A stretch of 64,000 nucleotides of DNA from a virus. Below the pieces are notes generated by a model. That model searched no databases. It was not told the origin of the DNA and saw nothing but the letters and a program-made list of their open reading frames with translations. The translations under genes and the position numbers were made by a program. Shown one piece after another: positions 1-64,000 of this stretch. The stretch lies in the IMG/VR virus record IMGVR_UViG_3300042542_003815, positions 1 through 64,000 of that record. One strand, 5' to 3'. Within the stretch, counting starts at the first letter, position 1; each line of letters starts with the position of its first letter.

Positions 1-203
1 GGAACAAGTATGTTGTCATCGACCCCAAGTACTTCCGACCGAATGAAGTTCCTTTCCTTCTTGGTGACCCATCGAAGGCAAAACGAGTTCTTGGATGGAA
101 GCCCAAGGTGGATATGAAACTTCTTGCGAAGATCATGTATAAATATGATTCGGCATTACTCACTAAACAGATGCAAGGATCTGCGCCTGCTCTTGTTGAG
201 TGA
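1..203 (+). CDS. gmd: GDP-mannose 4,6-dehydratase, C-terminal end (partial)
   Basis: The frame is open from base 3 to a TGA at 201-203, and the 5' part lies outside the window. The 66 visible residues match the C-terminus of GDP-mannose 4,6-dehydratases: a DPKYFRPNEV segment followed by LLGDPSKAKRVLGWKPKV, the conserved tail of this short-chain dehydrogenase family. The enzyme converts GDP-mannose to GDP-4-keto-6-deoxymannose, the precursor of GDP-fucose and other deoxysugars. Phages, including marine T4-like ones, sometimes carry such nucleotide-sugar genes, which may alter host surface glycans or supply sugars for virion glycosylation. A minus-strand glycosyltransferase at 23634-24830 could be a partner, but that is inference. 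Tandem hairpins follow the stop. The family call is strong; whether the full gene is intact cannot be seen. Confidence 0.88.
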   Translation, partial: NKYVVIDPKYFRPNEVPFLLGDPSKAKRVLGWKPKVDMKLLAKIMYKYDSALLTKQMQGSAPALVE

Positions 204-215
204 CCAAAAATTTTA

Positions 216-292
216 CCTTGTCCAAGGCTCCAGACAAGGAGTGTAGAAGTGGGCCAGGGCTGTGAGGAGAAATCTTCACAGCCTTCTTTATT
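216..292 (+). terminator. Tandem hairpins; strong GNRA-capped terminator
   Basis: Two hairpins follow the gmd stop. The first (216-239) has a 7-bp stem CCTTGTC/GACAAGG. The second (258-283) has an 11-bp stem with one G-U pair and a GAAA tetraloop, followed by TTCTTTATTT, so it fits an intrinsic terminator. The 26 bases of the second hairpin recur exactly, in inverted orientation, at 4106-4131 behind the capsid gene. Confidence 0.75.
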
Positions 293-339
293 TGACAAGT
301 GACCGATAACCAAACCTCCAAAAATTTAGACATAGGGTA

Positions 340-367
340 TTGACAAAGGTGGGCAAGACGCTATACT
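340..367 (+). promoter_or_regulatory. Sigma70-type promoter of the structured RNA
   Basis: A consensus -35 TTGACA (340-345) and near-consensus -10 TATACT (362-367) are separated by 16 bases. The predicted start is about base 374. No start codon with a ribosome binding site follows closely, and the transcript would run to the strong terminator at 624-662. Confidence 0.7.
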
Positions 368-373
368 AGGGGT

Positions 374-662
374 GTGACGAAAAGGGTTCGCCCCTGCCAA
401 GGTTCGCCAAGGCTAGTCACCTTCGTTCGTGCGAAGTAAAATAGGCCATTAAGCACGAAGCGTTGACTGATATTCAGTCAGATGGCATCTGACGCTTGGG
501 AGTGTATTCTAGACTTCACTCTCTGGTGTAAAATCGGCAGTTGCAACTGCCGTCAGTCAGTTCCGTACTCGCACTACGGGGCAAAGAGCCGTAATTATAA
601 AGGGGTGGTGCGAGAATCCCGAGACCCCCTGCACAGCCGGAATTGTGCAGGGGGTTCTTTTT
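374..662 (+). ncRNA. Candidate structured non-coding RNA, about 290 nt
   Basis: This 500-base gap between genes is bounded by a good sigma70 promoter and a strong terminator and has no convincing ORF. The predicted transcript is dense in possible stems: GGG-UUCG-CCC (384-393); GCC-AA-GG-UUCG-CC-AA-GGC (396-413); CUUCG/CGAAG (421-436); a junction closed by AAGCGU/ACGCUU (458-463 with 492-497) holding GACUGA/UCAGUC (465-479) and AGAU/AUCU (480-490); GAGUG/CACUC (500-521); an 18-bp perfect palindrome (535-552); CCGUA/UACGG (563-579). The 7-nt loop CUCGCAC (568-574) of that last hairpin is fully complementary to GUGCGAG (608-614). That would form a pseudoknot, or a nested stem if UACGG instead pairs with CCGUA at 589-593. 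I see no tmRNA, RNase P, 6S or tRNA signature. The structures were paired by eye and the function is unknown. Confidence 0.6.
624..662 (+). terminator. Intrinsic terminator of the structured RNA
   Basis: A 12-bp stem (ACCCCCTGCACA, 624-635, with TGTGCAGGGGGT, 644-655) has an 8-base loop and is followed by TTCTTTTTA. It is a textbook rho-independent terminator and marks the 3' end of the candidate RNA. Confidence 0.88.
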
Positions 663-668
663 ATACTC

Positions 669-696
669 TTGACTTCCATCAAAAGCAGGATAAAAT
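669..696 (+). promoter_or_regulatory. Sigma70-type promoter giving a leaderless mRNA
   Basis: TTGACT (669-674), a 16-base spacer and TAAAAT (691-696) end only 6 bases before the ATG at 703. The predicted transcription start falls at or within a base of the A of the start codon. Confidence 0.6.
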
Positions 697-702
697 AGTC
701 AT

Positions 703-1125
703 ATGACACTTCCATACGAACAATACATTTCCATGGTGAACACAAGGAACTTTCTGCTTTCTCTCTGTGACCCTAGTCGCCCTGACTATGTTAAGAAAAT
801 TCCGAGTGCGGTACGAAAGAATGCAATTAGATTACTCAAGCACTTTCCCATGGAATATGATGCCAATAACATCATTTCAGACCATGTTGAAATCTCCCAT
901 ATGAGGTGCATGGATCCTTCCATGGGACAAGATGTTATCTACTACAGCGCAAGACACCTAGGTTGGGTTTGGAATCACAGTAGCGGTAAAGTTATGGGAC
1001 CGTTCTTTGATAAGAGGACTGCCATGGACAGTTACAGGAAGTCCCAAACGGAGGCGCAGGATGCCCTGTGTGAGGACGGGGATTCCATAGGGGGCAGCGG
1101 GTGGGTTCCCGCAGACGGCCTCTAG
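703..1125 (+). CDS. BPSL0761-like small protein
   Basis: This 140-aa protein has an N-terminal half that matches the BPSL0761 family pattern of small hypothetical proteins: MTLPYEQ, then TRNFLLSLCDPSRPDYV, then VRKNAIRLLKHFP. That family is widespread in proteobacteria and their phages and has no established function. The C-terminal half (about residues 65-140) is a separate segment with several Trp/Tyr residues and a glycine- and acid-rich tail; I do not recognise it. The ATG at 703 is preceded by an in-frame stop at 691-693 and by a promoter whose -10 box ends at 696, so the mRNA appears leaderless and no Shine-Dalgarno is present. A 6-bp hairpin follows the stop codon. It lies outside the late block and is probably expressed early. 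Confidence 0.7.
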   Translation: MTLPYEQYISMVNTRNFLLSLCDPSRPDYVKKIPSAVRKNAIRLLKHFPMEYDANNIISDHVEISHMRCMDPSMGQDVIYYSARHLGWVWNHSSGKVMGPFFDKRTAMDSYRKSQTEAQDALCEDGDSIGGSGWVPADGL

Positions 1126-1126
1126 G

Positions 1127-1145
1127 AGGCGGCTAGACCGCCTTT
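1127..1145 (+). terminator. Weak hairpin terminator candidate
   Basis: AGGCGG (1127-1132) pairs with CCGCCT (1138-1143) around a 5-base loop, followed by only a short T run. It sits directly behind the stop of the preceding gene. A weak or partial terminator is plausible. Confidence 0.4.
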
Positions 1146-1172
1146 GCGATTCAAAAATATTCCCTATAGGGC

Positions 1173-1201
1173 TTGACAAAAGGATTTATAATCGTTATAC
1201 T
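1173..1201 (+). promoter_or_regulatory. Sigma70-type promoter giving a leaderless GTG mRNA
   Basis: Consensus TTGACA (1173-1178), a 17-base spacer and TATACT (1196-1201). The -10 box ends 6 bases before the GTG start at 1208. Confidence 0.7.
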
Positions 1202-1207
1202 TGAACC

Positions 1208-1453
1208 GTGAACGGAACTTCCCCTAATCCTCGTTTGACTCCACAAGACTCAGGACTCGTTTCCCCTGACGGTAAGAAGCGAATTCGTATTTCTCCGTCT
1301 GATGACAACAATGAATTGGTTTCCGTCTTCGTTTGGCGTGGGAATAAGACCAGTGGCGTTTGGAACTACTACGCTACGATGTCCAAGACCTATGCCCGAA
1401 TGATGTGGAAAGAACTCATCCGTCAGGGATACGCCACCCTCAAGTTCAATTAG
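1208..1453 (+). CDS. Small phage protein of unknown function, GTG start
   Basis: This 81-aa protein has a charged N-terminus, a beta-rich centre (VSVFVWRGN, VWNYYATM) and a helical end (KTYARMMWKELIRQGY). I do not recognise a named family. The start is well constrained: the in-frame codon at 1202-1204 is TGA, so GTG at 1208 is the first possible start, and no ATG occurs in frame until about codon 58. A near-perfect promoter ends at 1201, so the mRNA should begin at or next to the GTG. The 3' end overlaps the convergent lipoprotein gene by 8 bases. Early expression is inferred from the promoter type. Confidence 0.65.
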   Translation: MNGTSPNPRLTPQDSGLVSPDGKKRIRISPSDDNNELVSVFVWRGNKTSGVWNYYATMSKTYARMMWKELIRQGYATLKFN

Positions 1454-1847
1454 TGATAGAACTTGTTTGAGTAGTTTCTGTCTTTTCCTGATCCTTCTTT
1501 TCGTCAGAATCCTTATCGGCCTTGGCTGATTCAGCCTTGGCCTTTTCTTCATTGGATTTGAGTTTTCTAAAAGCATTCGCTGCTTTAGTTCTCTCAAATT
1601 CGCATGTCTCACACACGAATGGTTTCTTAATCAATTCTCTCCAAGTCCAAGCACCTACTAAAAGAAGTACCGGAAAATACCAAGCAATCCATCCCCATCC
1701 AGTTTCAATTTTGTTATTGTCTTTAATCTGTTCCTTTAAACTCATCATGATTACAGAATCTTGTGAAACAGAGGGAATGATTTCAGGTGCTGTGCAGCAT
1801 GAGCCGAGCAGAAGAAGGGCGAAAAACGATAGTAGTTTGATGTTCAT
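1446..1847 (-). CDS. Membrane lipoprotein, possible lysis (spanin-like) protein
   Basis: This 133-aa protein starts with a lipoprotein signal (hydrophobic LLSFFALLLLGSC with candidate lipidated Cys17). It has a second hydrophobic segment at about residues 52-70 (WIAWYFPVLLLVGAW) and ends in a long Lys/Glu/Ser/Thr-rich charged tail. It is directly downstream of a three-helix holin-like gene on the same strand, 12 bases apart, so I infer a lysis cassette in which this protein could act on the outer membrane. A lipobox plus an internal membrane helix with a charged tail differs from classical o-spanins, and from u-spanins, where the helix is C-terminal. A conserved CETCEF pair of cysteines follows the helix. 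The ribosome binding site is AAGGA. Membrane association is likely; the spanin role is a guess. Confidence 0.55.
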   Translation of the reverse strand: MNIKLLSFFALLLLGSCCTAPEIIPSVSQDSVIMMSLKEQIKDNNKIETGWGWIAWYFPVLLLVGAWTWRELIKKPFVCETCEFERTKAANAFRKLKSNEEKAKAESAKADKDSDEKKDQEKTETTQTSSITN

Positions 1848-1859
1848 GTTTTTATTTCC

Positions 1860-2297
1860 TTAATTTTTATTCGCCGCAGCAGCAGATCCAAAGTAGAACC
1901 CAACAATACTGACTAGAATTTGTCTAGTCTCAGATGCATATACAAATCCATTCACCTCAACAAAATACTTTTTCGCTGAAGATGGGATAAGACCGAAAAG
2001 TTTTTCTGATGTAGTTGTGTCTACTTCTACAAATGTTGGGACACCGAAGAACGGAAGAATAAATGGTGCCAGTAAAGTTCCAAACAGTACAGACAAAACA
2101 ATCAACTGTCTGACTCCCTTGCCCACATCAATAGGAACTCTTTCCGCCGCTTTATCTTGGTTTTCTGTTGTTCTCTTATTGGCATCCATAAGTCGAACAA
2201 ACATTTCTTTCTGATCTTGTGCCCGTTGGGCCATATATCGAAAGATAAACCCGACAGCAGATCCGGCGATCAATGATATGAGTTCAGGTGCGAACAT
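1860..2297 (-). CDS. Putative three-helix holin
   Basis: This 145-aa protein has three predicted membrane segments: about residues 5-23 (ISLIAGSAVGFIFRYM), 65-86 (LIVLSVLFGTLLAPFILPFF) and 127-142 (ILVSIVGFYFGSAAA). A charged amphipathic linker, rich in Asp, Arg, Lys and Glu, separates the first two. Length and topology fit the three-transmembrane holin families found in phages and gene-transfer agents, which permeabilise the inner membrane at the end of infection. The lipoprotein gene downstream supports a lysis role. A GGAAAGG ribosome binding site precedes the ATG, and an ATAAATA late box lies 36 bases upstream, as expected for late expression. No endolysin gene is visible in the window. 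Confidence 0.6.
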   Translation of the reverse strand: MFAPELISLIAGSAVGFIFRYMAQRAQDQKEMFVRLMDANKRTTENQDKAAERVPIDVGKGVRQLIVLSVLFGTLLAPFILPFFGVPTFVEVDTTTSEKLFGLIPSSAKKYFVEVNGFVYASETRQILVSIVGFYFGSAAAANKN

Positions 2298-2333
2298 ACA
2301 TAACCTTTCCGTAAAGAATCAATACCACTTAAA

Positions 2334-2340
2334 TATTTAT
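2334..2340 (-). promoter_or_regulatory. Late promoter box (ATAAATA) before holin
   Basis: ATAAATA on the minus strand, matching the T4-type late -10 element, 36 bases upstream of the holin-like start. Confidence 0.45.
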
Positions 2341-2422
2341 GAATCTTAATTCTTGCATTGCAGAAAAGAAAGTATTGGAACTTTTAAAGTTATAGTTGAT
2401 TGTCTGTTGTATAAACACTATC

Positions 2423-2632
2423 ATGTCAGAAACAAACTCCCCAAATAGAAAGCACATTAGAACGGCAACATACAAGTTAGGCCGTGAGTTTGTTCCTGAA
2501 GTCTTTTACAGGATATGCAAGATAGAAGTAGATCTTGCAAAGTCTCAAGGATGGGATAAAGTCCTAGTCAGTTTGGAGCATAGAGAGGGCATTCTAACGC
2601 TTCATTTATTCGGAGAAAAAAAGAATGGATGA
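2423..2632 (+). CDS. Small hypothetical protein
   Basis: This 69-aa protein from ATG 2423 has no family I recognise. It reads as an alpha/beta mini-domain: a helix containing LGREFVPEVFYRICKIEVD, then a strand-turn-strand end (KVLVSLEHREGILTLHLF). The frame extends upstream to a TTG at 2396, but the ATG is preferred because a TATAAA (2410-2415) ends 7 bases before it, the leaderless spacing seen elsewhere in this genome. A matching -35 is poor, so this promoter is tentative. The 3' end overlaps the next gene by 8 bases, suggesting translational coupling. Confidence 0.55.
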   Translation: MSETNSPNRKHIRTATYKLGREFVPEVFYRICKIEVDLAKSQGWDKVLVSLEHREGILTLHLFGEKKNG

Positions 2633-2897
2633 TAAATCCTTGTTACAATTATTTGAGTGGTTTAGATCACTACCAATCAAGGAGAGAGAGGAAAAAATAT
2701 TATCAATGAAGCAATTCTATGAAAAGAATACTCTAGAACTCGTCAAGACTATGAAAAAGTTAGGACGAATTGAAAATTGTCCAAATGACATCTTGGACAA
2801 TGCTAAAAATATTGTCGCAAACAACATAAAAATCGTCAATTCATTGGATGAATTCTTACCGAAAGTTTCAAATGCCGAGAAGACAGACGATAATTAA
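2625..2897 (+). CDS. Small helical hypothetical protein
   Basis: This 90-aa, highly charged protein is predicted to be mostly alpha-helical. It contains LLQLFEWFRSLPIKEREEKI, a Lys/Glu-rich middle and an acidic tail. No known domain is recognised. The ATG overlaps the end of the preceding gene by 8 bases, so the two are probably co-translated. It is one of three short plus-strand ORFs wedged between the lysis-like pair and the late structural block. Confidence 0.55.
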   Translation: MDDKSLLQLFEWFRSLPIKEREEKILSMKQFYEKNTLELVKTMKKLGRIENCPNDILDNAKNIVANNIKIVNSLDEFLPKVSNAEKTDDN

Positions 2898-2982
2898 ACC
2901 GCAAAAACCGAAGAAATCTATAAGAGCAAATGATGGTAGATTAAAGGGATCTGCTAAAAATCCAAGAAAACCAAAGCCTTAA
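2872..2982 (+). CDS. Candidate 36-aa basic peptide
   Basis: An ATG at 2872 opens a 36-codon frame ending TAA at 2980-2982. The peptide starts MPRRQTIIKPQKPKKS and ends NPRKPKP; it is dominated by Lys, Arg and Pro and has only one acidic residue. It overlaps the end of the preceding gene by 26 bases. Its stop interlocks with the stop of the convergent gene at 2979, so between these genes there is no non-coding gap. A nucleic-acid-binding role would fit the composition but is unproven. The ribosome binding site is weak, so this may be chance. Confidence 0.35.
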   Translation: MPRRQTIIKPQKPKKSIRANDGRLKGSAKNPRKPKP

Positions 2983-3521
2983 AGGGTTTGAACGGTAAAT
3001 GTGTCGTAGACGAATGACACTGTTGCAGTAAGCACAGGGGGATCTGCATCACTATTTGATAGTGTAAAACCAGATAAAACAGTTGGAATCAAATTTCTAA
3101 ATGTGATCATCTGCAATGGAACCTTGGAGTTGTTCAGTAACAGTATTTGCCCATCCCCTAATCCAAGTTCGTTCTCAGGTTTAATTTCTTGAAAATCTCT
3201 GTATGGGCTTCCAGATCTAATCCACTTGACCATTTCCATGTAGTTTTTAAAGTCTTCTGATATGATGAATCTTATAGACATGTCTGTTGATGATTTTGCA
3301 CCAGGAAGTTTTAAAGGTGCTGCGGTAATATAATCGTATGACAGCGGATTTGAGTTGCTTGTCGGTGTTGTTATCGATGTGCAAAAATAAGTCACATTCG
3401 GAACTTTGATCAGTGAAAATCTAAAATTTGTCGTGAGAGCAGCATTTTTATTGATCGGTTGACCATTTAATCTTCCAAATCTCTCGTAATCTCCGGTCAA
3501 ACTATAATTGTTTATTGACAT
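2979..3521 (-). CDS. Tail-tube-fold structural protein, copy 2
   Basis: This 180-aa protein belongs to the gp19-like tail-tube fold group common in marine T4-like phages. The pattern is NFRFSLIKVPNVTYFCTSI near the N-terminus, LPGAKSSTDMSIRFIISEDF in the middle, a helix with YMEMVKWIRS, and a final beta segment ATVSFVYDTFTV. It resembles the upstream gene (3521-4078) in length and motif order and the two overlap by one base (TGATG), so they look like a tandem duplication. The product is probably a minor tube or completion component. Being the last gene of the 45-kb late block, it ends convergently with the small ORFs. Assigning it to T4 gp3 is not supported by anything visible. Confidence 0.6.
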   Translation of the reverse strand: MSINNYSLTGDYERFGRLNGQPINKNAALTTNFRFSLIKVPNVTYFCTSITTPTSNSNPLSYDYITAAPLKLPGAKSSTDMSIRFIISEDFKNYMEMVKWIRSGSPYRDFQEIKPENELGLGDGQILLLNNSKVPLQMITFRNLIPTVLSGFTLSNSDADPPVLTATVSFVYDTFTVQTL

Positions 3522-4078
3522 CAGATTGTTTCCAAATCATATGTACTGAATTGAAATGTTGCTGTCGCCGTAGCAACAGGAGTATCTGTTAATCCGTTAT
3601 TATACTCAATGTTAGTAAGATTAGTAATAAAAAGACCGTTTAGTGTAAATCTTGCGATTGGATTTTTCTTATTTGACAGTATGAGTAAATAACCAACATT
3701 ACTTAGTTGTTTAAAATCATCTCCAGTTTTGAAAAAATCTTCCCACACCAAAGATGTTTTAAACCAGTCTTCTGCTTGTTTATAATTAGAGTAATTTTCA
3801 TTAACTATGAATTTAACAGTCATATCTCCGTGTGTGACTTTGTTCCCATAAAATTTAAGAGTCGGTGCAAATCTTGCGGGAAGTCTGATAGCATCACACG
3901 AAAAATCAGGAAACACAACCTCAGTGCAAAAATAAACTGCCTCACTGACTCTTGGAATTGTTAAATGAAAATTGGTGGCGTATGCAAAATTTGTATTTAA
4001 TGGAATTCTTCTTGAATCAACAGAACCATCAAGAATGAGTTCGGGAACAATTTTTTTCTTGTAATCATAGGGTGTCAT
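3521..4078 (-). CDS. Tail-tube-fold structural protein, copy 1
   Basis: This 185-aa protein has the gp19-type signature: NFHLTIPRVSEAVYFCTEV, GDMTVKFIVNENYSNY, a helix with AEDWFKTSL, and a C-terminal strand VATATATFQFSTYDL. It is paralogous to the next gene downstream, with an extended N-terminus. It sits after the capsid gene, separated by a terminator hairpin. It has its own late box CTAAATA (4085-4091), placed 6 bases before the ATG, which would give an almost leaderless mRNA. This arrangement decouples it from capsid transcription. It is likely a virion tube-like or connector component. Confidence 0.6.
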   Translation of the reverse strand: MTPYDYKKKIVPELILDGSVDSRRIPLNTNFAYATNFHLTIPRVSEAVYFCTEVVFPDFSCDAIRLPARFAPTLKFYGNKVTHGDMTVKFIVNENYSNYKQAEDWFKTSLVWEDFFKTGDDFKQLSNVGYLLILSNKKNPIARFTLNGLFITNLTNIEYNNGLTDTPVATATATFQFSTYDLETI

Positions 4079-4084
4079 TTTAAG

Positions 4085-4091
4085 TATTTAG
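4085..4091 (-). promoter_or_regulatory. Late promoter box (CTAAATA), near-leaderless
   Basis: CTAAATA on the minus strand ends 6 bases before the ATG at 4078. T4 late promoters initiate about 6 bases after this box, so the transcript would begin at or next to the start codon. Confidence 0.6.
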
Positions 4092-4095
4092 AATC

Positions 4096-4132
4096 AAATG
4101 AAAAGGGCTGTGAAGATTTCTCCTCACAGCCC
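4096..4132 (-). terminator. Capsid-gene terminator, inverted copy of the 258 hairpin
   Basis: On the minus strand an 11-bp stem with one G-U pair and a GAAA loop (4106-4131, extended by an outer G-C pair at 4105/4132) is followed by CTTTTCATTT. The 26 bases are the exact reverse complement of the plus-strand hairpin at 258-283. It would end gp23 transcripts. Confidence 0.75.
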
Positions 4133-4171
4133 CTAGCGAAATTCCCTGTGAAACAGGGTGACCTTAACCGA

Positions 4172-5539
4172 TCAGAACAGGTTCGTGACCTTCACGATAC
4201 GGTAGTAGCAGTTAGACCGCTTTGCTCCTGCGGCAGTCGGATCCGTAACCGATACTCCACCCGAGATCGTGGCGAACGGGTTGTTCACCAGACCGTAACG
4301 GGTCTTGAAGCCGATCTTCGGTTGGAATGACTGCTCACCGACAGCACGGACCATTTGCAGAGGAACATACGGGCAGTAGAACATACCTGCGTCATATGCC
4401 GACGATCCCTTATAACCAACCATGAAGAAGTCATGGGCAGTTGTCATCGATGCATAGGGATCGATGTACACACGGAGGCGACCGTTCAGCACACCAGCGA
4501 AGGTGTTGCCCGTGTCATCCACATTCAGGTTCGTTGAGAGAGCCGGTGCATAGTCGAGGATGCCTGCCATGCTGAGTGCCGAGGCAACATCTGCCGAGCA
4601 AAGGACGAAGTTGCCCTTGCCACGACGAGTTTCCTTAGCAATCATGTTGCATTCACGCTCAATCTGATACAGCAGACCCTTGAACTTTTCAACGCTCCAA
4701 CGACCGTTTGAGTCAACATTCAAGTCAAACACACCAGCGGTTTGAGTGGTTCCCGAACGGGCACCCAACTTAGCGGTTTGATACAGAGTGCGAACAACTT
4801 CACGGTTGATTTCAGCGAGGATTTCGCTCGACAGAATGTTGGCAAGTTCGGTTTCAGCGTCGAGACCGTGGATTGCCTTCAAGTCTTGTGCGAGTTCCAT
4901 CGTGTACTCAGCCTTCAGAGCACGGGTCTTTGCTTCGACCGTGGTCTTTTCGATGCTGAATGCCATCTGCGGGAACGGGTTGTTAGCCGAATCACCAAGG
5001 GCTTCGCCGTTGACCGTGGGGTAACCACGACCACCGTATGCGTTGCCGTTTGGCTTCGTAGGACCGTTTGCAGTTTCGAACGGATCAACGCCCGACGAGT
5101 TTGCAGCGAAAGTCGAAGTGTCATAGACACCATCGGCAGTCGTACCCGTTGAGCCTGAGCCACCGAAGCCCGTATCTGCTTCTTGATACAGAGCCTCAGG
5201 ACCAGTCTGGTTGATGTAGCGGCTACGCATGGCGAAGATAAGGCCAGTCGGTCCACTCATCGGCTGAACGCCACAGATATCATAGGCGATCAGGTTCGGC
5301 ATTGCCCGACGAACGAGCGAGATAAGGATCGGATCCCAACGAGACACATTTGATGTGGTCGGGCCGTCTAGGTTTGCCGAGAAGTTAGTCGGGGCCGATT
5401 CCCTGAGGTGTTGCTCCTGGTTTTCCAGTAGCATGGTTGTTACTGCTCTCTTGTAAGCATCCTTGATTTCTGGTAGTTCGGGGTGCTCCAAGATTGGCTT
5501 CCACTTCTTTTGAAGTGCTTCTGAAATGGTTAGATCCAT
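4172..5539 (-). CDS. gp23: Major capsid protein gp23
   Basis: This 455-aa protein is clearly T4-type gp23, the HK97-fold subunit of the head hexamers (T4: 521 aa). Diagnostic segments include RRAMPNLIAYDICGVQPM near residue 80, the AMRSRY segment just after it, a central helix TRALKAEYTMELAQDLKAIH, and a C-terminal FQPKIGFKTRYGLVNNPFA. The N-terminal segment of about 65 residues would be the propeptide removed by the gp21 protease. Base composition is visibly more GC-rich than neighbouring genes, consistent with codon optimisation of a very highly expressed protein. It has an ATAAATA late box 42 bases upstream, a strong AAGGAG site, and a private terminator. No separate vertex protein gp24 is seen. 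Confidence 0.97.
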   Translation of the reverse strand: MDLTISEALQKKWKPILEHPELPEIKDAYKRAVTTMLLENQEQHLRESAPTNFSANLDGPTTSNVSRWDPILISLVRRAMPNLIAYDICGVQPMSGPTGLIFAMRSRYINQTGPEALYQEADTGFGGSGSTGTTADGVYDTSTFAANSSGVDPFETANGPTKPNGNAYGGRGYPTVNGEALGDSANNPFPQMAFSIEKTTVEAKTRALKAEYTMELAQDLKAIHGLDAETELANILSSEILAEINREVVRTLYQTAKLGARSGTTQTAGVFDLNVDSNGRWSVEKFKGLLYQIERECNMIAKETRRGKGNFVLCSADVASALSMAGILDYAPALSTNLNVDDTGNTFAGVLNGRLRVYIDPYASMTTAHDFFMVGYKGSSAYDAGMFYCPYVPLQMVRAVGEQSFQPKIGFKTRYGLVNNPFATISGGVSVTDPTAAGAKRSNCYYRIVKVTNLF

Positions 5540-5581
5540 TTGTAATTTCTCCTTAATTGAGTACTCTTTTAGTACGGTTTT

Positions 5582-5588
5582 TATTTAT
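5582..5588 (-). promoter_or_regulatory. Late promoter box of gp23 (ATAAATA)
   Basis: Minus-strand GATAAATA upstream of the capsid gene. The leader of about 40 bases contains a small GTACT/AGTAC hairpin and an AAGGAG ribosome binding site. Confidence 0.65.
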
Positions 5589-5605
5589 CGAATCTATCTT
5601 TTTGG

Positions 5606-6715
5606 TCAACGACGGTTAAGCCGTGACAATGTCTGAGCATAACTAGCCATTGATTCCGATAGCGTGTCCGTCGCTGGAGTTGCAACTTCATCAATGCTTC
5701 CTTCATCTGAGGTTGCGAGTGCTTCCTCACGGAGAACAGGCTTCTTGCTAGAGAAGTATGACTCCTTAATGATCTGTGCCTTTCTGCGAAGATCATCTTC
5801 TGTTTCGAAGGTGATTCCCTCAGCAAGGACAGCAAATCTTTCTTTTTGCGTATCCGCTAAATCTGATGCTGCTTCGTCAAGAATTTGTTCACGACGATAA
5901 ACTGCAATTTGACTCTTGAGTTCAATATTGTTGTTCATTTCTTCGTCAAGTTTGGCCTTGAGCGATTCAACGGTTTCTGCAAGTTGATCGGTAAGATCAA
6001 CCTTAGTCTCAGGAACTGAAATGTCGTGTTCCAGGAACAGGTTACGCAGACCTTGCATGAACTCCTCTGCAATTTCGGTGCGAATTCCCTTTTCGACGGC
6101 AAGACGGTTTTCTTCCATCCACTCTTCGACCACATATGAGAGATAAGAATCAAGTTGTTCTGTTAAGCCCTTCTTGATTTCATCGACTTCACTTACAAGT
6201 CGATTCTGATACTCTTCCTGAAGTTCAGATTCAATCACATCAATCCGCTCCTGTAAAGCGGCTTCGAAGATGGTTGATGCCTTGGTCTTAAAATCTTCGG
6301 TGAGTTCTTCTCCATCAAACATGGCATCCATGTGAGTTTCGATGTCTTCACGCATAGACTTCTTGGCTTTGACATTTGCCGACAACTTGCTTGACGAATC
6401 AGAAGCATCGGTTGCAACAGGCTCGGGAACAACAGCACCCTTACCAGTTCCATCCTTATAGAGGCCAGCCAACTTACCTTTTCCTGCACCTTTATTAGAT
6501 GCATTAGCGGCAGTTTCTTCGGCTGCCAATTCTTCTTCCTCTTCTTCTTCACCATCTTCGTGCATGGTTTCTTTCTTTGTTGGAGGAACAGGCTTCTTTC
6601 CAACCTTTGTTAGATTGGCTTTCTGCGATGTTTTTGAATCTTCTTCTTCGATGGTTGATTCTTCTTCGAACAATTCATCGATGATTTCTTCGATATCTTC
6701 ATTAGCGTCGGACAT
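5606..6715 (-). CDS. gp22: Prohead core scaffold gp22
   Basis: This 369-aa, very acidic, coiled-coil-rich protein lies between the protease and capsid genes, exactly where T4 gene 22 sits. Residues 1-60 are Glu-rich low-complexity sequence. Residues about 120-300 form heptad-like helices (MREDIETHMDAMFDGEELTE; later LAETVESLKAKLDEEM). The C-terminal helix includes EDDLRRKAQIIKESYF, typical of gp22 homologues. The protein forms the internal core around which gp23 assembles and is then degraded by gp21. It is longer than T4 gp22 (269 aa) because of the acidic N-terminus. A late box and a GAAGGAG site precede the ATG. Confidence 0.88.
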   Translation of the reverse strand: MSDANEDIEEIIDELFEEESTIEEEDSKTSQKANLTKVGKKPVPPTKKETMHEDGEEEEEEELAAEETAANASNKGAGKGKLAGLYKDGTGKGAVVPEPVATDASDSSSKLSANVKAKKSMREDIETHMDAMFDGEELTEDFKTKASTIFEAALQERIDVIESELQEEYQNRLVSEVDEIKKGLTEQLDSYLSYVVEEWMEENRLAVEKGIRTEIAEEFMQGLRNLFLEHDISVPETKVDLTDQLAETVESLKAKLDEEMNNNIELKSQIAVYRREQILDEAASDLADTQKERFAVLAEGITFETEDDLRRKAQIIKESYFSSKKPVLREEALATSDEGSIDEVATPATDTLSESMASYAQTLSRLNRR

Positions 6716-6737
6716 GTCTTGTCTCCTTCGTAATAGT

Positions 6738-6744
6738 TATTTAG
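6738..6744 (-). promoter_or_regulatory. Late promoter box of gp22 (CTAAATA)
   Basis: Minus-strand ACTAAATA 22 bases before the gp22 start, inside the tail end of the gp21 intergenic region, with GAAGGAG between box and ATG. Confidence 0.6.
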
Positions 6745-6750
6745 TAAGGG

Positions 6751-7398
6751 TTAAAGTTTCGTTATAAATTTCTTGAATGCTTGCATGCATGCTTCCTCTA
6801 ATTTTCTGGAAGATGCTCTACTGATCTCACGGCGAATCTGATCAATTTCTCTTTCTTTTAGTATCCCATTCTCATAAATCCACTCTTTACCTTCCATAAC
6901 TCCACGAACAAATGCTTCGGGAGCAGAAGGATCTGCAACAATGTCGGCTGCTGTTGAAAGACGGAAATCATCTTTGACCACATTTATTCCATTCTTTTCT
7001 TCAATTGAACCAACGCCACGGCTTGAAACGCCGAGTTTGGCCCCCTCATCGATTAGATTTTTTACAATCTTTCCATAAGGGGTGTCCATAATCTTGGCTT
7101 TACCGTAAAAGTTTTTACCGTCAGCGTGAAGTTCGGTTATCATATGCGAAACCCGCTCAAGGTTAATAGTTGGACCCTCTGGGTGACCAAGTTCACCGAA
7201 TGCTCTTTTTTGATTAACGAACTCTTTGATGTAGTCATTCACCTTAGACTTTAACATCTCAAATGGATACTTCCTCTTATTTCGATTAGTGATATCTCCC
7301 TGAAGGAAAGTTCCCTCAATCGTGTACTTTTTGTCTCCATTTGCGGATGCTTCGCAAATGATCTCAATGCCTTCGTTTACTTCTGTGATTAGTTTCAT
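6751..7398 (-). CDS. gp21: Prohead maturation protease gp21
   Basis: This 215-aa protein (T4: 212 aa) is the serine protease that cleaves the scaffold and capsid propeptides during head maturation. The catalytic motifs of the T4 prohead protease family are visible: the His-containing GELGHPEGP at about residue 68 and the Ser-containing LGVSSRGVG at about residue 124, with the adjacent IVADPSAPEAFV segment. The N-terminal GTFLQGDITNRNKRKYP is also characteristic. It is placed between the core genes and gp22. An AAGGAAAT site precedes the ATG, and the gene is separated from the upstream ORF by only 9 bases. Confidence 0.94.
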   Translation of the reverse strand: MKLITEVNEGIEIICEASANGDKKYTIEGTFLQGDITNRNKRKYPFEMLKSKVNDYIKEFVNQKRAFGELGHPEGPTINLERVSHMITELHADGKNFYGKAKIMDTPYGKIVKNLIDEGAKLGVSSRGVGSIEEKNGINVVKDDFRLSTAADIVADPSAPEAFVRGVMEGKEWIYENGILKEREIDQIRREISRASSRKLEEACMQAFKKFITKL

Positions 7399-7407
7399 GT
7401 GATTTCC

Positions 7408-7836
7408 TTATAGTCCGAGGTAGCCAGGAGGTGTTACTGATCCTGATGCATGAACAAATTCCAGTAAAACAGTTCCACTTAATGTGCCTGTTGGAGTTAT
7501 ATTCAAAATTCCTGTCGGTGCAGTTGCGTTATTCTTTAAAGTGGTTCTTTCTAGATTCATTTCACCGTTTGTTCCATATAGTCTCATGGCAGTAGCACCG
7601 GGCGCACCAGCCCATGTGAGATTCAATCCGCCTGTACTTAGTGTCCATGTGATTCTCGACAATGCTGCTGTGTTGTTTGTAATTCCTGCAACAAATCTTT
7701 CGCCGGTAATACCCCCAATACCATCAAATGCCGAACCCGTAACGCCAAGTTCGTACATAGCAGTTTCTGATGAGAAATCTACTTTGGTCACATACCTCTT
7801 TTGCGTCTTGACTAAATCTTGTTTAACTATTGCCAT
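7408..7836 (-). CDS. Putative head-associated structural protein
   Basis: This 142-aa protein starts MAIVKQDLVKTQKRYVTKV and then becomes Gly/Thr-rich beta structure (TWTLSTGGLNLTWAGAPGA, GILNITPTGTLSGTVLLEF). Proteins of this shape occur between gp21 and the prohead core genes in marine T4-like phages and are detected as virion proteins; a head-decoration role is plausible but not shown by sequence. An AGGAAT site is 6 bases before the ATG. It is tightly packed between the protease gene and the next ORF (3 bases), so it is likely expressed with the head genes. Confidence 0.5.
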   Translation of the reverse strand: MAIVKQDLVKTQKRYVTKVDFSSETAMYELGVTGSAFDGIGGITGERFVAGITNNTAALSRITWTLSTGGLNLTWAGAPGATAMRLYGTNGEMNLERTTLKNNATAPTGILNITPTGTLSGTVLLEFVHASGSVTPPGYLGL

Positions 7837-7839
7837 TGG

Positions 7840-8271
7840 TTATTCCTGTTCTTTGAGAACAAATTGCATGGTCCTATTGAATGAATCTTGACTTTCCACT
7901 GCAAGACTAAGAAGAATGTTTCCCGCATCTCCGTCAACGATTCCGTCATGAAAAGAGATGAATTTCTCTGCACAGATTGGATTTACTGAAACGATAGATT
8001 TATCTAATAAAACTAGATCCACATTGTTTTTAGTCTCGACAGACTCAACTATTGCATTGACGAATTTTTTCATAGCAGATTCCATCTTTACATCTGCTTT
8101 CAAATCTAAGACCATTTGTTTTACGAAATCGTGTGCCTTCTTATCTTTGGTAGTGATAGTTGCAGAAGATCCATCGATTTTTATCGATGCGTCTAAACCA
8201 ACAATACCAAAGTTCTTTTGGAATTCTTTGGCTGTTTTTGGACCTTTAAATTTTACCTTAAGAGTAGGCAT
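7840..8271 (-). CDS. Conserved head-module protein of unknown function
   Basis: This 143-aa protein from ATG 8271 begins MPTLKVKFKGPKTAKEFQKN. The sequence is an alternating alpha/beta pattern with many Lys/Val and no recognisable motif. The start at 8271 is preferred over one 12 bases upstream because it overlaps the preceding stop in a TAATG arrangement, with GGAAGG in the right position as ribosome binding site. Location between gp20 and gp21 suggests a prohead core or head accessory role analogous to T4 gp67/gp68. This is inference from position only. Confidence 0.5.
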   Translation of the reverse strand: MPTLKVKFKGPKTAKEFQKNFGIVGLDASIKIDGSSATITTKDKKAHDFVKQMVLDLKADVKMESAMKKFVNAIVESVETKNNVDLVLLDKSIVSVNPICAEKFISFHDGIVDGDAGNILLSLAVESQDSFNRTMQFVLKEQE

Positions 8272-8741
8272 TATCCCTTCCAATTCAATTTAACATAGTT
8301 GAAGAACTTCTTCTTCTCACCATCATCCATATCAGCAGGAGACTTTTTACCAAACTTCTTAAGTGCTTTCTCAAAGAAAGCACGATATGCTTTCTGCTTG
8401 GATGAGAGTTCTTCTTCATTAACTTCAAACTTACCATTGCTATTCATTCCAATTGCATCCACCATCTGTCCTCTGGTCAACTTCTTATCGTCTTTGATTG
8501 GTTCAGATTGAACAGATTCCTTCTTTGCTCCCATGATGGTTTTCTTCTTCTCTTCACGCAACTTTCGATACATCTCAACCATCTTCATTGCGTTTGCAAC
8601 TATGTTCTCATTTTTCGTAGTCATGGATCTTTTGCGCTCCTCACGCAGTCTTCTATTGTGTTCAAGACGAGAGACAGTATCTCTATACATTTTTGTTCTG
8701 CCGTCAATTTTCTCTTGATTGATGTTTTTTTCGTCATTCAT
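8271..8741 (-). CDS. Putative prohead core protein (gp68 position)
   Basis: This 156-aa protein is strongly basic and helical: an N-terminal coiled coil (TVSRLEHNRRLREERKRS, then EMYRKLREEKKKTI) and a C-terminal helical unit ending DDGEKKKFFNYVKLNWKG. Similar C-termini occur in proteins encoded between the portal and protease genes of marine T4-like phages. Position and composition agree with an internal prohead core protein such as T4 gp67/gp68, which are cleaved during maturation. Direct homology to either cannot be asserted. The gene ends in a TAATG overlap with the next one. Confidence 0.5.
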   Translation of the reverse strand: MNDEKNINQEKIDGRTKMYRDTVSRLEHNRRLREERKRSMTTKNENIVANAMKMVEMYRKLREEKKKTIMGAKKESVQSEPIKDDKKLTRGQMVDAIGMNSNGKFEVNEEELSSKQKAYRAFFEKALKKFGKKSPADMDDGEKKKFFNYVKLNWKG

Positions 8742-8752
8742 GGGTAATTCTC

Positions 8753-9454
8753 TTATTTCTTTGATTTTTTAGATTTTGGTGGATCACCATCGATGGTTTT
8801 AGAAGATGTGCTCGATTTGCTAACTGAAGTTTGGACTTCTGGAGGAGGTTCTGCAAATCCTGCCCTCTTATCTGCTTCAACTTTCTTTGTCATGTTTATC
8901 GCAAGAACATCATCATTCTTCGCATCTTTCATCAACTGATCGATGTATTCTTTAGTTGCCTTCGTAGCACTTTTAGGACCAGGAAAAAACTCCCATCTTC
9001 TATCGTTAATATAAATGCGAACAGGTTTACCGAATCCCGTCCCGACTTGTTTGATAATAACTCTCTGTCCCCTGTAAGTATATGAACTTAGATAGAACTC
9101 TTTTTCAAAGTTTGGATCTAATGTTACATCGTCTTTGTTTTGTCCTGCCGTAGTTGGAATCAACTTGATTTTTTTAGGCGGGATGGGTTTGGTTGGCTTC
9201 GGTGAACCTGTGCCCATTGTGTCCATATCATTTGTGGGTGTTGTTGCTACAGGTGCAGACGGCGACATCGGAACTTCACTCACGGTACTCGGTTGATCTG
9301 TGATATTTGAGGACAAAAACTTCTTTAGTTCCTCAATTTTGAAGTAAACCTTAGATTCTAACTCTTTCTGAATCATGCTGCGAAATTTCCCCACCTCTTT
9401 TTTCATAAGAGTTTCGATTACCGAATTGAGAATGTCTTCCGTCTGTTCGTCCAT
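8753..9454 (-). CDS. Head-module protein with disordered linkers
   Basis: This 233-aa protein has three parts: a helical N-terminus (residues 1-45, ETLMKKEVGKFRSMIQKEL); a Ser/Pro/Thr-rich disordered stretch (about 50-100) leading to a basic PKPTKPIPPKKIKLIP; then a small globular beta unit (about 118-165, FYLSSYTYRGQRVIIKQVG to YINDRRWEFFPGP). The C-terminus is again Ser/Lys-rich. No named family is recognised. It lies immediately downstream of the portal gene, in the same place as prohead core proteins of related phages, so a scaffolding or portal-associated role is the best guess. Confidence 0.5.
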   Translation of the reverse strand: MDEQTEDILNSVIETLMKKEVGKFRSMIQKELESKVYFKIEELKKFLSSNITDQPSTVSEVPMSPSAPVATTPTNDMDTMGTGSPKPTKPIPPKKIKLIPTTAGQNKDDVTLDPNFEKEFYLSSYTYRGQRVIIKQVGTGFGKPVRIYINDRRWEFFPGPKSATKATKEYIDQLMKDAKNDDVLAINMTKKVEADKRAGFAEPPPEVQTSVSKSSTSSKTIDGDPPKSKKSKK

Positions 9455-9463
9455 ATTTTCCCT

Positions 9464-10969
9464 TTACGCAAGACCGAACTGTGATGTATCGGGTTCGATC
9501 TTGCCTGCGTTGCGTTCCTTTTCGATTTGCCGATCCATATCCCGAATATCTGCTTCTGATTGAGTCAGAACATTTTTCCGCACCCATTCATGAGAATAGT
9601 ACTTACCTATGTATGGTTTAATATTTCCTAATTCATCTATTTGATTCTTACGAACCTCACTATTCTTTAATTCAGTAAATAGATTATCTTTAACAAAATC
9701 AAAATATACAGATTCTCGCATGTCAGGCCAATCATCTTGAGTGATAATATTCTTAAGAACGAGTTGTTTCTTAAGTAAATCGAAAAACAACTCGCTGAAT
9801 CTAGTTCGAAGTCTATGAATGAATTTGGTGAATCGAACTTCATCACGGGTAATTTCTGTGGTTCGTCCAAGCATAAATTGTTTATCTTGCTCCAATCTGC
9901 TTACTGGAACTGACAAAGCACGATAAAGTTTCTTTTGGAAATACACCACATCTGTCAATTCACCAAGGTTTGCTCCTCCTTGTAAGGTGGTGATTTCAGT
10001 ACCCTTGCTACCTTCACGACGGGGCAACCAATAATCCTCAAGCATGCTCATAAACTTACGATCATCACGAACTTCACCACTATTCGCATCATAAACCAAA
10101 CGGTTACGATACTGATTCATCAGTCCTTTTACATATGCTTCGGCTTTAGTTTTCGGAAGATTACCAACATCGATGTAGAAAATTCTTCTTTCAGGAGCAC
10201 GGCTGATTCGATAAATTACAACAGCGTCCTCAAGCATTCTCAATTGATTGAGTGGCTTAATTGCTTTATGAAGAAATCCGACTATTCTTTTGTAACGGGA
10301 ATCCATCAATCCCGATGAGCAGAATGCGATAGCATCGTCACTGATCTTAGTTCCACTTACATTTCCACCTTGGCGAGGGTTGTCTTTATTGTAAATGTAA
10401 AAGTCATGGTATCCGGCAATGACTTTTGTTCCATCCTTCAAGGTTTCCTTTTTGAATTCACGAATCTTCGTGATATTCATAGGATCAACATAACGGCACT
10501 CTAAAATTCCTTTTTGCGGATTTTCTTCATCTACGATGATGTGAAAATAGATTCTACTATCTACATACCATCTTCGAAAAATATCTGCACCTTTTGTTTC
10601 AAACTGCAAAACTCTAAGAATATTACGAAACTCATCGTGTATCTTTTCTTTGATACTGTCCGGTTGTTTCAATCGATCCAAAATAATCTTTACAGGACTT
10701 TTCTTTTCACCAAGAACAATCGCTTCATTGACGATATCATCAACTGCAATTTCTGTAATTGGATCCATAGCCATTTCACGGTACTTCATGACTAACTCAA
10801 AGTCATTTCTTACTGTACCATCAAGATCAACATACTGACCGTAAAACCCACCGGCTTCTACAGGAATAGCACCATCGTCCGAAGTTGGTACTACGAACGA
10901 TTTTAGTGCTTTGAAATTTTCTTTCTGCTTCTTGGACCGCTCTAATTTAAAACCAAATAGTTCTGCCAT
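9464..10969 (-). CDS. gp20: Portal vertex protein gp20
   Basis: This 501-aa protein (T4: 524) is the dodecameric head portal that nucleates prohead assembly and docks the terminase. Diagnostic features: DPITEIAVDDIVNEAIV near residue 92, the YRISRAPERRIFYIDVGNLP segment typical of gp20 near residue 255, the helix with AEAYVKGLMNQYRNRL, LPRREGSKGTEITTLQGG, and MLGRTTEITRDEVRFTKFI. These blocks are the targets of widely used marine gp20 diversity primers. A GGAGAGG site precedes the ATG. Downstream genes encode the core and protease, as in T4. Confidence 0.97.
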   Translation of the reverse strand: MAELFGFKLERSKKQKENFKALKSFVVPTSDDGAIPVEAGGFYGQYVDLDGTVRNDFELVMKYREMAMDPITEIAVDDIVNEAIVLGEKKSPVKIILDRLKQPDSIKEKIHDEFRNILRVLQFETKGADIFRRWYVDSRIYFHIIVDEENPQKGILECRYVDPMNITKIREFKKETLKDGTKVIAGYHDFYIYNKDNPRQGGNVSGTKISDDAIAFCSSGLMDSRYKRIVGFLHKAIKPLNQLRMLEDAVVIYRISRAPERRIFYIDVGNLPKTKAEAYVKGLMNQYRNRLVYDANSGEVRDDRKFMSMLEDYWLPRREGSKGTEITTLQGGANLGELTDVVYFQKKLYRALSVPVSRLEQDKQFMLGRTTEITRDEVRFTKFIHRLRTRFSELFFDLLKKQLVLKNIITQDDWPDMRESVYFDFVKDNLFTELKNSEVRKNQIDELGNIKPYIGKYYSHEWVRKNVLTQSEADIRDMDRQIEKERNAGKIEPDTSQFGLA

Positions 10970-11020
10970 AATAATTACCTCTCCTTTAAAATCTGAGGCG
11001 GTATCCGAGATATATCTCTA

Positions 11021-11647
11021 TCAAGTAGTGATGTTGGCGATCTCATAATACTGATATGACATCGTTACTTGGAACGATGATGGTTCAGTTGTAGGTGCCA
11101 TATCAAGTTGAATTTCACCGATTGTGGAAGGCCAGCATCCAACAAATTTATATGTTGTAATTATAGTTCCCTCACGGGTAAGTGGAGAGACATACCAATC
11201 TGTCATGACACCATTCATGGCGTTAGGACCGATATTTGTCTTGTATGTATTAATTGAATTTAACCACTGTTCGAACGCTTTTCTTAGTGTGTAAGCACCA
11301 TCATTATAAACCGTAAGATTCCATTCATTGAAAGTTCTATCGGCAGGATACTTATATTGACGGCCCATATAATTTGCTAGTCCAATATTTTGCACTGCCT
11401 GTGGGATAGATGCCGCTTTTGCAAGATATGAAACCTGATTATTCGAACTTCCTGCACCAATCGCCGCTGAAACATTATTAATTGCACCGGCTACTGCCTG
11501 ACCAAAAAATGCGCCAGCAGCCCCTGCTGCAAAATTCACAGCACCAAGACCTGCGTTAGGGAAATTTCCCTGAACAAGAAAAAGATTGTTACGGGCAATA
11601 CCGTTTACCAAATTTGCTCTAAATGCGTCAATACTGAATTGTGACAT
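11021..11647 (-). CDS. gp19: Tail tube protein gp19
   Basis: This 208-aa protein is the inner tail tube subunit. It has MSQFSIDAFRANLVNGIARN at the start, a Gly/Ala-rich insertion (residues about 30-70) absent from the 163-residue T4 protein, then PADRTFNEWNLTVYNDGAYTL, a helix FEQWLNSINTYKTN, and a C-terminal PSSFQVTMSYQYYEI, the standard gp19 order. It follows the sheath gene, as in T4. Its own late box (ATAAATA, 11666-11672) and an AAGGAG site suggest strong independent expression. Two distant fold relatives are at 2979-4078, and gp54/gp48 share the fold. Confidence 0.93.
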   Translation of the reverse strand: MSQFSIDAFRANLVNGIARNNLFLVQGNFPNAGLGAVNFAAGAAGAFFGQAVAGAINNVSAAIGAGSSNNQVSYLAKAASIPQAVQNIGLANYMGRQYKYPADRTFNEWNLTVYNDGAYTLRKAFEQWLNSINTYKTNIGPNAMNGVMTDWYVSPLTREGTIITTYKFVGCWPSTIGEIQLDMAPTTEPSSFQVTMSYQYYEIANITT

Positions 11648-11665
11648 TTTCGTTTGCTCCTTGAT

Positions 11666-11672
11666 TATTTAT
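11666..11672 (-). promoter_or_regulatory. Late promoter box of gp19 (ATAAATA)
   Basis: Minus-strand ATAAATA between the sheath stop and the tube start, followed by AAGGAGC. Confidence 0.6.
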
Positions 11673-11673
11673 C

Positions 11674-13440
11674 TTACGCCCCGACCTCGCTGAACGAAAT
11701 GCCTGTTCTTGTGGCGATAAAATTCAGTTGAATGAAATTGATGCTACGAGCAGGCTTAATGTAAATGTCAGCAACAAATCTATTACTGTCAATGACTTCG
11801 GGTGTGTTGTTCTTTTCATCACAGACCACTTTGAAATCGATGACACCCCGACGAGACTGAACATCCCGCAGGAAAGGTTCAACTAGTGAACGAAACTGTG
11901 CCCGGGTGAAAGAATCATTGAATTCAAACAGACTGTACTTCGATGCAGTTGCGATAGCCTTCTCAAGAACGATGAACAAACGACGGACATTGATTCTATC
12001 GAATGCAGAAGGTTTAGCCTGAGCAGTCTTATCGCCGTACAGAACTGTTCCTTCACCAGGAAAGGTGACTACTGGATTGATGTTATTCTTGTACAACTCA
12101 TCACGGAATGTTTGTGTTGGGTTGAACGACAACTTTACAACTCCCTTAATGCCGCCACGGTTGAATCCGGCAGGACTATACCACGGATCCGTGTTTGTGT
12201 CGGAACGAGCGCAAAGTCCTGCAATATCGCCACACAAAGGAACAAAACGATACTTATCGTTGTAAATATCATACATGTACTTATATCCGCTATCGATGAA
12301 GACATACGAAGAAGAGCCGATATTGTTACGATAATTCTTTGCAATTGACAACTTATCGTCTTCGGTTCTATAAGGATTCGATATTGGTGCGGAGCAGAAA
12401 ACTACACAGTCTTTACGAGTTTCTGCGATATCTTTGAGTGATGCTGCAACGGTATCAGTAATAGTTGTGTTTGATGGCGAATATTCTGGTCCACCAATTA
12501 AGAGGTTAACATCAACTTGTTCAGGATCCGAGAACGCCTTATATCCTGCTCCTGTTCCCCCAAGTGCAATATCTTTGAACTCTTGTGCAGTTGTAGGATA
12601 TGTTTCATCCACACCACCACCCAAAATATACTTAGCGACACCAAATGAAACATTGTTAGAAGCAGTGGCACCATTGAATACAAATGTATTAAACGGAGTA
12701 GCCGAATCCGCACCCTCTTCAATAGATGTCACTCCTGCCGGTGTGTTAGGACACCACAGATAACGAGAATCTTCATTTATTCTTGATCTATAGTACCTAG
12801 AGATACCATTGAAATCTTGTGCATCTTCCGATAGAGACAGGTTTGAGAATCTCTCAAGAACAGTTCCGGTTGCGCCTGACCACAAACCTGTTTTGTCGAT
12901 AACCACTAAATGGAATTCATCAGCAGTACCGCCAAGGGTCTCTGAATATCCACTCGTTCTTGGCTGCTGATCAAATTCATCGGCATAAATCCAAGTGTTG
13001 AATTCAGTTGTTGGGTTTTTACTACCACAAATCTGAACTTCGATTGAATTACCCAATGCACCAGCGTACTTGGCAATAAATGCGCCATGTGTATCGCAGT
13101 CAGCATTTCCCAAGAAGTTTTCGTTCTTAATCAAAGCAGCAGTTTTATTTCCTGGAACTGCATTCTTTGCCAAAGTTTGTTCTTTGACGCAACGAACTAC
13201 TTGCAAATTATTTCCGTACTGCAAGAAGTTTGCTGCCGAGAACCAATAAGGATAATTATTGTTGTTAGGAAGACCGAAGAGTCTTACTAAATTATTTTCG
13301 CTGTCGATTAGGACTCTTTGGTCAATCGGTCCCCACGAAAAAATACCCGCAAATGCTGCATTTGTAGTTGCAACGGCTGGAACAATGGTCGTTAGATCCC
13401 GCTCCGTTACACTCACGCCTGGAGAAAGTTGAAATGCCAT
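11674..13440 (-). CDS. gp18: Contractile tail sheath protein gp18
   Basis: This 588-aa protein (T4: 659) forms the contractile sheath. The N-terminus FQLSPGVSVTERDLTTIVPA is typical of phage sheaths, followed by the NAAFAGIFSWGP block. The C-terminal domain has FDRINVRRLFIVLEKAIATA, FNDSFTRAQFRSLVEPFLRD and the end RSINFIQLNFIATRTGISF, all standard for the T4 sheath family. A CTAAATA late box 41 bases upstream and an AGGAG site precede the ATG. It sits between terminase and tube genes. Confidence 0.97.
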   Translation of the reverse strand: MAFQLSPGVSVTERDLTTIVPAVATTNAAFAGIFSWGPIDQRVLIDSENNLVRLFGLPNNNNYPYWFSAANFLQYGNNLQVVRCVKEQTLAKNAVPGNKTAALIKNENFLGNADCDTHGAFIAKYAGALGNSIEVQICGSKNPTTEFNTWIYADEFDQQPRTSGYSETLGGTADEFHLVVIDKTGLWSGATGTVLERFSNLSLSEDAQDFNGISRYYRSRINEDSRYLWCPNTPAGVTSIEEGADSATPFNTFVFNGATASNNVSFGVAKYILGGGVDETYPTTAQEFKDIALGGTGAGYKAFSDPEQVDVNLLIGGPEYSPSNTTITDTVAASLKDIAETRKDCVVFCSAPISNPYRTEDDKLSIAKNYRNNIGSSSYVFIDSGYKYMYDIYNDKYRFVPLCGDIAGLCARSDTNTDPWYSPAGFNRGGIKGVVKLSFNPTQTFRDELYKNNINPVVTFPGEGTVLYGDKTAQAKPSAFDRINVRRLFIVLEKAIATASKYSLFEFNDSFTRAQFRSLVEPFLRDVQSRRGVIDFKVVCDEKNNTPEVIDSNRFVADIYIKPARSINFIQLNFIATRTGISFSEVGA

Positions 13441-13481
13441 CTGAATAGTCTCCTGTTTACTTGACTTTAGTTAGTCGTTGG

Positions 13482-13488
13482 TATTTAG
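13482..13488 (-). promoter_or_regulatory. Late promoter box of gp18 (CTAAATA)
   Basis: Minus-strand ACTAAATAC just upstream of the sheath gene, overlapping the end of the terminase gene region; a 35-base leader carries CAGGAG. Confidence 0.65.
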
Positions 13489-13492
13489 TGTT

Positions 13493-15172
13493 TCAAAAAA
13501 TCTCGTCTTTGTCTGCTGCCCAATTACTAGATTTTGCCTCATTATCTGAACTAATCGATGTCTCTCTTCCTAGTTCGGAAGATGACTTTTCATAATCATC
13601 CTGAAGACCAGAATCTATAAACCCAAAGGGTATTAGTTCTTCTTCAAGTTTTTTAATCTTTTCCTCGTAAATTTTCTTTCTGACATCTAAATTGCTAATA
13701 TCTTGAAAATATGGTTGCGTTGTCATCCAACCGAACATCACAAGACAGGACACCAAATCGTCGTGATATCCCGAACTTGCTTCGAATGATTGGCCTTTAG
13801 CAATAAATGTACTCAGTTCTGATATTATATCAAAATCGTTTAGTATTAACTTATCGCCTTCTATCAACTCTTTTAAAGCATTACATCCCAATTTTTTTGT
13901 CTGTGTACTTGTTCTTAATCCGGGATAAGCCTTCATTCCACCGTAAGCAGTTGCAAGTCTTTGTGATTTTTTATTTTGAATCACTACTTCAAGAAGGTTG
14001 TCATATTCTAATTCTTCCTTAAGTAAGTCAGCAACCCGCTGTCCGATGTCATTAATTTCAACAAGAACCATCGCTTCGTTGTATTTATTTCCTACAGATA
14101 GGATAACATTTGGGTAGATTTCAGAGGGTATATGATTGTTTTTATACTTTGCAACCACTTTATATGGAAAATTAGTCACATCAATTACCACAAATGCATT
14201 ATAATCCTGCCCTACAGATCTACTTGTGTCCACCGTAATTGAGTAAATGTGGTTTTCTTTAGGAGATTCGTATACGCAAAGGCCATCACTTGAACTAAAA
14301 ATAGGCTCACAGAATGTTAACGATGCCAATTTAGATGTTTTGATAAGAGTATTTTGTGAACCGAGGAACTCACATTCATATTCACTTGCCCAATTTCTTT
14401 CAGATGTATTTCTGATTGTCTCTGCTTTAAATTTTTCATCTCGACCAGGAATTTGCCACCAAAACGCCTCTACAGGTTTAAAGTTTGATTTTCCGTCTTT
14501 AGCGTTTTGCCACAACTTATAAAACATGTTCAATCCATTAGGAGTACTAACTATTACGGTTTTCGTTGTCTGTCCTGCCGTAATAGTCGGATAAACAGAT
14601 GCAAAGAAATCCTCTGCTATCTCCTCAGGAACGAATGCAAATTCATCTAAAAGTAAAAAGTTATATGAAGAACCACGAACAGCACTTGATGATGTAGATG
14701 AACAGACCACTTTAGACCCATTTTCAAGTGTAATACTGGTTTTGTTCCACTCAATTACCCCTTGCTGCATCCACTTTGGAAGATTTTCATAAACAAGTTT
14801 AACTCTGTCCATGATTTCTGTAGCGGTTTTCAATTTGTTTGCAAGTATGGCTACTTTGTATGATGGATTGAACAAAACTTGATGAACAATCTCACCAATT
14901 AGACAGGTTGTTTTACCTGATTGGCGAGGAATCTTGCAAATAGTGAATCTATTGTTGTGAACCGATCTTACTATCTCTTTTTGAAATTCATATAAGGTAA
15001 TGGTCACTAAACCTTGATCCAAGGTAACAATCTTCATGTGATTTTCCATGAAGTAAACAGGATCTTGGGAGCATTTGATATACTCCTCTAGTTGATCTTT
15101 GGTAAATTCAATCTTGATATTTCCGGCTTTAAGTAACGGATTGCCAAGATATGTTTCATCAGTTTTACGCAT
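13493..15172 (-). CDS. gp17: Terminase large subunit gp17
   Basis: This 559-aa protein (T4: 610) is the DNA-packaging ATPase and nuclease. The ATPase domain shows Walker A RQSGKT at residues 83-88 and Walker B LLLDEF at 173-178 with the catalytic Glu, then the coupling motif VSTPNG. The C-terminal RNase H-fold nuclease begins at about residue 310 with ITVDTSRSVGQDYN, whose Asp is catalytic; a further acidic residue is in VEINDIGQ, and the third lies in the SSGYHDDLVSCLVM segment. The start codon overlaps the gp16 stop by a base or so, indicating translational coupling. No intein or intron is seen. Confidence 0.97.
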   Translation of the reverse strand: MRKTDETYLGNPLLKAGNIKIEFTKDQLEEYIKCSQDPVYFMENHMKIVTLDQGLVTITLYEFQKEIVRSVHNNRFTICKIPRQSGKTTCLIGEIVHQVLFNPSYKVAILANKLKTATEIMDRVKLVYENLPKWMQQGVIEWNKTSITLENGSKVVCSSTSSSAVRGSSYNFLLLDEFAFVPEEIAEDFFASVYPTITAGQTTKTVIVSTPNGLNMFYKLWQNAKDGKSNFKPVEAFWWQIPGRDEKFKAETIRNTSERNWASEYECEFLGSQNTLIKTSKLASLTFCEPIFSSSDGLCVYESPKENHIYSITVDTSRSVGQDYNAFVVIDVTNFPYKVVAKYKNNHIPSEIYPNVILSVGNKYNEAMVLVEINDIGQRVADLLKEELEYDNLLEVVIQNKKSQRLATAYGGMKAYPGLRTSTQTKKLGCNALKELIEGDKLILNDFDIISELSTFIAKGQSFEASSGYHDDLVSCLVMFGWMTTQPYFQDISNLDVRKKIYEEKIKKLEEELIPFGFIDSGLQDDYEKSSSELGRETSISSDNEAKSSNWAADKDEIF

Positions 15173-15633
15173 TATTTGGATTCTTGAATTGGGGACACAT
15201 CAATTATCTGTTTTTGTTGAGCCTTTATCATTTTCTGCAACTCTGCCGTGCTGCCAACAAAAATACTGTTATTAGTCACATTTGTTGCTTTTAATGGGCC
15301 GTCTTCTTTCTTTATATCTCTCATGCGACGATGCAAGTCGATGAGTCGTGTATTTGCCTCTAGAGTCTGTCCAATTAATTGTGCAACAACTTCATATGCT
15401 CTAGGTTGCTGACTGTCCTCAGCCAATTCAAGAATCCCCTGTATAGCACTATTGGATTGCTCAATCACAACCTTCAGATTTCTTCTGACTTCATTGTAAT
15501 CGTCATCGGCTTCATTTGGTTTGTAAGTTTTACCTGATATTTCTATCTGCCTTGAATCAGATCCATTGACTTCTTCTCTATATTCAGGTGCAATATTCAA
15601 TTCCTCTGAAATTTTATCGTTCGAATTCAACAT
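15172..15633 (-). CDS. gp16: Terminase small subunit gp16
   Basis: This 153-aa protein (T4: 164) is predicted to recognise and regulate DNA packaging with gp17. The central helical hairpin (DDYNEVRRNLKVVIEQSN, then GILELAEDSQQPRAYEVVAQL) is the conserved oligomerisation core of T4-like small terminases. It is followed by RLIDLHRRMRDIKKEDG and a C-terminal SIFVGSTAELQKMIK, also characteristic. It is directly upstream of and coupled to gp17. The disordered N-terminus is longer than usual for this family. Confidence 0.92.
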   Translation of the reverse strand: MLNSNDKISEELNIAPEYREEVNGSDSRQIEISGKTYKPNEADDDYNEVRRNLKVVIEQSNSAIQGILELAEDSQQPRAYEVVAQLIGQTLEANTRLIDLHRRMRDIKKEDGPLKATNVTNNSIFVGSTAELQKMIKAQQKQIIDVSPIQESK

Positions 15634-15645
15634 AATTACTCTTTC

Positions 15646-18039
15646 TCATTGTGGATTTAATTGTGGTTGTGCGCCGCCACAAAAGTCTTTTGGAACTACA
15701 CTATAAACATTATTTTCAGGATTAAGGCACAGACAGTCGCCATTTGGAAGCGTATTGCAATTAGTCAGAGTCGGTTGAACCCACAAGAAACAACCATTTT
15801 GATTTGCAGGATAATACCTCCAAGGTTTCCAGAATTCCTCTGGCTGTGGAATGCCATCTAATCCCCATCCATTTGGTGTTAGTGGTGACACTCCATCGGG
15901 TCTAAATCCATGAGGAGAAAAAGTCATTAATCCACTAGGACATTGTATCATAAATCCACAAGGCGAGGGTCCACGCCCAGCCGCAAACTCAGGACTGGTG
16001 CAAAACCGAGAAATTATGGTTGTCATTCTAGCAAACCACACATAGTTCAAGACTGGCAATTCAAGAGGGTAAGGACACGGATTACCTTCTCTTATTCTTC
16101 TATTATATTCTCGTATTCTCCCATTCCAAAAATCCCACCAATGAGGTGTAAGTGGAACTAATTCTGGATCGCCAACATCGGGCTGACGATATGGCCGATC
16201 AGGATCATTTGGATAACTCTCAAAACAATCTATAAGTGGTCCTCGTGAGGCTCTACACAAATTGTATTTTCGCTCAAGATCCTCTAGAGGAATAGTTGGA
16301 TCAGCCGGTACATATGGAACATATCCCTCATCGACAATCCAAGCGGGAACTAACTTTGATCTTCTATTTAAAAGTGCAGGATTTGCCCTATCGACATATT
16401 GTTCTTTTAAGTCGTTCAATCTTACAAGCCAATTAGTCCACCATTGCGATAATAGAATACAAGGTGCGCCAGGCGTACCATAAACACCAAATGGTCTTCC
16501 TCTACATGGATATGTAGTAGGGTCATCTTGCATCTCAGCATTACAACATGCTGCTACAAGTTCTGCGGGTGGAACAGGCCAGAAATCATGACTAGGATGA
16601 TGTGGTCCCTCTGGTAATTCTGATGGGAATGAGCATGGAAATTTAGGTATGGTTCCAAGTGGAGTTGCCCATTCCTCATCAGGAAAATTAGGAAGATCAG
16701 TCGGAAATATATCATCTAACCGAGCAGGATCAACAAATTCTGGTCCATACCAACTTCCAGTTTCTCCTGGTGGTCCAGGTGGAAGAGTTTGTGGATCTAT
16801 CAGCATTCTATTCGTGTTGACCGTGTTGACTGTTGAGGCGAAATACTTGTTCCAATATTGTTCGCACTCAAAACACTCTACAGTTTGATTATTACAATCT
16901 AAAGACGAAGAAACAGGTATTAAATTCAAGTCTGCTGGTGGTAGATCGATTAGTTTCCCATTTGGTGGATATAATTCATCATATCCACTTGGTTTTAAAC
17001 CAAAAACTTGACAGGCAAAAATAAACCAATTTCTCCATTCTTTGGAACTAGGATTTCCAACAACAGATGCAGATATCCTGTATCCTCTTCGAACATTCCA
17101 AACATCATAAGAATTTGCCATCGTTTGTGAAATTTTATCCCAAACACCTATAGTAGGGGATTCAAATTGTCTTTCGTCCATGCGGAAAGAGGATATTCCA
17201 AATAGTGACGGCGCAAGATATATGGTTTCCCCATAATCTCCTCCGACTATAGAAATTTCTGCTCCATTAGTTGCTCCTAGTCCAGCATTCGGATTATACT
17301 CTTGTGCATCAACTCCAACCATCGGTATTGCATTAATGGTAGAATATGTTGGTGGCGGGTCTAACATTGAATCTATAAATTTAGAATCAATTAATCTAAT
17401 ATCAGTTTCAGTGATTATTTTCTGTTTTGCCACAGGACCATAAAGATACATCTTAGCCACAAATTGTATGTTTGATACCGTGATCTTCCTTGTACCATAA
17501 TCTCCGTAACTACCATCATCTCCATCGCTGAGAGTAGATGAAGAAAAAACTAAAGGAATATCCACATCCATGTCTGTCGGGTCAATTGCTTTGATTGTGA
17601 ATGTAAATTCGGGACCAAACATCGGAAGTATCTGTTCCATTATCTGTAAATTATCATCCATAGTTTTTGACATTATACTCAAGGTAAATGATATGTTGTA
17701 TGGAACTCGTTCATAACGAGCGTATGGTTGATTGTCTGAACCAATCCCTATTGTCTTTTGGATTGTGTTTAACTTCCTTGATGAATCGTATTGTAAATTT
17801 GATATTTCAAATGATAATCTCGGAAGATAAGTTTCCAATTTGACTGACTGATCAAAATTAGTCCCAAGTTTATCTAATCTCGCAAGAAATTTTTGTTTTG
17901 GTCCATAAGCAATTGGAACTCTAAATCGTTCAATTTCTTTGCCATCTTCATCTTTTCTAGAAATATAAATGTCATTGAACAGAGATGCGAAAGCAACTAC
18001 AACTTTTCTAATCGTGCTGTGGTAATAATAGTCAGTCAT
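15646..18039 (-). CDS. gp15: Tail sheath stabiliser gp15 with ~530-aa Cys/Pro/Trp-rich extension
   Basis: This is a 797-aa protein, whereas T4 gp15 has 272. Residues 1-260 match gp15, the ring that terminates the tail and joins it to the neck: YYYHSTIRKVVVAFASLFND, IERFRVPIAYGPKQKF, LETYLPRLSFEISNLQYDSS, and MDDNLQIMEQILPMFGPEF. The remainder is an extension rich in Cys (about 20), Pro and Trp. It has repeated modules of the form WW-x2-W-x2-R followed by a helix and an NPxP turn (for example SQWWTNWLVRL and PHWWDFWNGRI), and a short PPGPPG segment. I do not recognise the extension. It may decorate the neck as whiskers or collar. It is co-oriented with gp14 and gp16, with a single-base overlap to gp14. 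Confidence 0.85.
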   Translation of the reverse strand: MTDYYYHSTIRKVVVAFASLFNDIYISRKDEDGKEIERFRVPIAYGPKQKFLARLDKLGTNFDQSVKLETYLPRLSFEISNLQYDSSRKLNTIQKTIGIGSDNQPYARYERVPYNISFTLSIMSKTMDDNLQIMEQILPMFGPEFTFTIKAIDPTDMDVDIPLVFSSSTLSDGDDGSYGDYGTRKITVSNIQFVAKMYLYGPVAKQKIITETDIRLIDSKFIDSMLDPPPTYSTINAIPMVGVDAQEYNPNAGLGATNGAEISIVGGDYGETIYLAPSLFGISSFRMDERQFESPTIGVWDKISQTMANSYDVWNVRRGYRISASVVGNPSSKEWRNWFIFACQVFGLKPSGYDELYPPNGKLIDLPPADLNLIPVSSSLDCNNQTVECFECEQYWNKYFASTVNTVNTNRMLIDPQTLPPGPPGETGSWYGPEFVDPARLDDIFPTDLPNFPDEEWATPLGTIPKFPCSFPSELPEGPHHPSHDFWPVPPAELVAACCNAEMQDDPTTYPCRGRPFGVYGTPGAPCILLSQWWTNWLVRLNDLKEQYVDRANPALLNRRSKLVPAWIVDEGYVPYVPADPTIPLEDLERKYNLCRASRGPLIDCFESYPNDPDRPYRQPDVGDPELVPLTPHWWDFWNGRIREYNRRIREGNPCPYPLELPVLNYVWFARMTTIISRFCTSPEFAAGRGPSPCGFMIQCPSGLMTFSPHGFRPDGVSPLTPNGWGLDGIPQPEEFWKPWRYYPANQNGCFLWVQPTLTNCNTLPNGDCLCLNPENNVYSVVPKDFCGGAQPQLNPQ

Positions 18040-18932
18040 TAAAATAATTCTCCGAACGGATTGTTCTCATCAAAGTTCAAAACATCCAACGATTCGTTTT
18101 CAATCTCATTATTTTTAGCCTCATTCCCTATACCCATCTTATCATTAATACCAAAGACCTCTGCGTATAGTGAATTGTCTTTATTCACAAGATACTTCAA
18201 TGACGAACTTGTGCTATACAACCACTTGCCAGAAACATCGGTAAGAGAAAGTATCGGCGCAGCCCCTCCGCTGTCGTATAGGTAAACTTTCGCCCGTGCA
18301 GTTTCTCCCTCATATCCTCCCGTAGTTTGACCGTCTTGGTATTGATATACGATGTCGCCTTTTGCGAAAGATCCTGTTCCATAGACACCCCCCAAGGTAA
18401 GTTCAACCTTGTATCCAGTTTCATCGTTGATCGCATCTATTTCATTTACACCCGTATTGAATTCTTCCTCACTGTACTGGAATAGTTCACATGTCAATTG
18501 GTAAGAAAATAATTTTCCCAATTGATAAAACGGGTTTTCGTGTTCAACAAATTTGATCTCAAATAATCCACGATTAAGAGGTAAGAATAACAAATCACCT
18601 TCTAAAGGTCTTTGCATTCCTGTTTCTCTGATGAATCTTTTTCTTGATACTGTAAACTTGACACTATCACGGACTTCAAATCCAAATTTAGTGAATGTGT
18701 CTCCACCTTCAAACGCTTGTGTTGTATCCATGTACATTTCTATCATTTTGAAGGTATTGAATTTGGAATACCGAGACTCTCCAAATAAATCATCTCGCTT
18801 AACCAAACTTCTTGGAATATAATACATCTCCATACCATGAATTTTAATTGCTTCAATGGTAAGATCCTCAACCAGATTTTGTTCTGGAAGATAGTTTTGA
18901 TTGTTGAGTCTGATGTATGGATTAAGTGCCAT
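18039..18932 (-). CDS. gp14: Neck protein gp14
   Basis: This 297-aa protein (T4: 256) is a head-completion neck protein that together with gp13 joins head and tail. The T4 gp14 signature is evident: LNPYIRLNNQNYLPEQNLVE at the start, then EAIKIHGMEMYYIPRSLV, LEGDLLFLPLNRGLFEI, and FVEHENPFYQLGKLFSYQL followed by FQYSEEEFNTG. The C-terminal third contains an extra beta-rich segment (TLGGVYGTGSFAKGDIVYQY) compared with T4, and the end NPFGELF resembles the T4 SPFDNDF tail. It is one base from gp13 and overlaps gp15. Confidence 0.9.
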   Translation of the reverse strand: MALNPYIRLNNQNYLPEQNLVEDLTIEAIKIHGMEMYYIPRSLVKRDDLFGESRYSKFNTFKMIEMYMDTTQAFEGGDTFTKFGFEVRDSVKFTVSRKRFIRETGMQRPLEGDLLFLPLNRGLFEIKFVEHENPFYQLGKLFSYQLTCELFQYSEEEFNTGVNEIDAINDETGYKVELTLGGVYGTGSFAKGDIVYQYQDGQTTGGYEGETARAKVYLYDSGGAAPILSLTDVSGKWLYSTSSSLKYLVNKDNSLYAEVFGINDKMGIGNEAKNNEIENESLDVLNFDENNPFGELF

Positions 18933-18933
18933 T

Positions 18934-19770
18934 TTATCCCATCATAAAATCTGCTGGTAGTTCGTACTTCGAAATGATTTCTTTTTCAAGATTTTCAATT
19001 TCTGTTGTTGCTTCTTGGGCTATCTCAGTTCCTCTCAAAGTAATATCACCGGGTAATTTGACTCCGCTATATTTACTGAGATTAACGCCCCATTGCTTTT
19101 TCATTAGTGCTGTTGCATACCTCTTCAACAGTCTGTCTTCATAAATTTCAGGGTAAATTCTTGGGTCTAATATTCTGTAGCACTCTATAATCAAATAAGA
19201 TCCTGGTGCAACTTGCTGAGACCAATTCATGTCTATGTAAAGACGATTTTGAACTCTATTAAATCTAACACTCTTGTCTGGAGACAAATATTGTCTGAGG
19301 AGTGTGAGGTACTGTTGGGTTAGATCGTATTGAACTAAATCAATCGTTCCAAATGTATAAAGATCATTTAGTGCATATTGATATCTAATATCGAACATGC
19401 CGACCGACTGCTGAGTGAATGGGAATATTCTAGTTACACTCGTTATGAGGTTTTCGACCAAGACATCTTCATCAGTTCTACCTTCTTCAGTAGCGTCAAA
19501 TATGGCATCTGCGTTTTCTAATCCGCCACCGATTTCTTTTCTATTTGTTGCCTTGAGTTCAATATATCCCCGAGTGATATCAGTAGCAGTAACCTGATAT
19601 TTCAGGTATACTTTTTCAACACCATCGAAATGGTATTCGGAGAAGAAGCGGAGAGCGTCATCAAGACGATCTTCAATTTGTTCATCCGCTATGTTTATTT
19701 CGACTACGGGTGCGCCGAGTGCCCTTAGGCAGTAATCCTTCAGTTTCTCCCGTGAGTTTATCGCTGGCAT
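18934..19770 (-). CDS. gp13: Neck protein gp13
   Basis: This 278-aa protein (T4: 309) is the connector that binds the portal after packaging. Its N-terminus follows the gp13 pattern: SREKLKDYCLRALGAPVVEI and EQIEDRLDDALRFFSEYHFD. Later blocks are RLYIDMNWSQQVAPGSYLII (approximately), ECYRILDPRIYPEIYEDRLL and KQWGVNLSKYSGVKLPGDI. The ATG at 19770 has an AAGGAG site and its own late box, both inside the upstream gene, whose last 89 bases overlap this one in another frame. The conserved residues begin at the ATG, so the overlap is real on the gp13 side. Confidence 0.92.
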   Translation of the reverse strand: MPAINSREKLKDYCLRALGAPVVEINIADEQIEDRLDDALRFFSEYHFDGVEKVYLKYQVTATDITRGYIELKATNRKEIGGGLENADAIFDATEEGRTDEDVLVENLITSVTRIFPFTQQSVGMFDIRYQYALNDLYTFGTIDLVQYDLTQQYLTLLRQYLSPDKSVRFNRVQNRLYIDMNWSQQVAPGSYLIIECYRILDPRIYPEIYEDRLLKRYATALMKKQWGVNLSKYSGVKLPGDITLRGTEIAQEATTEIENLEKEIISKYELPADFMMG

Positions 19771-20224
19771 TCGATGTCTCCTTCAGAGGGTATTTATCCT
19801 TTACACTAATCCTCTTCATCTGAAGTTCATCTATTCCAGAATCATTTAGGCTCTTTTTTTCAACTATGTGTTCCCATAGAGCGACTACGAGTTCATCAAT
19901 GTTCGGAAATGCGTTTTTCCTACATCCAGAAGGATCAGTAATTGCATTTACTTCTTCGTTAACCTCGCTGTCTTCTTTTCGGAGCATTCCTAGGAGAGAA
20001 ATAAAATCTTTCTTCCTTTGAATGTATCTCTCACCGTCTTTCCATTTTCCACTAATAGTGCTTGTTATTCCATTTGTGCGAACTACCAAAACTTCACCAT
20101 TATAATTCAAAGCCTCCATACCCGACTGAGGGTTATAGTTTGGCTCAAGAATTTTAAAAACTTCAAATGGAATCTCCAACCCATCTATGAATATTTTATT
20201 GCCGATTTGTTTGAAAGATGCCAT
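19682..20224 (-). CDS. Hypothetical virion-region protein overlapping gp13
   Basis: This 180-aa protein is of unknown family. The N-terminal part reads as a small beta unit (GNKIFIDGLEIPFEVFKILE, then YNGEVLVVRTNGITSTISG). The middle is helical with FPNIDELVVALWEHIVEKK, and the C-terminus is Lys/Arg/Thr-rich (KGTRRTRSRNKHSG) and probably disordered. Its last 29 codons overlap the gp13 gene in a different frame, an unusually long overlap for this compact block. The ATG is 3 bases from the fibre gene upstream. Position between fibre and neck genes suggests a structural or assembly role, unproven. Confidence 0.55.
   Translation of the reverse strand: MASFKQIGNKIFIDGLEIPFEVFKILEPNYNPQSGMEALNYNGEVLVVRTNGITSTISGKWKDGERYIQRKKDFISLLGMLRKEDSEVNEEVNAITDPSGCRKNAFPNIDELVVALWEHIVEKKSLNDSGIDELQMKRISVKDKYPLKETSNASDKLTGETEGLLPKGTRRTRSRNKHSG
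19791..19797 (-). promoter_or_regulatory. Late promoter box of gp13 (ATAAATA), intragenic
   Basis: Minus-strand GATAAATACC inside the overlapping upstream gene, 20 bases before the gp13 ATG, followed by GAAGGAG. Confidence 0.6.
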
Positions 20225-20227
20225 GCG

Positions 20228-23200
20228 TTAAACCTTAGGTGGAGAATATGTTGACTTATCTGAGAATATATTAGTTGTACTCTTTGGTCCGGATCTAGCA
20301 CTCGTAGTGTTCACACTACTTGAGTCAAAATTAATGAAAGACCTTTGAGAAATTATGGTTGCGGCGGCAACATCCCTTGATGTTGCTTTAACAGAAATAT
20401 CCGATGCGACCGCAGAGATTGTTGGGATCTGAGATTTCCCTCCGTAAAGACTCGGATCGTGATATGTGAAATCACATCCAGAGGCAAATATCGCATAATC
20501 TTTCGGTGAAACTCCAGGCTCATTCGGACGCAATGTTCCTGATCCCGAAACTTGTGCTGTGCCTCCTGAGTGTCCCGATGCCCCTAACCAAGAAACTGGT
20601 GCATCAGCAACTATGTTTCCAACTCTAATACTTGAGTTGAAGGCAACAAGAGCAGGCGAAGAACGAATAATGGCAGCACTATCTTTAGACGGATCATCTA
20701 AGAATACTCTTGAACTATTCGCAACTATTGCTACACCATTTCTAGCAAAAACAGTACTATCCTTTATTTCTGCTTTTGCTCCCGATGCAAGTGAAACACC
20801 AAATTCGTTTCTATTTACGATTGCTCCCTTCACAGATAAAGATCCACCATCAGATGCAATAGCAGAATAATTACCTACAAAAGATGCTTTGTTTATAACT
20901 GCTCTTCCGGTATCAGTTATATGAACCGCTGTCGGGAACCCATAAATCCCCACTCTGTCAGCAATAAACACATTACCTGCGGACTGAATTCCAACTGAAT
21001 TAGATGTTATTTTACTATTCCCTTCAACATTTGTGTCAGGGTCCGCAATATTTACAATCATGATTGGTTGGAGATTGAAAGTATCTGATCCACCACCGAT
21101 ATAAACATTTGTGTTTCTATCTGCAACCAAGAATCCATTATCATTATTCACATGGAAAATGGTTTTCATGATTGTCATTGCTGACAATCCAGATGCTTGT
21201 CCTGCACCTGTACCAAATGTTGCCCCATAAGGAACTCCAAGTGGAGGAAGTGAAGCACCAGTTGTTGCAATCACAGTGACAGGATTGTGTGGAACTTCAA
21301 GGGTGAAACTTGAATTCTTCGATCCCCCTGTAGCCCATCCATTGAGAACGCAAGGATAAGAACCAAGTAAAGAAGTCAAGAAACCGAATGTTGCTCCCGA
21401 TGCTCCGGTGTATCCACCAACCGAAGTTCCCGCAGTGTAACCTAAAGGAACAACATTTGTGAATCTCAAGTGTCTACCTTCAATGAGTGCATAATTTCCC
21501 GTTGCAACTAATGGGTTTGCGTGTCCGGTTGTACTAGCAAGACACTTCAAGTAGAAACGATTGTTTTCCGTAGCACCTGTGGCAGAATAAGCATAATCAA
21601 TTCCAACTTGACTTATCGGGATTTCAACAACGGATCCAGGCCCACCGCCAATTGCTATTTTTCTCGTCCCGAATACTGAGAAGGGTTTGTCCATCTCATA
21701 GACACCGGGCAAGAAGACGAAATTCATTTGCTTTGAGTTTTCGTCTTTTCTTTCCTCAACCAGTATTAAATTGGTTGTGCTACTTATATCTCTTTCCTGA
21801 TACCGAGTTGGCATAGCGAAAACAGATCTATATGAACTTTCAAGTTGTGTTAGGTCAGCAGGTTCTTGCGGATTGATTTCATTGAAATGCTGAACCCCAT
21901 TGAAGAATTGAGAGAAGGGTGTGTTGTTGTTCGTTAGTCTATCTGTAAAATAATTCCAATTAGTAGGATGATTAACGGATCCCGAGAGACGAGATAGTGT
22001 AGTAGATGTTACAGGAGGAATTCTGCTGCCATCATAAATCGTGTTTTCTCCAACGAAAACTGATGTCTCAAGGAAAGCCCCTTCTGTTGCTTCGCAGGGA
22101 CATGCCTCACCTGGAGGACCAGGAGGACCATTGCTGCCATTTTCACCAGGAGGACCAGGAGGTCCACCGCCGCCACCCGGTCCTGGAGGGCCGGGCGGTC
22201 CTGTTGGGCCAGTATTACCTGTATTTCCCATTGGACCGGTTGGACCAGGAAGACATTCATCTATCAAAATCCCGCCAGGATTTTTCCAACGAATAATCCA
22301 ATTACAAGAAACATAAGGTGGCAAGATGCTAAACGCATCATCACTACCTGTTACTTCTGAAGATGCTAAAGTTGATTGGAATGTAGCGGCTTGTGTGGGT
22401 TGTCCTGCGGCAACATTTAAATAGTATGATCCTGCTGATGTGGTAGTAGAGGTGACTTTACTGTCGTGTGAGTGACTCGGCATTTCATCTTCTGTAAGAA
22501 GATGCGTTTGAGATCCTGCAATGTCACCACGACTAAATCCCGTTGAAGTCAATCCAACACTTGATCCTACTCCGAATATGGTTCTAGCACGAAGATCAGG
22601 AACGAAGAAATAGTCACTAGTAATTCCAGTCACTTCTCCATGTGCTAGAGATTGAACTGTAATTGTTGATACGACTCCACCGCTCAAATCACCAAAACGA
22701 GTTGATGTGTGAGCGGTTGTAGTATCTGGATGGTCATTGATATATCTAAATGTAACAGTTTTATTGGGGTCATCAATGGCAACAACATCTGCAACAACAA
22801 TGCTGTCATCTGCATTCCAACTCAGTTTATATTTTGATCCGACAACAATATTGTGTATATTACTGCTTCCCGGACCCGCTGCTGGTTTATCTTCAAGTTC
22901 CTCAATGAACTTCAAACTGAGTCTATCATTAGCCGTTACTCCAGTTGAAATTGCATTTTCCAAACCAATTATCTTATATGAATCGCCTATCTTGCTATAA
23001 AGCGTAGAATATTCGCTCTTGCCTAGTGCATCACCAGCACACAACATCCAATTTTGAGGAACTTCATTTGCCTTGCCGCCCCAAGAAATTATAGAGCCGA
23101 CAGGTGTGAAAAGAGAAGATCCTTCTCCACCGCCACCACCTGGTCTAGGTAATGCATTAATTACTAATCCGTTTTTATTTGCAGTTGCTACAAAAAGAGG

Positions 23201-23575
23201 ATGATAAATTGCTGACTGATCAGTAGGTGCAGTAGGTGTCAGATAGCCCTGTGTACCACTACCAGGTGAAAGATAGTACACAAAACCATTTGTTAAACTA
23301 GTCGAACCGTCATCAATTGATATTGTAGCAGAACCAAAATCCATTTCTCCCTGGTAAACAAGAACAAATGTGTTTGCAGTAACAGACTCAACTATACCGC
23401 ATGAGTTTGAGTTTGCTATAGTATTTGCTCTGGCAACAACATATAAACCAGTAGCACTATCACGCCTGACAACCATTCCTGGCTGAAAGGAGTGGCCGAC
23501 TTGCGTGATAGTGTTTCTGATGGAGCGTCCGTCACTGGATCCGCCCCCTTGAATTGGTAGTGCGCTAAATGCCAT
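20228..23575 (-). CDS. Tail fibre with gp12-type collar, collagen-like stalk and beta-helix
   Basis: This 1115-aa putative fibre or tailspike has a clear domain order. Residues 1-150 form a small N-terminal beta domain. At about 155-200 is a phage tail collar domain ([20 protein letters not shown]), continued by a gp12-like region with the metal-binding PSHSHD motif near residue 365. At about 440-490 come some sixteen Gly-X-Y collagen-like triplets rich in GPP and GPT. From about 560 a right-handed parallel beta-helix follows, recognisable by short repeated turns such as [20 protein letters not shown]. Such proteins bind host surface glycans and sometimes cleave them. A CTAAATA late box and AAGGA site precede the ATG. 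It is one of two collar-bearing fibres flanking a glycosyltransferase gene. Confidence 0.85.
22105..22255 (-). repeat. Collagen-like Gly-X-Y repeat tract
   Basis: GC-rich, repetitive DNA encodes about sixteen Gly-X-Y triplets (for example [19 protein letters not shown]) within the fibre gene. It is predicted to form a trimeric triple-helical stalk and stands out by base composition from the AT-rich surroundings. Confidence 0.85.
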
Positions 23576-23599
23576 CCGTTAGTCCTTATGTAACTTGAC

Positions 23600-23606
23600 T
23601 ATTTAG
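23600..23606 (-). promoter_or_regulatory. Late promoter box of fibre gene (CTAAATA)
   Basis: Minus-strand TCTAAATAG 24 bases upstream of the fibre start. Confidence 0.6.
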
Positions 23607-23633
23607 ACAGCAAACTACTCAGTCCACCAAGTA

Positions 23634-24830
23634 TCACCCATTTGGCTCTGTTAACAGAGCCTCCGTGGCGAACTTGAGGTTTGCTTCAATTCTTTCTTTC
23701 TGGTCTTGCGGGAACTTACCATCATTTAAAAGTTGCATTGATGCTAGACGAGATTCACGATAATGCTCAGTCCAATATGATGAAATAGCAAATTCATCAA
23801 GGATTGCCCACTCGTAGATACCTTGACCAACAAACAAAGCACCTTCAGGATATCGAATCTTTAATGCCTGCTTGGCGAAGCGATAAGCCTGATCCCAGCG
23901 GCAGTATGTCCGACAGAGTCTAGCAGCAGCCCATAGGCTCTCTGCTCTCCAAGGGGCAGCCTGGTAGGCTTGGAAATATGTCTTGACGATTTCATCGAAT
24001 GACTTGTTGAGAATTTCCATGATTCTACCCGCCTGATAGTACGAGTAGAAAACTTCTTCATTCCAACCACCAAGTTCTGCTCTCTTCAAGTATGCAGAAA
24101 GTGACTTTTCCCACTGCTGCGAATCACGGTATGACTGAGCAAGATAGAAATGATATCGGTTTAGATCCTTCTCATCGACCTTACCTGATTCAAGTGCTGC
24201 CTCAAATACTCTTGCATCTTTCTCATACTTATCAGCAGATTTAGATCTATTACCATCTTGAATTGGAGTATTGATAAATCCACGGGCAAAATCTCTAGTT
24301 GAGATCTGATCATGGCAATCAACATACTCATGAAGAATTCCACGGTAGTAGAATTTCTTGTGATTGCTTGTCAATTGTGGACGATGGTACTTAGTCTGTC
24401 CAAACATTGCAAACACATTGTAGAGATCAGCAGTTAGACCCTTCTTGAAAGTCTGTGGATCAAAGCCAGGATCGAAAACAAGAATCTCGTCTGCATCAAT
24501 CATGAGGCTATAGTCGTGCCCTGTCTTTTGGGCGTACTCTAGAGCCTCGCTTCTATTCGTTCCGAAATCTGTCCAAGTGCTTTGGTGTAGTTCACCGGGG
24601 ATGCCATTTCGATCAAAGAAATCCTTAATTCTTTGCTGCGTTCCGTCAGTTGAACCTGTATCAACAATAACCCAATAATCGATCACAGGAAGAACGGAAG
24701 CAAGACATCTTTCGATGACATGTGCCTCGTCCTTTACAATCATGCAAAGGTTGACCGTAGGAATTCCGCTCTTATTCGTCTTAGTTTGCGTGTTTTGAAT
24801 CGTAGGCTCAAGAATCGCTGTTTCAGCCAT
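23634..24830 (-). CDS. Family 2 glycosyltransferase with TPR-like C-terminus
   Basis: This 398-aa protein has an N-terminal GT-A domain (about residues 30-230) with the family-2 motifs NLCMIVKDEAHVIERCLASV, DYWVIVDTGSTDGTQQRIKD and the metal-binding DAD in SLMIDADEILVF, which together indicate transfer from a nucleotide-sugar. The C-terminal half is helical with TPR-like repeats (YHFYLAQSYRDSQQWEKSLS; YSYYQAGRIMEILNKS), probably for protein binding. The start at 24830 is preferred over 24842 because GGAG lies 6 bases before it. Location between two tail fibre genes under a late box suggests modification of virion fibres or of surface glycans. The acceptor is unknown. It could use sugars made by the gmd product at the window start. 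Confidence 0.85.
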   Translation of the reverse strand: MAETAILEPTIQNTQTKTNKSGIPTVNLCMIVKDEAHVIERCLASVLPVIDYWVIVDTGSTDGTQQRIKDFFDRNGIPGELHQSTWTDFGTNRSEALEYAQKTGHDYSLMIDADEILVFDPGFDPQTFKKGLTADLYNVFAMFGQTKYHRPQLTSNHKKFYYRGILHEYVDCHDQISTRDFARGFINTPIQDGNRSKSADKYEKDARVFEAALESGKVDEKDLNRYHFYLAQSYRDSQQWEKSLSAYLKRAELGGWNEEVFYSYYQAGRIMEILNKSFDEIVKTYFQAYQAAPWRAESLWAAARLCRTYCRWDQAYRFAKQALKIRYPEGALFVGQGIYEWAILDEFAISSYWTEHYRESRLASMQLLNDGKFPQDQKERIEANLKFATEALLTEPNG

Positions 24831-24863
24831 TTTAATCTCCATTATGAACTGTTGAGTCTGAAC

Positions 24864-24870
24864 TATTTAG
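24864..24870 (-). promoter_or_regulatory. Late promoter box of glycosyltransferase (CTAAATA)
   Basis: Minus-strand GCTAAATAG 33 bases upstream of the preferred start at 24830; GGAG lies between. Confidence 0.6.
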
Positions 24871-24898
24871 CAATCGATTATGAGATGATATAAGATGT

Positions 24899-25240
24899 TC
24901 AAGAAATTTTCGTAATTTCTGGATAAACAGTTATCATTCCTTGAACTACTCTTTGGACATTTTCACTGCCATTCGAATGTAATTCCACATCATAAAACCA
25001 AACTCCTGCCTTTATGTTTGCAGTATTTGTTGCTGACATAGAAACTATAATATTGCCCGTAGATCCTGTTATTGATGTGGTTAAATTGACTCCCGTTGTT
25101 GACGAGTAAAATCTACGCATCTGTGAATATGCTGTATAACCTATTGAAATGTCCGTGGGAGACCCGTCACTTCCTCTTACAATATAAGAGAAAGAAAAGT
25201 CTGATCCTTGATCCATGTCTCTGTTGATCGATATTGCCAT
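24899..25240 (-). CDS. Small beta-sandwich virion protein
   Basis: This 113-aa, all-beta protein starts MAISINRDMDQGSDFSFSYI, continues ISIGYTAYSQMRRFYSSTTG and ends with WFYDVELHSNGSENVQRVVQ. Proteins of this pattern accompany tail fibre genes in marine T4-like phages and resemble the N-terminal baseplate-attachment or Ig-like domains of upper baseplate proteins. It lies 3 bases downstream of the large fibre gene with an AGGATAA site, so it may be an attachment or accessory subunit of that fibre. The function is inferred from shape and position only. Confidence 0.5.
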   Translation of the reverse strand: MAISINRDMDQGSDFSFSYIVRGSDGSPTDISIGYTAYSQMRRFYSSTTGVNLTTSITGSTGNIIVSMSATNTANIKAGVWFYDVELHSNGSENVQRVVQGMITVYPEITKIS

Positions 25241-25243
25241 AAC

Positions 25244-28200
25244 TTATCCTATAACCACCACTTCGGATGAATTTGGTCCTGGACTAAAAGTTGAATCTGC
25301 AATCAAATCAAAATGAGTTATTGTCTTAGATCCTTGCCAAACTCCCATGGCTGAATTAACAATTTGTGAAGATCCCCAATTAGCCGGACGGAGAGGAGTT
25401 ACAACTACAGTGTAATTAGTATTAGTCATAGGCGTGGTGAATGTACATCGCACTCTTCCAATTTGACCACCAGTAGGTATACTGAATGAAAGATTCCCCG
25501 ATACTATCGTACTAATAGTACTCCCATTTAATTGATATGAACCGTGTGCCTTAACACCAAATGATGTTGTTGGTGTTGGTATATCAATAGTAATATTTCC
25601 ATCACTATCAGGAATTTGCCCATTAACCGTAATCTTACTGACCACATGTCCCGTAGAACCGATTTGGAAATGTCTACTGTCAAATGATGCAGCACCTGTC
25701 AGCGTATTAGAGGCTCCTGGTATATTTGGTGCACTTACTACTGTGGTAACTTTCTTCAAATTGTTATTTGAATCAAGAACAACATAAGATGACGGGCTAG
25801 TTATAGTAGCAAGTCCCTTAGGAATGTTAATGTCAACAGTTGCAGGTGTACTATCCTTTCTTGTGAAAGTGAAAACATCTTCTGCGGCATTTGGCGAAGA
25901 TCCACCACCAAGAACAATACTAAATTTCCTAGTAATCGTACTTGAAGTTTCTGCACGATCAATTCTGCCTCTAATTCCAGAGGAGAACTTTACCTCATTT
26001 ACATCGTCAGATGCAGTTCCCTTCCCATACATTAAAAGAGAGCAAGCATCATTAGTTGCACCAAGAGCGTTGTCATTGAAAATTGCAATGGAAGAAGTAC
26101 CAATGGTTCCGCCACGAACTTTAATCGCAGCCTGACTCATAGGTGCAATAACAGTTGAAAGTGTGTTCCAAGAAGAACCAGACCAACCACTTTCAACTAG
26201 AAGATCACCATATCCATTTGATGCTTCAGAATATGGATTTCCACGAATAGACCATCTTGTATAGTTACTGATATTGTCAGAACTGATGACTCCCTTGTGA
26301 GTCAACCCACCCGATGAGAACGGATATTTCACTATACTGACATCATTAAATGTCGCACCGCCGCCAAATGAGGCTCCTGATCGAACAATCAATAGTGAAG
26401 AACCATTGTCACCTATGACGGCACCACCTGTTATGGTGAGTCTATTTGCGAATGTTGCCCCACCGTCAGATCCATCACTCAAAACATGTGCATTTGATCT
26501 AAATGTATTTCTTTGTGAGGATGTGACTGTCTGTGAACTATCGTAGCGAACATAACGATCATCATGATTATGTCCTGTAAGGATAATTGCACTAAGACCC
26601 TTCTGTGCACGAATAATCCAATGAACAGTAACATACTCTTGCATGTTATCGAATGGCTGTGCTGTACTTACCCCTAGAGGGCCACGGGCAGTAAAGTAAG
26701 TATCAACAGTACTGTCCGAAGTTGGTTGACCAAAACCAACTCCGATTTCAGCGTCTAAACCAGTATTGATAGATGCAGATGTTAGTCTATGCTCATGCGG
26801 TGGAATATTTGCAGCAGACAGAGTAACTTGATTCGTTCCACCAATATCACCGACAGAAATACTCGGTGTAAGGGAACCTGTCAGACCTTTAGTTGCACCA
26901 ACAAGAATTCTACGGCGTAAGTCGGGAATAAAGAAAACGCTTGTATAACTTTCAGATGGAGTCTTTAGTCTACCTCTAATTCTAAACGAAGTTGCTCCAT
27001 TGAAAGTTTCATATGCAAATGTGTTTTCGTCAAAACTTACAGTTGTTCCATTTACAGATGTAACAAATGTGTCCGATTCTCTCAGGACTCCACCTACAGT
27101 TGCCTCGACAGTAACTGCATCATTCACTAAAAGTCCACGATTCCATCCTGCAATATCTATCGGAACATTACCCCCAACATTAGGGTTATAAGAACTATTC
27201 AATGTCCCATCAGCATAGAACTTCTGCCCAATAGCGGTATGCAGTTCTGTCCACAATGATTTTTCGAGTCTTCTACCATCACATAGCAACCACCCTGATG
27301 GAATATATTCAATTTCTCCACTAAAAGGCTGTATGATCCCTACCGGCATCAGACCTTGAATATCAACAACATCACTCAGCGTTCCTGTTGCGCCTGCACC
27401 GCCTCCACTTGGAATTCCACCAAATACAGCACCAAGATAATTGTGAACATAGGCACTATCTGGACCGAGTGCAACTATAAGTGGCTTACGAATTTCACCA
27501 AGTTGGAGTTGACTTGCCCCACCATCAGGATCAGCAATCATTCCACGAACATTGTCTGCACTCAAAAAGTATGCATTTCCGGGTGCCAATGGAAGAATCG
27601 ATGCGATTCTTGAAGATGCAGTACCAGTAAGACCTGATATGTATCCTTTAGTCGTAACACAGAAATTATTAGCATTCACAACTCTACTAACGATACCCAA
27701 TACTTCTGCATTTTCAGGACTCGTTGCAATCGCACCAGTTATTGTTAAATTATCCGGATCAAGTCTTACAACATCACCAATTACAAAACTATGAGCAGTT
27801 ACAGAGTAACACTTACCGATTGATGAATTATCGAAGTCAATCCAGCCTGGATCAATCGTTCCACTTGCTCTTGCAACAGGAATGCTGAATGGCGTTGGCA
27901 TCGTAGTGCCGTGTGCACCATCTAAGAAATCGACATTCAGTCTTTGTGCAAAATGGTCTATTGCATTATCACTTTGTCCCGTTGGTCCTGTGATGTAAGG
28001 ATATTGTGGACCCGATGCTCCCGACCAAATCGTGAATTTGTCTTGTTCCCCGTGATTTAAACTCTGTTTGAAAGAGAATACAAGAGGCTGCTGTGAACCC
28101 GTAGAACCGTAGTTATATCTTGTAATACCCCAATATCCATACGGAGCATCTAAAGATCCTCCTGTACCCAATCCACCGAGTCTTATTGAAGTATTTGCTC

Positions 28201-29344
28201 CTTCATGGCCGATGAAATGGAACTTATCATTATAATCATCTTTGTAAGCCGCAACATCTGGGTCGTAGTAACCAAATGCCTTAAATCTTGAAGAATAAAT
28301 GTGTAAATCTGTGCCGCTGACACCAAGATTGGTGTCTGCCATGAATGTATTCACTACTTCTTGATATGGTCCTTGCTCATAAACCCATATGAAGTGTTTA
28401 TCACTATCCGAACCACGAACTCTTATCCCCGCTTCATCCAACTCAATATCACCATAGAAATTTTCAGTAGTAGTTGGTCCAGCAATCATTGAGAAATCAA
28501 GAACAGTTCCCGTGATGCTGATACTGCCTCCCGATACAATATCATTTACTCCACCAAAAACAAAGTTATGTAATTTTAGTGTTGTAAACGATGGATAGAA
28601 ATTTACTTCACTAACTTGACCACTAGTGGTGTAATCAGTTGGATTAGTCACTCCAGGATCATAATAATAGAAGGTAGCACCTTGTGCGGGGAATCCCCCA
28701 TATGTTGGACCAGTGACATCGATAGCAACGATTCTATGGTATGCAAGTTCAATTACTTTATCTTCTATACGAAGATCATTTGAATCGACATTTGATGCAG
28801 TACCTTGAACACTCAAATTTCCATTTATACTGACATTACCATTGAATTGAAATCCAGGAGGCAAATAGACAGTTGGGGGCAGAATGTGCTGTGCGCTAAT
28901 TCTCTTAGGAGTTCCTGCACCCGAACCAAGTCTATTATCAAGAGTATCACTGACTATAAACCAGTCGTTTATGTTCGGGAATGATGTTAGTGATCTATTT
29001 GCTACAATCGCATCTGAGAAACCCGTCACGCCGAGTGTCAACATGTTTGACACATCTATCATCGTGTGGTTTAGATAGTAATTTGGAGTTAATGTTGTAC
29101 CGACACCAATTCCGGGTCCAGGCCATACTTTCAAAGTAATGACACCGTTTGTGTCACCATTCACGCAAGTTGAATTTAAAGTCAAACCACCATCAGTTTG
29201 CCCAACATTAACATCATAGATTTGTAGTGGATTTATAGCATCAATTATCTCATTTGTTCTATCGTACCATGTATGAAATGTGTCCGATAGGACTAAATTT
29301 GAAATATTAATTAGGTCGCAGTTGCCGGTACATGTGCAGGACAT
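25244..29344 (-). CDS. Large tail fibre with gp12-type collar domain
   Basis: This 1366-aa putative distal or short tail fibre begins with a Cys-rich motif (SCTCTGNCDLINISNLVLSD) typical of cyanophage-type fibres, which may attach to the baseplate. A segment near residue 175 (FNGNVSINGNLSVQGTASNV) looks like a beta-helical needle. A phage tail collar domain lies at about residues 665-710 (IPSGWLLCDGRRLEKSLW), followed by a PPHEHR metal-site motif near 845, matching the receptor-binding head of T4 gp12. GHNHDDRYVRYDSSQTV at about 925 starts a further shaft. The C-terminal ~100 residues form a compact beta domain. It has the same collar-plus-HxH architecture as the second fibre (20228-23575). 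Confidence 0.82.
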   Translation of the reverse strand: MSCTCTGNCDLINISNLVLSDTFHTWYDRTNEIIDAINPLQIYDVNVGQTDGGLTLNSTCVNGDTNGVITLKVWPGPGIGVGTTLTPNYYLNHTMIDVSNMLTLGVTGFSDAIVANRSLTSFPNINDWFIVSDTLDNRLGSGAGTPKRISAQHILPPTVYLPPGFQFNGNVSINGNLSVQGTASNVDSNDLRIEDKVIELAYHRIVAIDVTGPTYGGFPAQGATFYYYDPGVTNPTDYTTSGQVSEVNFYPSFTTLKLHNFVFGGVNDIVSGGSISITGTVLDFSMIAGPTTTENFYGDIELDEAGIRVRGSDSDKHFIWVYEQGPYQEVVNTFMADTNLGVSGTDLHIYSSRFKAFGYYDPDVAAYKDDYNDKFHFIGHEGANTSIRLGGLGTGGSLDAPYGYWGITRYNYGSTGSQQPLVFSFKQSLNHGEQDKFTIWSGASGPQYPYITGPTGQSDNAIDHFAQRLNVDFLDGAHGTTMPTPFSIPVARASGTIDPGWIDFDNSSIGKCYSVTAHSFVIGDVVRLDPDNLTITGAIATSPENAEVLGIVSRVVNANNFCVTTKGYISGLTGTASSRIASILPLAPGNAYFLSADNVRGMIADPDGGASQLQLGEIRKPLIVALGPDSAYVHNYLGAVFGGIPSGGGAGATGTLSDVVDIQGLMPVGIIQPFSGEIEYIPSGWLLCDGRRLEKSLWTELHTAIGQKFYADGTLNSSYNPNVGGNVPIDIAGWNRGLLVNDAVTVEATVGGVLRESDTFVTSVNGTTVSFDENTFAYETFNGATSFRIRGRLKTPSESYTSVFFIPDLRRRILVGATKGLTGSLTPSISVGDIGGTNQVTLSAANIPPHEHRLTSASINTGLDAEIGVGFGQPTSDSTVDTYFTARGPLGVSTAQPFDNMQEYVTVHWIIRAQKGLSAIILTGHNHDDRYVRYDSSQTVTSSQRNTFRSNAHVLSDGSDGGATFANRLTITGGAVIGDNGSSLLIVRSGASFGGGATFNDVSIVKYPFSSGGLTHKGVISSDNISNYTRWSIRGNPYSEASNGYGDLLVESGWSGSSWNTLSTVIAPMSQAAIKVRGGTIGTSSIAIFNDNALGATNDACSLLMYGKGTASDDVNEVKFSSGIRGRIDRAETSSTITRKFSIVLGGGSSPNAAEDVFTFTRKDSTPATVDINIPKGLATITSPSSYVVLDSNNNLKKVTTVVSAPNIPGASNTLTGAASFDSRHFQIGSTGHVVSKITVNGQIPDSDGNITIDIPTPTTSFGVKAHGSYQLNGSTISTIVSGNLSFSIPTGGQIGRVRCTFTTPMTNTNYTVVVTPLRPANWGSSQIVNSAMGVWQGSKTITHFDLIADSTFSPGPNSSEVVVIG

Positions 29345-29541
29345 TATGGCTTATTCCTTAATTGATCTATGATGGAACGAAGTTCCAATACCTCTAGTTC
29401 TAGCCTATTTAGTCTATCTCTTTCGGTCTGAATCTTTCTTCTCTTCTCTTCGTATGCCTTAATGGCATCAATATCGACTGAGAGAATGGCATTGGTTTTT
29501 GTATCCCGAACCATTTTGTTATTTTTAACGGGTACTTTCAT
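29344..29541 (-). CDS. Small coiled-coil protein
   Basis: This 65-aa protein has a C-terminal half that is one long charged helix (IKAYEEKRRKIQTERDRLN followed by RLELEVLELRSIIDQLRNKP) with leucine heptads, predicted to oligomerise as a coiled coil. It overlaps the end of the giant upstream gene by 4 bases and the start of the fibre gene by one base, so all three should be translated as a unit. Possible roles are fibre-trimerisation chaperone or a baseplate linker. Similar mini-genes occur at this place in related phages. Confidence 0.5.
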   Translation of the reverse strand: MKVPVKNNKMVRDTKTNAILSVDIDAIKAYEEKRRKIQTERDRLNRLELEVLELRSIIDQLRNKP

Positions 29542-32500
29542 GTAGCCACCAATCTTAGATTTCTAATTCTTGGTAGAGATCTCGGATCGCTTGGTAAAGT
29601 CGATGTGCATGACGAATACATTACAATCTTTATGGCGAACGCCCTAAATTTAGAGAGTCCCAATCCGTCACTCGTATAAAGCACTTCTCTGAACTCATCA
29701 GAATTTTGTGAATATCCTGAGTCAGTAGTATTCAATTGAGTGTAACCAATACTACTAAAATCACCTTCCCCAACAGGAAGTGGTCTCACAAACACCTGAA
29801 TAGATGAATCGTATGGATTACAGAGAGACATCTGAACATGAACATTTGTTGCCTCAAATCCTGGCTCAAGAGTTACTTGTTTAGTGATGTATCTTGCTTC
29901 GCTAGGTGCTGTTGCGCCCAGATTATTAGGGAACAATTCACGATTGGTAGCGACAACGAAGTTATTATTTACTTTATTTTCAACTACAAGATAGTGCGAT
30001 GTTTCCACATCAAGAGAAGGAGAAACATAAGCATTTCCGATCATATTTGCTCTAACTTCTGAGAATTTACCTGTCCCCATGTTTCTCGTTGATCTTGTAG
30101 TTGGACGATTCAAATTTTTATTTGCTTGAGCAGCGATGAAAGAACCGCCAATGTCACCTAACAACCCTCTTTCACTAAATGTGGTCGAAGTGTTTGATGG
30201 TGAAATATAGTTCATATTGATTCTCATGAGATCGAACTTAGTGTCAGATCCATAAGATTCATGATTATTTTCGTATTTCACATATCCAGACTGCGGCGAG
30301 AATTTGCAAAGATATACTGAGAATTTTAAGGAATCTGTTTCTTTCTTCGAAAGACTGCCTGTATTTTGCGGCAAGAATATGCTGCGTATTGCGGGTTGTT
30401 TAGTTGCCTTTTGTATTGGGTCACCTTCACTAAGACGAATTAGATCACTACCGATAGACGCACCGAAAACAATATAATCACTACTATTCGTTGCAATAGC
30501 AATTGCATACTCTCTACCCGGAAGAAGATAAACTGGACTTGAGAAATCGAATGTTGTTTCTGTAGATCCGTCTTCCGTTGTTGTAATACTTGAAGAATAC
30601 AGAGTCCTTTGTCCAAATGGCATCACCTTTGAGGGGTGTGGATATCCACTTTGGGTTGGCTTTATCATAAGAGTAATCGCAGAATTTGGATCACTATCTT
30701 TTCCTGCAAATGCAACGCCAACGGTTTTCACAAACACACCATCGGGATACTTAACAGGATCCACAAAGAAAGTCTGGCTCATTGGCTCGGTATAACCGAA
30801 GAAATCTGTAGATAATAACTCTGTCAAGTTAGACTGAATTTTATTCGACTTTGTCGATCTACGACGAACAATAGCAGAGCGAGTTGAGAGTATCTCATCT
30901 TCGGGTAAAGTATCAATACTTCCCGATGAATTGAAAATAGCGTCAGCGGCCATAGTTGTCTCAGAGACAGTATTAGTACTACTGTCGGTGATTCTGAAAA
31001 CTCTACGGCCAGTTAAGAACTCATTTTCCACATCCTGACTCATAATATATTTCAGATTACTGATCTCACCCTTTTCACTTGTGATTTGTGAACCACCTGT
31101 GCAATATGCTGTGATATCAACATCATCAACAAACACATAGAATTTAGTATTTGGCTTTAGGCCATACGCATTCATTGTTATTGTTTTGTCTCGCATATAA
31201 GGAACGACATCTTTTCGGATGACTTTAGAGATAGACTTTCTCTTTATCCCTTCGGGAACACCAGACTTAAATGTGTTTCCTAAACTGAGACCTTTAGTTC
31301 CTGCAACCACTGAATTCTTCGTGTCAACAATATTTTGTTTTGTATTGACCTCATTAGCAACTTCACGACCATACCAAATTGATTCCCAATCGTTCCATTG
31401 TGTACCGAAACCATCGCCTGATTGCCAAGCATCATTTTCACCATCAACATTGACCTTTACTGATGGAGTAATTCCTGTGTCAAACCAGAAATCACAAGAA
31501 GGAGACAGCATCAGAGAGCCAAGGTAATTGAAAACATTTGATGGGTTAATTGTATATGTTCTTGTAGTGAGAGGCTGAACTATTTCTGCCTGTGTCGTAT
31601 AGTTCAAAGTCACGATTCCGTCACCCGAAGTTGTCAGTCCTGAGATTTCTGATGGCCCCGTGAGCGCAAAAACCCGAGAAACAAATGGAGGACGAAGTTC
31701 ATTCTTCTCAAAATCTACAGATGCAGCATACATTGAGTTGGTGACATCACCAATATTGTGTCCCTTGAATTGATCGACTAAAATACCCTTCTTAGGAATT
31801 TCAATATTGCTGTCATCGACAATCGATATGGATTTTGCCTCTTGTTCAAGAAGCGTCAATGTTGTATAGTATTCTACTGCTTCTATTCTCTTTTCCAGTT
31901 CACCGATATCACGCATCGTGTAACGCTTATTTTCCACGAATCTAATAGACACATCTTTCTTATCGAATGTATATGGATTCACCGTAACTGAGTAGAGTGT
32001 CATTGCATTCGGATCATCAGGTGGAGATTGAGCATCAAGACTCGGAACTCCACTAATTACTGAGAATGTTCTATCTCTATTCAAAACAATTTTGTCTGTT
32101 CTTGGAAGATAGTGTTGATACGAGAAAAGTTGATCGTTTGCAGCAGTATTGATTGGGAACCAAGGATAACCAACGACATTACCACTTGAACCACGATCAG
32201 GTCTAAAGTCGATCACATCTGCTAGATCATATATCTTTCCAGTTGTTCTACTAGAATATTTTGGAATATCAGAGTATGGAGAAGGATAGGAATCAACTAT
32301 GAATGGTCCACGATTTCCAGATCTCTCATATCTCTTTATCGTTGCTTGGAATGGACCTGTAACTCCAGTGACTCCCGCCAATAAACTCAGTCTAGACCAA
32401 TCATACAAATTATCTCTTTGTCCATTGTCAAATGTGAAGTATTGCTTTAGTTGTGTTGTTGTGTCTTTGACTCCTGTAACAGATATGATATCAAAAACAT

Positions 32501-34487
32501 CCACTTTTCCTGCAAGATACAGAACACTGTTATTGTATTGATCTGTTGTTAATCCAGAAAATATTCCAGTAAATCCGCCAGCAGCAGTAAATCCAATATT
32601 TTCGGTTACGACAGTCTTATTTCTACGAAGATCAGGGTAATCAAGCGCACGGACATCGATTGATGTTACGATATACACCTTTTCTCCAGATATAACTCCT
32701 GGTCCCGTTAAAGTCAGATCAAGTTCTTGGTCATTTCTTCTGTAGGCAGTCCCACCAATTGGCAATCCACTTCTAGTGAATGCCATGACATCTTCATCTG
32801 GCAAAACCGTATAGTCTTGTGGAACAGAGAATGCAACATCAGTCGCACTTGCAGTGTAATCAGTGATGTTGACAACACCTCTTGAACCATTTGATCCGAC
32901 GGAGGGGAAGTTTCCTGCCCCTAGTGTCACTTCAAAGAAGCCTGCGATTGAATAATTAGCATCAGTTACTGTTTTACCTCTTGTTCCCGTTGGATATTCA
33001 AACAGAAGATTACTATTCTGTAGGTTGATTAAACCATCATTTCCAGTAACTGAAAATGCATGTGCTGTCCCCGAAGATGCGTGATGAATTCTAGTCACAT
33101 CGTCAAACGATGCGGTTCCAGACATTTCAACATTGAAAAGATGTAAATTATAGACACTATTGGCAACACTATAAGGTTCTATCCAACGCAATCTTGCTGT
33201 GCCTATCTGATCTCTTGCAGCACCTGAAATGCCTCTACCAAGATAGACAAGTTGCTCGTCATCAAATGCAATTCCAGTCAAAGAACTTGCAATATTTGTA
33301 AATTGAACTCTGCAATATGGACCTAAAGATCTATTGAAATATTTGTCAGTTATTGTTCTGACATGTGCAGCATCTCTGGCTGTATTGATAGGAAGTCTTG
33401 TTATTCCTTGAGTTTCAAACTCATATCCAAAAATATATGCTTTTCCTGGTTCTAAATCTGCAAAAAGATTTGCGGTAGCACCATCACCGCTGATGCCAGG
33501 TCCATCTACCATGTTCAGTTCAAATGGACGAACTGTATAGTTTCCAGACTCGTCATATGTTCTTCTTGCTAATGTATCCTCTAGAACAGCGTAATCAGGA
33601 TACTTCTCTATCTTAATTGGACTCCCATTAACTAATCGTAAAAATTCTATGAAGTCTTTTCGTGAGAAGTTGTCAGTTGCACTTGTATTTGCCGCAGTAA
33701 ATCCATATTGAACTATATTGAGATCAATTTTGAATCTATCTGCGCCTGGTGCGTTGTAATTGTAAGATCCAAATGCGGGGTCATTTAGCGATGTATCTTC
33801 TTCCGCTTGAACAAATCCCTTTACGACATTTAAACCGACTCTTGTCGTAGGCGATCCGTACATTCTAACTTGAGACCCAGCAGAACCAGAAAGCGAATAA
33901 GCACCGATAGACTGTGCATCATTCAGTACAAAAAATCCTTCTGTGAAGCGAACTCCGCTATCTACAGAAACAACTAATGCCGTTCCGGTTGGAGGAACAA
34001 CTCCTGATGTTGCTCCTGTAATGCTAGCGACAACATATGTTCCATTTCCTGCCGTTCCGCCAATGTAATCGCCCCAAGCAAAAGCGGTTCCGCCTTCTAA
34101 GTATTCAAAAAATACTACTGGAATATTGTCAATCGATGATGCCGTGTACCCATTCTCAGTATGAACAATTTTAGCCTTAGCCTTGCCTCCAGCAGAAATT
34201 ATCGTACCGAGAAAATCAGAAACATCATTTGTTCCCGACAGCCCCGAAACACGGGCAAATCTCAAACTATTAACTGTTATCTTACCATCTAAAACCATGC
34301 TCCCTTCTTCGAAGACATGATTACCGAATCTTTCAATCTGATTCTGTAAGATTGTTTGAAGTTGGGTTAGTTCACGACCTTGAACACCAAATCCTGGTCT
34401 AAACATAATACGAAGAAACTTTTTGCTCTCGCTAAAATCATCGTAATAAGGGTCAGTATTGAATAGTTCTGGAATATATGATGGCAT
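29538..34487 (-). CDS. Giant DUF4815-type baseplate/fibre structural protein
   Basis: This 1649-aa protein has an N-terminus that is the DUF4815 signature of marine T4-like phages: PYYDDFSESKKFLRIMFRPG, then GRELTQLQTILQNQIERFGN and HVFEEGSMVLDGKITVNSLR. The rest is Gly/Thr/Ser-rich beta structure with repeated small domains, including AYGLKPNTKFYVFVDDVDIT around residue 1100, where surface-adhesin-like modules occur. The C-terminal part looks like a baseplate or fibre attachment region (PFLAFAIK-type strands). In T4 this genomic place holds gp9-gp12, none of which is recognisable here, so this protein may replace several of them. The exact role is inferred. Confidence 0.72.
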   Translation of the reverse strand: MPSYIPELFNTDPYYDDFSESKKFLRIMFRPGFGVQGRELTQLQTILQNQIERFGNHVFEEGSMVLDGKITVNSLRFARVSGLSGTNDVSDFLGTIISAGGKAKAKIVHTENGYTASSIDNIPVVFFEYLEGGTAFAWGDYIGGTAGNGTYVVASITGATSGVVPPTGTALVVSVDSGVRFTEGFFVLNDAQSIGAYSLSGSAGSQVRMYGSPTTRVGLNVVKGFVQAEEDTSLNDPAFGSYNYNAPGADRFKIDLNIVQYGFTAANTSATDNFSRKDFIEFLRLVNGSPIKIEKYPDYAVLEDTLARRTYDESGNYTVRPFELNMVDGPGISGDGATANLFADLEPGKAYIFGYEFETQGITRLPINTARDAAHVRTITDKYFNRSLGPYCRVQFTNIASSLTGIAFDDEQLVYLGRGISGAARDQIGTARLRWIEPYSVANSVYNLHLFNVEMSGTASFDDVTRIHHASSGTAHAFSVTGNDGLINLQNSNLLFEYPTGTRGKTVTDANYSIAGFFEVTLGAGNFPSVGSNGSRGVVNITDYTASATDVAFSVPQDYTVLPDEDVMAFTRSGLPIGGTAYRRNDQELDLTLTGPGVISGEKVYIVTSIDVRALDYPDLRRNKTVVTENIGFTAAGGFTGIFSGLTTDQYNNSVLYLAGKVDVFDIISVTGVKDTTTQLKQYFTFDNGQRDNLYDWSRLSLLAGVTGVTGPFQATIKRYERSGNRGPFIVDSYPSPYSDIPKYSSRTTGKIYDLADVIDFRPDRGSSGNVVGYPWFPINTAANDQLFSYQHYLPRTDKIVLNRDRTFSVISGVPSLDAQSPPDDPNAMTLYSVTVNPYTFDKKDVSIRFVENKRYTMRDIGELEKRIEAVEYYTTLTLLEQEAKSISIVDDSNIEIPKKGILVDQFKGHNIGDVTNSMYAASVDFEKNELRPPFVSRVFALTGPSEISGLTTSGDGIVTLNYTTQAEIVQPLTTRTYTINPSNVFNYLGSLMLSPSCDFWFDTGITPSVKVNVDGENDAWQSGDGFGTQWNDWESIWYGREVANEVNTKQNIVDTKNSVVAGTKGLSLGNTFKSGVPEGIKRKSISKVIRKDVVPYMRDKTITMNAYGLKPNTKFYVFVDDVDITAYCTGGSQITSEKGEISNLKYIMSQDVENEFLTGRRVFRITDSSTNTVSETTMAADAIFNSSGSIDTLPEDEILSTRSAIVRRRSTKSNKIQSNLTELLSTDFFGYTEPMSQTFFVDPVKYPDGVFVKTVGVAFAGKDSDPNSAITLMIKPTQSGYPHPSKVMPFGQRTLYSSSITTTEDGSTETTFDFSSPVYLLPGREYAIAIATNSSDYIVFGASIGSDLIRLSEGDPIQKATKQPAIRSIFLPQNTGSLSKKETDSLKFSVYLCKFSPQSGYVKYENNHESYGSDTKFDLMRINMNYISPSNTSTTFSERGLLGDIGGSFIAAQANKNLNRPTTRSTRNMGTGKFSEVRANMIGNAYVSPSLDVETSHYLVVENKVNNNFVVATNRELFPNNLGATAPSEARYITKQVTLEPGFEATNVHVQMSLCNPYDSSIQVFVRPLPVGEGDFSSIGYTQLNTTDSGYSQNSDEFREVLYTSDGLGLSKFRAFAIKIVMYSSCTSTLPSDPRSLPRIRNLRLVAT

Positions 34488-34502
34488 TTTTTACCTTACT
34501 TA

Positions 34503-36839
34503 TTAGAAATCGATGACAAGTTTGATTTCTTCCCTCTGCTCCAAATCCCTTTGTATAGGTTTGATATTCTGTATGTATAGCACTTCTCCAGACCTATATT
34601 TAAGTTCTCCCGAGTGATCCACCGAAAGAACTGACCCACTTATGGTAACGGTAGTTCCTGATGCCCCTAAAGTGGTGTAATCGATTAATTGACCTTTAAC
34701 TATATCACCCTGAACCCCTGCAAGACGAAGAACACCACTTGTTCCTCCGGTAACGGGATTCCAATCAACAATATATCCATTACCCTCTGTTGATCCTGTC
34801 AGGAAAGAGACAAAAGAATCTTTATAGAAAGTATCGTTTTCGAAACCCTCACCATAAAGTGTTAAAGAAGTGGTTAAATCGTATGTTGCGGGTGAACAGC
34901 AAACTTCTGTGTCAATTGCATAAATTTTACCTTGGCCCGTAGATCCATTAGATCCCGAGAAATATGGTTCTGTCTGAAGAACTGTTTCACCGATGTAGAA
35001 TTTCCCTTTGGGATTTTCCAGTTTCAAGGTTCCATATAGAAGTGTTCCTCCAGACGCAAGCCAACTGCAAATTTCACCGGAGGCTCTCGACTGTGGAATA
35101 TTTACCCTTCTATCTCCAACCCCATGTGCAAAATGCTTTCTCTTATAGTCACCACCGACAGATAAAAATTCTACATTTTCAGGTGTCAGAGTTAGATTTA
35201 ATAAGTGCCTCGCCTCAGAGCCAGCAACAGTTTTCGTAACAACATCGAAAATGGTAAGTCCTGACATTGTAGCACCCGCAGCAAATGTGCCCCCACGAAT
35301 ATTCGTAAGAACTAATTCACTAGTCGCCGTTACACCTGAATATCCAGGACACCACTCGACTACCTTACCATAAGGCGCACCATACGCACCAGTCATCTGC
35401 ATTGCAGTTGCACCAACAGTGAACGAACCGCTGAGGCCAGCCTGATTGAATTTAATTCTGACTTGCTTCTCACTCAAAATGGGATTTCTTAGAATACCAA
35501 ATTGTCTAAAATCATTGTCAGTATCTACTTTGCCGTCTTCATCTCTTTCATAATTTTTAACAATCATGAATGATGCTGCACCAAGTTCACGGAGAGGATT
35601 AGCACCATGACCTCCGGGGGGCGGTATAACTGCGTGTAAAACTTTTTTCAGATCTGTATATTCAAATGGTGTGTTAGAAACTAATGTAGTTAATCCTTTA
35701 GGGATATCAAGTTCGGCAAATGTGTAGTTCTTTCCACCATCTACAATCTCAATACTTTTAATATATCTTGGTGACACAACACTACATTCCAAGTCTGTGT
35801 TTGCAGTCTCCCCAAATTTGATTTGAAAATCGGCAGTTTTTATGTCAGGGTTATTGATGTTTTCATATGCTTTACCATCACCTCTGACTGTAATTCTCGG
35901 TTGAATGCTAAAATATGATTGTTTGTTGGGATCGGATGTACCGGATAAACCTAAAACTAAAGGATCTATAAAAATTTTTGCGGAAGTTCCCTGCCATGTA
36001 TAATCTTTAATCTGTCTTCTCTGTCCCTGTCCGGGTCCACCGTCAAATGAAATAATCATATCATTATAAAGAGCGGAATTAGGAGTTAACTCAGGAGCAG
36101 CAATATAAACTGTAGTTGCACCGGGAGCAGCGTTCAAGGTTACTAAATTTGCACTGGATGGAAGTATGCATGATAATGTACTAACCCAATATGCTTTTGC
36201 TGCTTCATCCATATAAGCAAATTCAATCTTGCCATCAACTGCTGAATTTTGAACTTCCCATTGCAAAAATCTATCATCATTTACACGAAGAAATTCTACA
36301 AATTCAACTGGAATATAACCTAATGCTCCAGTCCGAGATTTTGTCAAAAACTTTCTTTTGCTTTCAGGTACTTGATAGAGAAACTTCCATCTATACCCAT
36401 CGGACAACTTACGAACAATCGTGTCCGTGTGAGTTGGAGGAACTGTAGAGGGATTTCCAAGATTATTATCTACACAAACATAAACCCTCTCTTCGTCTAC
36501 CAAGACATAAAACCTAGCAGGCTCAACATCATCAAATAAATCTATGTCATTTCTATATGGTTGATATATCTCTCCTGGATTCCAATCTATTCGTCTAACA
36601 AGCATAGAACAATCAGATTTGTTTATTCTTTTTGCTGCTATAAGATTCCGCCAAAAGTTTGTCTCATCTTGAACGGAATCTACTGACTGTGGGGGAAAAT
36701 CAGATCCTGTTATTCCCCAAGGGGTTACCTTTCCAATACAGAGAAAAAAATTCTCATCGGATAAATCACTATATTCATCCAATATAGTATCTGCTATGAA
36801 GCGTCTGTGGTTTTGACGAAATGGGTCGCAACTTGGCAT
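34503..36839 (-). CDS. gp8: Baseplate wedge gp8 homologue, enlarged
   Basis: This 778-aa protein is a likely gp8 homologue (T4: 334 aa). The N-terminal ~220 residues follow gp8: ENFFLCIGKVTPWG, FPPQSVDSVQDETNFWRNLI, MLVRRIDWNPGEIYQPY, FYVLVDEERVYVCVDNNLG and DGYRWKFLYQVPES. The last 40 residues also match (SGELKYRSGEVLYIQNIKPI, then a REEIKLVIDF end), as in T4 gp8, which ends with the same SGE-YMENRPPI-EEINI pattern. Between them lies an insertion of roughly 450 residues of beta-rich Gly/Thr sequence that T4 lacks. gp8 links wedge arms to the central hub. A CTAAATA late box lies 9 bases before the ATG. Confidence 0.82.
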   Translation of the reverse strand: MPSCDPFRQNHRRFIADTILDEYSDLSDENFFLCIGKVTPWGITGSDFPPQSVDSVQDETNFWRNLIAAKRINKSDCSMLVRRIDWNPGEIYQPYRNDIDLFDDVEPARFYVLVDEERVYVCVDNNLGNPSTVPPTHTDTIVRKLSDGYRWKFLYQVPESKRKFLTKSRTGALGYIPVEFVEFLRVNDDRFLQWEVQNSAVDGKIEFAYMDEAAKAYWVSTLSCILPSSANLVTLNAAPGATTVYIAAPELTPNSALYNDMIISFDGGPGQGQRRQIKDYTWQGTSAKIFIDPLVLGLSGTSDPNKQSYFSIQPRITVRGDGKAYENINNPDIKTADFQIKFGETANTDLECSVVSPRYIKSIEIVDGGKNYTFAELDIPKGLTTLVSNTPFEYTDLKKVLHAVIPPPGGHGANPLRELGAASFMIVKNYERDEDGKVDTDNDFRQFGILRNPILSEKQVRIKFNQAGLSGSFTVGATAMQMTGAYGAPYGKVVEWCPGYSGVTATSELVLTNIRGGTFAAGATMSGLTIFDVVTKTVAGSEARHLLNLTLTPENVEFLSVGGDYKRKHFAHGVGDRRVNIPQSRASGEICSWLASGGTLLYGTLKLENPKGKFYIGETVLQTEPYFSGSNGSTGQGKIYAIDTEVCCSPATYDLTTSLTLYGEGFENDTFYKDSFVSFLTGSTEGNGYIVDWNPVTGGTSGVLRLAGVQGDIVKGQLIDYTTLGASGTTVTISGSVLSVDHSGELKYRSGEVLYIQNIKPIQRDLEQREEIKLVIDF

Positions 36840-36848
36840 GGCTATTCC

Positions 36849-36855
36849 TATTTAG
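36849..36855 (-). promoter_or_regulatory. Late promoter box of gp8 (CTAAATA)
   Basis: Minus-strand TCTAAATAG ends 9 bases before the gp8 ATG, giving a leader of only a few bases. No clear Shine-Dalgarno is present. Confidence 0.6.
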
Positions 36856-36910
36856 AAAGCAAATTTGAGTTAAAACTTTGATTGTTATTGGTACGAGTAT
36901 TTGTTTAGAG

Positions 36911-37750
36911 TTACGCTAATTGACACTTCTTATCGATGCAATTTATACATTTTATCATTTTTTGTCTAAGTTTATCTGAAATAATACGAGTTCCACCGGC
37001 GGCGTGAGGAATATTCCCCTCTGTTATGGTGCTGAGGCAAGCAAAAAGTCTCATTATGGTCATCATTTTATTCAAATTTGCAATAGAACAACATGGATTG
37101 TTGAGATCCCAATTTAAAGTGTGTTCGCCCTGTTGCGCCAAAACTGATGCATAAAATCTACGAAAACACTGAAGTATTTCCTGTAGTTTAATTTTTCTGT
37201 TGGCACGGTCGCCTGGCAGATTTGGCCCAATTGGTTCTCCAGTCTCGTCCCGTGGCCAGTCGAAATTTGTATCGCTGTATGGTATAATTTTCCAAATATC
37301 AATTTCACAGTCCCAGTCCCCCAAATATAGGTGTGGAGGGATTGTTACAGGAAAATCGTCGTTTGCATCATTATAACGGTCAAAATCTTCGGGAGACAAA
37401 CTTAAATCTTCTGGTCTCCAAGACGGATTTTTGATTAAGTAGTTTTGCATCTCTGCAAGTAAAAATTGAAATGCTTGAACACTATCGTTCTGTAGGAATG
37501 GTGCAGGATCATCCACTATTTTTTGTTCTCTTAGACATGCGGGTACGAGTGTAGTCCAAATATAAACAAACATTCCAGCGCAGGGCATATCCATCGGATT
37601 TGTTCCCCCGTCTGTGGCGCAACAGTCTTGGTTTACACCAGGATCAACAGGTATATCTGGAAATACCCTTTCAAATCCATCTCCCCTTGGATCTTGATAT
37701 GCCAATTTGGCTATTTGTCTTTTAATATATGATGCATTTATTTCAGCCAT
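36911..37750 (-). CDS. Cys-rich virion-region protein, unknown
   Basis: This 279-aa protein starts MAEINASYIKRQIAKLAYQD and carries paired cysteines (QDCCATDGG, NPCCSIANL) and a C-terminal cluster CINCIDKKCQLA. The centre is acidic with many Trp/Tyr and Asp, including PVTIPPHLYLGDWDCEIDIW. No family is recognised. It sits between two wedge proteins, on the late strand, with a weak start site. The Cys content matches the gp15 extension and other late proteins here. Metal binding or stabilising disulphides are both possible. Confidence 0.5.
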   Translation of the reverse strand: MAEINASYIKRQIAKLAYQDPRGDGFERVFPDIPVDPGVNQDCCATDGGTNPMDMPCAGMFVYIWTTLVPACLREQKIVDDPAPFLQNDSVQAFQFLLAEMQNYLIKNPSWRPEDLSLSPEDFDRYNDANDDFPVTIPPHLYLGDWDCEIDIWKIIPYSDTNFDWPRDETGEPIGPNLPGDRANRKIKLQEILQCFRRFYASVLAQQGEHTLNWDLNNPCCSIANLNKMMTIMRLFACLSTITEGNIPHAAGGTRIISDKLRQKMIKCINCIDKKCQLA

Positions 37751-37761
37751 TTGGTGTTCCT

Positions 37762-39948
37762 TTAAATGAACCCGAGCGGATCTTGTGCTTGTCCAGATAT
37801 ACTAGAAATAATTCTGTCAATTTCCGCATCCTCAGATCCGCCACTACCGCCAAGTGAAACTGGTTCACTACAATAAAACTCAAATACCACCGTATCTGAT
37901 ATTCCTTGTATTCCCTTCCCATTACTATCGGTAACTTCAACCTTCAATGAATAAGGACCATCTGTCAAATTCTGGAACAAACAGTTTCTATCATTTATGT
38001 TGATAACTTTAACTTCATTCTTTGACCCTGAAAGTGTGAATCTTATTTTACTTGCTGAAGTAACACCAAATCTAGGTAAATTTTCATAGTTACTAATCAA
38101 AATTCCAGCATTAAATTCACATCTGCCAGGAGTAAAAACTCTTTGTGTGTTTAGTGGATATATCAACGAAACAATCGGTTTCGCATATCTAATCCTATCC
38201 TCTGTTCTGCAATCAAATTCATTACCAATCGGCATATTAAAAAATGCTCTTGCAGTTATTTTTCTAAAAGCAGATAATTCGTTATATTTCAGTAGAGCAT
38301 ATTTCTTGTTAACAGCAGAGGTTCCCGATGCACCATAAAAATCCGCAGTCCAACCTACAGGAGGAGAGCCACCCGTTATAGTGGTCCACTCAGGCCATTG
38401 TGTGAAATCATCTATTTGATTTTTCCAAACTTGTGCAATGACTATGTCGCTTATCTTCCTATTTGGATGTTCATAAATGATCCAGAATGGATCGGCAGTT
38501 TTGTAACCGGTAAGACCAAGTGGAGTAAAAGATGGTCCTGTAGCCTCAACAAATGGTATGATATTTGCTATTGGGTTTCCGATTTGTCTTGGAACGGGCG
38601 AAAGACCAATTGCTTGTATTAAAGAGTCGTGTTTGGCGGGATTGTATCCAACATGAACATTATATCCCGATGATGCTCCTGTTCCTGGAATAGAAAACCA
38701 GTCAGGTAAGTTGTCAAATGTATTGAATGTGTACGGTGTGTAGTGACCAATCACAGGAACTTCAAATTTAATTAAAGCGGATGATTGATCTAGATCTTCA
38801 CGGGCGCAGCGTTTGATAAGAACCTGTCCAAACATTGCCATACCAGCAGGGTGAACAAGTCTTCTGATTGACTCACGATATTCGTCAATAACAATTTCTG
38901 CTTTTAAAACATACGAATAATCTTGATAATAATGATTGTCTTGTAAGACTTTATTGGTACTAACTCTTCCATCAGTATTTATGTAGTACCCTTCATATTC
39001 ACAAATTGCTCCTGTATTTGCAACCCCAACGAATCCCGTACCACTAATAGACTGCACATTTACTGTTGGAGAGATGAGATAATTGATACCAAAATTTTCA
39101 ATTTTGATTCGTCTAATTTTTCCTGTGGCATCGACAAGTGAGACAGAACCCCGTGCGCCAACGCCGCTGTCTCCTGCGGCAGAAGTAAAAAAGACTTTGT
39201 CTCCAACTGAGTAGTTAGATCCACCGTTCGAAATAGTTACAGATGCAACCACATCATAAACTCTAAGTTCATGTAGTGTTTCTCCATTTTCAGTTTTAAA
39301 ATCTATACCCTTGCTTCCAGGAGTAAATGAGCCGTTGCGGCCTGAAATTATTAATTCAGCGACATCATTCTGCCCCTCACGATAAAGCGAAACATCAATG
39401 ACTTTCCCCGATGATACTATCTGACCTAATTCGTTTTTCTGATAGATGATCCTACCAATAGATTCAAATATACGATCATTCAATGTATTGGTTACTTTAA
39501 TAGATGTTTTCTGTAACCACTTACCATCAGAAACCCGAAGAATATCGGTCTTTGGATAATAAAATTCAACTGCTGTGTCATACAAAATTCTAAACAAAAA
39601 TTCGTATGACTTTTCTGTACCTTTTGCTCTATAAAATGATTTAATGTTTTTAATTAGTTTTCTGATATCAACTGGATTTCCAGTTTCTTTAGATACAGCC
39701 AACTGCTCGGGAAAATCGAACAAATATTCTTTCTTGAATTGACTGATAAAATCATCCAAACTTTTATCTACATCAATTATATCCTGTAAAAGCATCGGGC
39801 TAACAATTTGCTTGCCCCGTTCTTTTTTTTGCAACCACTCATAATATGTTTCAAGAAATGCAACTAATGTTGGATGATCGACCCTAACAAATTCAGGAAG
39901 TCTTCCCGCTACAAGATTAGAAATTTGTTTAGACTTATCTTCGTACAT
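37762..39948 (-). CDS. Baseplate wedge protein in the gp7 position
   Basis: This 728-aa protein has an N-terminal helical region (about residues 1-120: LVAGRLPEFVRVDHPTLVAF, LETYYEWLQKKERGKQIV, and KNIKSFYRAKGTEKSYEFLF) that is typical of a large structural protein next to gp6 in marine T4-like phages. A beta-rich middle follows, and an Ig-like domain lies near residues 590-690 (SKIRFTLSGSKNEVKVININ to GPYSLKVEVTDSNGKG). Position just downstream of gp6 corresponds to T4 gp7 (1032 aa), but sequence similarity to T4 gp7 is not obvious. It ends shortly before the Cys-rich protein gene. Confidence 0.62.
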   Translation of the reverse strand: MYEDKSKQISNLVAGRLPEFVRVDHPTLVAFLETYYEWLQKKERGKQIVSPMLLQDIIDVDKSLDDFISQFKKEYLFDFPEQLAVSKETGNPVDIRKLIKNIKSFYRAKGTEKSYEFLFRILYDTAVEFYYPKTDILRVSDGKWLQKTSIKVTNTLNDRIFESIGRIIYQKNELGQIVSSGKVIDVSLYREGQNDVAELIISGRNGSFTPGSKGIDFKTENGETLHELRVYDVVASVTISNGGSNYSVGDKVFFTSAAGDSGVGARGSVSLVDATGKIRRIKIENFGINYLISPTVNVQSISGTGFVGVANTGAICEYEGYYINTDGRVSTNKVLQDNHYYQDYSYVLKAEIVIDEYRESIRRLVHPAGMAMFGQVLIKRCAREDLDQSSALIKFEVPVIGHYTPYTFNTFDNLPDWFSIPGTGASSGYNVHVGYNPAKHDSLIQAIGLSPVPRQIGNPIANIIPFVEATGPSFTPLGLTGYKTADPFWIIYEHPNRKISDIVIAQVWKNQIDDFTQWPEWTTITGGSPPVGWTADFYGASGTSAVNKKYALLKYNELSAFRKITARAFFNMPIGNEFDCRTEDRIRYAKPIVSLIYPLNTQRVFTPGRCEFNAGILISNYENLPRFGVTSASKIRFTLSGSKNEVKVININDRNCLFQNLTDGPYSLKVEVTDSNGKGIQGISDTVVFEFYCSEPVSLGGSGGSEDAEIDRIISSISGQAQDPLGFI

Positions 39949-39954
39949 CTTCTA

Positions 39955-41889
39955 TCAAGTCAGGAAAGGGAATCCTGTGTCACTTGCCTTTCTATCAATA
40001 ACCGATTTCTCCTGAACCATTGTAATATCTATCTTGTCAGTATTAATTACTAGAACTTGATTTCTTCTTACAAAGATATCCCCCTTATCGGGTTTGGCTA
40101 ATATATTAATTTCAACAGTACCATCAGGAATACCTAACGGTGTAAATGATTTAATCTCAATTAAACCGGTTTCATAATTGACAGTTCCGGCTTTTCTTTT
40201 TAAGTATACTCTTTCACTACCTATCAACTTATAAATTCTAATATTTCCATAACCATCGTCATCAAAATATGCAACTACGGTAGGTTTAATTAATGATGTG
40301 GCGGTTAAATCTAAATGAAAAAATCCAGATGAACTAATAATTGGAGGATACCCATCAATTGGATGAAACAGTTTGTTGTCATACTTAATTTTATAGGGAA
40401 GAGCCTGCCCGAATTTTACCTCAAACCTTTTTTCAAGAAGTAAAGAAATGCTACTGCTATTAAAAGATGCATCAAGCCCATCAATGTAAGAACTAAACTT
40501 TGACTGTCTGAAATTTTTTCCAAACTGGTCTAAATTAATATCACCAAATGTTATTATCTTATCTCTTATTCCCTGTGATAAACTGTCTGCTGAAGATGTT
40601 GTCAATCTCGGATCATAGTAAACTGTTACGGAGGGATTGATGTATGTTACATCCGCATCTACAACCTCAGGTTTAACCGTAAGAACATTCAAAGGACTCA
40701 AAATACTTTTTGATATCGCTTGTTTTTCAGTTATAGACAACTTAGATGAATTCTTTGGTTTGACTGAAATAAAGACCTTACCGTAATTCGGGGGATCATT
40801 TTCCTCACCACCCCAAACTAAAAATGATTCTGATCTAAGTGAATATTCTTTGGCAAGTAAAACGAGATAGTCCGTGGATGTGACCGCACGATCTTGTGCT
40901 TGATAGTTTCTTGGAGCGTAATACTTGATTGAATTGATGGATTCTGGCTCAGAACCACCAAATGATGGAGATGGTCTACCATTTTCATCACGGACTACTG
41001 AAACTATGTACTGTGATGTATCTGTATTTGTTGTTGTAAATGTTCTGTTCTGCTCGGTATCTGTGTTGCCTATTCCATTTCCGAGAGTTCCATTAGTTCG
41101 CAAATAAATTATTGATATCAAGTTTCCATTTTCAACATTTTTACCAACTATCCCATCACCAAAATATATTTCCCATTTGCCTCCCTCTGCCTCCTGTACA
41201 AAAAATGCCAATGAATTTCCATCAAGTTTATTAACATCTAACGCTCTAAACCAAACATCCTCTATGCCTGTCGTATCTCTAACTGATCTTTGAACTTTTA
41301 CAAATAGAGTATCAATATCGATATCATCGTCATCAATTATGAACTTTTGATTAACATCTTTTACATTCACTACAAATGAAGATGTCTGTATATTACCCTC
41401 ATATAAAATAGCGTTATTGATGAAAAATCTTCCACCAACAACCGAGAACCTGTAATTCTCTAGGTTAACAAAGTTTACAGTTTTACCTAACGCATCTCTA
41501 GCACTGAAAGATTTTCCCGGAGGAAGATACTCTTTGTTGGCTGCCACAGTTGCAGATGCAGGAACTCCACCCCTAGCACTGTTAATTGGAATCATTTCAA
41601 TATTTACAACTGCTCTGGCTGCTTTCTTTGATCTAGGTCTATAGTTCAAATGTTTCGCTAAAGACACCACAGAGTTTCTCACTATTGCAGAGTCTAGGAA
41701 CGCTTCATTTGCAACCATATTTGCATAGAATCCCTGATAATGCGTATTATACGCTAGAAGGTCTAAAAGAATGTTTAAAGTAGACCCTTCGAAGTCATAA
41801 TCTTTGAACTGCTCTTGTCCTCTCAAGTAGTCTCTTAGACTAGACTTGATGCTGTCAAAATCTAAATCATTGATTTTTGTATCTGACAT
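39955..41889 (-). CDS. gp6: Baseplate wedge gp6
   Basis: This 644-aa protein (T4: 660) is the baseplate wedge dimer that forms the inner ring. The conserved N-terminus is present: FDSIKSSLRDYLRGQEQFKD, STLNILLDLLAYNTHYQGFY, ANMVANEAFLDSAIVRNSVV, then LAKHLNYRPRSKKAARA. The middle domain carries EIYFGDGIVGKNVENGNLIS and YAPRNYQAQDRAVTSTDYLV, also conserved in J-like wedge proteins of many contractile tails. The start overlaps the gp25 stop by one base, as expected for coupled wedge genes. Confidence 0.96.
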   Translation of the reverse strand: MSDTKINDLDFDSIKSSLRDYLRGQEQFKDYDFEGSTLNILLDLLAYNTHYQGFYANMVANEAFLDSAIVRNSVVSLAKHLNYRPRSKKAARAVVNIEMIPINSARGGVPASATVAANKEYLPPGKSFSARDALGKTVNFVNLENYRFSVVGGRFFINNAILYEGNIQTSSFVVNVKDVNQKFIIDDDDIDIDTLFVKVQRSVRDTTGIEDVWFRALDVNKLDGNSLAFFVQEAEGGKWEIYFGDGIVGKNVENGNLISIIYLRTNGTLGNGIGNTDTEQNRTFTTTNTDTSQYIVSVVRDENGRPSPSFGGSEPESINSIKYYAPRNYQAQDRAVTSTDYLVLLAKEYSLRSESFLVWGGEENDPPNYGKVFISVKPKNSSKLSITEKQAISKSILSPLNVLTVKPEVVDADVTYINPSVTVYYDPRLTTSSADSLSQGIRDKIITFGDINLDQFGKNFRQSKFSSYIDGLDASFNSSSISLLLEKRFEVKFGQALPYKIKYDNKLFHPIDGYPPIISSSGFFHLDLTATSLIKPTVVAYFDDDGYGNIRIYKLIGSERVYLKRKAGTVNYETGLIEIKSFTPLGIPDGTVEINILAKPDKGDIFVRRNQVLVINTDKIDITMVQEKSVIDRKASDTGFPFLT

Positions 41890-42281
41890 TATCTTGTCCT
41901 CTGTAATGTTATCGTGGTGTCAAAGACTTTTTTGATGTTTTTTATTGTATACATTATGCTTATTTTGACTTCACTTCTGTCTATATCATATTGCAATTTT
42001 ATCATAGTTCTACTAACTCTAGGTTCGTATGTTCTTATGACCTTTTCGACTCGTTTTTTGATTTCCTGAACAATTATGGGGGAGGTGTTCTCAAAAAGAA
42101 GATCTGCTATACCAGAATTAATTTCTGGATGAAATGGCTTCTCATTTGATTTAAGGAGAACCAAATTCTTAAGTGCTCGGCGTATTGCTGCGTCACCTGT
42201 AAATCTAGTGACATCATTTGTGAAAAAATTTCTTGCAAAATTTATATCAAGATCTGCTGCATTTTCGTTAATTTCTGCCAT
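41889..42281 (-). CDS. gp25: Baseplate wedge gp25
   Basis: This 130-aa protein (T4: 132) belongs to the gp25/GPW lysozyme-like fold family of sheath-initiator wedge proteins. Typical residues: ITR-like VTRFTGDAAIRRALKNLVLL, KSNEKPFHPEINSGIADLLF and the basic C-terminal IKLQYDIDRSEVKISI. The ATG at 42281 is used because GGAGAC, inside the end of the PAAR gene, is correctly spaced. A frame extension of 19 codons upstream would overlap the PAAR gene and lacks conserved residues. It initiates sheath assembly with gp53 and gp48/54. Confidence 0.94.
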   Translation of the reverse strand: MAEINENAADLDINFARNFFTNDVTRFTGDAAIRRALKNLVLLKSNEKPFHPEINSGIADLLFENTSPIIVQEIKKRVEKVIRTYEPRVSRTMIKLQYDIDRSEVKISIMYTIKNIKKVFDTTITLQRTR

Positions 42282-42283
42282 GA

Positions 42284-42568
42284 TCAGTCTCCACAAAATA
42301 CATTTTCTGATCCCGTTGCTGTGGCAGAGCCACAACAAACAGGATCCCCGATCCGAACCGCTTGTCTACTATTAACAAATACAGTCGATGATCCTTTACA
42401 AGTTACACTACTGTGACACCCCCCGCAACAATGGACTTTCCATGAGTCGCCTTTACGATGCCATCCACGACTGTTTACAATGACATTTGCAGACGCAGAC
42501 CTATTCGGTCTTGGTGGATAGCATCCATGTCCTGTGCATATGTCTCTTAATCTGTGAACTGGGGGCAT
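42284..42568 (-). CDS. PAAR-type tail spike tip (gp5.4-like)
   Basis: This 94-aa protein is a PAAR repeat protein that caps the central spike, equivalent to T4 gp5.4 (97 aa). The PPVHRLRDICTGHGCYPPRP start, VNSRGWHRKGDSW and VFVNSRQAVRIGDPV blocks are typical. Conserved His and Cys residues (CCGGCHSSVTC, PVCCGSA, ICTGHGC) would bind a metal ion, here with more cysteines than usual. It lies between gp25 and unknown virion genes, and the hub/spike genes gp5 and gp27 are close upstream. A membrane-piercing tip role is well established for the family. Confidence 0.88.
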   Translation of the reverse strand: MPPVHRLRDICTGHGCYPPRPNRSASANVIVNSRGWHRKGDSWKVHCCGGCHSSVTCKGSSTVFVNSRQAVRIGDPVCCGSATATGSENVFCGD

Positions 42569-42577
42569 TATAACCTT

Positions 42578-43273
42578 TCAGAAAATATCGTCTTCGTATT
42601 CGTCGCATCCTGGACCTGTAAAGAATCCTTGTTTTTTCATGTCATCCAAATAAGATTGATTGTTTATATTTAGTAGCATCCTATCTCTTCGCAAAGCCCA
42701 ATTTGTTCTAACATGAAATGTGAATTCCTTGTCAGAGAAATCAGATGTATTTCCAGAATCAAAAGCCCTAATCGTAAAAAATATCTTTCCGCCACCTATC
42801 GATCCATCTAGATAATCGACATTACTAAAATCTGTCTTATCGAAATATCCAAATCTGTTGGGGGATATTTCTTGTAAAGAATCTATTTGGCCGAACATCT
42901 TTCCTGTGTCTATGTCCAAAACTAAACTCGGCGGAAACTCTCCACCTATAACTGCATATTTTATTGGTCCACTAGCAGTTGGGCAACATTGAGCGGGAAT
43001 CTCATCTGCTCCGGCAAATGGCGGATCATATGTCCCATTTAGAACAGAATCAACACATCTTGTGTAGTTCGCCTCAACACTAATGTCTATACATTGACCG
43101 ACAAATTGTTTTTCATAGATTGGTTTTCTTCCAAATGTTCTACCTGAATCGGTCCATGTAAATCTACAGTTTTCCGATGTTGGACCAAATCCAATGGGAT
43201 TGTAGTTGGGACCGATACCTAATCCAGGGTAATAGTATTCTATCGGATATTGGCCGCTATGCGTCATCGGCAT
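42578..43273 (-). CDS. Cadherin/Ig-like virion protein
   Basis: This 231-aa protein has a Tyr/Pro/Gly-rich N-terminus (YPIEYYYPGLGIGPNYNPIG) and Cys pairs (AQCCPTASG). A segment of about 100 residues resembles a cadherin- or dystroglycan-like Ig domain: GGEFPPSLVLDIDTGKMFGQ followed by FFTIRAFDSGNTSDF and EFTFHVRTNW. The C-terminus is helical. Such domains at this location, next to the PAAR and hub genes, occur in related phages as virion proteins. They are likely surface-exposed baseplate components. The exact role is unknown. Confidence 0.5.
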   Translation of the reverse strand: MPMTHSGQYPIEYYYPGLGIGPNYNPIGFGPTSENCRFTWTDSGRTFGRKPIYEKQFVGQCIDISVEANYTRCVDSVLNGTYDPPFAGADEIPAQCCPTASGPIKYAVIGGEFPPSLVLDIDTGKMFGQIDSLQEISPNRFGYFDKTDFSNVDYLDGSIGGGKIFFTIRAFDSGNTSDFSDKEFTFHVRTNWALRRDRMLLNINNQSYLDDMKKQGFFTGPGCDEYEDDIF

Positions 43274-43275
43274 AA

Positions 43276-43860
43276 TTAGAATTCACCCCCATCTAAAACA
43301 AATGGTGGATCTGGAGACAAAAATGTTGGAGGATCAACTACGACCTGAGTATCTAAATTTAACAATTGAAATTGTGTGGAAAGTATTTCGTTCAACTTGT
43401 TAGACTGTTCCTTTGAATATTTCAACTTAGTTCCAAGTTCCTGAAATACTATATTTCCCGTAACTACAAGCGGCGATAAAAGAGTGTTTTGCATAAGAAC
43501 TACACTCTCTTGACGATCTAATGAGGTCTGATTAAATGTCTGTCGCTGTTCTGAATTTTGTGTGCCAATACCACCACCAAATGCACTACTATCAGTCTGA
43601 TTCGGTATCGGTATGCCCACAGCAACATCACTCAAAAATTCATTATTCGGAAATATAGATACGGTGTTTTCAATCACCAAAGACGGATTGTCGAGTAATT
43701 GCTCATTCACTAAAGATTGGTCTAAAGTAGATGGTAGATCTAGTGTAGGCGACTCACCAAGACCAAAAAATTCTGCTGATATATTATCAACGCTTAAGAC
43801 AGGAGGTTTCGTGTCTTTTGATTTAGGAAGAAGTCTTTTAAATGGTCTTGGTCCTAGCAT
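43276..43860 (-). CDS. Unknown baseplate-region protein
   Basis: This 194-aa protein is of low complexity: Ser/Asn/Gln/Leu/Pro-rich with a short basic N-terminus (MLGPRPFKRLLPKSKDTK), a central disordered stretch (VGIPIPNQTDSSAFGGGIGT) and a helical unit near residue 145 (YSKEQSNKLNEILSTQFQLL). No domain is recognised. It lies between the spike gp5 and the Cadherin/Ig-like gene with 1-2 bases of separation, so it is expressed with the hub genes. A structural or assembly-linker role is likely but unproven. Confidence 0.5.
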   Translation of the reverse strand: MLGPRPFKRLLPKSKDTKPPVLSVDNISAEFFGLGESPTLDLPSTLDQSLVNEQLLDNPSLVIENTVSIFPNNEFLSDVAVGIPIPNQTDSSAFGGGIGTQNSEQRQTFNQTSLDRQESVVLMQNTLLSPLVVTGNIVFQELGTKLKYSKEQSNKLNEILSTQFQLLNLDTQVVVDPPTFLSPDPPFVLDGGEF

Positions 43861-43861
43861 A

Positions 43862-45031
43862 TTAATTCCTACGCCTATTCATGGCTCCGTTAAACCTAAC
43901 AACATCAATAGTATCACGAACTACTTTCCTAATAGTTCCTCTCAGTTTAGTCAGAAAAGTTTGTATTTTTTGCGCTGATGATCCATTTGGATTTAAATCT
44001 ATTCTTGGAGCAACGAACAACATATTCCCTTCGCTTGATGTTGTGTATTTGCCTTTGACCTTGTGGAGGAAGTTACCTTGAGTTTCCATGATGGTGTTGC
44101 CTTTAACAAGGACTCTCATATCCCCCTCGACTTCAATCTCAAAATGCCCGTTTTTACCTAGATCTTTACCAACACGAATCTTCATCAACCTATCTGTGTT
44201 CCATGATGCATTACCACGAACTAAAATAAGTCTATCATTTAAAGTAATGTTCCATTCATTCCCAACAACTTTATGAACTTGACTGCCATTTGGATGGATC
44301 TCATCGAATGTTCCCGATCTATGATATGTGTGAATTCTTTCGGCACCCGTTGTATCATCCACTTCGAAAATGTGACCGGACTGAGATTCTACGACATGAT
44401 TATATGGATACTTGGCCGCATATGGGGTGTATGGTTCCTGCCAATATCCATAAAGAGCAGTATCACAATCCAATACCTCATCTCTCTTTTTTTTAACGAC
44501 CGTCCAATCTATGTTCTCGTTTCTTACAAGACGATTTGTGTCTGGTTCTCCCATTCTCCCTTCTATTGGGTAAAATCCTGATGGATCTCTAAATCCCACT
44601 TTATTATTCATGATTCTATTTTGAAGTGATTTGGGTTTAATTTTGAAATCGTTGTATGGAACTTGATCAAGTCCAGCAACTGCTGTTAAACCTAGAGCAA
44701 TATCGGGTTTCTGAATTCCACCATAAGAACCAAGCACAAATGGTTGCTGTGCTGCTTCTCCGTCCAAGAAAAACCCGATTACCCAAGATCCCGGTAGAAT
44801 TCCTGTTGGTGATCTTCCTAATCCTGTCATAGAAGATGTGGTGATAGGCATAAGCACTGTCGCCCACGGAAGATCCTCTGTTGGGATTCCAACAGATGTC
44901 TTGTCATCGGTGTGCCAACCTAACACTCTAACACGAAGTCTGCCCATTTTTTCGGGATCTTCTATGTCCTCGACAACACCATGCCACCAAAGAAATCCAT
45001 TCAGTCCTATGAAATCGGGTCTTAATCTCAT
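43862..45031 (-). CDS. gp5: Baseplate hub spike gp5, without lysozyme domain
   Basis: This 389-aa protein (T4: 575) is the central spike beneath the hub. Residues 1-105 form the gp5 OB-fold (LWWHGVVEDIEDPEKMGRLR, RVLGWHTDD, PWATVLMPITTSSMTGLG, GSWVIGFFLDGEAAQQPFVL). The C-terminal ~150 residues match the gp5/VgrG needle pattern (ESQSGHIFEVDDTTGAERIH, then FDEIHPNGSQVHKVVGNEW and repeated G-x-x-x strands). The T4 lysozyme domain, which would sit between these parts, is absent: no catalytic Glu-Asp-Thr arrangement and about 170 fewer residues. It overlaps gp27 by 4 bases. Confidence 0.9.
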   Translation of the reverse strand: MRLRPDFIGLNGFLWWHGVVEDIEDPEKMGRLRVRVLGWHTDDKTSVGIPTEDLPWATVLMPITTSSMTGLGRSPTGILPGSWVIGFFLDGEAAQQPFVLGSYGGIQKPDIALGLTAVAGLDQVPYNDFKIKPKSLQNRIMNNKVGFRDPSGFYPIEGRMGEPDTNRLVRNENIDWTVVKKKRDEVLDCDTALYGYWQEPYTPYAAKYPYNHVVESQSGHIFEVDDTTGAERIHTYHRSGTFDEIHPNGSQVHKVVGNEWNITLNDRLILVRGNASWNTDRLMKIRVGKDLGKNGHFEIEVEGDMRVLVKGNTIMETQGNFLHKVKGKYTTSSEGNMLFVAPRIDLNPNGSSAQKIQTFLTKLRGTIRKVVRDTIDVVRFNGAMNRRRN

Positions 45032-46341
45032 CTTATAACTTTCTCTTTAATATCCGGTAATTCACTACCATAACTGTCTCTTGCGACAGTCATTTTCATA
45101 GTATGAACCCCATCTGTTACATTATGTACTATTGCAGTAATCATATAATTAGCAGTCAAATATTCATCCAAAAAATCATCTCTGTATTTACTATATTCTT
45201 GCGTAAAAAACTCAAGTCTGATTACATTACCCACTCTTATAGTTGTATCCCCATATACATTTAAAACCATGGTCATAGAATTCATCTGATGCATCTGAGA
45301 TTGTCTGTTCAAAAATCTATCAATTCCAGATGCGTCTTCATGATTACTGAACTGAAAATAAGACTTATCATAATACTTAACATGAGCATCAAATGATTTT
45401 TGAATTGGACTGTAATATGGCAACATTCTACCTTTATTTAAACTAGGAGCGTTGTCAAAGGCATCTTTATAAGTGTAATTGTACATGAAGTATGATTTTG
45501 TGTTTACTTCATGTACAAGCATATTTGATGCATAAACTCCCATAGTTGTCTCATCAACTTTATCTCCTAAATCTCGTACAGAGTAGTCTATAATATTACG
45601 AAGTTCCGACTCCAACATCCGATCACCACTAGCCGACCTAAATCCACCAGGTGCGTTTTTATATGTGCAAATGGGACTTAATTTTTTCAGTTTGGAAATG
45701 GGAACAAAGTTATACTTATCAAGATCTTGATAAAAAACATAGTCCGCAATTTGCGTATTCGACTCTGATACTCCTCTATTTGCAAGCCAATTTATGGTAT
45801 AAAAAGGAGACCAATTTGGAATCAAAACTGTAGTTGATCCGAATGTTTCGTCTGTTAAAAGTTCGGGAAGATCTAAATTCCTTTGTTTTTCCTTATCTCG
45901 CATCTCAGAGTAAATAGTTTTAACCATTTCGTTCACGGGGAGATTTCTAAAAACTTTACGCAGCCTAGTCCTGTTCGATAATACTAATGCGGGACACATA
46001 AACTCAACACGAATGAGTACATTTGCAGCCCCCTGTCCACGAATATATGATGAGACTTTATAGATTTTGAATCGAACTTTTCTTGGTTTGCTGTCTACGC
46101 CAGGAGTGTAGAAAGAAATATACAAGTCTTCATCACCTATTATTGGGAGGTTTTTAACCAAATTCATCGAATCGGCTATCACTAGTGATCCTGATAGAGA
46201 GTTTGAAAACATGTCTTCTGTGATTGAAAAGTCTCCAACAATCTTTCTCAAATCGACTTCAAGTCCTGAGTAAGACACAAGACGAATTTCATCAACTACA
46301 ACATCTCCTGCCGTGTAAAATTTATCAGTTGATTTAATCAC
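45028..46341 (-). CDS. gp27: Baseplate hub gp27
   Basis: This 437-aa protein (T4: 391) forms the trimeric hub ring that holds gp5. It carries the SFYTPGVDSKPRKVRFKIYK and GQGAANVLIRVEFMCPALVL segments and the hub-type WSPFYTINWLANRGVSES motif, common to gp27/VgrG N-terminal domains, together with a C-terminal DEYLTANYMITAIVHNVTDG that ends in a beta strand typical of gp27. It is translationally coupled to gp5 (4-base overlap) and gp53 (8-base overlap). Confidence 0.92.
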   Translation of the reverse strand: MIKSTDKFYTAGDVVVDEIRLVSYSGLEVDLRKIVGDFSITEDMFSNSLSGSLVIADSMNLVKNLPIIGDEDLYISFYTPGVDSKPRKVRFKIYKVSSYIRGQGAANVLIRVEFMCPALVLSNRTRLRKVFRNLPVNEMVKTIYSEMRDKEKQRNLDLPELLTDETFGSTTVLIPNWSPFYTINWLANRGVSESNTQIADYVFYQDLDKYNFVPISKLKKLSPICTYKNAPGGFRSASGDRMLESELRNIIDYSVRDLGDKVDETTMGVYASNMLVHEVNTKSYFMYNYTYKDAFDNAPSLNKGRMLPYYSPIQKSFDAHVKYYDKSYFQFSNHEDASGIDRFLNRQSQMHQMNSMTMVLNVYGDTTIRVGNVIRLEFFTQEYSKYRDDFLDEYLTANYMITAIVHNVTDGVHTMKMTVARDSYGSELPDIKEKVIR

Positions 46342-47239
46342 TTAACAAACTCCTCATGTCTTTGATAACAGAGTCAATAATTTCAGGTCGAACTATCTTG
46401 ATGTTTCGAAGGGAATCATTTTTTTCTGTCTCATACTGATAATTCGACACCGAAACGATGTTTCTATTCGCCAACGGTATAACTTCGTTCCCATAAACTG
46501 CATATCTGTCCATGATGCTAGAATTTACAATACTCCCATCTGAAGTGGATATGAGTGCATGATGATCAACAATATCACCTGTGTTTGTGTCAACAAAATG
46601 ATGCACAGAGTAAATATTATCTTCGACTACTTTTCCAACAGAAGCATATATGCTTAGACCATCAGTTCTATTGTGAGTTAAATCCAAAATTTCGGAGTTA
46701 AAATTTGTGATATTTGGAGTTATAGAAAAGGATCCAGTTATAGTATCAGAGTCCAAAACAATTTTGTATAAATTAGGATCCCAACTTTTTACAGTTCCGT
46801 GTACAATAGACGAGCCTCTAGTTTGTGTTACTCTCTGTCCGACCTCATACCATAATTGTTCATTTGCTGCTTCCAGAATTCCAAACCTATTTCCGAATTT
46901 TGCTACCTTTGAGTTGATGAATATCGCTTTTCCTTTGTAATTGTTTTTAATCATTCGGTTCAAGTCACCGGATGTTAAAGGCCAATCAAAAAAGGGATTC
47001 AGTATTTCATTGAAGATCAATATAACCCAATGTAAATCCGATCTTCCATATAAACGATAAGAAAGTGTATCAGGACGATCACCATCTTTTATAGTGTAAT
47101 CACGATAGGATACCTGTGATGTTTTCACATAGTCTAGAAACTTTGCTCTTACGGTAATGTTCTTTGCATTAATACGAACAGTCTTACCATCGATGACTAT
47201 CGGGTAGGCTAGATTTGGAAAGTTGCCAAAATATGCCAC
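46334..47239 (-). CDS. gp53: Baseplate wedge gp53
   Basis: This 301-aa protein (T4: 196) is a wedge protein that holds neighbouring wedges together. The N-terminal 110 residues match T4: VSYRDYTIKDGDRPDTLSYR, LYGRSDLHWVILIFNEILNP and FFDWPLTSGDLNRMIKNNYK, with the conserved aromatic block. The C-terminal 130 residues, enriched in beta strands, are a family-specific extension (DHHALISTSDGSIVNSSIMD). The gene overlaps gp27 by 8 bases and is separated from gp48 by 2 bases. Confidence 0.9.
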   Translation of the reverse strand: MAYFGNFPNLAYPIVIDGKTVRINAKNITVRAKFLDYVKTSQVSYRDYTIKDGDRPDTLSYRLYGRSDLHWVILIFNEILNPFFDWPLTSGDLNRMIKNNYKGKAIFINSKVAKFGNRFGILEAANEQLWYEVGQRVTQTRGSSIVHGTVKSWDPNLYKIVLDSDTITGSFSITPNITNFNSEILDLTHNRTDGLSIYASVGKVVEDNIYSVHHFVDTNTGDIVDHHALISTSDGSIVNSSIMDRYAVYGNEVIPLANRNIVSVSNYQYETEKNDSLRNIKIVRPEIIDSVIKDMRSLLSD

Positions 47240-47241
47240 GA

Positions 47242-48423
47242 TTATGCTCCTCTTGCTATTCGTTCTCTTGTTAAAAGTTCAAGTTCGCTGAATTCTAAAT
47301 TGAGTTTGATTTTTGTGGGAGACACTTTACCCTCTGAATCAACAATTGTAGATGTAAATGTTTTTTCACCATAGTCGGTGCTTATCGAAGTCAAAGCACA
47401 TTTCATTATCTTAGGCATACGAATAACTTCAGCATTTTTGTATAAGAATTCGATCTGAAACTCAGCGGGGAAATCGAGAAATCTCCCACCCTTAGATCTA
47501 TTTGGGTGTGCGTACAACTTGAATGTATTTACTATTCTTTCAATAATAACTGCTTCGGTTTGTGATCTTGGGAAAAAATCAAACTCAAATCTAAATGTTC
47601 TTCTTCCGACTCCTTTGAACAAATGCACAACAAAAGGATTTCTAATCTCCCTTGTTGCCGCAGCCTGATTGTTCGCAAATATCTCTTGCCCACCAACAAG
47701 TTCTATAGTTTCATCTGCAACTTTCAAAGCGGCCATTCCAACAGTTTTAGCCAGTTCTGCTTGAACTTCAGCCGAAGTACTAGTTTGAGTTTCAGTAAGA
47801 CTTCTAAGTCCTCTTAATATATCTAACGAAGTTAGGTCAGCATCTTCATAATCAAATTTGTAAGACACATTTATTTGTCCAGGAATGTAAAGATATATGC
47901 TCTGAACTTCCTCAGTTAGTTTAGCAAATCCCGATGCCTCCTCAACAAAAGAATCCCTGCCTTTTGCCGCTCCGCTCACATTAAACCCCGAACTGTCGCC
48001 ACCAAAAGCGTTTAAAACATTATCTACTGTTGTATCAAATGATACTTTAGCAAGTTTCACAAGTTGGGCAAGGGATATGCTCGCATTTGGATCTTCCCTT
48101 TCACTTTGCTCTCTAGATTGAAACATCCTAGTCAATTCATTTTGATTTTCTGTGAACTTCTGTCTATGTCTTCTCAACTCAATTCCGCCGGTATCATAAA
48201 TGGTAAACCGCATCATATATTGAAGATCATCGGTCTGACCAAGATCATCAGGATAATACAGCGGTGGTGATCTAATTGTGCTTGTGTCCCCTGAATCTGA
48301 GAAAGCATTTTCATATTCGTCTTCGCCCCAGGGCCATGCTGGATTCGGCTTCGGAGGCTTGGGCACCGGTTGCAGATCGCTGTCATACCATGGATTAAGT
48401 GGGTCAAATGGATACTGATTCAT
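47242..48423 (-). CDS. gp48: Baseplate tail-tube cap gp48
   Basis: This 393-aa protein (T4: 364) is a tube-cap component on which the tube is built. The N-terminal 60 residues are Pro/Trp-rich and low-complexity, whereas the C-terminal two thirds match gp48: a helical middle with SIYLYIPGQINVSYKFDYED, RRTFRFEFDFFPRSQTEAVI, IERIVNTFKLYAHPN and LTSISTDYGEKTFTSTIVDS followed by KIKLNLEFSELELLTRERI. It is the first gene of the minus-strand late block. A CTAAATA box ends 5 bases before its ATG, which would place the T4-style start on the A of ATG. Confidence 0.9.
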   Translation of the reverse strand: MNQYPFDPLNPWYDSDLQPVPKPPKPNPAWPWGEDEYENAFSDSGDTSTIRSPPLYYPDDLGQTDDLQYMMRFTIYDTGGIELRRHRQKFTENQNELTRMFQSREQSEREDPNASISLAQLVKLAKVSFDTTVDNVLNAFGGDSSGFNVSGAAKGRDSFVEEASGFAKLTEEVQSIYLYIPGQINVSYKFDYEDADLTSLDILRGLRSLTETQTSTSAEVQAELAKTVGMAALKVADETIELVGGQEIFANNQAAATREIRNPFVVHLFKGVGRRTFRFEFDFFPRSQTEAVIIERIVNTFKLYAHPNRSKGGRFLDFPAEFQIEFLYKNAEVIRMPKIMKCALTSISTDYGEKTFTSTIVDSEGKVSPTKIKLNLEFSELELLTRERIARGA

Positions 48424-48428
48424 AATTG

Positions 48429-48435
48429 TATTTAG
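48429..48435 (-). promoter_or_regulatory. Late promoter box of gp48 (CTAAATA), leaderless
   Basis: Minus-strand CTAAATA ends 5 bases before the ATG at 48423. With the T4 late geometry, transcription would begin on the A of the start codon. It faces away from the plus-strand late box at 48447. Confidence 0.6.
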
Positions 48436-48446
48436 ACGAAAACTAC

Positions 48447-48453
48447 CTAAATA
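48447..48453 (+). promoter_or_regulatory. Late promoter box of the gp4 operon (CTAAATA)
   Basis: Plus-strand CCTAAATAA, 12 bases from the opposing box, creates a divergent late promoter pair that drives the two structural blocks. An AAGGAGG site (48466-48472) follows. Confidence 0.65.
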
Positions 48454-48477
48454 AACTCAAGTTATAAGGAGGTAAAA

Positions 48478-48954
48478 ATCCGTAGATCAAACGCAAGTTA
48501 TAAGGGGTGCTACAAACCAAAAAACCCACAAAAATACAAAGGAGACCCCAACAACTGTTTTTATCGTTCACTTTGGGAAAGAAAGTTCATGTTGTTTTGT
48601 GACGAAAACTCATCGGTGCTGGAATGGTCTTCGGAGGAAGTTATTATTCCCTATACCTCACCAATAGATGGAAAAGTTCACAGATACTTTGTTGATTTTT
48701 GGATAAAGGTTTTGTCGAAAGATGGAAATAAACGAGTATACCTCATAGAAATTAAGCCCAAATCACAAACTAAAAAACCAAATCCGCCCAAGTCAAAAAA
48801 AGTGTCCAAGTCAAAACTAACAGAAATGAAAAATTGGATGATTAATTCTGCAAAATGGAACGCTGCTAGAAAAATTTGTGAGGATAAAGGGTGGGAGTTT
48901 AAAATTCTGACTGAGGACAATTTATTCACAAAGAACGGAACCAGTAATGAGTAA
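48478..48954 (+). CDS. gp4: Head completion protein gp4 (apparent AUC start)
   Basis: This protein is about 158 aa if translation starts at ATC 48478. T4 gp4 (150 aa) is a head-completion nuclease-like protein. The T4 N-terminal pattern, K-x-I-S-K-Y-R-G-D-P-x-x-x-x-Y-R-S-x-W-E, is present as KNPQKYKGDPNNCFYRSLWE and lies upstream of the first ATG in frame (48589), which would truncate it. No ATG, GTG or TTG occurs between the in-frame stop (48448-48450) and 48589. A perfect AAGGAGG is 5 bases before ATC 48478, so a non-canonical AUC start or a base error is indicated. VHRYFVDFWIK and YLIEIKPKSQT are the gp4 core. A 12-base repeat (CAAGTTATAAGG) flanks the start region. Confidence 0.82.
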   Translation: MRRSNASYKGCYKPKNPQKYKGDPNNCFYRSLWERKFMLFCDENSSVLEWSSEEVIIPYTSPIDGKVHRYFVDFWIKVLSKDGNKRVYLIEIKPKSQTKKPNPPKSKKVSKSKLTEMKNWMINSAKWNAARKICEDKGWEFKILTEDNLFTKNGTSNE

Positions 48955-49546
48955 ACGAGAAGTCGGAAAAGTCGTAAAAGAATTTAATCAATCCGGAAAA
49001 GATATTCAATCTAATGCGGCAACATATTGGTTGGCTACTAACTTGAGTAAAATTCAAACTCAAATGAATCCTCAAAATTTTAACCAAAGTATGGCAAGTG
49101 TAGGTATCAATCAACCAAGAATCGGAACTATGATTTTTTTTGGCTACAACCCAAAAACTAAATTAGAACTACCATTTTGGGATGAATTCCCTCTTGTAAT
49201 AATGATTCATAAAATGAGAAACCATTTTCTTGGACTAAACTTACACTACCTAGCACCGAGGGTTAGGGCAACATTTTTAAACAATCTTCTGACAATGACT
49301 AACAACCCTAATTATGCGAAAAATCCCCCCGCAATGTTTAAAGTTACATATTCATACTTGAAATCCGCTTCTAATATGAAGCCGTTCAAAGCAGCAATAA
49401 AAAAGTACTATTTCAACTGTGTGGTGACCAAAGCAAATGTCATATCGTCTGACGAATGGAAATTTGTGCCATTCATGCCTATTGAAAGATTCCGTGGTGC
49501 AAATCGTGAACAAGTTTGGAAATGGGCAAATAAATACTCTAAGTAA
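48947..49546 (+). CDS. Putative DNA end protector (gp2-like) head protein
   Basis: This 199-aa protein has an N-terminal helical region, then a core with the recognisable block GTMIFFGYNPKTKLELPFWD, FPLVIMIHKMRNHFLGLNLH and YLAPRVRATFLNNLL. The C-terminus is basic (FKAAIKKYYFNC). Proteins with this block are annotated as gp2-type DNA end protectors in marine T4-like phages; in T4, gene 2 neighbours gene 4, as here. It begins inside the gp4 end (8-base overlap). I could not confirm homology to T4 gp2 itself by eye, so treat the name as provisional. Confidence 0.5.
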   Translation: MSKREVGKVVKEFNQSGKDIQSNAATYWLATNLSKIQTQMNPQNFNQSMASVGINQPRIGTMIFFGYNPKTKLELPFWDEFPLVIMIHKMRNHFLGLNLHYLAPRVRATFLNNLLTMTNNPNYAKNPPAMFKVTYSYLKSASNMKPFKAAIKKYYFNCVVTKANVISSDEWKFVPFMPIERFRGANREQVWKWANKYSK

Positions 49547-49551
49547 CAGCC

Positions 49552-50532
49552 ATGACCTTTGTAGACAAATTCTATAGTGCAATCAGACAAAAGGGCGTAA
49601 TGCGGCCCAATAGGTTTGTCATGTTGATTGATGTTCCCCCTAGTGTGGCCAGATATTTGGGGTATTCATCGATAGAAATAAAAGAAAGACTTGCCTTAAC
49701 GGTTAGTTCGGTCACATTACCGGCAAAATCTTTTTTTACTCATGAAATGGATATCTCAACTCCAACTAGACTGATTCCATATGGAATAAATTCAAACAAC
49801 ACATCTGGTATTTCATTTGAGTTTAATGTGTTAACTGACATGTTTGAAAAAAACTTGTTTGAAAAGTGGCAAAATCTAATAGTAGATCCAAAAACGAAAC
49901 AAGTTGGATTTTATGATGACTACGCCAAATCATGTTCGATATACATCATGCAACTCCCCTCTTTTGTTCAAAGTTTAGACCAAGCGATAGAATTTTTAGG
50001 ACAAGATTTAGGGGCAAATAGTATAAAGTTGACAGAAGTGTACCCTTACAGCGTGGTACTCAATAATGGATCACTAAACTACACACAAAGTATAGAACCA
50101 CTAAAAATGAAAGTGGATTTTATGTACCGTGAAGTTCTTCGTGGAGGAGAATCTCCGGCAAAAGATATAGGAATACCTGTCATAGACAGTCAAGGAAGAT
50201 TCACACGGACATTAAAAGATCCGTCAGAAATACCTTTTGTTAATAGTAACGAAAATTTTGTTAGAAATGGACTAGTTAATGTCACAGCAGAAGATGCTAT
50301 CAGGGATTGGGAGCAGATTCAGCGAAGAGAAACGCAGTCAATGCTTGAAAAAATAGAAGAGAGAAAAAAGTATGATCAGCGTAGTAATGTGCCTAAAGGC
50401 GTTGATGGAAGACTAATAAAACCAAAAGTTGATGGTCTTCCTGGACAAAATCCAAATGACGAAATAAGAAACATATTCAATCAAGCACTTACTTTTATCT
50501 CACAGGGACAAGGATTTTTAGGACAACTATAA
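49552..50532 (+). CDS. Tail-tube-fold baseplate protein, candidate gp54
   Basis: This 326-aa protein has a first part (about residues 10-200) that has a tail-tube-like fold: PNRFVMLIDVPPSVARYLGY, LALTVSSVTLPAKSFFTHEM, ISFEFNVLTDMFEKNLFEKW and MKVDFMYREVLRGGE. The C-terminal 120 residues are charged helices ending LTFISQGQGFLGQL. Length and fold are those of T4 gp54 (320 aa), the tube initiator that sits on gp48 and starts polymerisation. It is on the opposite strand from gp48 but shares the same divergent late promoter region. gp48 or a paralogue is the alternative, but gp48 is already assigned. Confidence 0.65.
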   Translation: MTFVDKFYSAIRQKGVMRPNRFVMLIDVPPSVARYLGYSSIEIKERLALTVSSVTLPAKSFFTHEMDISTPTRLIPYGINSNNTSGISFEFNVLTDMFEKNLFEKWQNLIVDPKTKQVGFYDDYAKSCSIYIMQLPSFVQSLDQAIEFLGQDLGANSIKLTEVYPYSVVLNNGSLNYTQSIEPLKMKVDFMYREVLRGGESPAKDIGIPVIDSQGRFTRTLKDPSEIPFVNSNENFVRNGLVNVTAEDAIRDWEQIQRRETQSMLEKIEERKKYDQRSNVPKGVDGRLIKPKVDGLPGQNPNDEIRNIFNQALTFISQGQGFLGQL

Positions 50533-50556
50533 TAAAACATAGGGAGATTAAATAAA

Positions 50557-51267
50557 ATGGGAACACTGACTAACTTAGTAGCAACAACACCAACATATGA
50601 ACTGATTCTTCCAAGCAACAAGAAAAAAATCACATACAGACCTTTTCTTGTTAAAGAGGAAAAAATACTGCTTATAGCATCAGAGTCGAAAAATGAAAAA
50701 GAGATATACAAAGCGATGCAAGATGTGGTAGCAGCGTGTACATTTGGTAAAATTAATATGACTGAGGCAGCACTTGTTGATATTGAATATTTATTCGTGA
50801 ATATACGAACAAAGTCTGTTGGAGAAACTGCGAATCCTCAAATTAAATGTTCTGCCTGTCAACATTCAAATGTAGTAAATGTAAATCTTACTGAACTTAA
50901 TCCAGATTTTAATCCCGAACACAACAGCAAGATTAATCTCAACGATAGCACAATTATTGAAATGAGGTGTCCAACCTATTCCGACATCGAAAAGATGCAG
51001 GAAAAAAAGACAGATACCGAAAAGATGTTTACATTAGTTGCGTTGTGTGTTGATAAAATTTATACACCAGAGCAAACATTCACAGCCAAAGATGTTGGTG
51101 TGACTGATGTAACTGAGTTCATTGAGTCTTTATCTCAAAGTCAATTCAGGAAAATATCTTCTTTCTTTGAAACGATGCCTCAACTGACGAAAGAAGTGTC
51201 TTTTAAGTGTAGTGGATGTGGACACGAAAATACAATTACCCTTAAGGGGGTGGCTGATTTTTTCTAA
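50557..51267 (+). CDS. gp26: gp26/gp51-type tail assembly protein with zinc-ribbon cysteines
   Basis: This 236-aa protein belongs to the T4 baseplate protein family that includes gp26 and gp51 (T4_baseplate domain). The N-terminal block (YELILPSNKKKITYRPFLVK, EEKILLIASESKNEKEIYKA) and PTYSDIEKMQEKKTDTEK are typical. Two CxxC pairs, Cys98/Cys101 and Cys218/Cys221, could form a zinc ribbon. The frame ends in GAT TTT TTC TAA, whose T_TTT_TTC heptamer allows a -1 shift into a second ORF that runs to 51452. The short ORF and the tape measure follow. In lambda the same arrangement (G and GT) is used for tail-length chaperones, so a chaperone role is inferred. An AGGGAG site precedes the ATG. Confidence 0.8.
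   Translation: MGTLTNLVATTPTYELILPSNKKKITYRPFLVKEEKILLIASESKNEKEIYKAMQDVVAACTFGKINMTEAALVDIEYLFVNIRTKSVGETANPQIKCSACQHSNVVNVNLTELNPDFNPEHNSKINLNDSTIIEMRCPTYSDIEKMQEKKTDTEKMFTLVALCVDKIYTPEQTFTAKDVGVTDVTEFIESLSQSQFRKISSFFETMPQLTKEVSFKCSGCGHENTITLKGVADFF
51258..51264 (+). promoter_or_regulatory. Candidate -1 frameshift site T_TTT_TTC
   Basis: The heptamer TTTTTTC is in the X_XXY_YYZ phase of the gp26-like gene (zero-frame codons TTT TTC) and immediately precedes its stop TAA (51265-51267). Just upstream is AAGGGGGTG (51244-51252), differing by one base from the ideal anti-ribosome AAGGAGGTG and spaced to act as an internal stimulator. After slippage the -1 frame (CTA ATA GCG...) stays open to 51452. 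Confidence 0.6.
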
Positions 51268-51452
51268 TAGCGACCTCCCATGATAGTCTAATGAATCATT
51301 ACGAAACAAACTTTTCTCTAATGCAACACCACAAGTATTCGCTAACAGAAATAGAAGGAATGATTCCTTGGGAGCGTCGAATTTACATAGAAATGTTAAT
51401 TCATCACCTTAAAGAAGAAAAAGAAATGATGGAAAAGCAGAAAGAATCTTAA
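51264..51452 (+). CDS. Frameshift extension / small ORF before tape measure
   Basis: From the -1 frame at 51264 the reading frame is open for 62 codons; its first ATG is at 51291, giving 53 residues if initiated there. The sequence contains KYSLTEIEGMIPWERRIYIE and MLIHHLKEEKEMMEKQKES, resembling the short 'T' domains of tail chaperones, which are helical and contain a W-E-R core. The ATG at 51291 has no Shine-Dalgarno, whereas a seamless -1 reading exists from the gp26-like gene, so it is more likely made as a fusion. The next gene, 18 bases on, is the tape-measure candidate, the expected neighbour of such chaperones. Confidence 0.6.
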   Translation, partial: LIATSHDSLMNHYETNFSLMQHHKYSLTEIEGMIPWERRIYIEMLIHHLKEEKEMMEKQKES

Positions 51453-51469
51453 CTTAAAGTAGACTCCCC

Positions 51470-54307
51470 ATGGCAAACGAAGGCGAAACTAATCCCAAAA
51501 ATCAAACCGCACCAGGAAGCGATAGCCAATGGTCTGGTTCATATAATCGTGAAATGGTTGAACTATTGAGAAATCAATTGGACAATCAAGAGTTTCAGAC
51601 CAAATATATCAAAGAACTCACAGAGAAGATTGAATCCTCGCAGCGTGAGGAATTGAATGCAAAGAAGAAACAGTTGGAGGCAGAACTGAAGGGAGATACT
51701 GCTGCTCTTGCTATAGCAATAAAGCAGTACGAAGAAGCCAAACTATCAAGATCCGAGTCTACAAATAGGTTAAGAGAAATTCAAACCGATGTAGCGGGAA
51801 CTCAAAGGCAAATCACAGATGCAATTGAAATGATTGCTATTGATTCAAAAACACAGATAGATGTAGTAAAAAAAGAACTTGATGCCTCTTTAGATCTCAC
51901 AAAACAAATCGCAGACACACTATCAGATGCTAAAATCAAAGATAAAACTATATTGGTTGAATTTAAGAATTGGTCGAAAGAATTTCTAAAGCAGTCTAAA
52001 AAAGAAGAGGATGAAAAATTAAAAGCGGAAAAAGAACTGTCTGACAGAAATAAAATTGAAGCAAAGCAGAAACAAAAAGACGAAGAAGAAAATCAAAAAA
52101 ATAATGAAACCAAAGAACTTGCTCAAGAAGTTCGTAATGCACTTGAACAAATTAAAGGATCATCAAACGAAGATACTATTAATAGACTAATTGAAAGAAC
52201 CGGAGCAAACATACAAAGTCTTTCTGTTGTTCAAAAAATGCTTAGTGATGCTATGATTGAATCAGGAGTAGATCTCAAAGACGAAACTGCTGTCATGGCT
52301 TTCAAGGCAAATTGGGCTAAGGAACAGAAAACCCAAGATAAGATCATTGAAAAACTCACAGAGATGAGGGATTCAATCCAAAAAGAGAATATACAAAAAT
52401 CCATATATGAAACAATTGTAAAGCAAGGTGTTAATGAAAGAGTCGCAGAGATTCGTGCAGAAAGATTGGCAGAAAAACAATTCCGAGAAGAAACGCAAAA
52501 ATTAAACAAACAAATAAGTATTTTCAAGAATATTGAGCAGGCATCCTTGATTCAAATAGCCGCTGTTGAAAGACAGAACAGGCAAGCAGTCGAGGACAAA
52601 AAAGAGATGAAGGAATTACCCGAATGGTATAAAGATCTCAAAGCAAATGTAAAAATAATAGATGCTCACATAATAGGTTTACGGGATACTATGAGAGAAG
52701 GCGGTTGGTTGTTTAAACTCATTGCGATTATAACATTTGCCACGGGATTGATAGTTGGAATGGTATCTGCCGCAATAGCAGAAGTATTCGGAATGATTAC
52801 ATCTGCTTTCAAAGGAGGAGGAATCATATCAAGATTTTTCTTGTATTTGAAAGAAACATTTCCAGCGATAAACAAAATGATCAATGGGATGAAATCATTT
52901 TTCATCTTTATCAAAAATGGAACTGCTATAGGTAGATACTTTGTATCAGTAATTAATAGAACAATAGGTGTTTTTACTACTTTTATTGCGATAATCAAAG
53001 ATGTACAATTTGGTGCATTAGGATTCATAAAGATACTAAAATCTGTTTTCGCTCCTGTCATAGAAATATTCAAAATCTTTATGACTTCATTCAGACTTGG
53101 TTATGGAATAATGAGTGGTCTATTCAGATTTCTCAGAGTTCTTCGACCAATCATTTCATTAATTGGTAGAGCATTCCTCCCACTTACGATAGTGTTGACA
53201 TTAATCGATGCTGTCATAGGTGCGTTCAAAGGATTTAAAAAAGATGGTATACGAGGATTACTTGTCGGAATATTTGCCGGAATTACAGATGGATTAACTC
53301 TAGGATTAATAGGTTTCGATAAAATCTATAAATTCATGAATAACATAATTGACTCCATAACAAAGGCGTTCAAAAAAATATTAGAACACACATACAATGC
53401 GATTAAATTGATTTTCAAGTACAGCCCCATAGGATTGCTTGTCCAAGGAGTCATGTGGATTTACAATAACTTCAATTCAATTATAAATGCTGCTAAAGAA
53501 ACATTAATGCTTTTGTGGAAATATAGTCTTCCGAATCTGTTATATCAGGGAATCAAATATGGAATATCCGCAGCGAAAAAAATTATTGATAACATGAAAA
53601 CCTTTATAATAGAGGGCATTGAAAAACTTCAATCATTTTTACTCAACTATAATCCAATTACATTAATCTATAAGGGTTTGGTAAGTCTGTCAGAAAAAAT
53701 TTGGGCAGTGATATCGTCGGTAGTTCCAAAACTAGTCGATGATTTTACGGAAAATGTTGAATCTATTTTTGATGCCGTTAAATCAATAATTCCAAAATTA
53801 CACAATAAATTAAAAAAGGAAGTCAAATCTTTTTTTGATGCAATTACAAATGTGATCAAACTGTCTAAAGAATTGGTCACCAACAGCATCAAAAACATAC
53901 CTGCTGTCAAAATTGCAACAGCAACTTTTGAGTTTTTTACAGGATCTTCTCAATCAGCGACTCCCGAGACAGCAATAAAAACAAATCAACCCCTATTATC
54001 TGGACCTAAGTTGTTCACTCCAACAGAAACACCATTTCTTCGTGATTTTTCTTTTGATGAAAATACATTGGGTCCAATGGGGAAAAAACTAAAAGATGAA
54101 TATGAAACAAAACAAAAAGCACTCAAACCAAATACACGCAACGGTCAAAATACCCAAACAAATGTAACCACAACAAATATGAACATAAGTAGTGTTAATA
54201 ACAAAGGCGGATCACGACCGCATATAATTGCACCACAACCACCGAGAAACACGGAACCCACTTTCAGGCAATCGACAGGAATGGCTCATCCAAACGGATT
54301 GTTCTGA
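51470..54307 (+). CDS. Candidate tail tape-measure protein (gp29 role)
   Basis: This 945-aa protein starts with a disordered segment and then about 350 residues of charged coiled coil (for example ELDASLDLTKQIADTLSDAK and LTEKIESSQREELNAKKKQL). Hydrophobic helices begin at residue 411 (LIAIITFATGLIVGMVSAAI) and again near 596 (GLLVGIFAGITDGLTLGLIG), with amphipathic repeats through the C-terminal third. This order is typical of tape measures that set tail length and are ejected into the host membrane. Its place after a gp26/chaperone pair agrees. T4 gp29 has 590 residues, so the predicted tail would be longer by the usual rule. A strong bidirectional hairpin follows the stop. The call rests on architecture and position. 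Confidence 0.7.
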   Translation: MANEGETNPKNQTAPGSDSQWSGSYNREMVELLRNQLDNQEFQTKYIKELTEKIESSQREELNAKKKQLEAELKGDTAALAIAIKQYEEAKLSRSESTNRLREIQTDVAGTQRQITDAIEMIAIDSKTQIDVVKKELDASLDLTKQIADTLSDAKIKDKTILVEFKNWSKEFLKQSKKEEDEKLKAEKELSDRNKIEAKQKQKDEEENQKNNETKELAQEVRNALEQIKGSSNEDTINRLIERTGANIQSLSVVQKMLSDAMIESGVDLKDETAVMAFKANWAKEQKTQDKIIEKLTEMRDSIQKENIQKSIYETIVKQGVNERVAEIRAERLAEKQFREETQKLNKQISIFKNIEQASLIQIAAVERQNRQAVEDKKEMKELPEWYKDLKANVKIIDAHIIGLRDTMREGGWLFKLIAIITFATGLIVGMVSAAIAEVFGMITSAFKGGGIISRFFLYLKETFPAINKMINGMKSFFIFIKNGTAIGRYFVSVINRTIGVFTTFIAIIKDVQFGALGFIKILKSVFAPVIEIFKIFMTSFRLGYGIMSGLFRFLRVLRPIISLIGRAFLPLTIVLTLIDAVIGAFKGFKKDGIRGLLVGIFAGITDGLTLGLIGFDKIYKFMNNIIDSITKAFKKILEHTYNAIKLIFKYSPIGLLVQGVMWIYNNFNSIINAAKETLMLLWKYSLPNLLYQGIKYGISAAKKIIDNMKTFIIEGIEKLQSFLLNYNPITLIYKGLVSLSEKIWAVISSVVPKLVDDFTENVESIFDAVKSIIPKLHNKLKKEVKSFFDAITNVIKLSKELVTNSIKNIPAVKIATATFEFFTGSSQSATPETAIKTNQPLLSGPKLFTPTETPFLRDFSFDENTLGPMGKKLKDEYETKQKALKPNTRNGQNTQTNVTTTNMNISSVNNKGGSRPHIIAPQPPRNTEPTFRQSTGMAHPNGLF

Positions 54308-54332
54308 TATTCATTGAATCATATAAAAAGAA

Positions 54333-54354
54333 ACAACCCCCTTTCGGGGGTTGT
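54333..54354. terminator. Bidirectional terminator between convergent genes
   Basis: A perfect 9-bp stem ACAACCCCC/GGGGGTTGT (54333-54354) with a TTTC loop lies between the converging tape-measure and gp32 genes. It has A-rich sequence on the left, so it should work best for minus-strand transcripts, and only a short T run on the right. Confidence 0.7.
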
Positions 54355-54395
54355 CGGACCAAAGATGCTATCTTTAGTGGGGTTATGAGTATTTA

Positions 54396-55319
54396 TCACT
54401 CATCATCTTCCGCTAACTTACGGAAGTACGAAAGTGCCTCAGATTCATCATCGTCATCAACAACACTCTTCTTTGCAGTAGTCTTCTTGGAAGACGATTC
54501 GGCAATCTGATTAGCCTTCCCCATCTTAGTACGGAAGTCCTCTGGCTCGGAATCTTCTGCCTTTACAGATGCGGCAGAAGATGCCTTCGAAACCTGTGTG
54601 AATCTTGCCGAAAGATCTTCATAAGATTTGAACTGATCTTCCGCAACAAACTCCTTAAGAGCATATTCCTTCTTCCACAATGCTTCCAACTTAGAATCAT
54701 CACCCTCAAAGAGTGGCGCAGGAGCAGAGAAGCCGCTCTTTTCATAGGAAACATACCCTGAATCCATATGTGCTTTCAACTTAAAGTTGGCTCCCTTCCA
54801 AAAATCAAAAGGATTAAACTTAGGCTCATCGGGATCGGAAGGATTCATGGCTTCCTGCAACTTATCAAAGATCTTCTTACCATACTTAAAAAGAAAGACC
54901 TTTCCCTCGTTGTCACGATTTGCGGGATCGGAAACCACAAGAATGTTGCTGATATAAGATAACTTGCGTTTACGATCACGGGCAATCTTCTTGTTGGATT
55001 CGATGCCGCTGTTCCAAAGTTCATTGTTTGCCTCGCAAACAGGACATTTGCGGCCAAGTGTCGTTGGACAGTTTTCGATGAACCATCCACCCTTGCCTTG
55101 GAATCCGTGACTAAAAACCCGAATCATGGGAATCTCTTCACCATCGGCTGCCGGAAGAAAACGAATCACAGCCATACCATTTCCACTCTTGTCTCGCTCA
55201 AGCGACCAGAAGCGATCATCCTTTTGATAGCCACCTTCCTTGCCGCCCTGCTTTTCCATTTCCTTCTGTAGTTTATCAATACCGGTTTGAGCATTTTTCT
55301 TCAAATTAGCGAATGACAT
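54396..55319 (-). CDS. gp32: Single-stranded DNA-binding protein gp32
   Basis: This 307-aa protein (T4: 301) coats ssDNA during replication and recombination. The N-terminal helix (residues 1-22, SFANLKKNAQTGIDKLQKEM) is the cooperative B-domain. The OB-fold core includes the zinc site His71, Cys84, Cys92 and Cys95 (ENCPTTLGRKCPVCE) and FLFKYGKKIFDKLQEAMNPS. The C-terminus is acidic and Ser-rich, ending DDDDESEALSYFRKLAEDDE, the usual partner-binding tail. An AAGGAG site precedes the ATG. Neighbours are gp33 upstream and the bidirectional terminator downstream. Confidence 0.97.
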   Translation of the reverse strand: MSFANLKKNAQTGIDKLQKEMEKQGGKEGGYQKDDRFWSLERDKSGNGMAVIRFLPAADGEEIPMIRVFSHGFQGKGGWFIENCPTTLGRKCPVCEANNELWNSGIESNKKIARDRKRKLSYISNILVVSDPANRDNEGKVFLFKYGKKIFDKLQEAMNPSDPDEPKFNPFDFWKGANFKLKAHMDSGYVSYEKSGFSAPAPLFEGDDSKLEALWKKEYALKEFVAEDQFKSYEDLSARFTQVSKASSAASVKAEDSEPEDFRTKMGKANQIAESSSKKTTAKKSVVDDDDESEALSYFRKLAEDDE

Positions 55320-55377
55320 TGTATCTCCTTGTATTTTAAGTGTAGCGATGTGTTTGAATTGTAACTAAGATATCACA

Positions 55378-55617
55378 TTAGTCAAGAGGTAACTTCGTGG
55401 TTTTTCTTTTTCCACGAACCATATTCAACGATTCAAATTCACTCTTGAGTTTTTCACGGATAGGTTTTGAGAGCAACTTTGCAGCCGACTCAGGCTCAAT
55501 ACCATATTTTTCACACAAATCAATGATTGATTCCATGTATTTACCGTTATTTCTTGTTCGGGTAAGTTCTTCGACTTCTTTTGAGAAGTCGTGATCTATA
55601 TTCATAATTGATCCCAT
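55378..55617 (-). CDS. gp33: Late transcription coactivator gp33
   Basis: This 79-aa protein, short relative to T4 gp33 (112), has the compact helical family pattern: KEVEELTRTRNNGKYMESII, DLCEKYGIEPESAAKLLSKP and IREKLKSEFESLNMVRGKR. In T4, gp33 binds the RNA polymerase flap and sliding clamp and, with gp55, activates late promoters. Its presence with gp55 explains the CTAAATA boxes across the window. GGAAGG is 8 bases before the first ATG, which overlaps the upstream stop as TAATG; an alternative ATG is 4 codons downstream. It lies just upstream of gp32, as in marine T4-like phages. Confidence 0.8.
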   Translation of the reverse strand: MGSIMNIDHDFSKEVEELTRTRNNGKYMESIIDLCEKYGIEPESAAKLLSKPIREKLKSEFESLNMVRGKRKTTKLPLD

Positions 55618-55829
55618 TAAATCATCCCTTCCTGTTCAGGATCTTCTTGTATGGGCATAGACTCTATAGTCTGAACCCATCTAAAAACTGCTCTTTCGAA
55701 CTCTTCATGTGTCAGTAAAAGACCAAGTTGTTCACCCTTTTCGGTCATGAAACGAACACAATGATACTTTTCAATTTTTGCTGGCGGCAACACTTCACCC
55801 GAACTGAATAGTCGCTTGATGAATTTCAT
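55617..55829 (-). CDS. Small hypothetical protein
   Basis: This 70-aa protein has a basic N-terminus (MKFIKRLFSSGEVLPPAKIE), then a small beta/alpha unit (HCVRFMTEKGEQLGLLLTHE, EFERAVFRWVQTI) and an acidic end. I do not recognise a family. It overlaps the nuclease gene by 35 bases and abuts gp33 by TAATG. A late-type ATAAATA box (55859-55865) inside the nuclease gene and a GGAGAT site precede its ATG, so it may be transcribed with gp33 and gp32 late as well as early. Confidence 0.55.
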   Translation of the reverse strand: MKFIKRLFSSGEVLPPAKIEKYHCVRFMTEKGEQLGLLLTHEEFERAVFRWVQTIESMPIQEDPEQEGMI

Positions 55830-56478
55830 TTGCTATCTCCTGTACTTCTCTGAATGAATATTTATCCCAGTAAGTCTTTATAACATCGAACATTGACTTT
55901 TTATAGTCAGATGGATCCTCAACGAATTCTTGTATTGTACCATCGTCCGTAACGATCAAAATGACAACTCTCTCAATCAAATCATCTTGATCGTAGTTTT
56001 GATTCCACATGTATGCATATGCAGTTGTCTGATGAAAATAATTGAGAATCTGATCTTTACTCTTGTCTTTGCCTGCGGTTTTAAAATCTACTACAGCCAA
56101 CTTGCCATCGTATTCAGCAATACAGTCTACTCTTCCCGCAAGTAAAATTTTATCTGACCACATTGAAGTTTCAATTGCACGAATCTTGCCTATTTTGTCC
56201 AAACAAGGCTTCAGCAGATCAAACTTCATCCTATCGAATGGATCAGTTGGTATTGTTTTATTTTCACCAAGATAATCTTCCATCACTTGATGTAGACGAT
56301 TACCTCTCGCTAATGCCTTTTTCGAATTGGCAAGATTTTGTGGATTTTTCCTCCACTCACGCCAAAAATCTTCCATTTCATGGTTGACAACTGTGGTAAC
56401 CGATGGATACCAACGAAGTGTTGTTGGGGATTGATAGTATCTACCCTTACCCTCTAATTCGACTGAATTCAACTTCAT
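55795..56478 (-). CDS. PD-(D/E)XK exonuclease (MGME1/RecB-like)
   Basis: This 227-aa, single-domain nuclease of the PD-(D/E)XK superfamily resembles the MGME1-like exonucleases of marine T4-like phages. The active site is visible at about residues 115-135: GRVDCIAEYDGKLAVVDFKT (Asp, then Asp-x-Lys), preceded by a KALARGNRLHQVMEDYLGEN helix that contributes the upstream catalytic His/Glu and followed by the conserved HQTTAYAYMWNQNY. Members degrade single-stranded or flap DNA in replication or recombination. It lies among replication genes (gp32, RNase H, uvsY). Its 3' end overlaps the next small gene. Confidence 0.85.
   Translation of the reverse strand: MKLNSVELEGKGRYYQSPTTLRWYPSVTTVVNHEMEDFWREWRKNPQNLANSKKALARGNRLHQVMEDYLGENKTIPTDPFDRMKFDLLKPCLDKIGKIRAIETSMWSDKILLAGRVDCIAEYDGKLAVVDFKTAGKDKSKDQILNYFHQTTAYAYMWNQNYDQDDLIERVVILIVTDDGTIQEFVEDPSDYKKSMFDVIKTYWDKYSFREVQEIANEIHQATIQFG
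55859..55865 (-). promoter_or_regulatory. Candidate late box (ATAAATA) before gp33 cluster
   Basis: Minus-strand GATAAATA, 29 bases upstream of the ATG at 55829, inside the nuclease coding sequence. It could be chance in AT-rich coding DNA. Confidence 0.4.
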
Positions 56479-56480
56479 TA

Positions 56481-56738
56481 CTAGTAATCACGCATTTTGT
56501 GGCGTGGATGCGCTTTCTTTATTTTAGATAGTACTTCTCTGAAGCCATTATCCACCTTGCCTACGCTGCCAACCCGAATAGGGTCGCAAGCAGATGGAGC
56601 CTCTTTAATTATCTGTTCTACCTTCTTTTGACCACATTTTTCACAAGGCTTTTTGGTTGGCTTCTTGCGATCATCAATACGAAGCATCTCTTCGAATTCA
56701 TGGTTGCAAGCCCTACAAATGTAGTCATAGAATGGCAT
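56481..56738 (-). CDS. FmdB-type zinc ribbon protein
   Basis: This 85-aa protein starts MPFYDYICRACNHEFEEML, with a second CEKCGQKK pair, giving the CxxC-x(n)-CxxC zinc ribbon of the FmdB regulatory protein family. The start is typical (MPxYxYxC). The C-terminus is basic (LSKIKKAHPRHKMRDY). In bacteria the family is linked to regulation of formamidase operons; in phages it is found near replication genes and may bind nucleic acid or polymerase. A CTAAATA box lies 11 bases before the ATG. The family is clear; the phage function is unknown. Confidence 0.8.
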   Translation of the reverse strand: MPFYDYICRACNHEFEEMLRIDDRKKPTKKPCEKCGQKKVEQIIKEAPSACDPIRVGSVGKVDNGFREVLSKIKKAHPRHKMRDY

Positions 56739-56749
56739 AGTACTACTTG

Positions 56750-56756
56750 TATTTAG
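56750..56756 (-). promoter_or_regulatory. Late promoter box (CTAAATA) before FmdB-type gene
   Basis: Minus-strand ACTAAATACA overlapping the end of the neighbouring gene; 11 bases separate box and ATG, leaving a leader of only about 5 bases. Confidence 0.55.
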
Positions 56757-56983
56757 TCAACATCTGAATCAGAATTTGACGAACTTCCCTTAAGGGTTGC
56801 CATAGGCTGTGCATCACTACTCTTCACCCAAAAGAATTCCGGTCCCCATTCTCGGGAGTAAGTACTAACGAAATACTGTGTTCCCCAAACAGGATCCTCT
56901 TCCACCTTGCGAACAGTCGCAACCTTATCCAGTGAATGAACATAAACCTTCTGAACACTAACGCCCTGATGATTCTTAGACAT
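56753..56983 (-). CDS. Small hypothetical protein
   Basis: This 76-aa protein has a beta-rich body (SVQKVYVHSLDKVATVRKVE, WGTQYFVSTYSREWGPEFF) and an Asp/Ser tail. It is not a family I can name, although a small SH3-like barrel is imaginable from the strand pattern. It is the first gene of the minus-strand replication cluster and is expressed from a strong sigma70 promoter (57048-57076) with a 5' leader that contains a 7-bp hairpin. It is divergent from the RNase H gene. Confidence 0.55.
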   Translation of the reverse strand: MSKNHQGVSVQKVYVHSLDKVATVRKVEEDPVWGTQYFVSTYSREWGPEFFWVKSSDAQPMATLKGSSSNSDSDVD

Positions 56984-57018
56984 TTTCTATCCTATTTTCT
57001 ATCTTGCAAATTTACGAT

Positions 57019-57040
57019 AGCCCAACATCCAAATTGGGCT
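57019..57040 (-). promoter_or_regulatory. Hairpin in the 5' leader of the 56983 gene
   Basis: AGCCCAA (57019-57025) and TTGGGCT (57034-57040) form a 7-bp stem with an 8-base loop in the predicted leader, just after the start site. It could affect message stability or translation. No T run follows, so it is not a terminator. Confidence 0.4.
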
Positions 57041-57047
57041 TTCGCAT

Positions 57048-57076
57048 AATATACAGCCATATTTAATCGTTGTCAA
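57048..57076 (-). promoter_or_regulatory. Sigma70-type promoter (minus arm of divergent pair)
   Basis: On the minus strand TTGACA (57076-57071), a 17-base spacer and TATATT (57053-57048) drive the cluster that starts at 56983. The -35 lies 3 bases from the opposing -35, forming an inverted repeat. Confidence 0.7.
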
Positions 57077-57079
57077 GTC

Positions 57080-57108
57080 TTGACAACTAAAGTTTTTGAC
57101 TGTATACT
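57080..57108 (+). promoter_or_regulatory. Sigma70-type promoter (plus arm), leaderless RNase H
   Basis: TTGACA (57080-57085), a 17-base spacer and TATACT (57103-57108). The ATG at 57116 is 7 bases beyond the -10, where transcription should start. Confidence 0.72.
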
Positions 57109-57115
57109 GTTCGGT

Positions 57116-57955
57116 ATGATCCTTTTGGACATGAATCAAATCACTATTGCCAACTTGATGGCTGAGTCTAAGGGCAAGCCCAATATGGATATTGGTCTCA
57201 TTCGTCATATGGTAGTGAATAGCGTTAGACTTATCAGACTCAAGTTCTCAAGTGAATACGGCGAACCAGTTTTGTGTTATGACTCCCGTGTACGGGCGTG
57301 GCGCAAGGATATCTTTCCACAATACAAGGCCAATCGAAAAAAGGTTAGGGAAGAGTCCGATATTAACTGGGATCAGTTATGGGACATTCTGCGTCAGATC
57401 AAAAAAGAGTTGAAGGATGTCTTCCCCTATAAACTGATGGAAGTTGATTCGTGTGAAGGTGATGACATCATTGCAGTCCTTTCAAAGAATCTTGAAGGGA
57501 AGCATCTGATTGTATCGTCAGACCACGACTTCTTCCAACTACAGAGCCTGCCGAATGTGAAGCAATGGTGTCCTCGGACGAAAGAATTTATCGTCTGCGA
57601 AAATCCTAGAGAGGAACTTATACGCCATATCATGAAGGGAGATAGTGGCGATGGAGTTCCCAATTTCCTATCGGACGATTCTGTTTTTGTCGAAAGTAAA
57701 CGACAAAAACCCATTTACGAGAAGAAACTTGTTGAATGGATTCAGGTTCCGCTAAATACATTCTGCACAGATGAAATGCTTCGAAACTACGAACGCAACA
57801 AGACCATGATCGATTTTTCACGAATTCCGGATAGAATTGAAACCGCAATTATGCGTGAATTCGAAGTCCCTTCTGAAGGCAATCGATCAAAGATATTACC
57901 ATATATGATAGAAAACAATATGCGTTTGCTTATTGAACACTTACAGGAGTTTTAA
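57116..57955 (+). CDS. rnh: T4-type RNase H (5'-3' FEN-like exonuclease)
   Basis: This 279-aa protein (T4: 305) is a T4 RNase H family flap nuclease that removes lagging-strand RNA primers. The FEN metal-site order is visible: LLDMNQITIAN (first Asp), a YDSRVRAWRKDIFPQYKANR helical arch motif, EVDSCEGDDIIAVLS (acidic cluster), LIVSSDHDFFQLQ (paired Asp), and MKGDSGDGVPNFL (second metal site). The ATG at 57116 is chosen over a TTG at 57080 because the latter lies in the -35 box. The promoter geometry predicts a leaderless transcript. Followed directly by the DUF6433 gene. Confidence 0.92.
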   Translation: MILLDMNQITIANLMAESKGKPNMDIGLIRHMVVNSVRLIRLKFSSEYGEPVLCYDSRVRAWRKDIFPQYKANRKKVREESDINWDQLWDILRQIKKELKDVFPYKLMEVDSCEGDDIIAVLSKNLEGKHLIVSSDHDFFQLQSLPNVKQWCPRTKEFIVCENPREELIRHIMKGDSGDGVPNFLSDDSVFVESKRQKPIYEKKLVEWIQVPLNTFCTDEMLRNYERNKTMIDFSRIPDRIETAIMREFEVPSEGNRSKILPYMIENNMRLLIEHLQEF

Positions 57956-57957
57956 AC

Positions 57958-58395
57958 ATGTCAGCGAATTTAACTATTGCAGAAATTCTAATTGATATTA
58001 AGAACAAGGCCAAAGGACCGCAAGATATTGTTCGTGGTCTTCAAGCAAATAACACAATAGCCATGCGAGAACTGTTGAAATATGCATTCGATGGAACTTC
58101 TTGGTATAGAAAGACCCTACCGGATTTCACCGAAGACGGCAGTCCTGATGGATTAGCACCATCTTCGCTTTGGGCTGAAGTTCGAAGACTTTACATTTTC
58201 AAAGAAGAATACAACCTTTCCGCTAAACGAAAGGATGAAATCCTGATTCAGATTCTTGAATCCATTTCCAAAAAGGAAACGGAAATGCTCAAGTCTATGT
58301 TTGAGGGATCTTTCAAGTATTCATACGGAATCGATAAGGAAATGGTTGAAAAGGCTTTCCCTAAAATCTACACAACGAGATCTTTGGCCGTATGA
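57958..58395 (+). CDS. DUF6433 family protein
   Basis: This 145-aa helical protein matches DUF6433, found mainly in marine T4-like phages next to replication genes: MRELLKYAFDGTSWYRKTLP, LWAEVRRLYIFKEEYNLSAK, RKDEILIQILESISKKETEM and MVEKAFPKIY. No biochemical role is established for the family. It follows RNase H after a 2-base gap, with AGGAG ahead of its ATG, so the two are co-expressed. Its 3' end overlaps the convergent resolvase gene by 28 bases. Confidence 0.75.
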   Translation: MSANLTIAEILIDIKNKAKGPQDIVRGLQANNTIAMRELLKYAFDGTSWYRKTLPDFTEDGSPDGLAPSSLWAEVRRLYIFKEEYNLSAKRKDEILIQILESISKKETEMLKSMFEGSFKYSYGIDKEMVEKAFPKIYTTRSLAV

Positions 58396-58955
58396 TTAGC
58401 CCATTTGGCTAAGTAAAACGAGTCAACCACATCTGAAACTGGACTGATGCAGTCCTTGGCATTAGGGGTCATCTCTTTCATGAGATCGACCCCTGTGTCT
58501 TTAATAAAGTGAGCATGCATGATGTCTTTATTAGAATTGCCTTTACCTGTAGCGAATTTCTTTAAAGATGTTGGTGCGATTGTCTCAAACTTGAAACCCT
58601 CACTCCACAGTTTGTGTTTCAACAAGCCGCAGTTTTCTGCTATGTGGAAAACTTTACCTTTAGACCCCATGGCATAATCTTCTATCACGATTTTAGCATG
58701 AACATCATCAATACAAGCCATCGCCCATTCTGAAATATCATGAAATCTATGCTCTTGAGTTTTCCACAATTCCTTGTGTGGGTCTCCAACTATACTAATC
58801 TTACCCATTAAAGTTTGAAATTGATATTCTTTCACATGTCGTGAAGTTGAAGTCAAGTATCTTACAGACCACTCCTCACCATCAAATAAACAAATGGCTG
58901 GAGAAGTCATAGAATAATCTATTCCATAAACTCTCATATTATTATGTATTGACAT
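58368..58955 (-). CDS. RuvC-like Holliday-junction resolvase
   Basis: This 195-aa RNase H-fold endonuclease is predicted to resolve branched DNA before packaging, the job of endonuclease VII (gp49) in T4; marine T4-like phages often use RuvC-type enzymes instead. Catalytic acids: Asp in YGIDYSMTSPAI, Glu in KIVIEDYAMGSKGKV, and the Asp pair in SPVSDVVDSFYLAKWA. TIAPTSLKKFATGKGNSNKD is also RuvC-like. It is alone on the minus strand inside a plus-strand block. The ATG at 58955 lies inside the opposing uvsY promoter; a second ATG at 58937 keeps all motifs. Neither has a Shine-Dalgarno. Confidence 0.82.
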   Translation of the reverse strand: MSIHNNMRVYGIDYSMTSPAICLFDGEEWSVRYLTSTSRHVKEYQFQTLMGKISIVGDPHKELWKTQEHRFHDISEWAMACIDDVHAKIVIEDYAMGSKGKVFHIAENCGLLKHKLWSEGFKFETIAPTSLKKFATGKGNSNKDIMHAHFIKDTGVDLMKEMTPNAKDCISPVSDVVDSFYLAKWANHTAKDLVV

Positions 58956-58976
58956 TTCAGGATTTGAGGATACAAT
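58949..58976 (+). promoter_or_regulatory. Sigma70-type promoter, leaderless uvsY
   Basis: TTGACA (58949-58954), a 16-base spacer and TACAAT (58971-58976), ending 7 bases before the uvsY ATG. It overlaps the start of the opposing resolvase gene. Confidence 0.68.
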
Positions 58977-58983
58977 TTACGCA

Positions 58984-59421
58984 ATGAATATTGAAAGAAT
59001 CCGTGAAATGGCCGAAACCGACCTGAAAATGGACGGAACTGAACTTGCAGATGAATCCGTTCGAATTCCTCAACTGCATGGAAAGTATCTCAATATTTTC
59101 CACGACGAATCTCTCATACTAAGAAAGCATGAGGCTGATTACAAAATCCTTCGAAGACAGAAATGGGAGTACTATTCGGGTAAGATGTCAAAGGATGAAC
59201 TTACCGCTTTGGGTTGGGAGCAATTTGACCACAGAATTCTTCGGCAAGACATGGATGTCTATCTTGATTCAGATGCTGATTTGATCAAGATACAAACGAA
59301 AATTGACATGCAAAAACAAAAAGTTGACTATCTAGATTCTATTCTCAAAGGAATCAACAATCGTCAATGGGTCATTCGCAACGCCATTGAGTGGCGTAAG
59401 TTCATGTCTGGTGTAACCTAA
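58984..59421 (+). CDS. uvsY: Recombination mediator UvsY
   Basis: This 145-aa protein (T4: 137) loads the UvsX recombinase onto gp32-coated ssDNA. The T4 UvsY pattern is retained: a helical N-terminus, IPQLHGKYLNIFHDESLILR, the KILRRQKWEYYSGKMSKDEL segment that corresponds to T4 KARLDYYSG, a DMDVYLDSDADLIKIQTKID block, and the end IKSR-like LKGINNRQWVIRNAIEWRKF. It follows a consensus early promoter with no leader. The uvsW gene follows after 10 bases; its late box begins 3 bases before the uvsY stop codon is completed. UvsX itself is outside the window. Confidence 0.88.
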   Translation: MNIERIREMAETDLKMDGTELADESVRIPQLHGKYLNIFHDESLILRKHEADYKILRRQKWEYYSGKMSKDELTALGWEQFDHRILRQDMDVYLDSDADLIKIQTKIDMQKQKVDYLDSILKGINNRQWVIRNAIEWRKFMSGVT

Positions 59422-59424
59422 ATA
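59418..59424 (+). promoter_or_regulatory. Late promoter box of uvsW (CTAAATA)
   Basis: CTAAATA overlaps the uvsY stop and ends 7 bases before the uvsW ATG, again giving a near-leaderless start. In T4, uvsW is known to be expressed late, which supports the box. Confidence 0.65.
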
Positions 59425-59431
59425 CGAATGA

Positions 59432-60955
59432 ATGAATGTGATAGGTGTTCGTCATGTAAACTCTGCGTTTATCCGTGTCCTTGCAGACAATGGAATCGCA
59501 TATGAGTTGCAAGACTATTTTACTTATGATGTTCCAGGTGCTAAGTTCACTCCTGCCTTTAAGAACAAGTACTGGGATGGTAAAATCAGGCTATTCAACG
59601 CACACTCGGGACTTCTTCCTGCGGGACTAATTGAATATCTTGCCTCTTTCTCGCAGCAGCGTGGGTACACAATGGAAGTGGACTCACTACTAGCAAGTCC
59701 CGAAATCAAAATAAATTGCGAAAAGGCCAAAGATTTCATCAGGAGCCTCAAACCCAAAGCAGGAGACCAACCTCTTGATCCACATGACCACCAAGTAGAT
59801 GCGTTTTGTCACGCTATCAATAAGTCTCGTTGTGTGCTTCTGTCTCCAACTGCTAGTGGTAAGAGTTTAATCATCTATAGTCTATGCCGCTACTATCAAA
59901 ATGTAATTAATCCGTCGAGAAAGATACTCATAGTTGTTCCCACAATCTCGCTAGTTGCACAGATGTATGCAGACTTCGATGACTATTCAAAAAACTCGGG
60001 ATGGGAAGTTCACAAAAACTGTCACAAAATTCATGGTGGTGTGGCTAAACTAACAGATCGTCAGATAGTCATCTCCACATGGCAATCTATTTACAAAATG
60101 CCCCGTGCTTGGTTTGACAATTTTGAGGTTGTTATAGGCGATGAAGCGCATCTATTCAAGTCGCAATCGCTAACAACTATCATGAACAAGTTGGTTGATT
60201 GTCCCTACAGAATTGCTCTTACGGGAACACTCGACGGAACGAAGATCCACAAGTTGTGCATCGAAGGTTTATTTGGACCTGTCAACAAAGTTGTATCCAC
60301 AAAAGAACTAATGGAGAGGGAACTGTTAACGGCGTTGAAAATCGAATGCGTACTGTTCAAATATCCACAAGAGATTCGTGAAGCCTTAAGAGGTCTAGAT
60401 TATCAACATGAAATTGATTGGATTGTCAACTGTGAAAAACGCAATTTCATGATCTCTAAACTCGCAACATCCGTAAGAGGCAACACTCTTGTTCTGTTTC
60501 AGTATGTCGAGAAACACGGTAAGCCTCTGTATGAGATGATTCGTAAGATGGCTCCTATTGAAATAGAAAACCGTAAAGTGTTTTTCGTAGCAGGAGAAAC
60601 TGATGTGGATGACCGTGAGCAAATTCGCCACATTGTAGAAAAAGAAGACAATGCAATTATTGTTGCTTCATATGGGACATTTTCCACAGGGATTAATATC
60701 AAGTCTTTGAAAAATTTGATCTTCGCTAGTCCATCCAAGAGTAGGATTCGAATCCTTCAGAGCATCGGTAGACAACTTCGCAAATCAGAAAACAAAGATA
60801 TCGCAAAGTTATACGATATAGCAGACGATTTACATTGGGAAGATGAAGTAAACTATACCTTCAAACACTTCTTATCACGAATGAAATTATACGACGAAGA
60901 AGGATTCCCGTACAAAATTGTTAAGTTGCCTGTTTATGGAAAGGACAAACCATGA
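59432..60955 (+). CDS. uvsW: RNA-DNA/branch-migration helicase UvsW
   Basis: This 507-aa protein (T4: 503) is a superfamily 2 helicase that unwinds R-loops and recombination intermediates and helps switch from origin- to recombination-dependent replication. The N-terminal double-stranded-DNA-binding domain (residues 1-105) includes FTYDVPGAKFTPAFKNKYWD. Helicase motifs: Q-tip DPHDHQVDAFCHA, motif I LSPTASGKSLI at about residue 139, motif II GDEAHLF near 235, motif III ALTGTLDGT, motif V ASYGTFSTGINI and motif VI QSIGRQLRKSENK. The start is within a short GAATG repeat; ATG 59432 gives the conserved N-terminus. Confidence 0.96.
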   Translation: MNVIGVRHVNSAFIRVLADNGIAYELQDYFTYDVPGAKFTPAFKNKYWDGKIRLFNAHSGLLPAGLIEYLASFSQQRGYTMEVDSLLASPEIKINCEKAKDFIRSLKPKAGDQPLDPHDHQVDAFCHAINKSRCVLLSPTASGKSLIIYSLCRYYQNVINPSRKILIVVPTISLVAQMYADFDDYSKNSGWEVHKNCHKIHGGVAKLTDRQIVISTWQSIYKMPRAWFDNFEVVIGDEAHLFKSQSLTTIMNKLVDCPYRIALTGTLDGTKIHKLCIEGLFGPVNKVVSTKELMERELLTALKIECVLFKYPQEIREALRGLDYQHEIDWIVNCEKRNFMISKLATSVRGNTLVLFQYVEKHGKPLYEMIRKMAPIEIENRKVFFVAGETDVDDREQIRHIVEKEDNAIIVASYGTFSTGINIKSLKNLIFASPSKSRIRILQSIGRQLRKSENKDIAKLYDIADDLHWEDEVNYTFKHFLSRMKLYDEEGFPYKIVKLPVYGKDKP

Positions 60956-61317
60956 TGTATCCAATCAGGATTGTTCGACTTGTTAGTAACGAAACTTTAA
61001 TCTGTGGTATAGCCAAAACCAATGAGATTTATCAACTAGAAAGACCCATGTCTATATCATTTGTATCTACAATGGACAAAAAGGGCAAACCAGCAGAACC
61101 AATGATGTTACTAAAACCTTGGATGGAATTTTCAAAAGACGAGATGTACATTGTTCCTGAAAAAATGGTAGTTTGCATATCCAATCCATACAATGATGTC
61201 CTAAAGGACTACAATGAAGCAAAAATCAGATTTGATCTATTCAATGCAAATGATGATCTTGAAGACGCAAAAGACGATTTTTTTGATGACGAGGATGAAG
61301 GCGAAGAACTCGCCTAG
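60952..61317 (+). CDS. Small acidic protein, possible Sm-like fold
   Basis: This 121-aa protein lies between uvsW and gp55. Residues 1-90 form a beta-rich domain (IRIVRLVSNETLICGIAKTN, EIYQLERPMSISFVSTMD, and KEMYIVPEKMVVCISNPYND-like strands) whose strand order and the LVSNETLICGIA turn resemble an Sm-like barrel. The C-terminus is intensely acidic (DDLEDAKDDFFDDEDEGEEL). Homologues of this layout occur next to uvsW in marine T4-like phages. It overlaps uvsW by 4 bases with GGAAAGG upstream. The Sm assignment is structural guesswork; RNA-binding is untested. Confidence 0.55.
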   Translation: MMYPIRIVRLVSNETLICGIAKTNEIYQLERPMSISFVSTMDKKGKPAEPMMLLKPWMEFSKDEMYIVPEKMVVCISNPYNDVLKDYNEAKIRFDLFNANDDLEDAKDDFFDDEDEGEELA

Positions 61318-61376
61318 TACTTAAGTACTTGATACTTTATATCTTACTTAATAGGGTAATATAGTACTTAAGTACT
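61316..61376. repeat. Two 14-bp perfect palindromes, AGTACTTAAGTACT
   Basis: Identical palindromes AGTACTTAAGTACT occupy 61316-61329 and 61363-61376, centres 47 bp apart, within longer 16-bp direct repeats TAGTACTTAAGTACTT. The first overlaps the stop of the upstream gene. They sit in the 190-base gap before gp55, so they could be dimer-protein operators. The rest of the gap holds a TCCTTG/CAAGGA hairpin at 61382-61398 and the promoter at 61468. Confidence 0.6.
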
Positions 61377-61467
61377 TTGGTTCCTTGTAACCCAAGGATA
61401 TGTAGCACACAAAAACAGTTCTTTACATTATAATCCTAAAGATTTTTACAAAAATGAAACTACAGTC

Positions 61468-61495
61468 TTTACAAAATGAATATTCAGGTTAAACT
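61468..61495 (+). promoter_or_regulatory. Sigma70-type promoter of gp55
   Basis: TTTACA (61468-61473), a 16-base spacer and TAAACT (61490-61495) end 12 bases before the gp55 ATG, leaving a leader of about 5-6 bases. No Shine-Dalgarno is seen. Confidence 0.5.
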
Positions 61496-61507
61496 ACACC
61501 CAATAAC

Positions 61508-62095
61508 ATGGCTAAAAGAAAAAAAGAAAATCACTATATCGACAATCAAAAGTTCCTAGAGGAACTTATTGAACATAAAAAATTACACACCAAAGCAAAG
61601 AAAAATGGAGAAAAGCCTCCAGGTGTGTCCAATTATATTGGACAGTGCTTTTTAGATATCGCACTCAACTTAGCGAAGAAACCCAATTTTGCTAATTACA
61701 TTTTCAAAGAGGAGATGATATCCGATGGCATTGAAAATTGTATAATGTACACCACAAATTTTGACGAAAAGAAATCAAAGAACCCTTTTGCCTTTTTTAC
61801 TCAAATAATTTACTACGCATTTCTTCGTAGAATAATGAAAGAGAAGAAGCAACTCTTTGTCAAAATGAAGTGTTTCGAAAATTCTGATAAAACTGGAAAA
61901 TTCAGAAATAGAATGATGGAAGATAGTAAGTTATCTGATTCGGAACCTAAAAGTGAAAATCCTTATGCTGATTATTTTTCACTCAGTGATAACGATGTCA
62001 GAAATTTCGAAGGCACTTCAGAAAACAAGGTGATCAAGAAGAAAAGGCGTAAGCGTAAATCTACCAAGCAAAATCTAGAAGATTTAATGGAGTGA
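61508..62095 (+). CDS. gp55: Late sigma factor gp55
   Basis: This 195-aa protein (T4: 185) replaces host sigma at late promoters, recognising the -10 box only. Shared pattern with T4: YIDNQKFLEELIEHKKLHTK, VSNYIGQCFLDIALNLAKKP, NFANYIFKEEMISDGIENCI and FDEKKSKNPFAFFTQIIYYA followed by FLRRIMKEKKQLFVK, the sigma2-like core. The C-terminus is basic (KKKRRKRKSTKQNLEDLME) and should contain the sliding-clamp-binding end. Its targets are the CTAAATA boxes listed here. Preceded by two palindromes and followed 1 base later by gp47. Confidence 0.92.
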   Translation: MAKRKKENHYIDNQKFLEELIEHKKLHTKAKKNGEKPPGVSNYIGQCFLDIALNLAKKPNFANYIFKEEMISDGIENCIMYTTNFDEKKSKNPFAFFTQIIYYAFLRRIMKEKKQLFVKMKCFENSDKTGKFRNRMMEDSKLSDSEPKSENPYADYFSLSDNDVRNFEGTSENKVIKKKRRKRKSTKQNLEDLME

Positions 62096-62096
62096 G

Positions 62097-63167
62097 ATGG
62101 GTAAGATAGCAATCATAAACGACACGCACTTCGGTGCTCGTAACGACAACCCGATTTTTCTAGAACACTTCATGCAGTTCTTTGAGAAAGTGTTCTTCCC
62201 ATATATGCGTATGCATGACATACGAAATGTCATTCACTTGGGTGATCTTATGGATCGTCGCAAGTATGTTAATTTTCACACATTAAATGTCGTTCACAAG
62301 AGGTTCATTACTCCTTTGTTGGAATTGGGAATCACTCTAGACATCATTCCAGGTAACCACGATGTTTTCTATAAGAACACCAACGAAGTCAACTCCATTC
62401 AAGAGTTGTTTTACCATTCGGGCCTTTGCCACAATTGGAATTTCTATTTTGAACCAAGAGTTGTCGAAATCAAGGGACTTCGAATTGGAATGGTTCCTTG
62501 GATAACTACAGCAAATGAGAAAGAGTGCCTAGATTTCATTGCAAAGAAAGATGCAAAGATTCTCATGGGCCACTTTGAGTTGTCGGGATACGAAGTGCTT
62601 CGTGGTGTTGAACACCATGATGGTATGGATCCTGGTATTCTTTCGGGATACGATGCTGTTTACAGCGGACATTTCCATTGCAGACACAGTAAAGGCAACA
62701 TCCACTATCTTGGTACACAATATCAGATCACTTTTGGTGACTTGCATGAGCCTAAAGGATTTCATGTAATTGATACTGATACTGGTGAGGTTGAATATAT
62801 TCAGAATCCAATTCGACTTTTCACACAGTTTACCTACAACGATGAAGAACATAAAGACTTCTTCGATGGTTCAATTGATTGGAACTATTTCAAAAACACA
62901 TTTGTCAGACTAGTTATTGAGAAGAAGACAAACCCATTCATGTTGGATCGTGTGATTGATAAATTGAATGAAGAAGGTTCACATTCAATTTCGATATTGG
63001 ATCAAACTCAATCCAACAAGACTGTTAACACGGTAGAGAAAGTTGATTTGTCCAAAGACACATTGAGTTTGATTTGCGAAGAGATTGATAGGACAGAGGG
63101 GATCGAAGATCCAACTAGACTAAAGAACATCATTCGTGAACTGTACATGGAGGCGCAGTCTGTATGA
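62097..63167 (+). CDS. gp47: Recombination nuclease subunit gp47 (Mre11-like)
   Basis: This 356-aa protein (T4: 339) is the Mre11/SbcD-type phosphoesterase that processes DNA ends with gp46. Metal-binding motifs are complete: NDTHFG (residues 7-12), HLGDLMDRR (about 46-54), PGNHDVFY (about 84-91), MGHFELSGYE (around 157) and SGHFHCRHS (about 196). It overlaps gp46 by ATGA. It is required in T4 for recombination-dependent replication. Confidence 0.96.
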   Translation: MGKIAIINDTHFGARNDNPIFLEHFMQFFEKVFFPYMRMHDIRNVIHLGDLMDRRKYVNFHTLNVVHKRFITPLLELGITLDIIPGNHDVFYKNTNEVNSIQELFYHSGLCHNWNFYFEPRVVEIKGLRIGMVPWITTANEKECLDFIAKKDAKILMGHFELSGYEVLRGVEHHDGMDPGILSGYDAVYSGHFHCRHSKGNIHYLGTQYQITFGDLHEPKGFHVIDTDTGEVEYIQNPIRLFTQFTYNDEEHKDFFDGSIDWNYFKNTFVRLVIEKKTNPFMLDRVIDKLNEEGSHSISILDQTQSNKTVNTVEKVDLSKDTLSLICEEIDRTEGIEDPTRLKNIIRELYMEAQSV

Positions 63168-64000
63168 TTACTTTCAAGAAAATTCGGTGGAAGAACTTTC
63201 TAAGCACAGGAAATAATTTCACAGAACTATCTCTAACAGATGCATCAACAACCCTAATCAGCGGTGAGAATGGTTCAGGTAAGAGTACTTTGCTCGACGC
63301 TTTGACATTTGCTCTTTTCAATAAGCCATACAGAAATATCAACTTACCACAGTTAACTAACTCAGTCAATGAAAAAGATTGTGTTGTTGAATTGGAGTTC
63401 TCGGATGAAAAGAACGAATACAAAATCGTTCGTGGGCAGTCACCCAAGATCTTTGAGATTTGGAAAGACGATAAACTCCTAGATCAAGAAGCAAAAGCAC
63501 GGGATGGACAAAAGATTCTAGAGGAACAGATTCTCCACATGTCTTATAAGTCTTTTTGTCAGGTAGTTATACTAGGTTCTGCCAATTATATCCCATTCAT
63601 GCGATTACCCGCAGCAGAGCGTAGAGCGGTCGTAGAGTCGATTCTAGACATCGGAGTGTTCTCCGTGATGAATACCCTTCTCAAGGAAAGAACCAGCCAG
63701 ATCAAGGAAGAGTCGGTGCAGATCGACACACAGTTGGCTATTGCTAAGGAGAGGGTCAAGAACCAAAGAAAGATCATCGAAGACGAAAGAAAAAGAACTC
63801 TATCAGATAAAGAGTGGGAAACACAGGAAATTGATCGTACAAATGTAGAGATTGAGAAACACCGAAAAGAAATCGAATCGATGACTAAAACCATCGAAAC
63901 TATGTTCGAAAGTGTAGCGGATAAAGATTTAATCTCCAAGAAGCGTGAGGAATGCATTGTTTTGAAAGGTACGATTGAAAAGAAGATCTCTTCTCTCAAG
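63164..64000 (+). CDS. gp46: Recombination ATPase subunit gp46 (Rad50-like), N-terminal part
   Basis: The ATG overlaps the gp47 stop (ATGA) and the frame stays open to the window edge (279 codons). The N-terminus is the SMC/Rad50 ATPase head: FKKIRWKNFLSTGNNFTELS, Walker A SGENGSGKST at about residue 35, a Q-loop region FCQVVILGSANYIPFMRLPA, then the beginning of a coiled coil (KERTSQIKEESVQIDTQLAI). The C-terminal half with Walker B is beyond the window. gp46/gp47 resect ends for recombination. T4 gp46 has 560 residues. Confidence 0.96.
   Translation, partial: MITFKKIRWKNFLSTGNNFTELSLTDASTTLISGENGSGKSTLLDALTFALFNKPYRNINLPQLTNSVNEKDCVVELEFSDEKNEYKIVRGQSPKIFEIWKDDKLLDQEAKARDGQKILEEQILHMSYKSFCQVVILGSANYIPFMRLPAAERRAVVESILDIGVFSVMNTLLKERTSQIKEESVQIDTQLAIAKERVKNQRKIIEDERKRTLSDKEWETQEIDRTNVEIEKHRKEIESMTKTIETMFESVADKDLISKKREECIVLKGTIEKKISSLK

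Follow-up and report, generated by a model that had tools for sequence, protein, structure and literature searches.

The window analysed here covers the first 64,000 nt of a virus contig that is 67.6 kb long and T4-like in gene content. It encodes gp32 and a capsid protein about 62% identical to the capsid proteins of Pelagibacter phage HTVC008M and Methylophilales phage Melnitz. The 500-bp gap 3' of the end of gmd holds a promoter, a strongly folded stretch (374-622) and a terminator; beyond it lies the MTLPYEQ gene, the protein product of which (140 aa) matched no family in Pfam or PHROG. The features of this region are as follows.

3-203 (+), 3' end of gmd (GDP-mannose 4,6-dehydratase), truncated by the contig end; the complete orthologue is L083:1755-2792 (Pfam PF16363)
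340-367 (+), sigma-70-type promoter TTGACA-16-TATACT (-35 box 340-345, -10 box 362-367)
374-420 (+), module A, a 47-nt three-way junction
374-378/416-420 (+), closing helix of module A, GUGAC/GUCAC, followed by unpaired GAA
382-386/391-395 (+), arm 1 of module A with UUCG loop (hairpin 382-395)
396-402/407-413 (+), arm 2 of module A with UUCG loop (hairpin 396-413)
414-415 (+), unpaired UA between arm 2 and the closing helix
421-487 (+), Pistol self-cleaving ribozyme
421-425/432-436 (+), Pistol P1
427-431/454-458 (+), Pistol pseudoknot, P1 loop with the P2-P3 joining strand
445-447/484-486 (+), Pistol P2
463-470/474-481 (+), Pistol P3
489-493/556-560 (+), closing helix CUGAC/GUCAG of a three-way junction in the 3' domain (489-620)
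498-504/517-523 (+), arm 1 of the 3' domain
535-552 (+), arm 2 of the 3' domain, the 18-bp palindrome CGGCAGTTGCAACTGCCG
563-620 (+), pseudoknot or kissing hairpins: stem 563-567/575-579, loop 568-574 with 608-614, GGG 603-605 with CCC 618-620
623 to about 656-661 (+), intrinsic terminator with U tract
703-1125 (+), MTLPYEQ gene, with its own promoter at 669-696

The initial annotation had described this gap as a promoter-to-terminator unit encoding a structured RNA without a credible open reading frame, and the elements it named are all present at the positions it gave. The fold energy of positions 374 to 662 is -109.4 kcal/mol against -88.9 ± 4.9 in shuffled sequences (z -4.17; 0 of 200 as good). 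Relatives of the locus were located in IMG/VR through the neighbouring genes gmd and MTLPYEQ; one of them (L082) is nearly identical to the window, and two (L233 and L234) can be aligned with its RNA over the full length. The promoter, near-consensus as annotated, matches at 11 of 12 positions. A promoter scan is not significant by itself (6 sites versus 3.6 ± 2.1 in shuffles), and relatives keep both the promoter and its spacing from the RNA. The junction starts exactly 6 nt past the -10 box in 7 sequences of the window lineage, so that transcription should begin with the junction. The terminator, conserved in L083, L233 and L234, follows the stem-loops as had been proposed. L083 is 95% identical to the window as far as the terminator and diverged beyond it, which marks the end of the RNA unit; the extent of the RNA should best be taken as 374 to about 660. 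The longest frame across the region (482-706, 74 aa) is shifted in L083 by a 1-nt deletion and is therefore not a conserved coding frame.

Two other signals were encountered in the window. An identical 27-nt terminator hairpin, GGGCTGTGAGGAGAAATCTTCACAGCC, stands at 257-283 (+) after gmd and at 4106-4132 (-) after the major capsid gene, with near-copies also 3' of the capsid gene in L083 and L002. A promoter TTGACA-17-TATACT at 1173-1208 lies immediately 5' of the GTG start of an 81-aa gene, the mRNA of which may consequently be leaderless.

The centre of the RNA is a known ribozyme. When the whole window was scanned against Rfam 15, a search that the initial annotation had proposed, the sole match was the Pistol family (RF02679; 48 bits, cut-off 34.5, model positions 1-68 of 68). 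The annotation was thus right that the RNA is not a tmRNA, RNase P or 6S RNA (ARAGORN likewise found no tRNA or tmRNA), but it had missed the Pistol. The three stems and the pseudoknot of the class are all found in the RF02679 alignment, and A452, G453-C461, G460 and G462 align with purine 32, G33-C41, G40 and G42, the catalytic residues of the env25 Pistol (PMC6154101). The same residues are retained in six relatives (L083, L233, L234, L331, L358 and L372), the Pistols of which score 43-61 bits. Pistol ribozymes cleave between P3 and P2, which are joined by two nucleotides (PMC4604425). The joining segment has the required 2 nt in the window, and the cleavage site is predicted between A482 and U483. 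The scissile pair of the class is usually G-U, its identity being described as only modestly conserved; the window has A-U and the relatives have A-U, G-A or G-U. The scissile A-U of the window could lengthen P2, with GCCAU 445-449 pairing with AUGGC 482-486.

In predicted folds of growing transcripts, the Pistol helices form the minimum-energy fold at most of the tested lengths from 487 to 562; they are lost beyond 562, and the full-length minimum-energy fold disrupts the ribozyme. Given a published rate of more than 10 per minute (PMC6154101), cleavage of the RNA during transcription is plausible. In the minimum-energy fold of the full RNA, the 5' strand of P3 pairs instead with the 3' domain, an alternative that we considered and rejected: a mismatch breaks this pairing in L233 and L234, and P3 itself is kept there by a compensatory U-A to G-C change.

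Module A abuts the ribozyme on its 5' side. The two tandem UUCG hairpins enclosed in a two-armed junction, already recognized in the initial annotation, covary among homologues. A first alignment (A2), consisting of ten sequences aligned by plain MAFFT with diverged copies supplied by L331 and L333, fits a single three-way junction in which 9 of the 17 pairs changed on both sides. Searches with a covariance model and a degenerate pattern scan supplied further copies, for a total of 39 in 36 phage records, nearly every one with a single copy; two models of the junction, R1 and R2, were built. The covariation score of the 39 copies (30 distinct) was 0.489 versus 0.179 ± 0.015 in shuffled alignments, and structures slid along the same alignment scored 0.03-0.10; this alignment was fitted to the structure and its counts are biased towards it, and the plain MAFFT alignment A2 agrees. 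That CGAA, UUCG and CTAG hardly vary among loci from the pattern scan is likewise partly imposed by the search pattern; model searches free of this constraint yielded the L352 copy and those with a UAAC loop (L365 and L373). Covariation, one of the checks that the initial annotation had proposed, is seen in the junction, as it is in the loop pairing of the 3' domain described below.

One pair of the junction varies among A-C, G-U and G-C, an alternation expected of an RNA wobble pair, and G-U pairs are present in arm 1. These observations bear on whether module A acts instead as DNA, as a replication origin or a packaging or recombination site with inverted repeats that are not RNA structure. 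The usual single intergenic copy per phage record would suit such a site. However, the A-C/G-U exchange, the G-U pairs, the conserved promoter distance, the terminator and the fixed adjacency to a ribozyme all argue against it, and we regard a DNA site as very improbable.

No Rfam 15 family matched the junction at E values up to 10 (window positions 300-1250), and an Rfam search of L377 returned only a chance match at E = 3. Module A appears to be an RNA family missing from Rfam 15, separate from Pistol and recurrent in dozens of uncultivated phages. By blastn, the RNA locus had no DNA match in the phage collection and the junction none in named phages; nor was the junction found in two mycobacteriophages that bear a DUF7178 gene. 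Three strict-pattern matches in bacterial genomes had weak scores and were judged to be chance, as were four weak model matches among 199 genomes of one bacterial phylum, which fell inside long open frames in GC-rich DNA. A hammerhead at 374-420 was also rejected, since the core CUGANGA opposite GAAA is absent, only UA stands at that place in all copies, and Rfam gave no match.

The third part of the RNA, the 3' domain, is its most variable. No information on pairing comes from the closing helix CUGAC/GUCAG, which does not vary; in L233 and L234, both arms (one of them the 18-bp palindrome listed in the initial annotation) form the same helices from changed sequences. The pairs of 563-620 are kept through sequence changes in these two relatives and shortened to 5 bp in L083. 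The reported complementarity of the hairpin loop CTCGCAC (568-574) with GTGCGAG (608-614) is exact; a 7-nt loop on a hairpin of at least 5 bp with a perfect downstream complement arose in 7 of 5000 dinucleotide shuffles of 488-622, and a compensatory C-G to U-A change preserves the pairing in L233 and L234. The annotation had further proposed a switch, in which 575-579 would pair with either of two CCGUA copies. Both copies are present (563-567 and 589-593), but the hairpin stem is changed in L233 and L234, where the second copy can form only 3/5 and 4/5 pairs, and the switch is not supported.

It could be argued that this 3' domain is the functional RNA and that the junction and Pistol serve merely to generate and trim its 5' end, a task that ribozymes may also perform on phage tRNAs. 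The predicted cut at A482 falls exactly before the domain, other phage Pistols adjoin tRNAs, and theta ribozymes process phage tRNAs (PMC10879173). Yet no part of the RNA is less conserved than the 3' domain: L358, L372 and L237 have an entirely different one, L235, L236, L238, L315 and L331 have none, and all of these keep the junction. We consequently find a function seated in the 3' domain improbable.

The relationship between junction and ribozyme is close. They adjoin in seven records (the window, L083, L233, L234, L331, L358 and L372), with a gap of 0 nt in five and of 4 nt in L233 and L234. Since these 4 nt pair with upstream bases and lengthen the closing helix, no unpaired gap separates the two in any of the seven. 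Among 27 loci of other phage Pistols, none had a junction beside it except the known L083 copy.

The junction itself occurs in five settings. In the first, promoter, junction, Pistol, 3' domain and terminator follow one another (the window, L083, L233, L234, L358 and L372). In the second, promoter and junction are followed by a terminator or terminator-like hairpin and there is no Pistol (L235, L236, L238 and L315); L237 keeps promoter and junction with a plain UUCG hairpin in place of the Pistol. In the third (L331), promoter, junction and Pistol lead to a start codon, the ribozyme overlapping the AUG of the MTLPYEQ gene, and cleavage would leave an mRNA beginning 4 nt before the AUG. In the fourth (L352), the junction lies in a 5' UTR directly upstream of the RBS. 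In the fifth (L333 and about 20 contigs), it stands behind a stop codon with neither a Pistol nor an obvious terminator in about 20 phages; several of these loci adjoin a DUF7178 gene, and one (L364) carries gp32. A hairpin with a GUGGUG loop usually precedes the junction in this last setting. In L356-L389 it lies behind the stop codon just upstream of the junction, with a conserved loop and a covarying stem (CGAG/CUCG, CUGG/CCAG), and a long inverted repeat, CUACUAUC...GAUAGUAG, is found downstream.

Some of these settings invite a cis-acting interpretation, in which the junction would act as a sensor of a ligand or protein and, much as riboswitches or natural allosteric ribozymes do, govern the neighbouring Pistol, terminator or start codon so as to regulate the downstream gene (often MTLPYEQ). 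In each of the seven cases the Pistol touches the junction, the L331 ribozyme overlaps a start codon, a terminator-like hairpin separates the junction from the MTLPYEQ gene in L235 and L236, and the L352 junction directly precedes an RBS. Note however that the next gene after the RNA is on the opposite strand in L083, L238 and L315, with no co-directional gene directly behind, which means that the RNA is more than a leader; in the window and in L237, the MTLPYEQ gene is served by a promoter of its own; and most junctions lack a ribozyme or terminator switch, which places allosteric coupling below a processing role. On balance, we consider a cis-acting leader unlikely. It is similarly doubtful that the junction is a sensing or binding domain in control of the abutting Pistol, a natural phage allosteric ribozyme, or a new class of functional RNA aimed at a host factor.

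Several side observations were made in these neighbourhoods. A family of proteins of 465-508 aa, with no Pfam or PHROG match for the L083 copy tested, is encoded at L083 3314-4840 (-), L315 621-2039 (+) and L333 2256-3653 (-); in L083 and L315 its gene has the RNA gene on one side and the MTLPYEQ gene on the other. The junction-Pistol record L358 carries a tmRNA gene at 1431-1772 (+, 118 bits) and a SAM-lyase-like gene.

We favour the interpretation, with a probability of about 0.55, that the locus is a self-standing phage small-RNA gene, the 5' junction being the conserved functional unit that Pistol frees from the 3' RNA. The interpretation builds on computed features: a terminator, a promoter at a conserved distance, a ribozyme identified as Pistol, and a covarying junction in fixed contact with it. 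Transcription would run from about G374 to a stop past 656 and produce a transcript of three domains, with the 47-nt junction at the 5' end, the Pistol abutting it, and the variable 3' domain ending in the terminator. Cleavage in cells between A482 and U483 would release two RNAs: a 5' fragment of about 109 nt, made up of junction and ribozyme and ending in a 2',3'-cyclic phosphate, and a 3' fragment of about 178 nt with a 5'-OH. Because the junction is found without Pistol and without the 3' domain, and the latter is the most variable part, we infer that the junction carries the conserved function and that Pistol is a processing device that gives it its 3' end. Pistol would be one of several routes to a discrete junction 3' end, the others being a terminator right behind it or its place in an mRNA. 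The junction itself probably acts in trans, binding a protein or RNA.

Some evidence counts against a small-RNA gene. The roughly 20 stop-codon junctions have neither Pistol nor obvious terminator, and the L331 and L352 junctions are located in 5' UTRs, so that a pure small-RNA interpretation must invoke processing. The scissile A-U, in place of the commoner G-U, and the predicted disruption of the Pistol in the full-length fold also weigh against it.

Pistols are known to be associated with phages (PMC4604425), and the ribozyme of the window matches the whole RF02679 model, with its pseudoknot, three stems and catalytic residues. It differs in having a conserved RNA domain immediately 5' of it, within a unit bounded by promoter and terminator, and in its scissile A-U. 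A parallel in placement is offered by theta ribozymes, HDV-like ribozymes of gut phages, which also sit against a structured phage RNA and apparently make its 3' end (PMC10879173). They belong, however, to a different class and fold, their partner is a tRNA and not a three-way junction, and their activity is proven in vitro, whereas that of the window Pistol is predicted. GOLLD and ROOL are likewise structured non-coding RNAs of unclear function, some of them phage-associated (PMC12286853), but they are much larger and catalogued, whereas the RNA described here is about 290 nt long, modular and, outside the Pistol, without an Rfam family. What is known here is the Pistol class; what is new is its arrangement with a conserved, covarying RNA domain that Rfam 15 lacks. 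The locus looks like a real and so far undescribed phage RNA gene, more than the product of chance. Self-cleaving ribozymes are common near phage genes and their role there is mostly unknown; this locus offers a concrete and testable one, the formation of small-RNA ends.

Other phage Pistols have arrangements of their own. L129 (record G006) has three in tandem at 7261, 8091 and 9243 on the minus strand, about 0.8-1.1 kb apart, and the record of L152 has four. At L215, about 1501-1600 (-), a Pistol lies directly behind an apparent tRNA 3' end, GGTTCGATCCCTGGGCGTGCTACC, a placing similar to that of theta ribozymes. Finally, in the related phages L218, L221 and L222, a Pistol stands right behind a promoter-like sequence and is followed by a structured-looking stretch and tRNAs.
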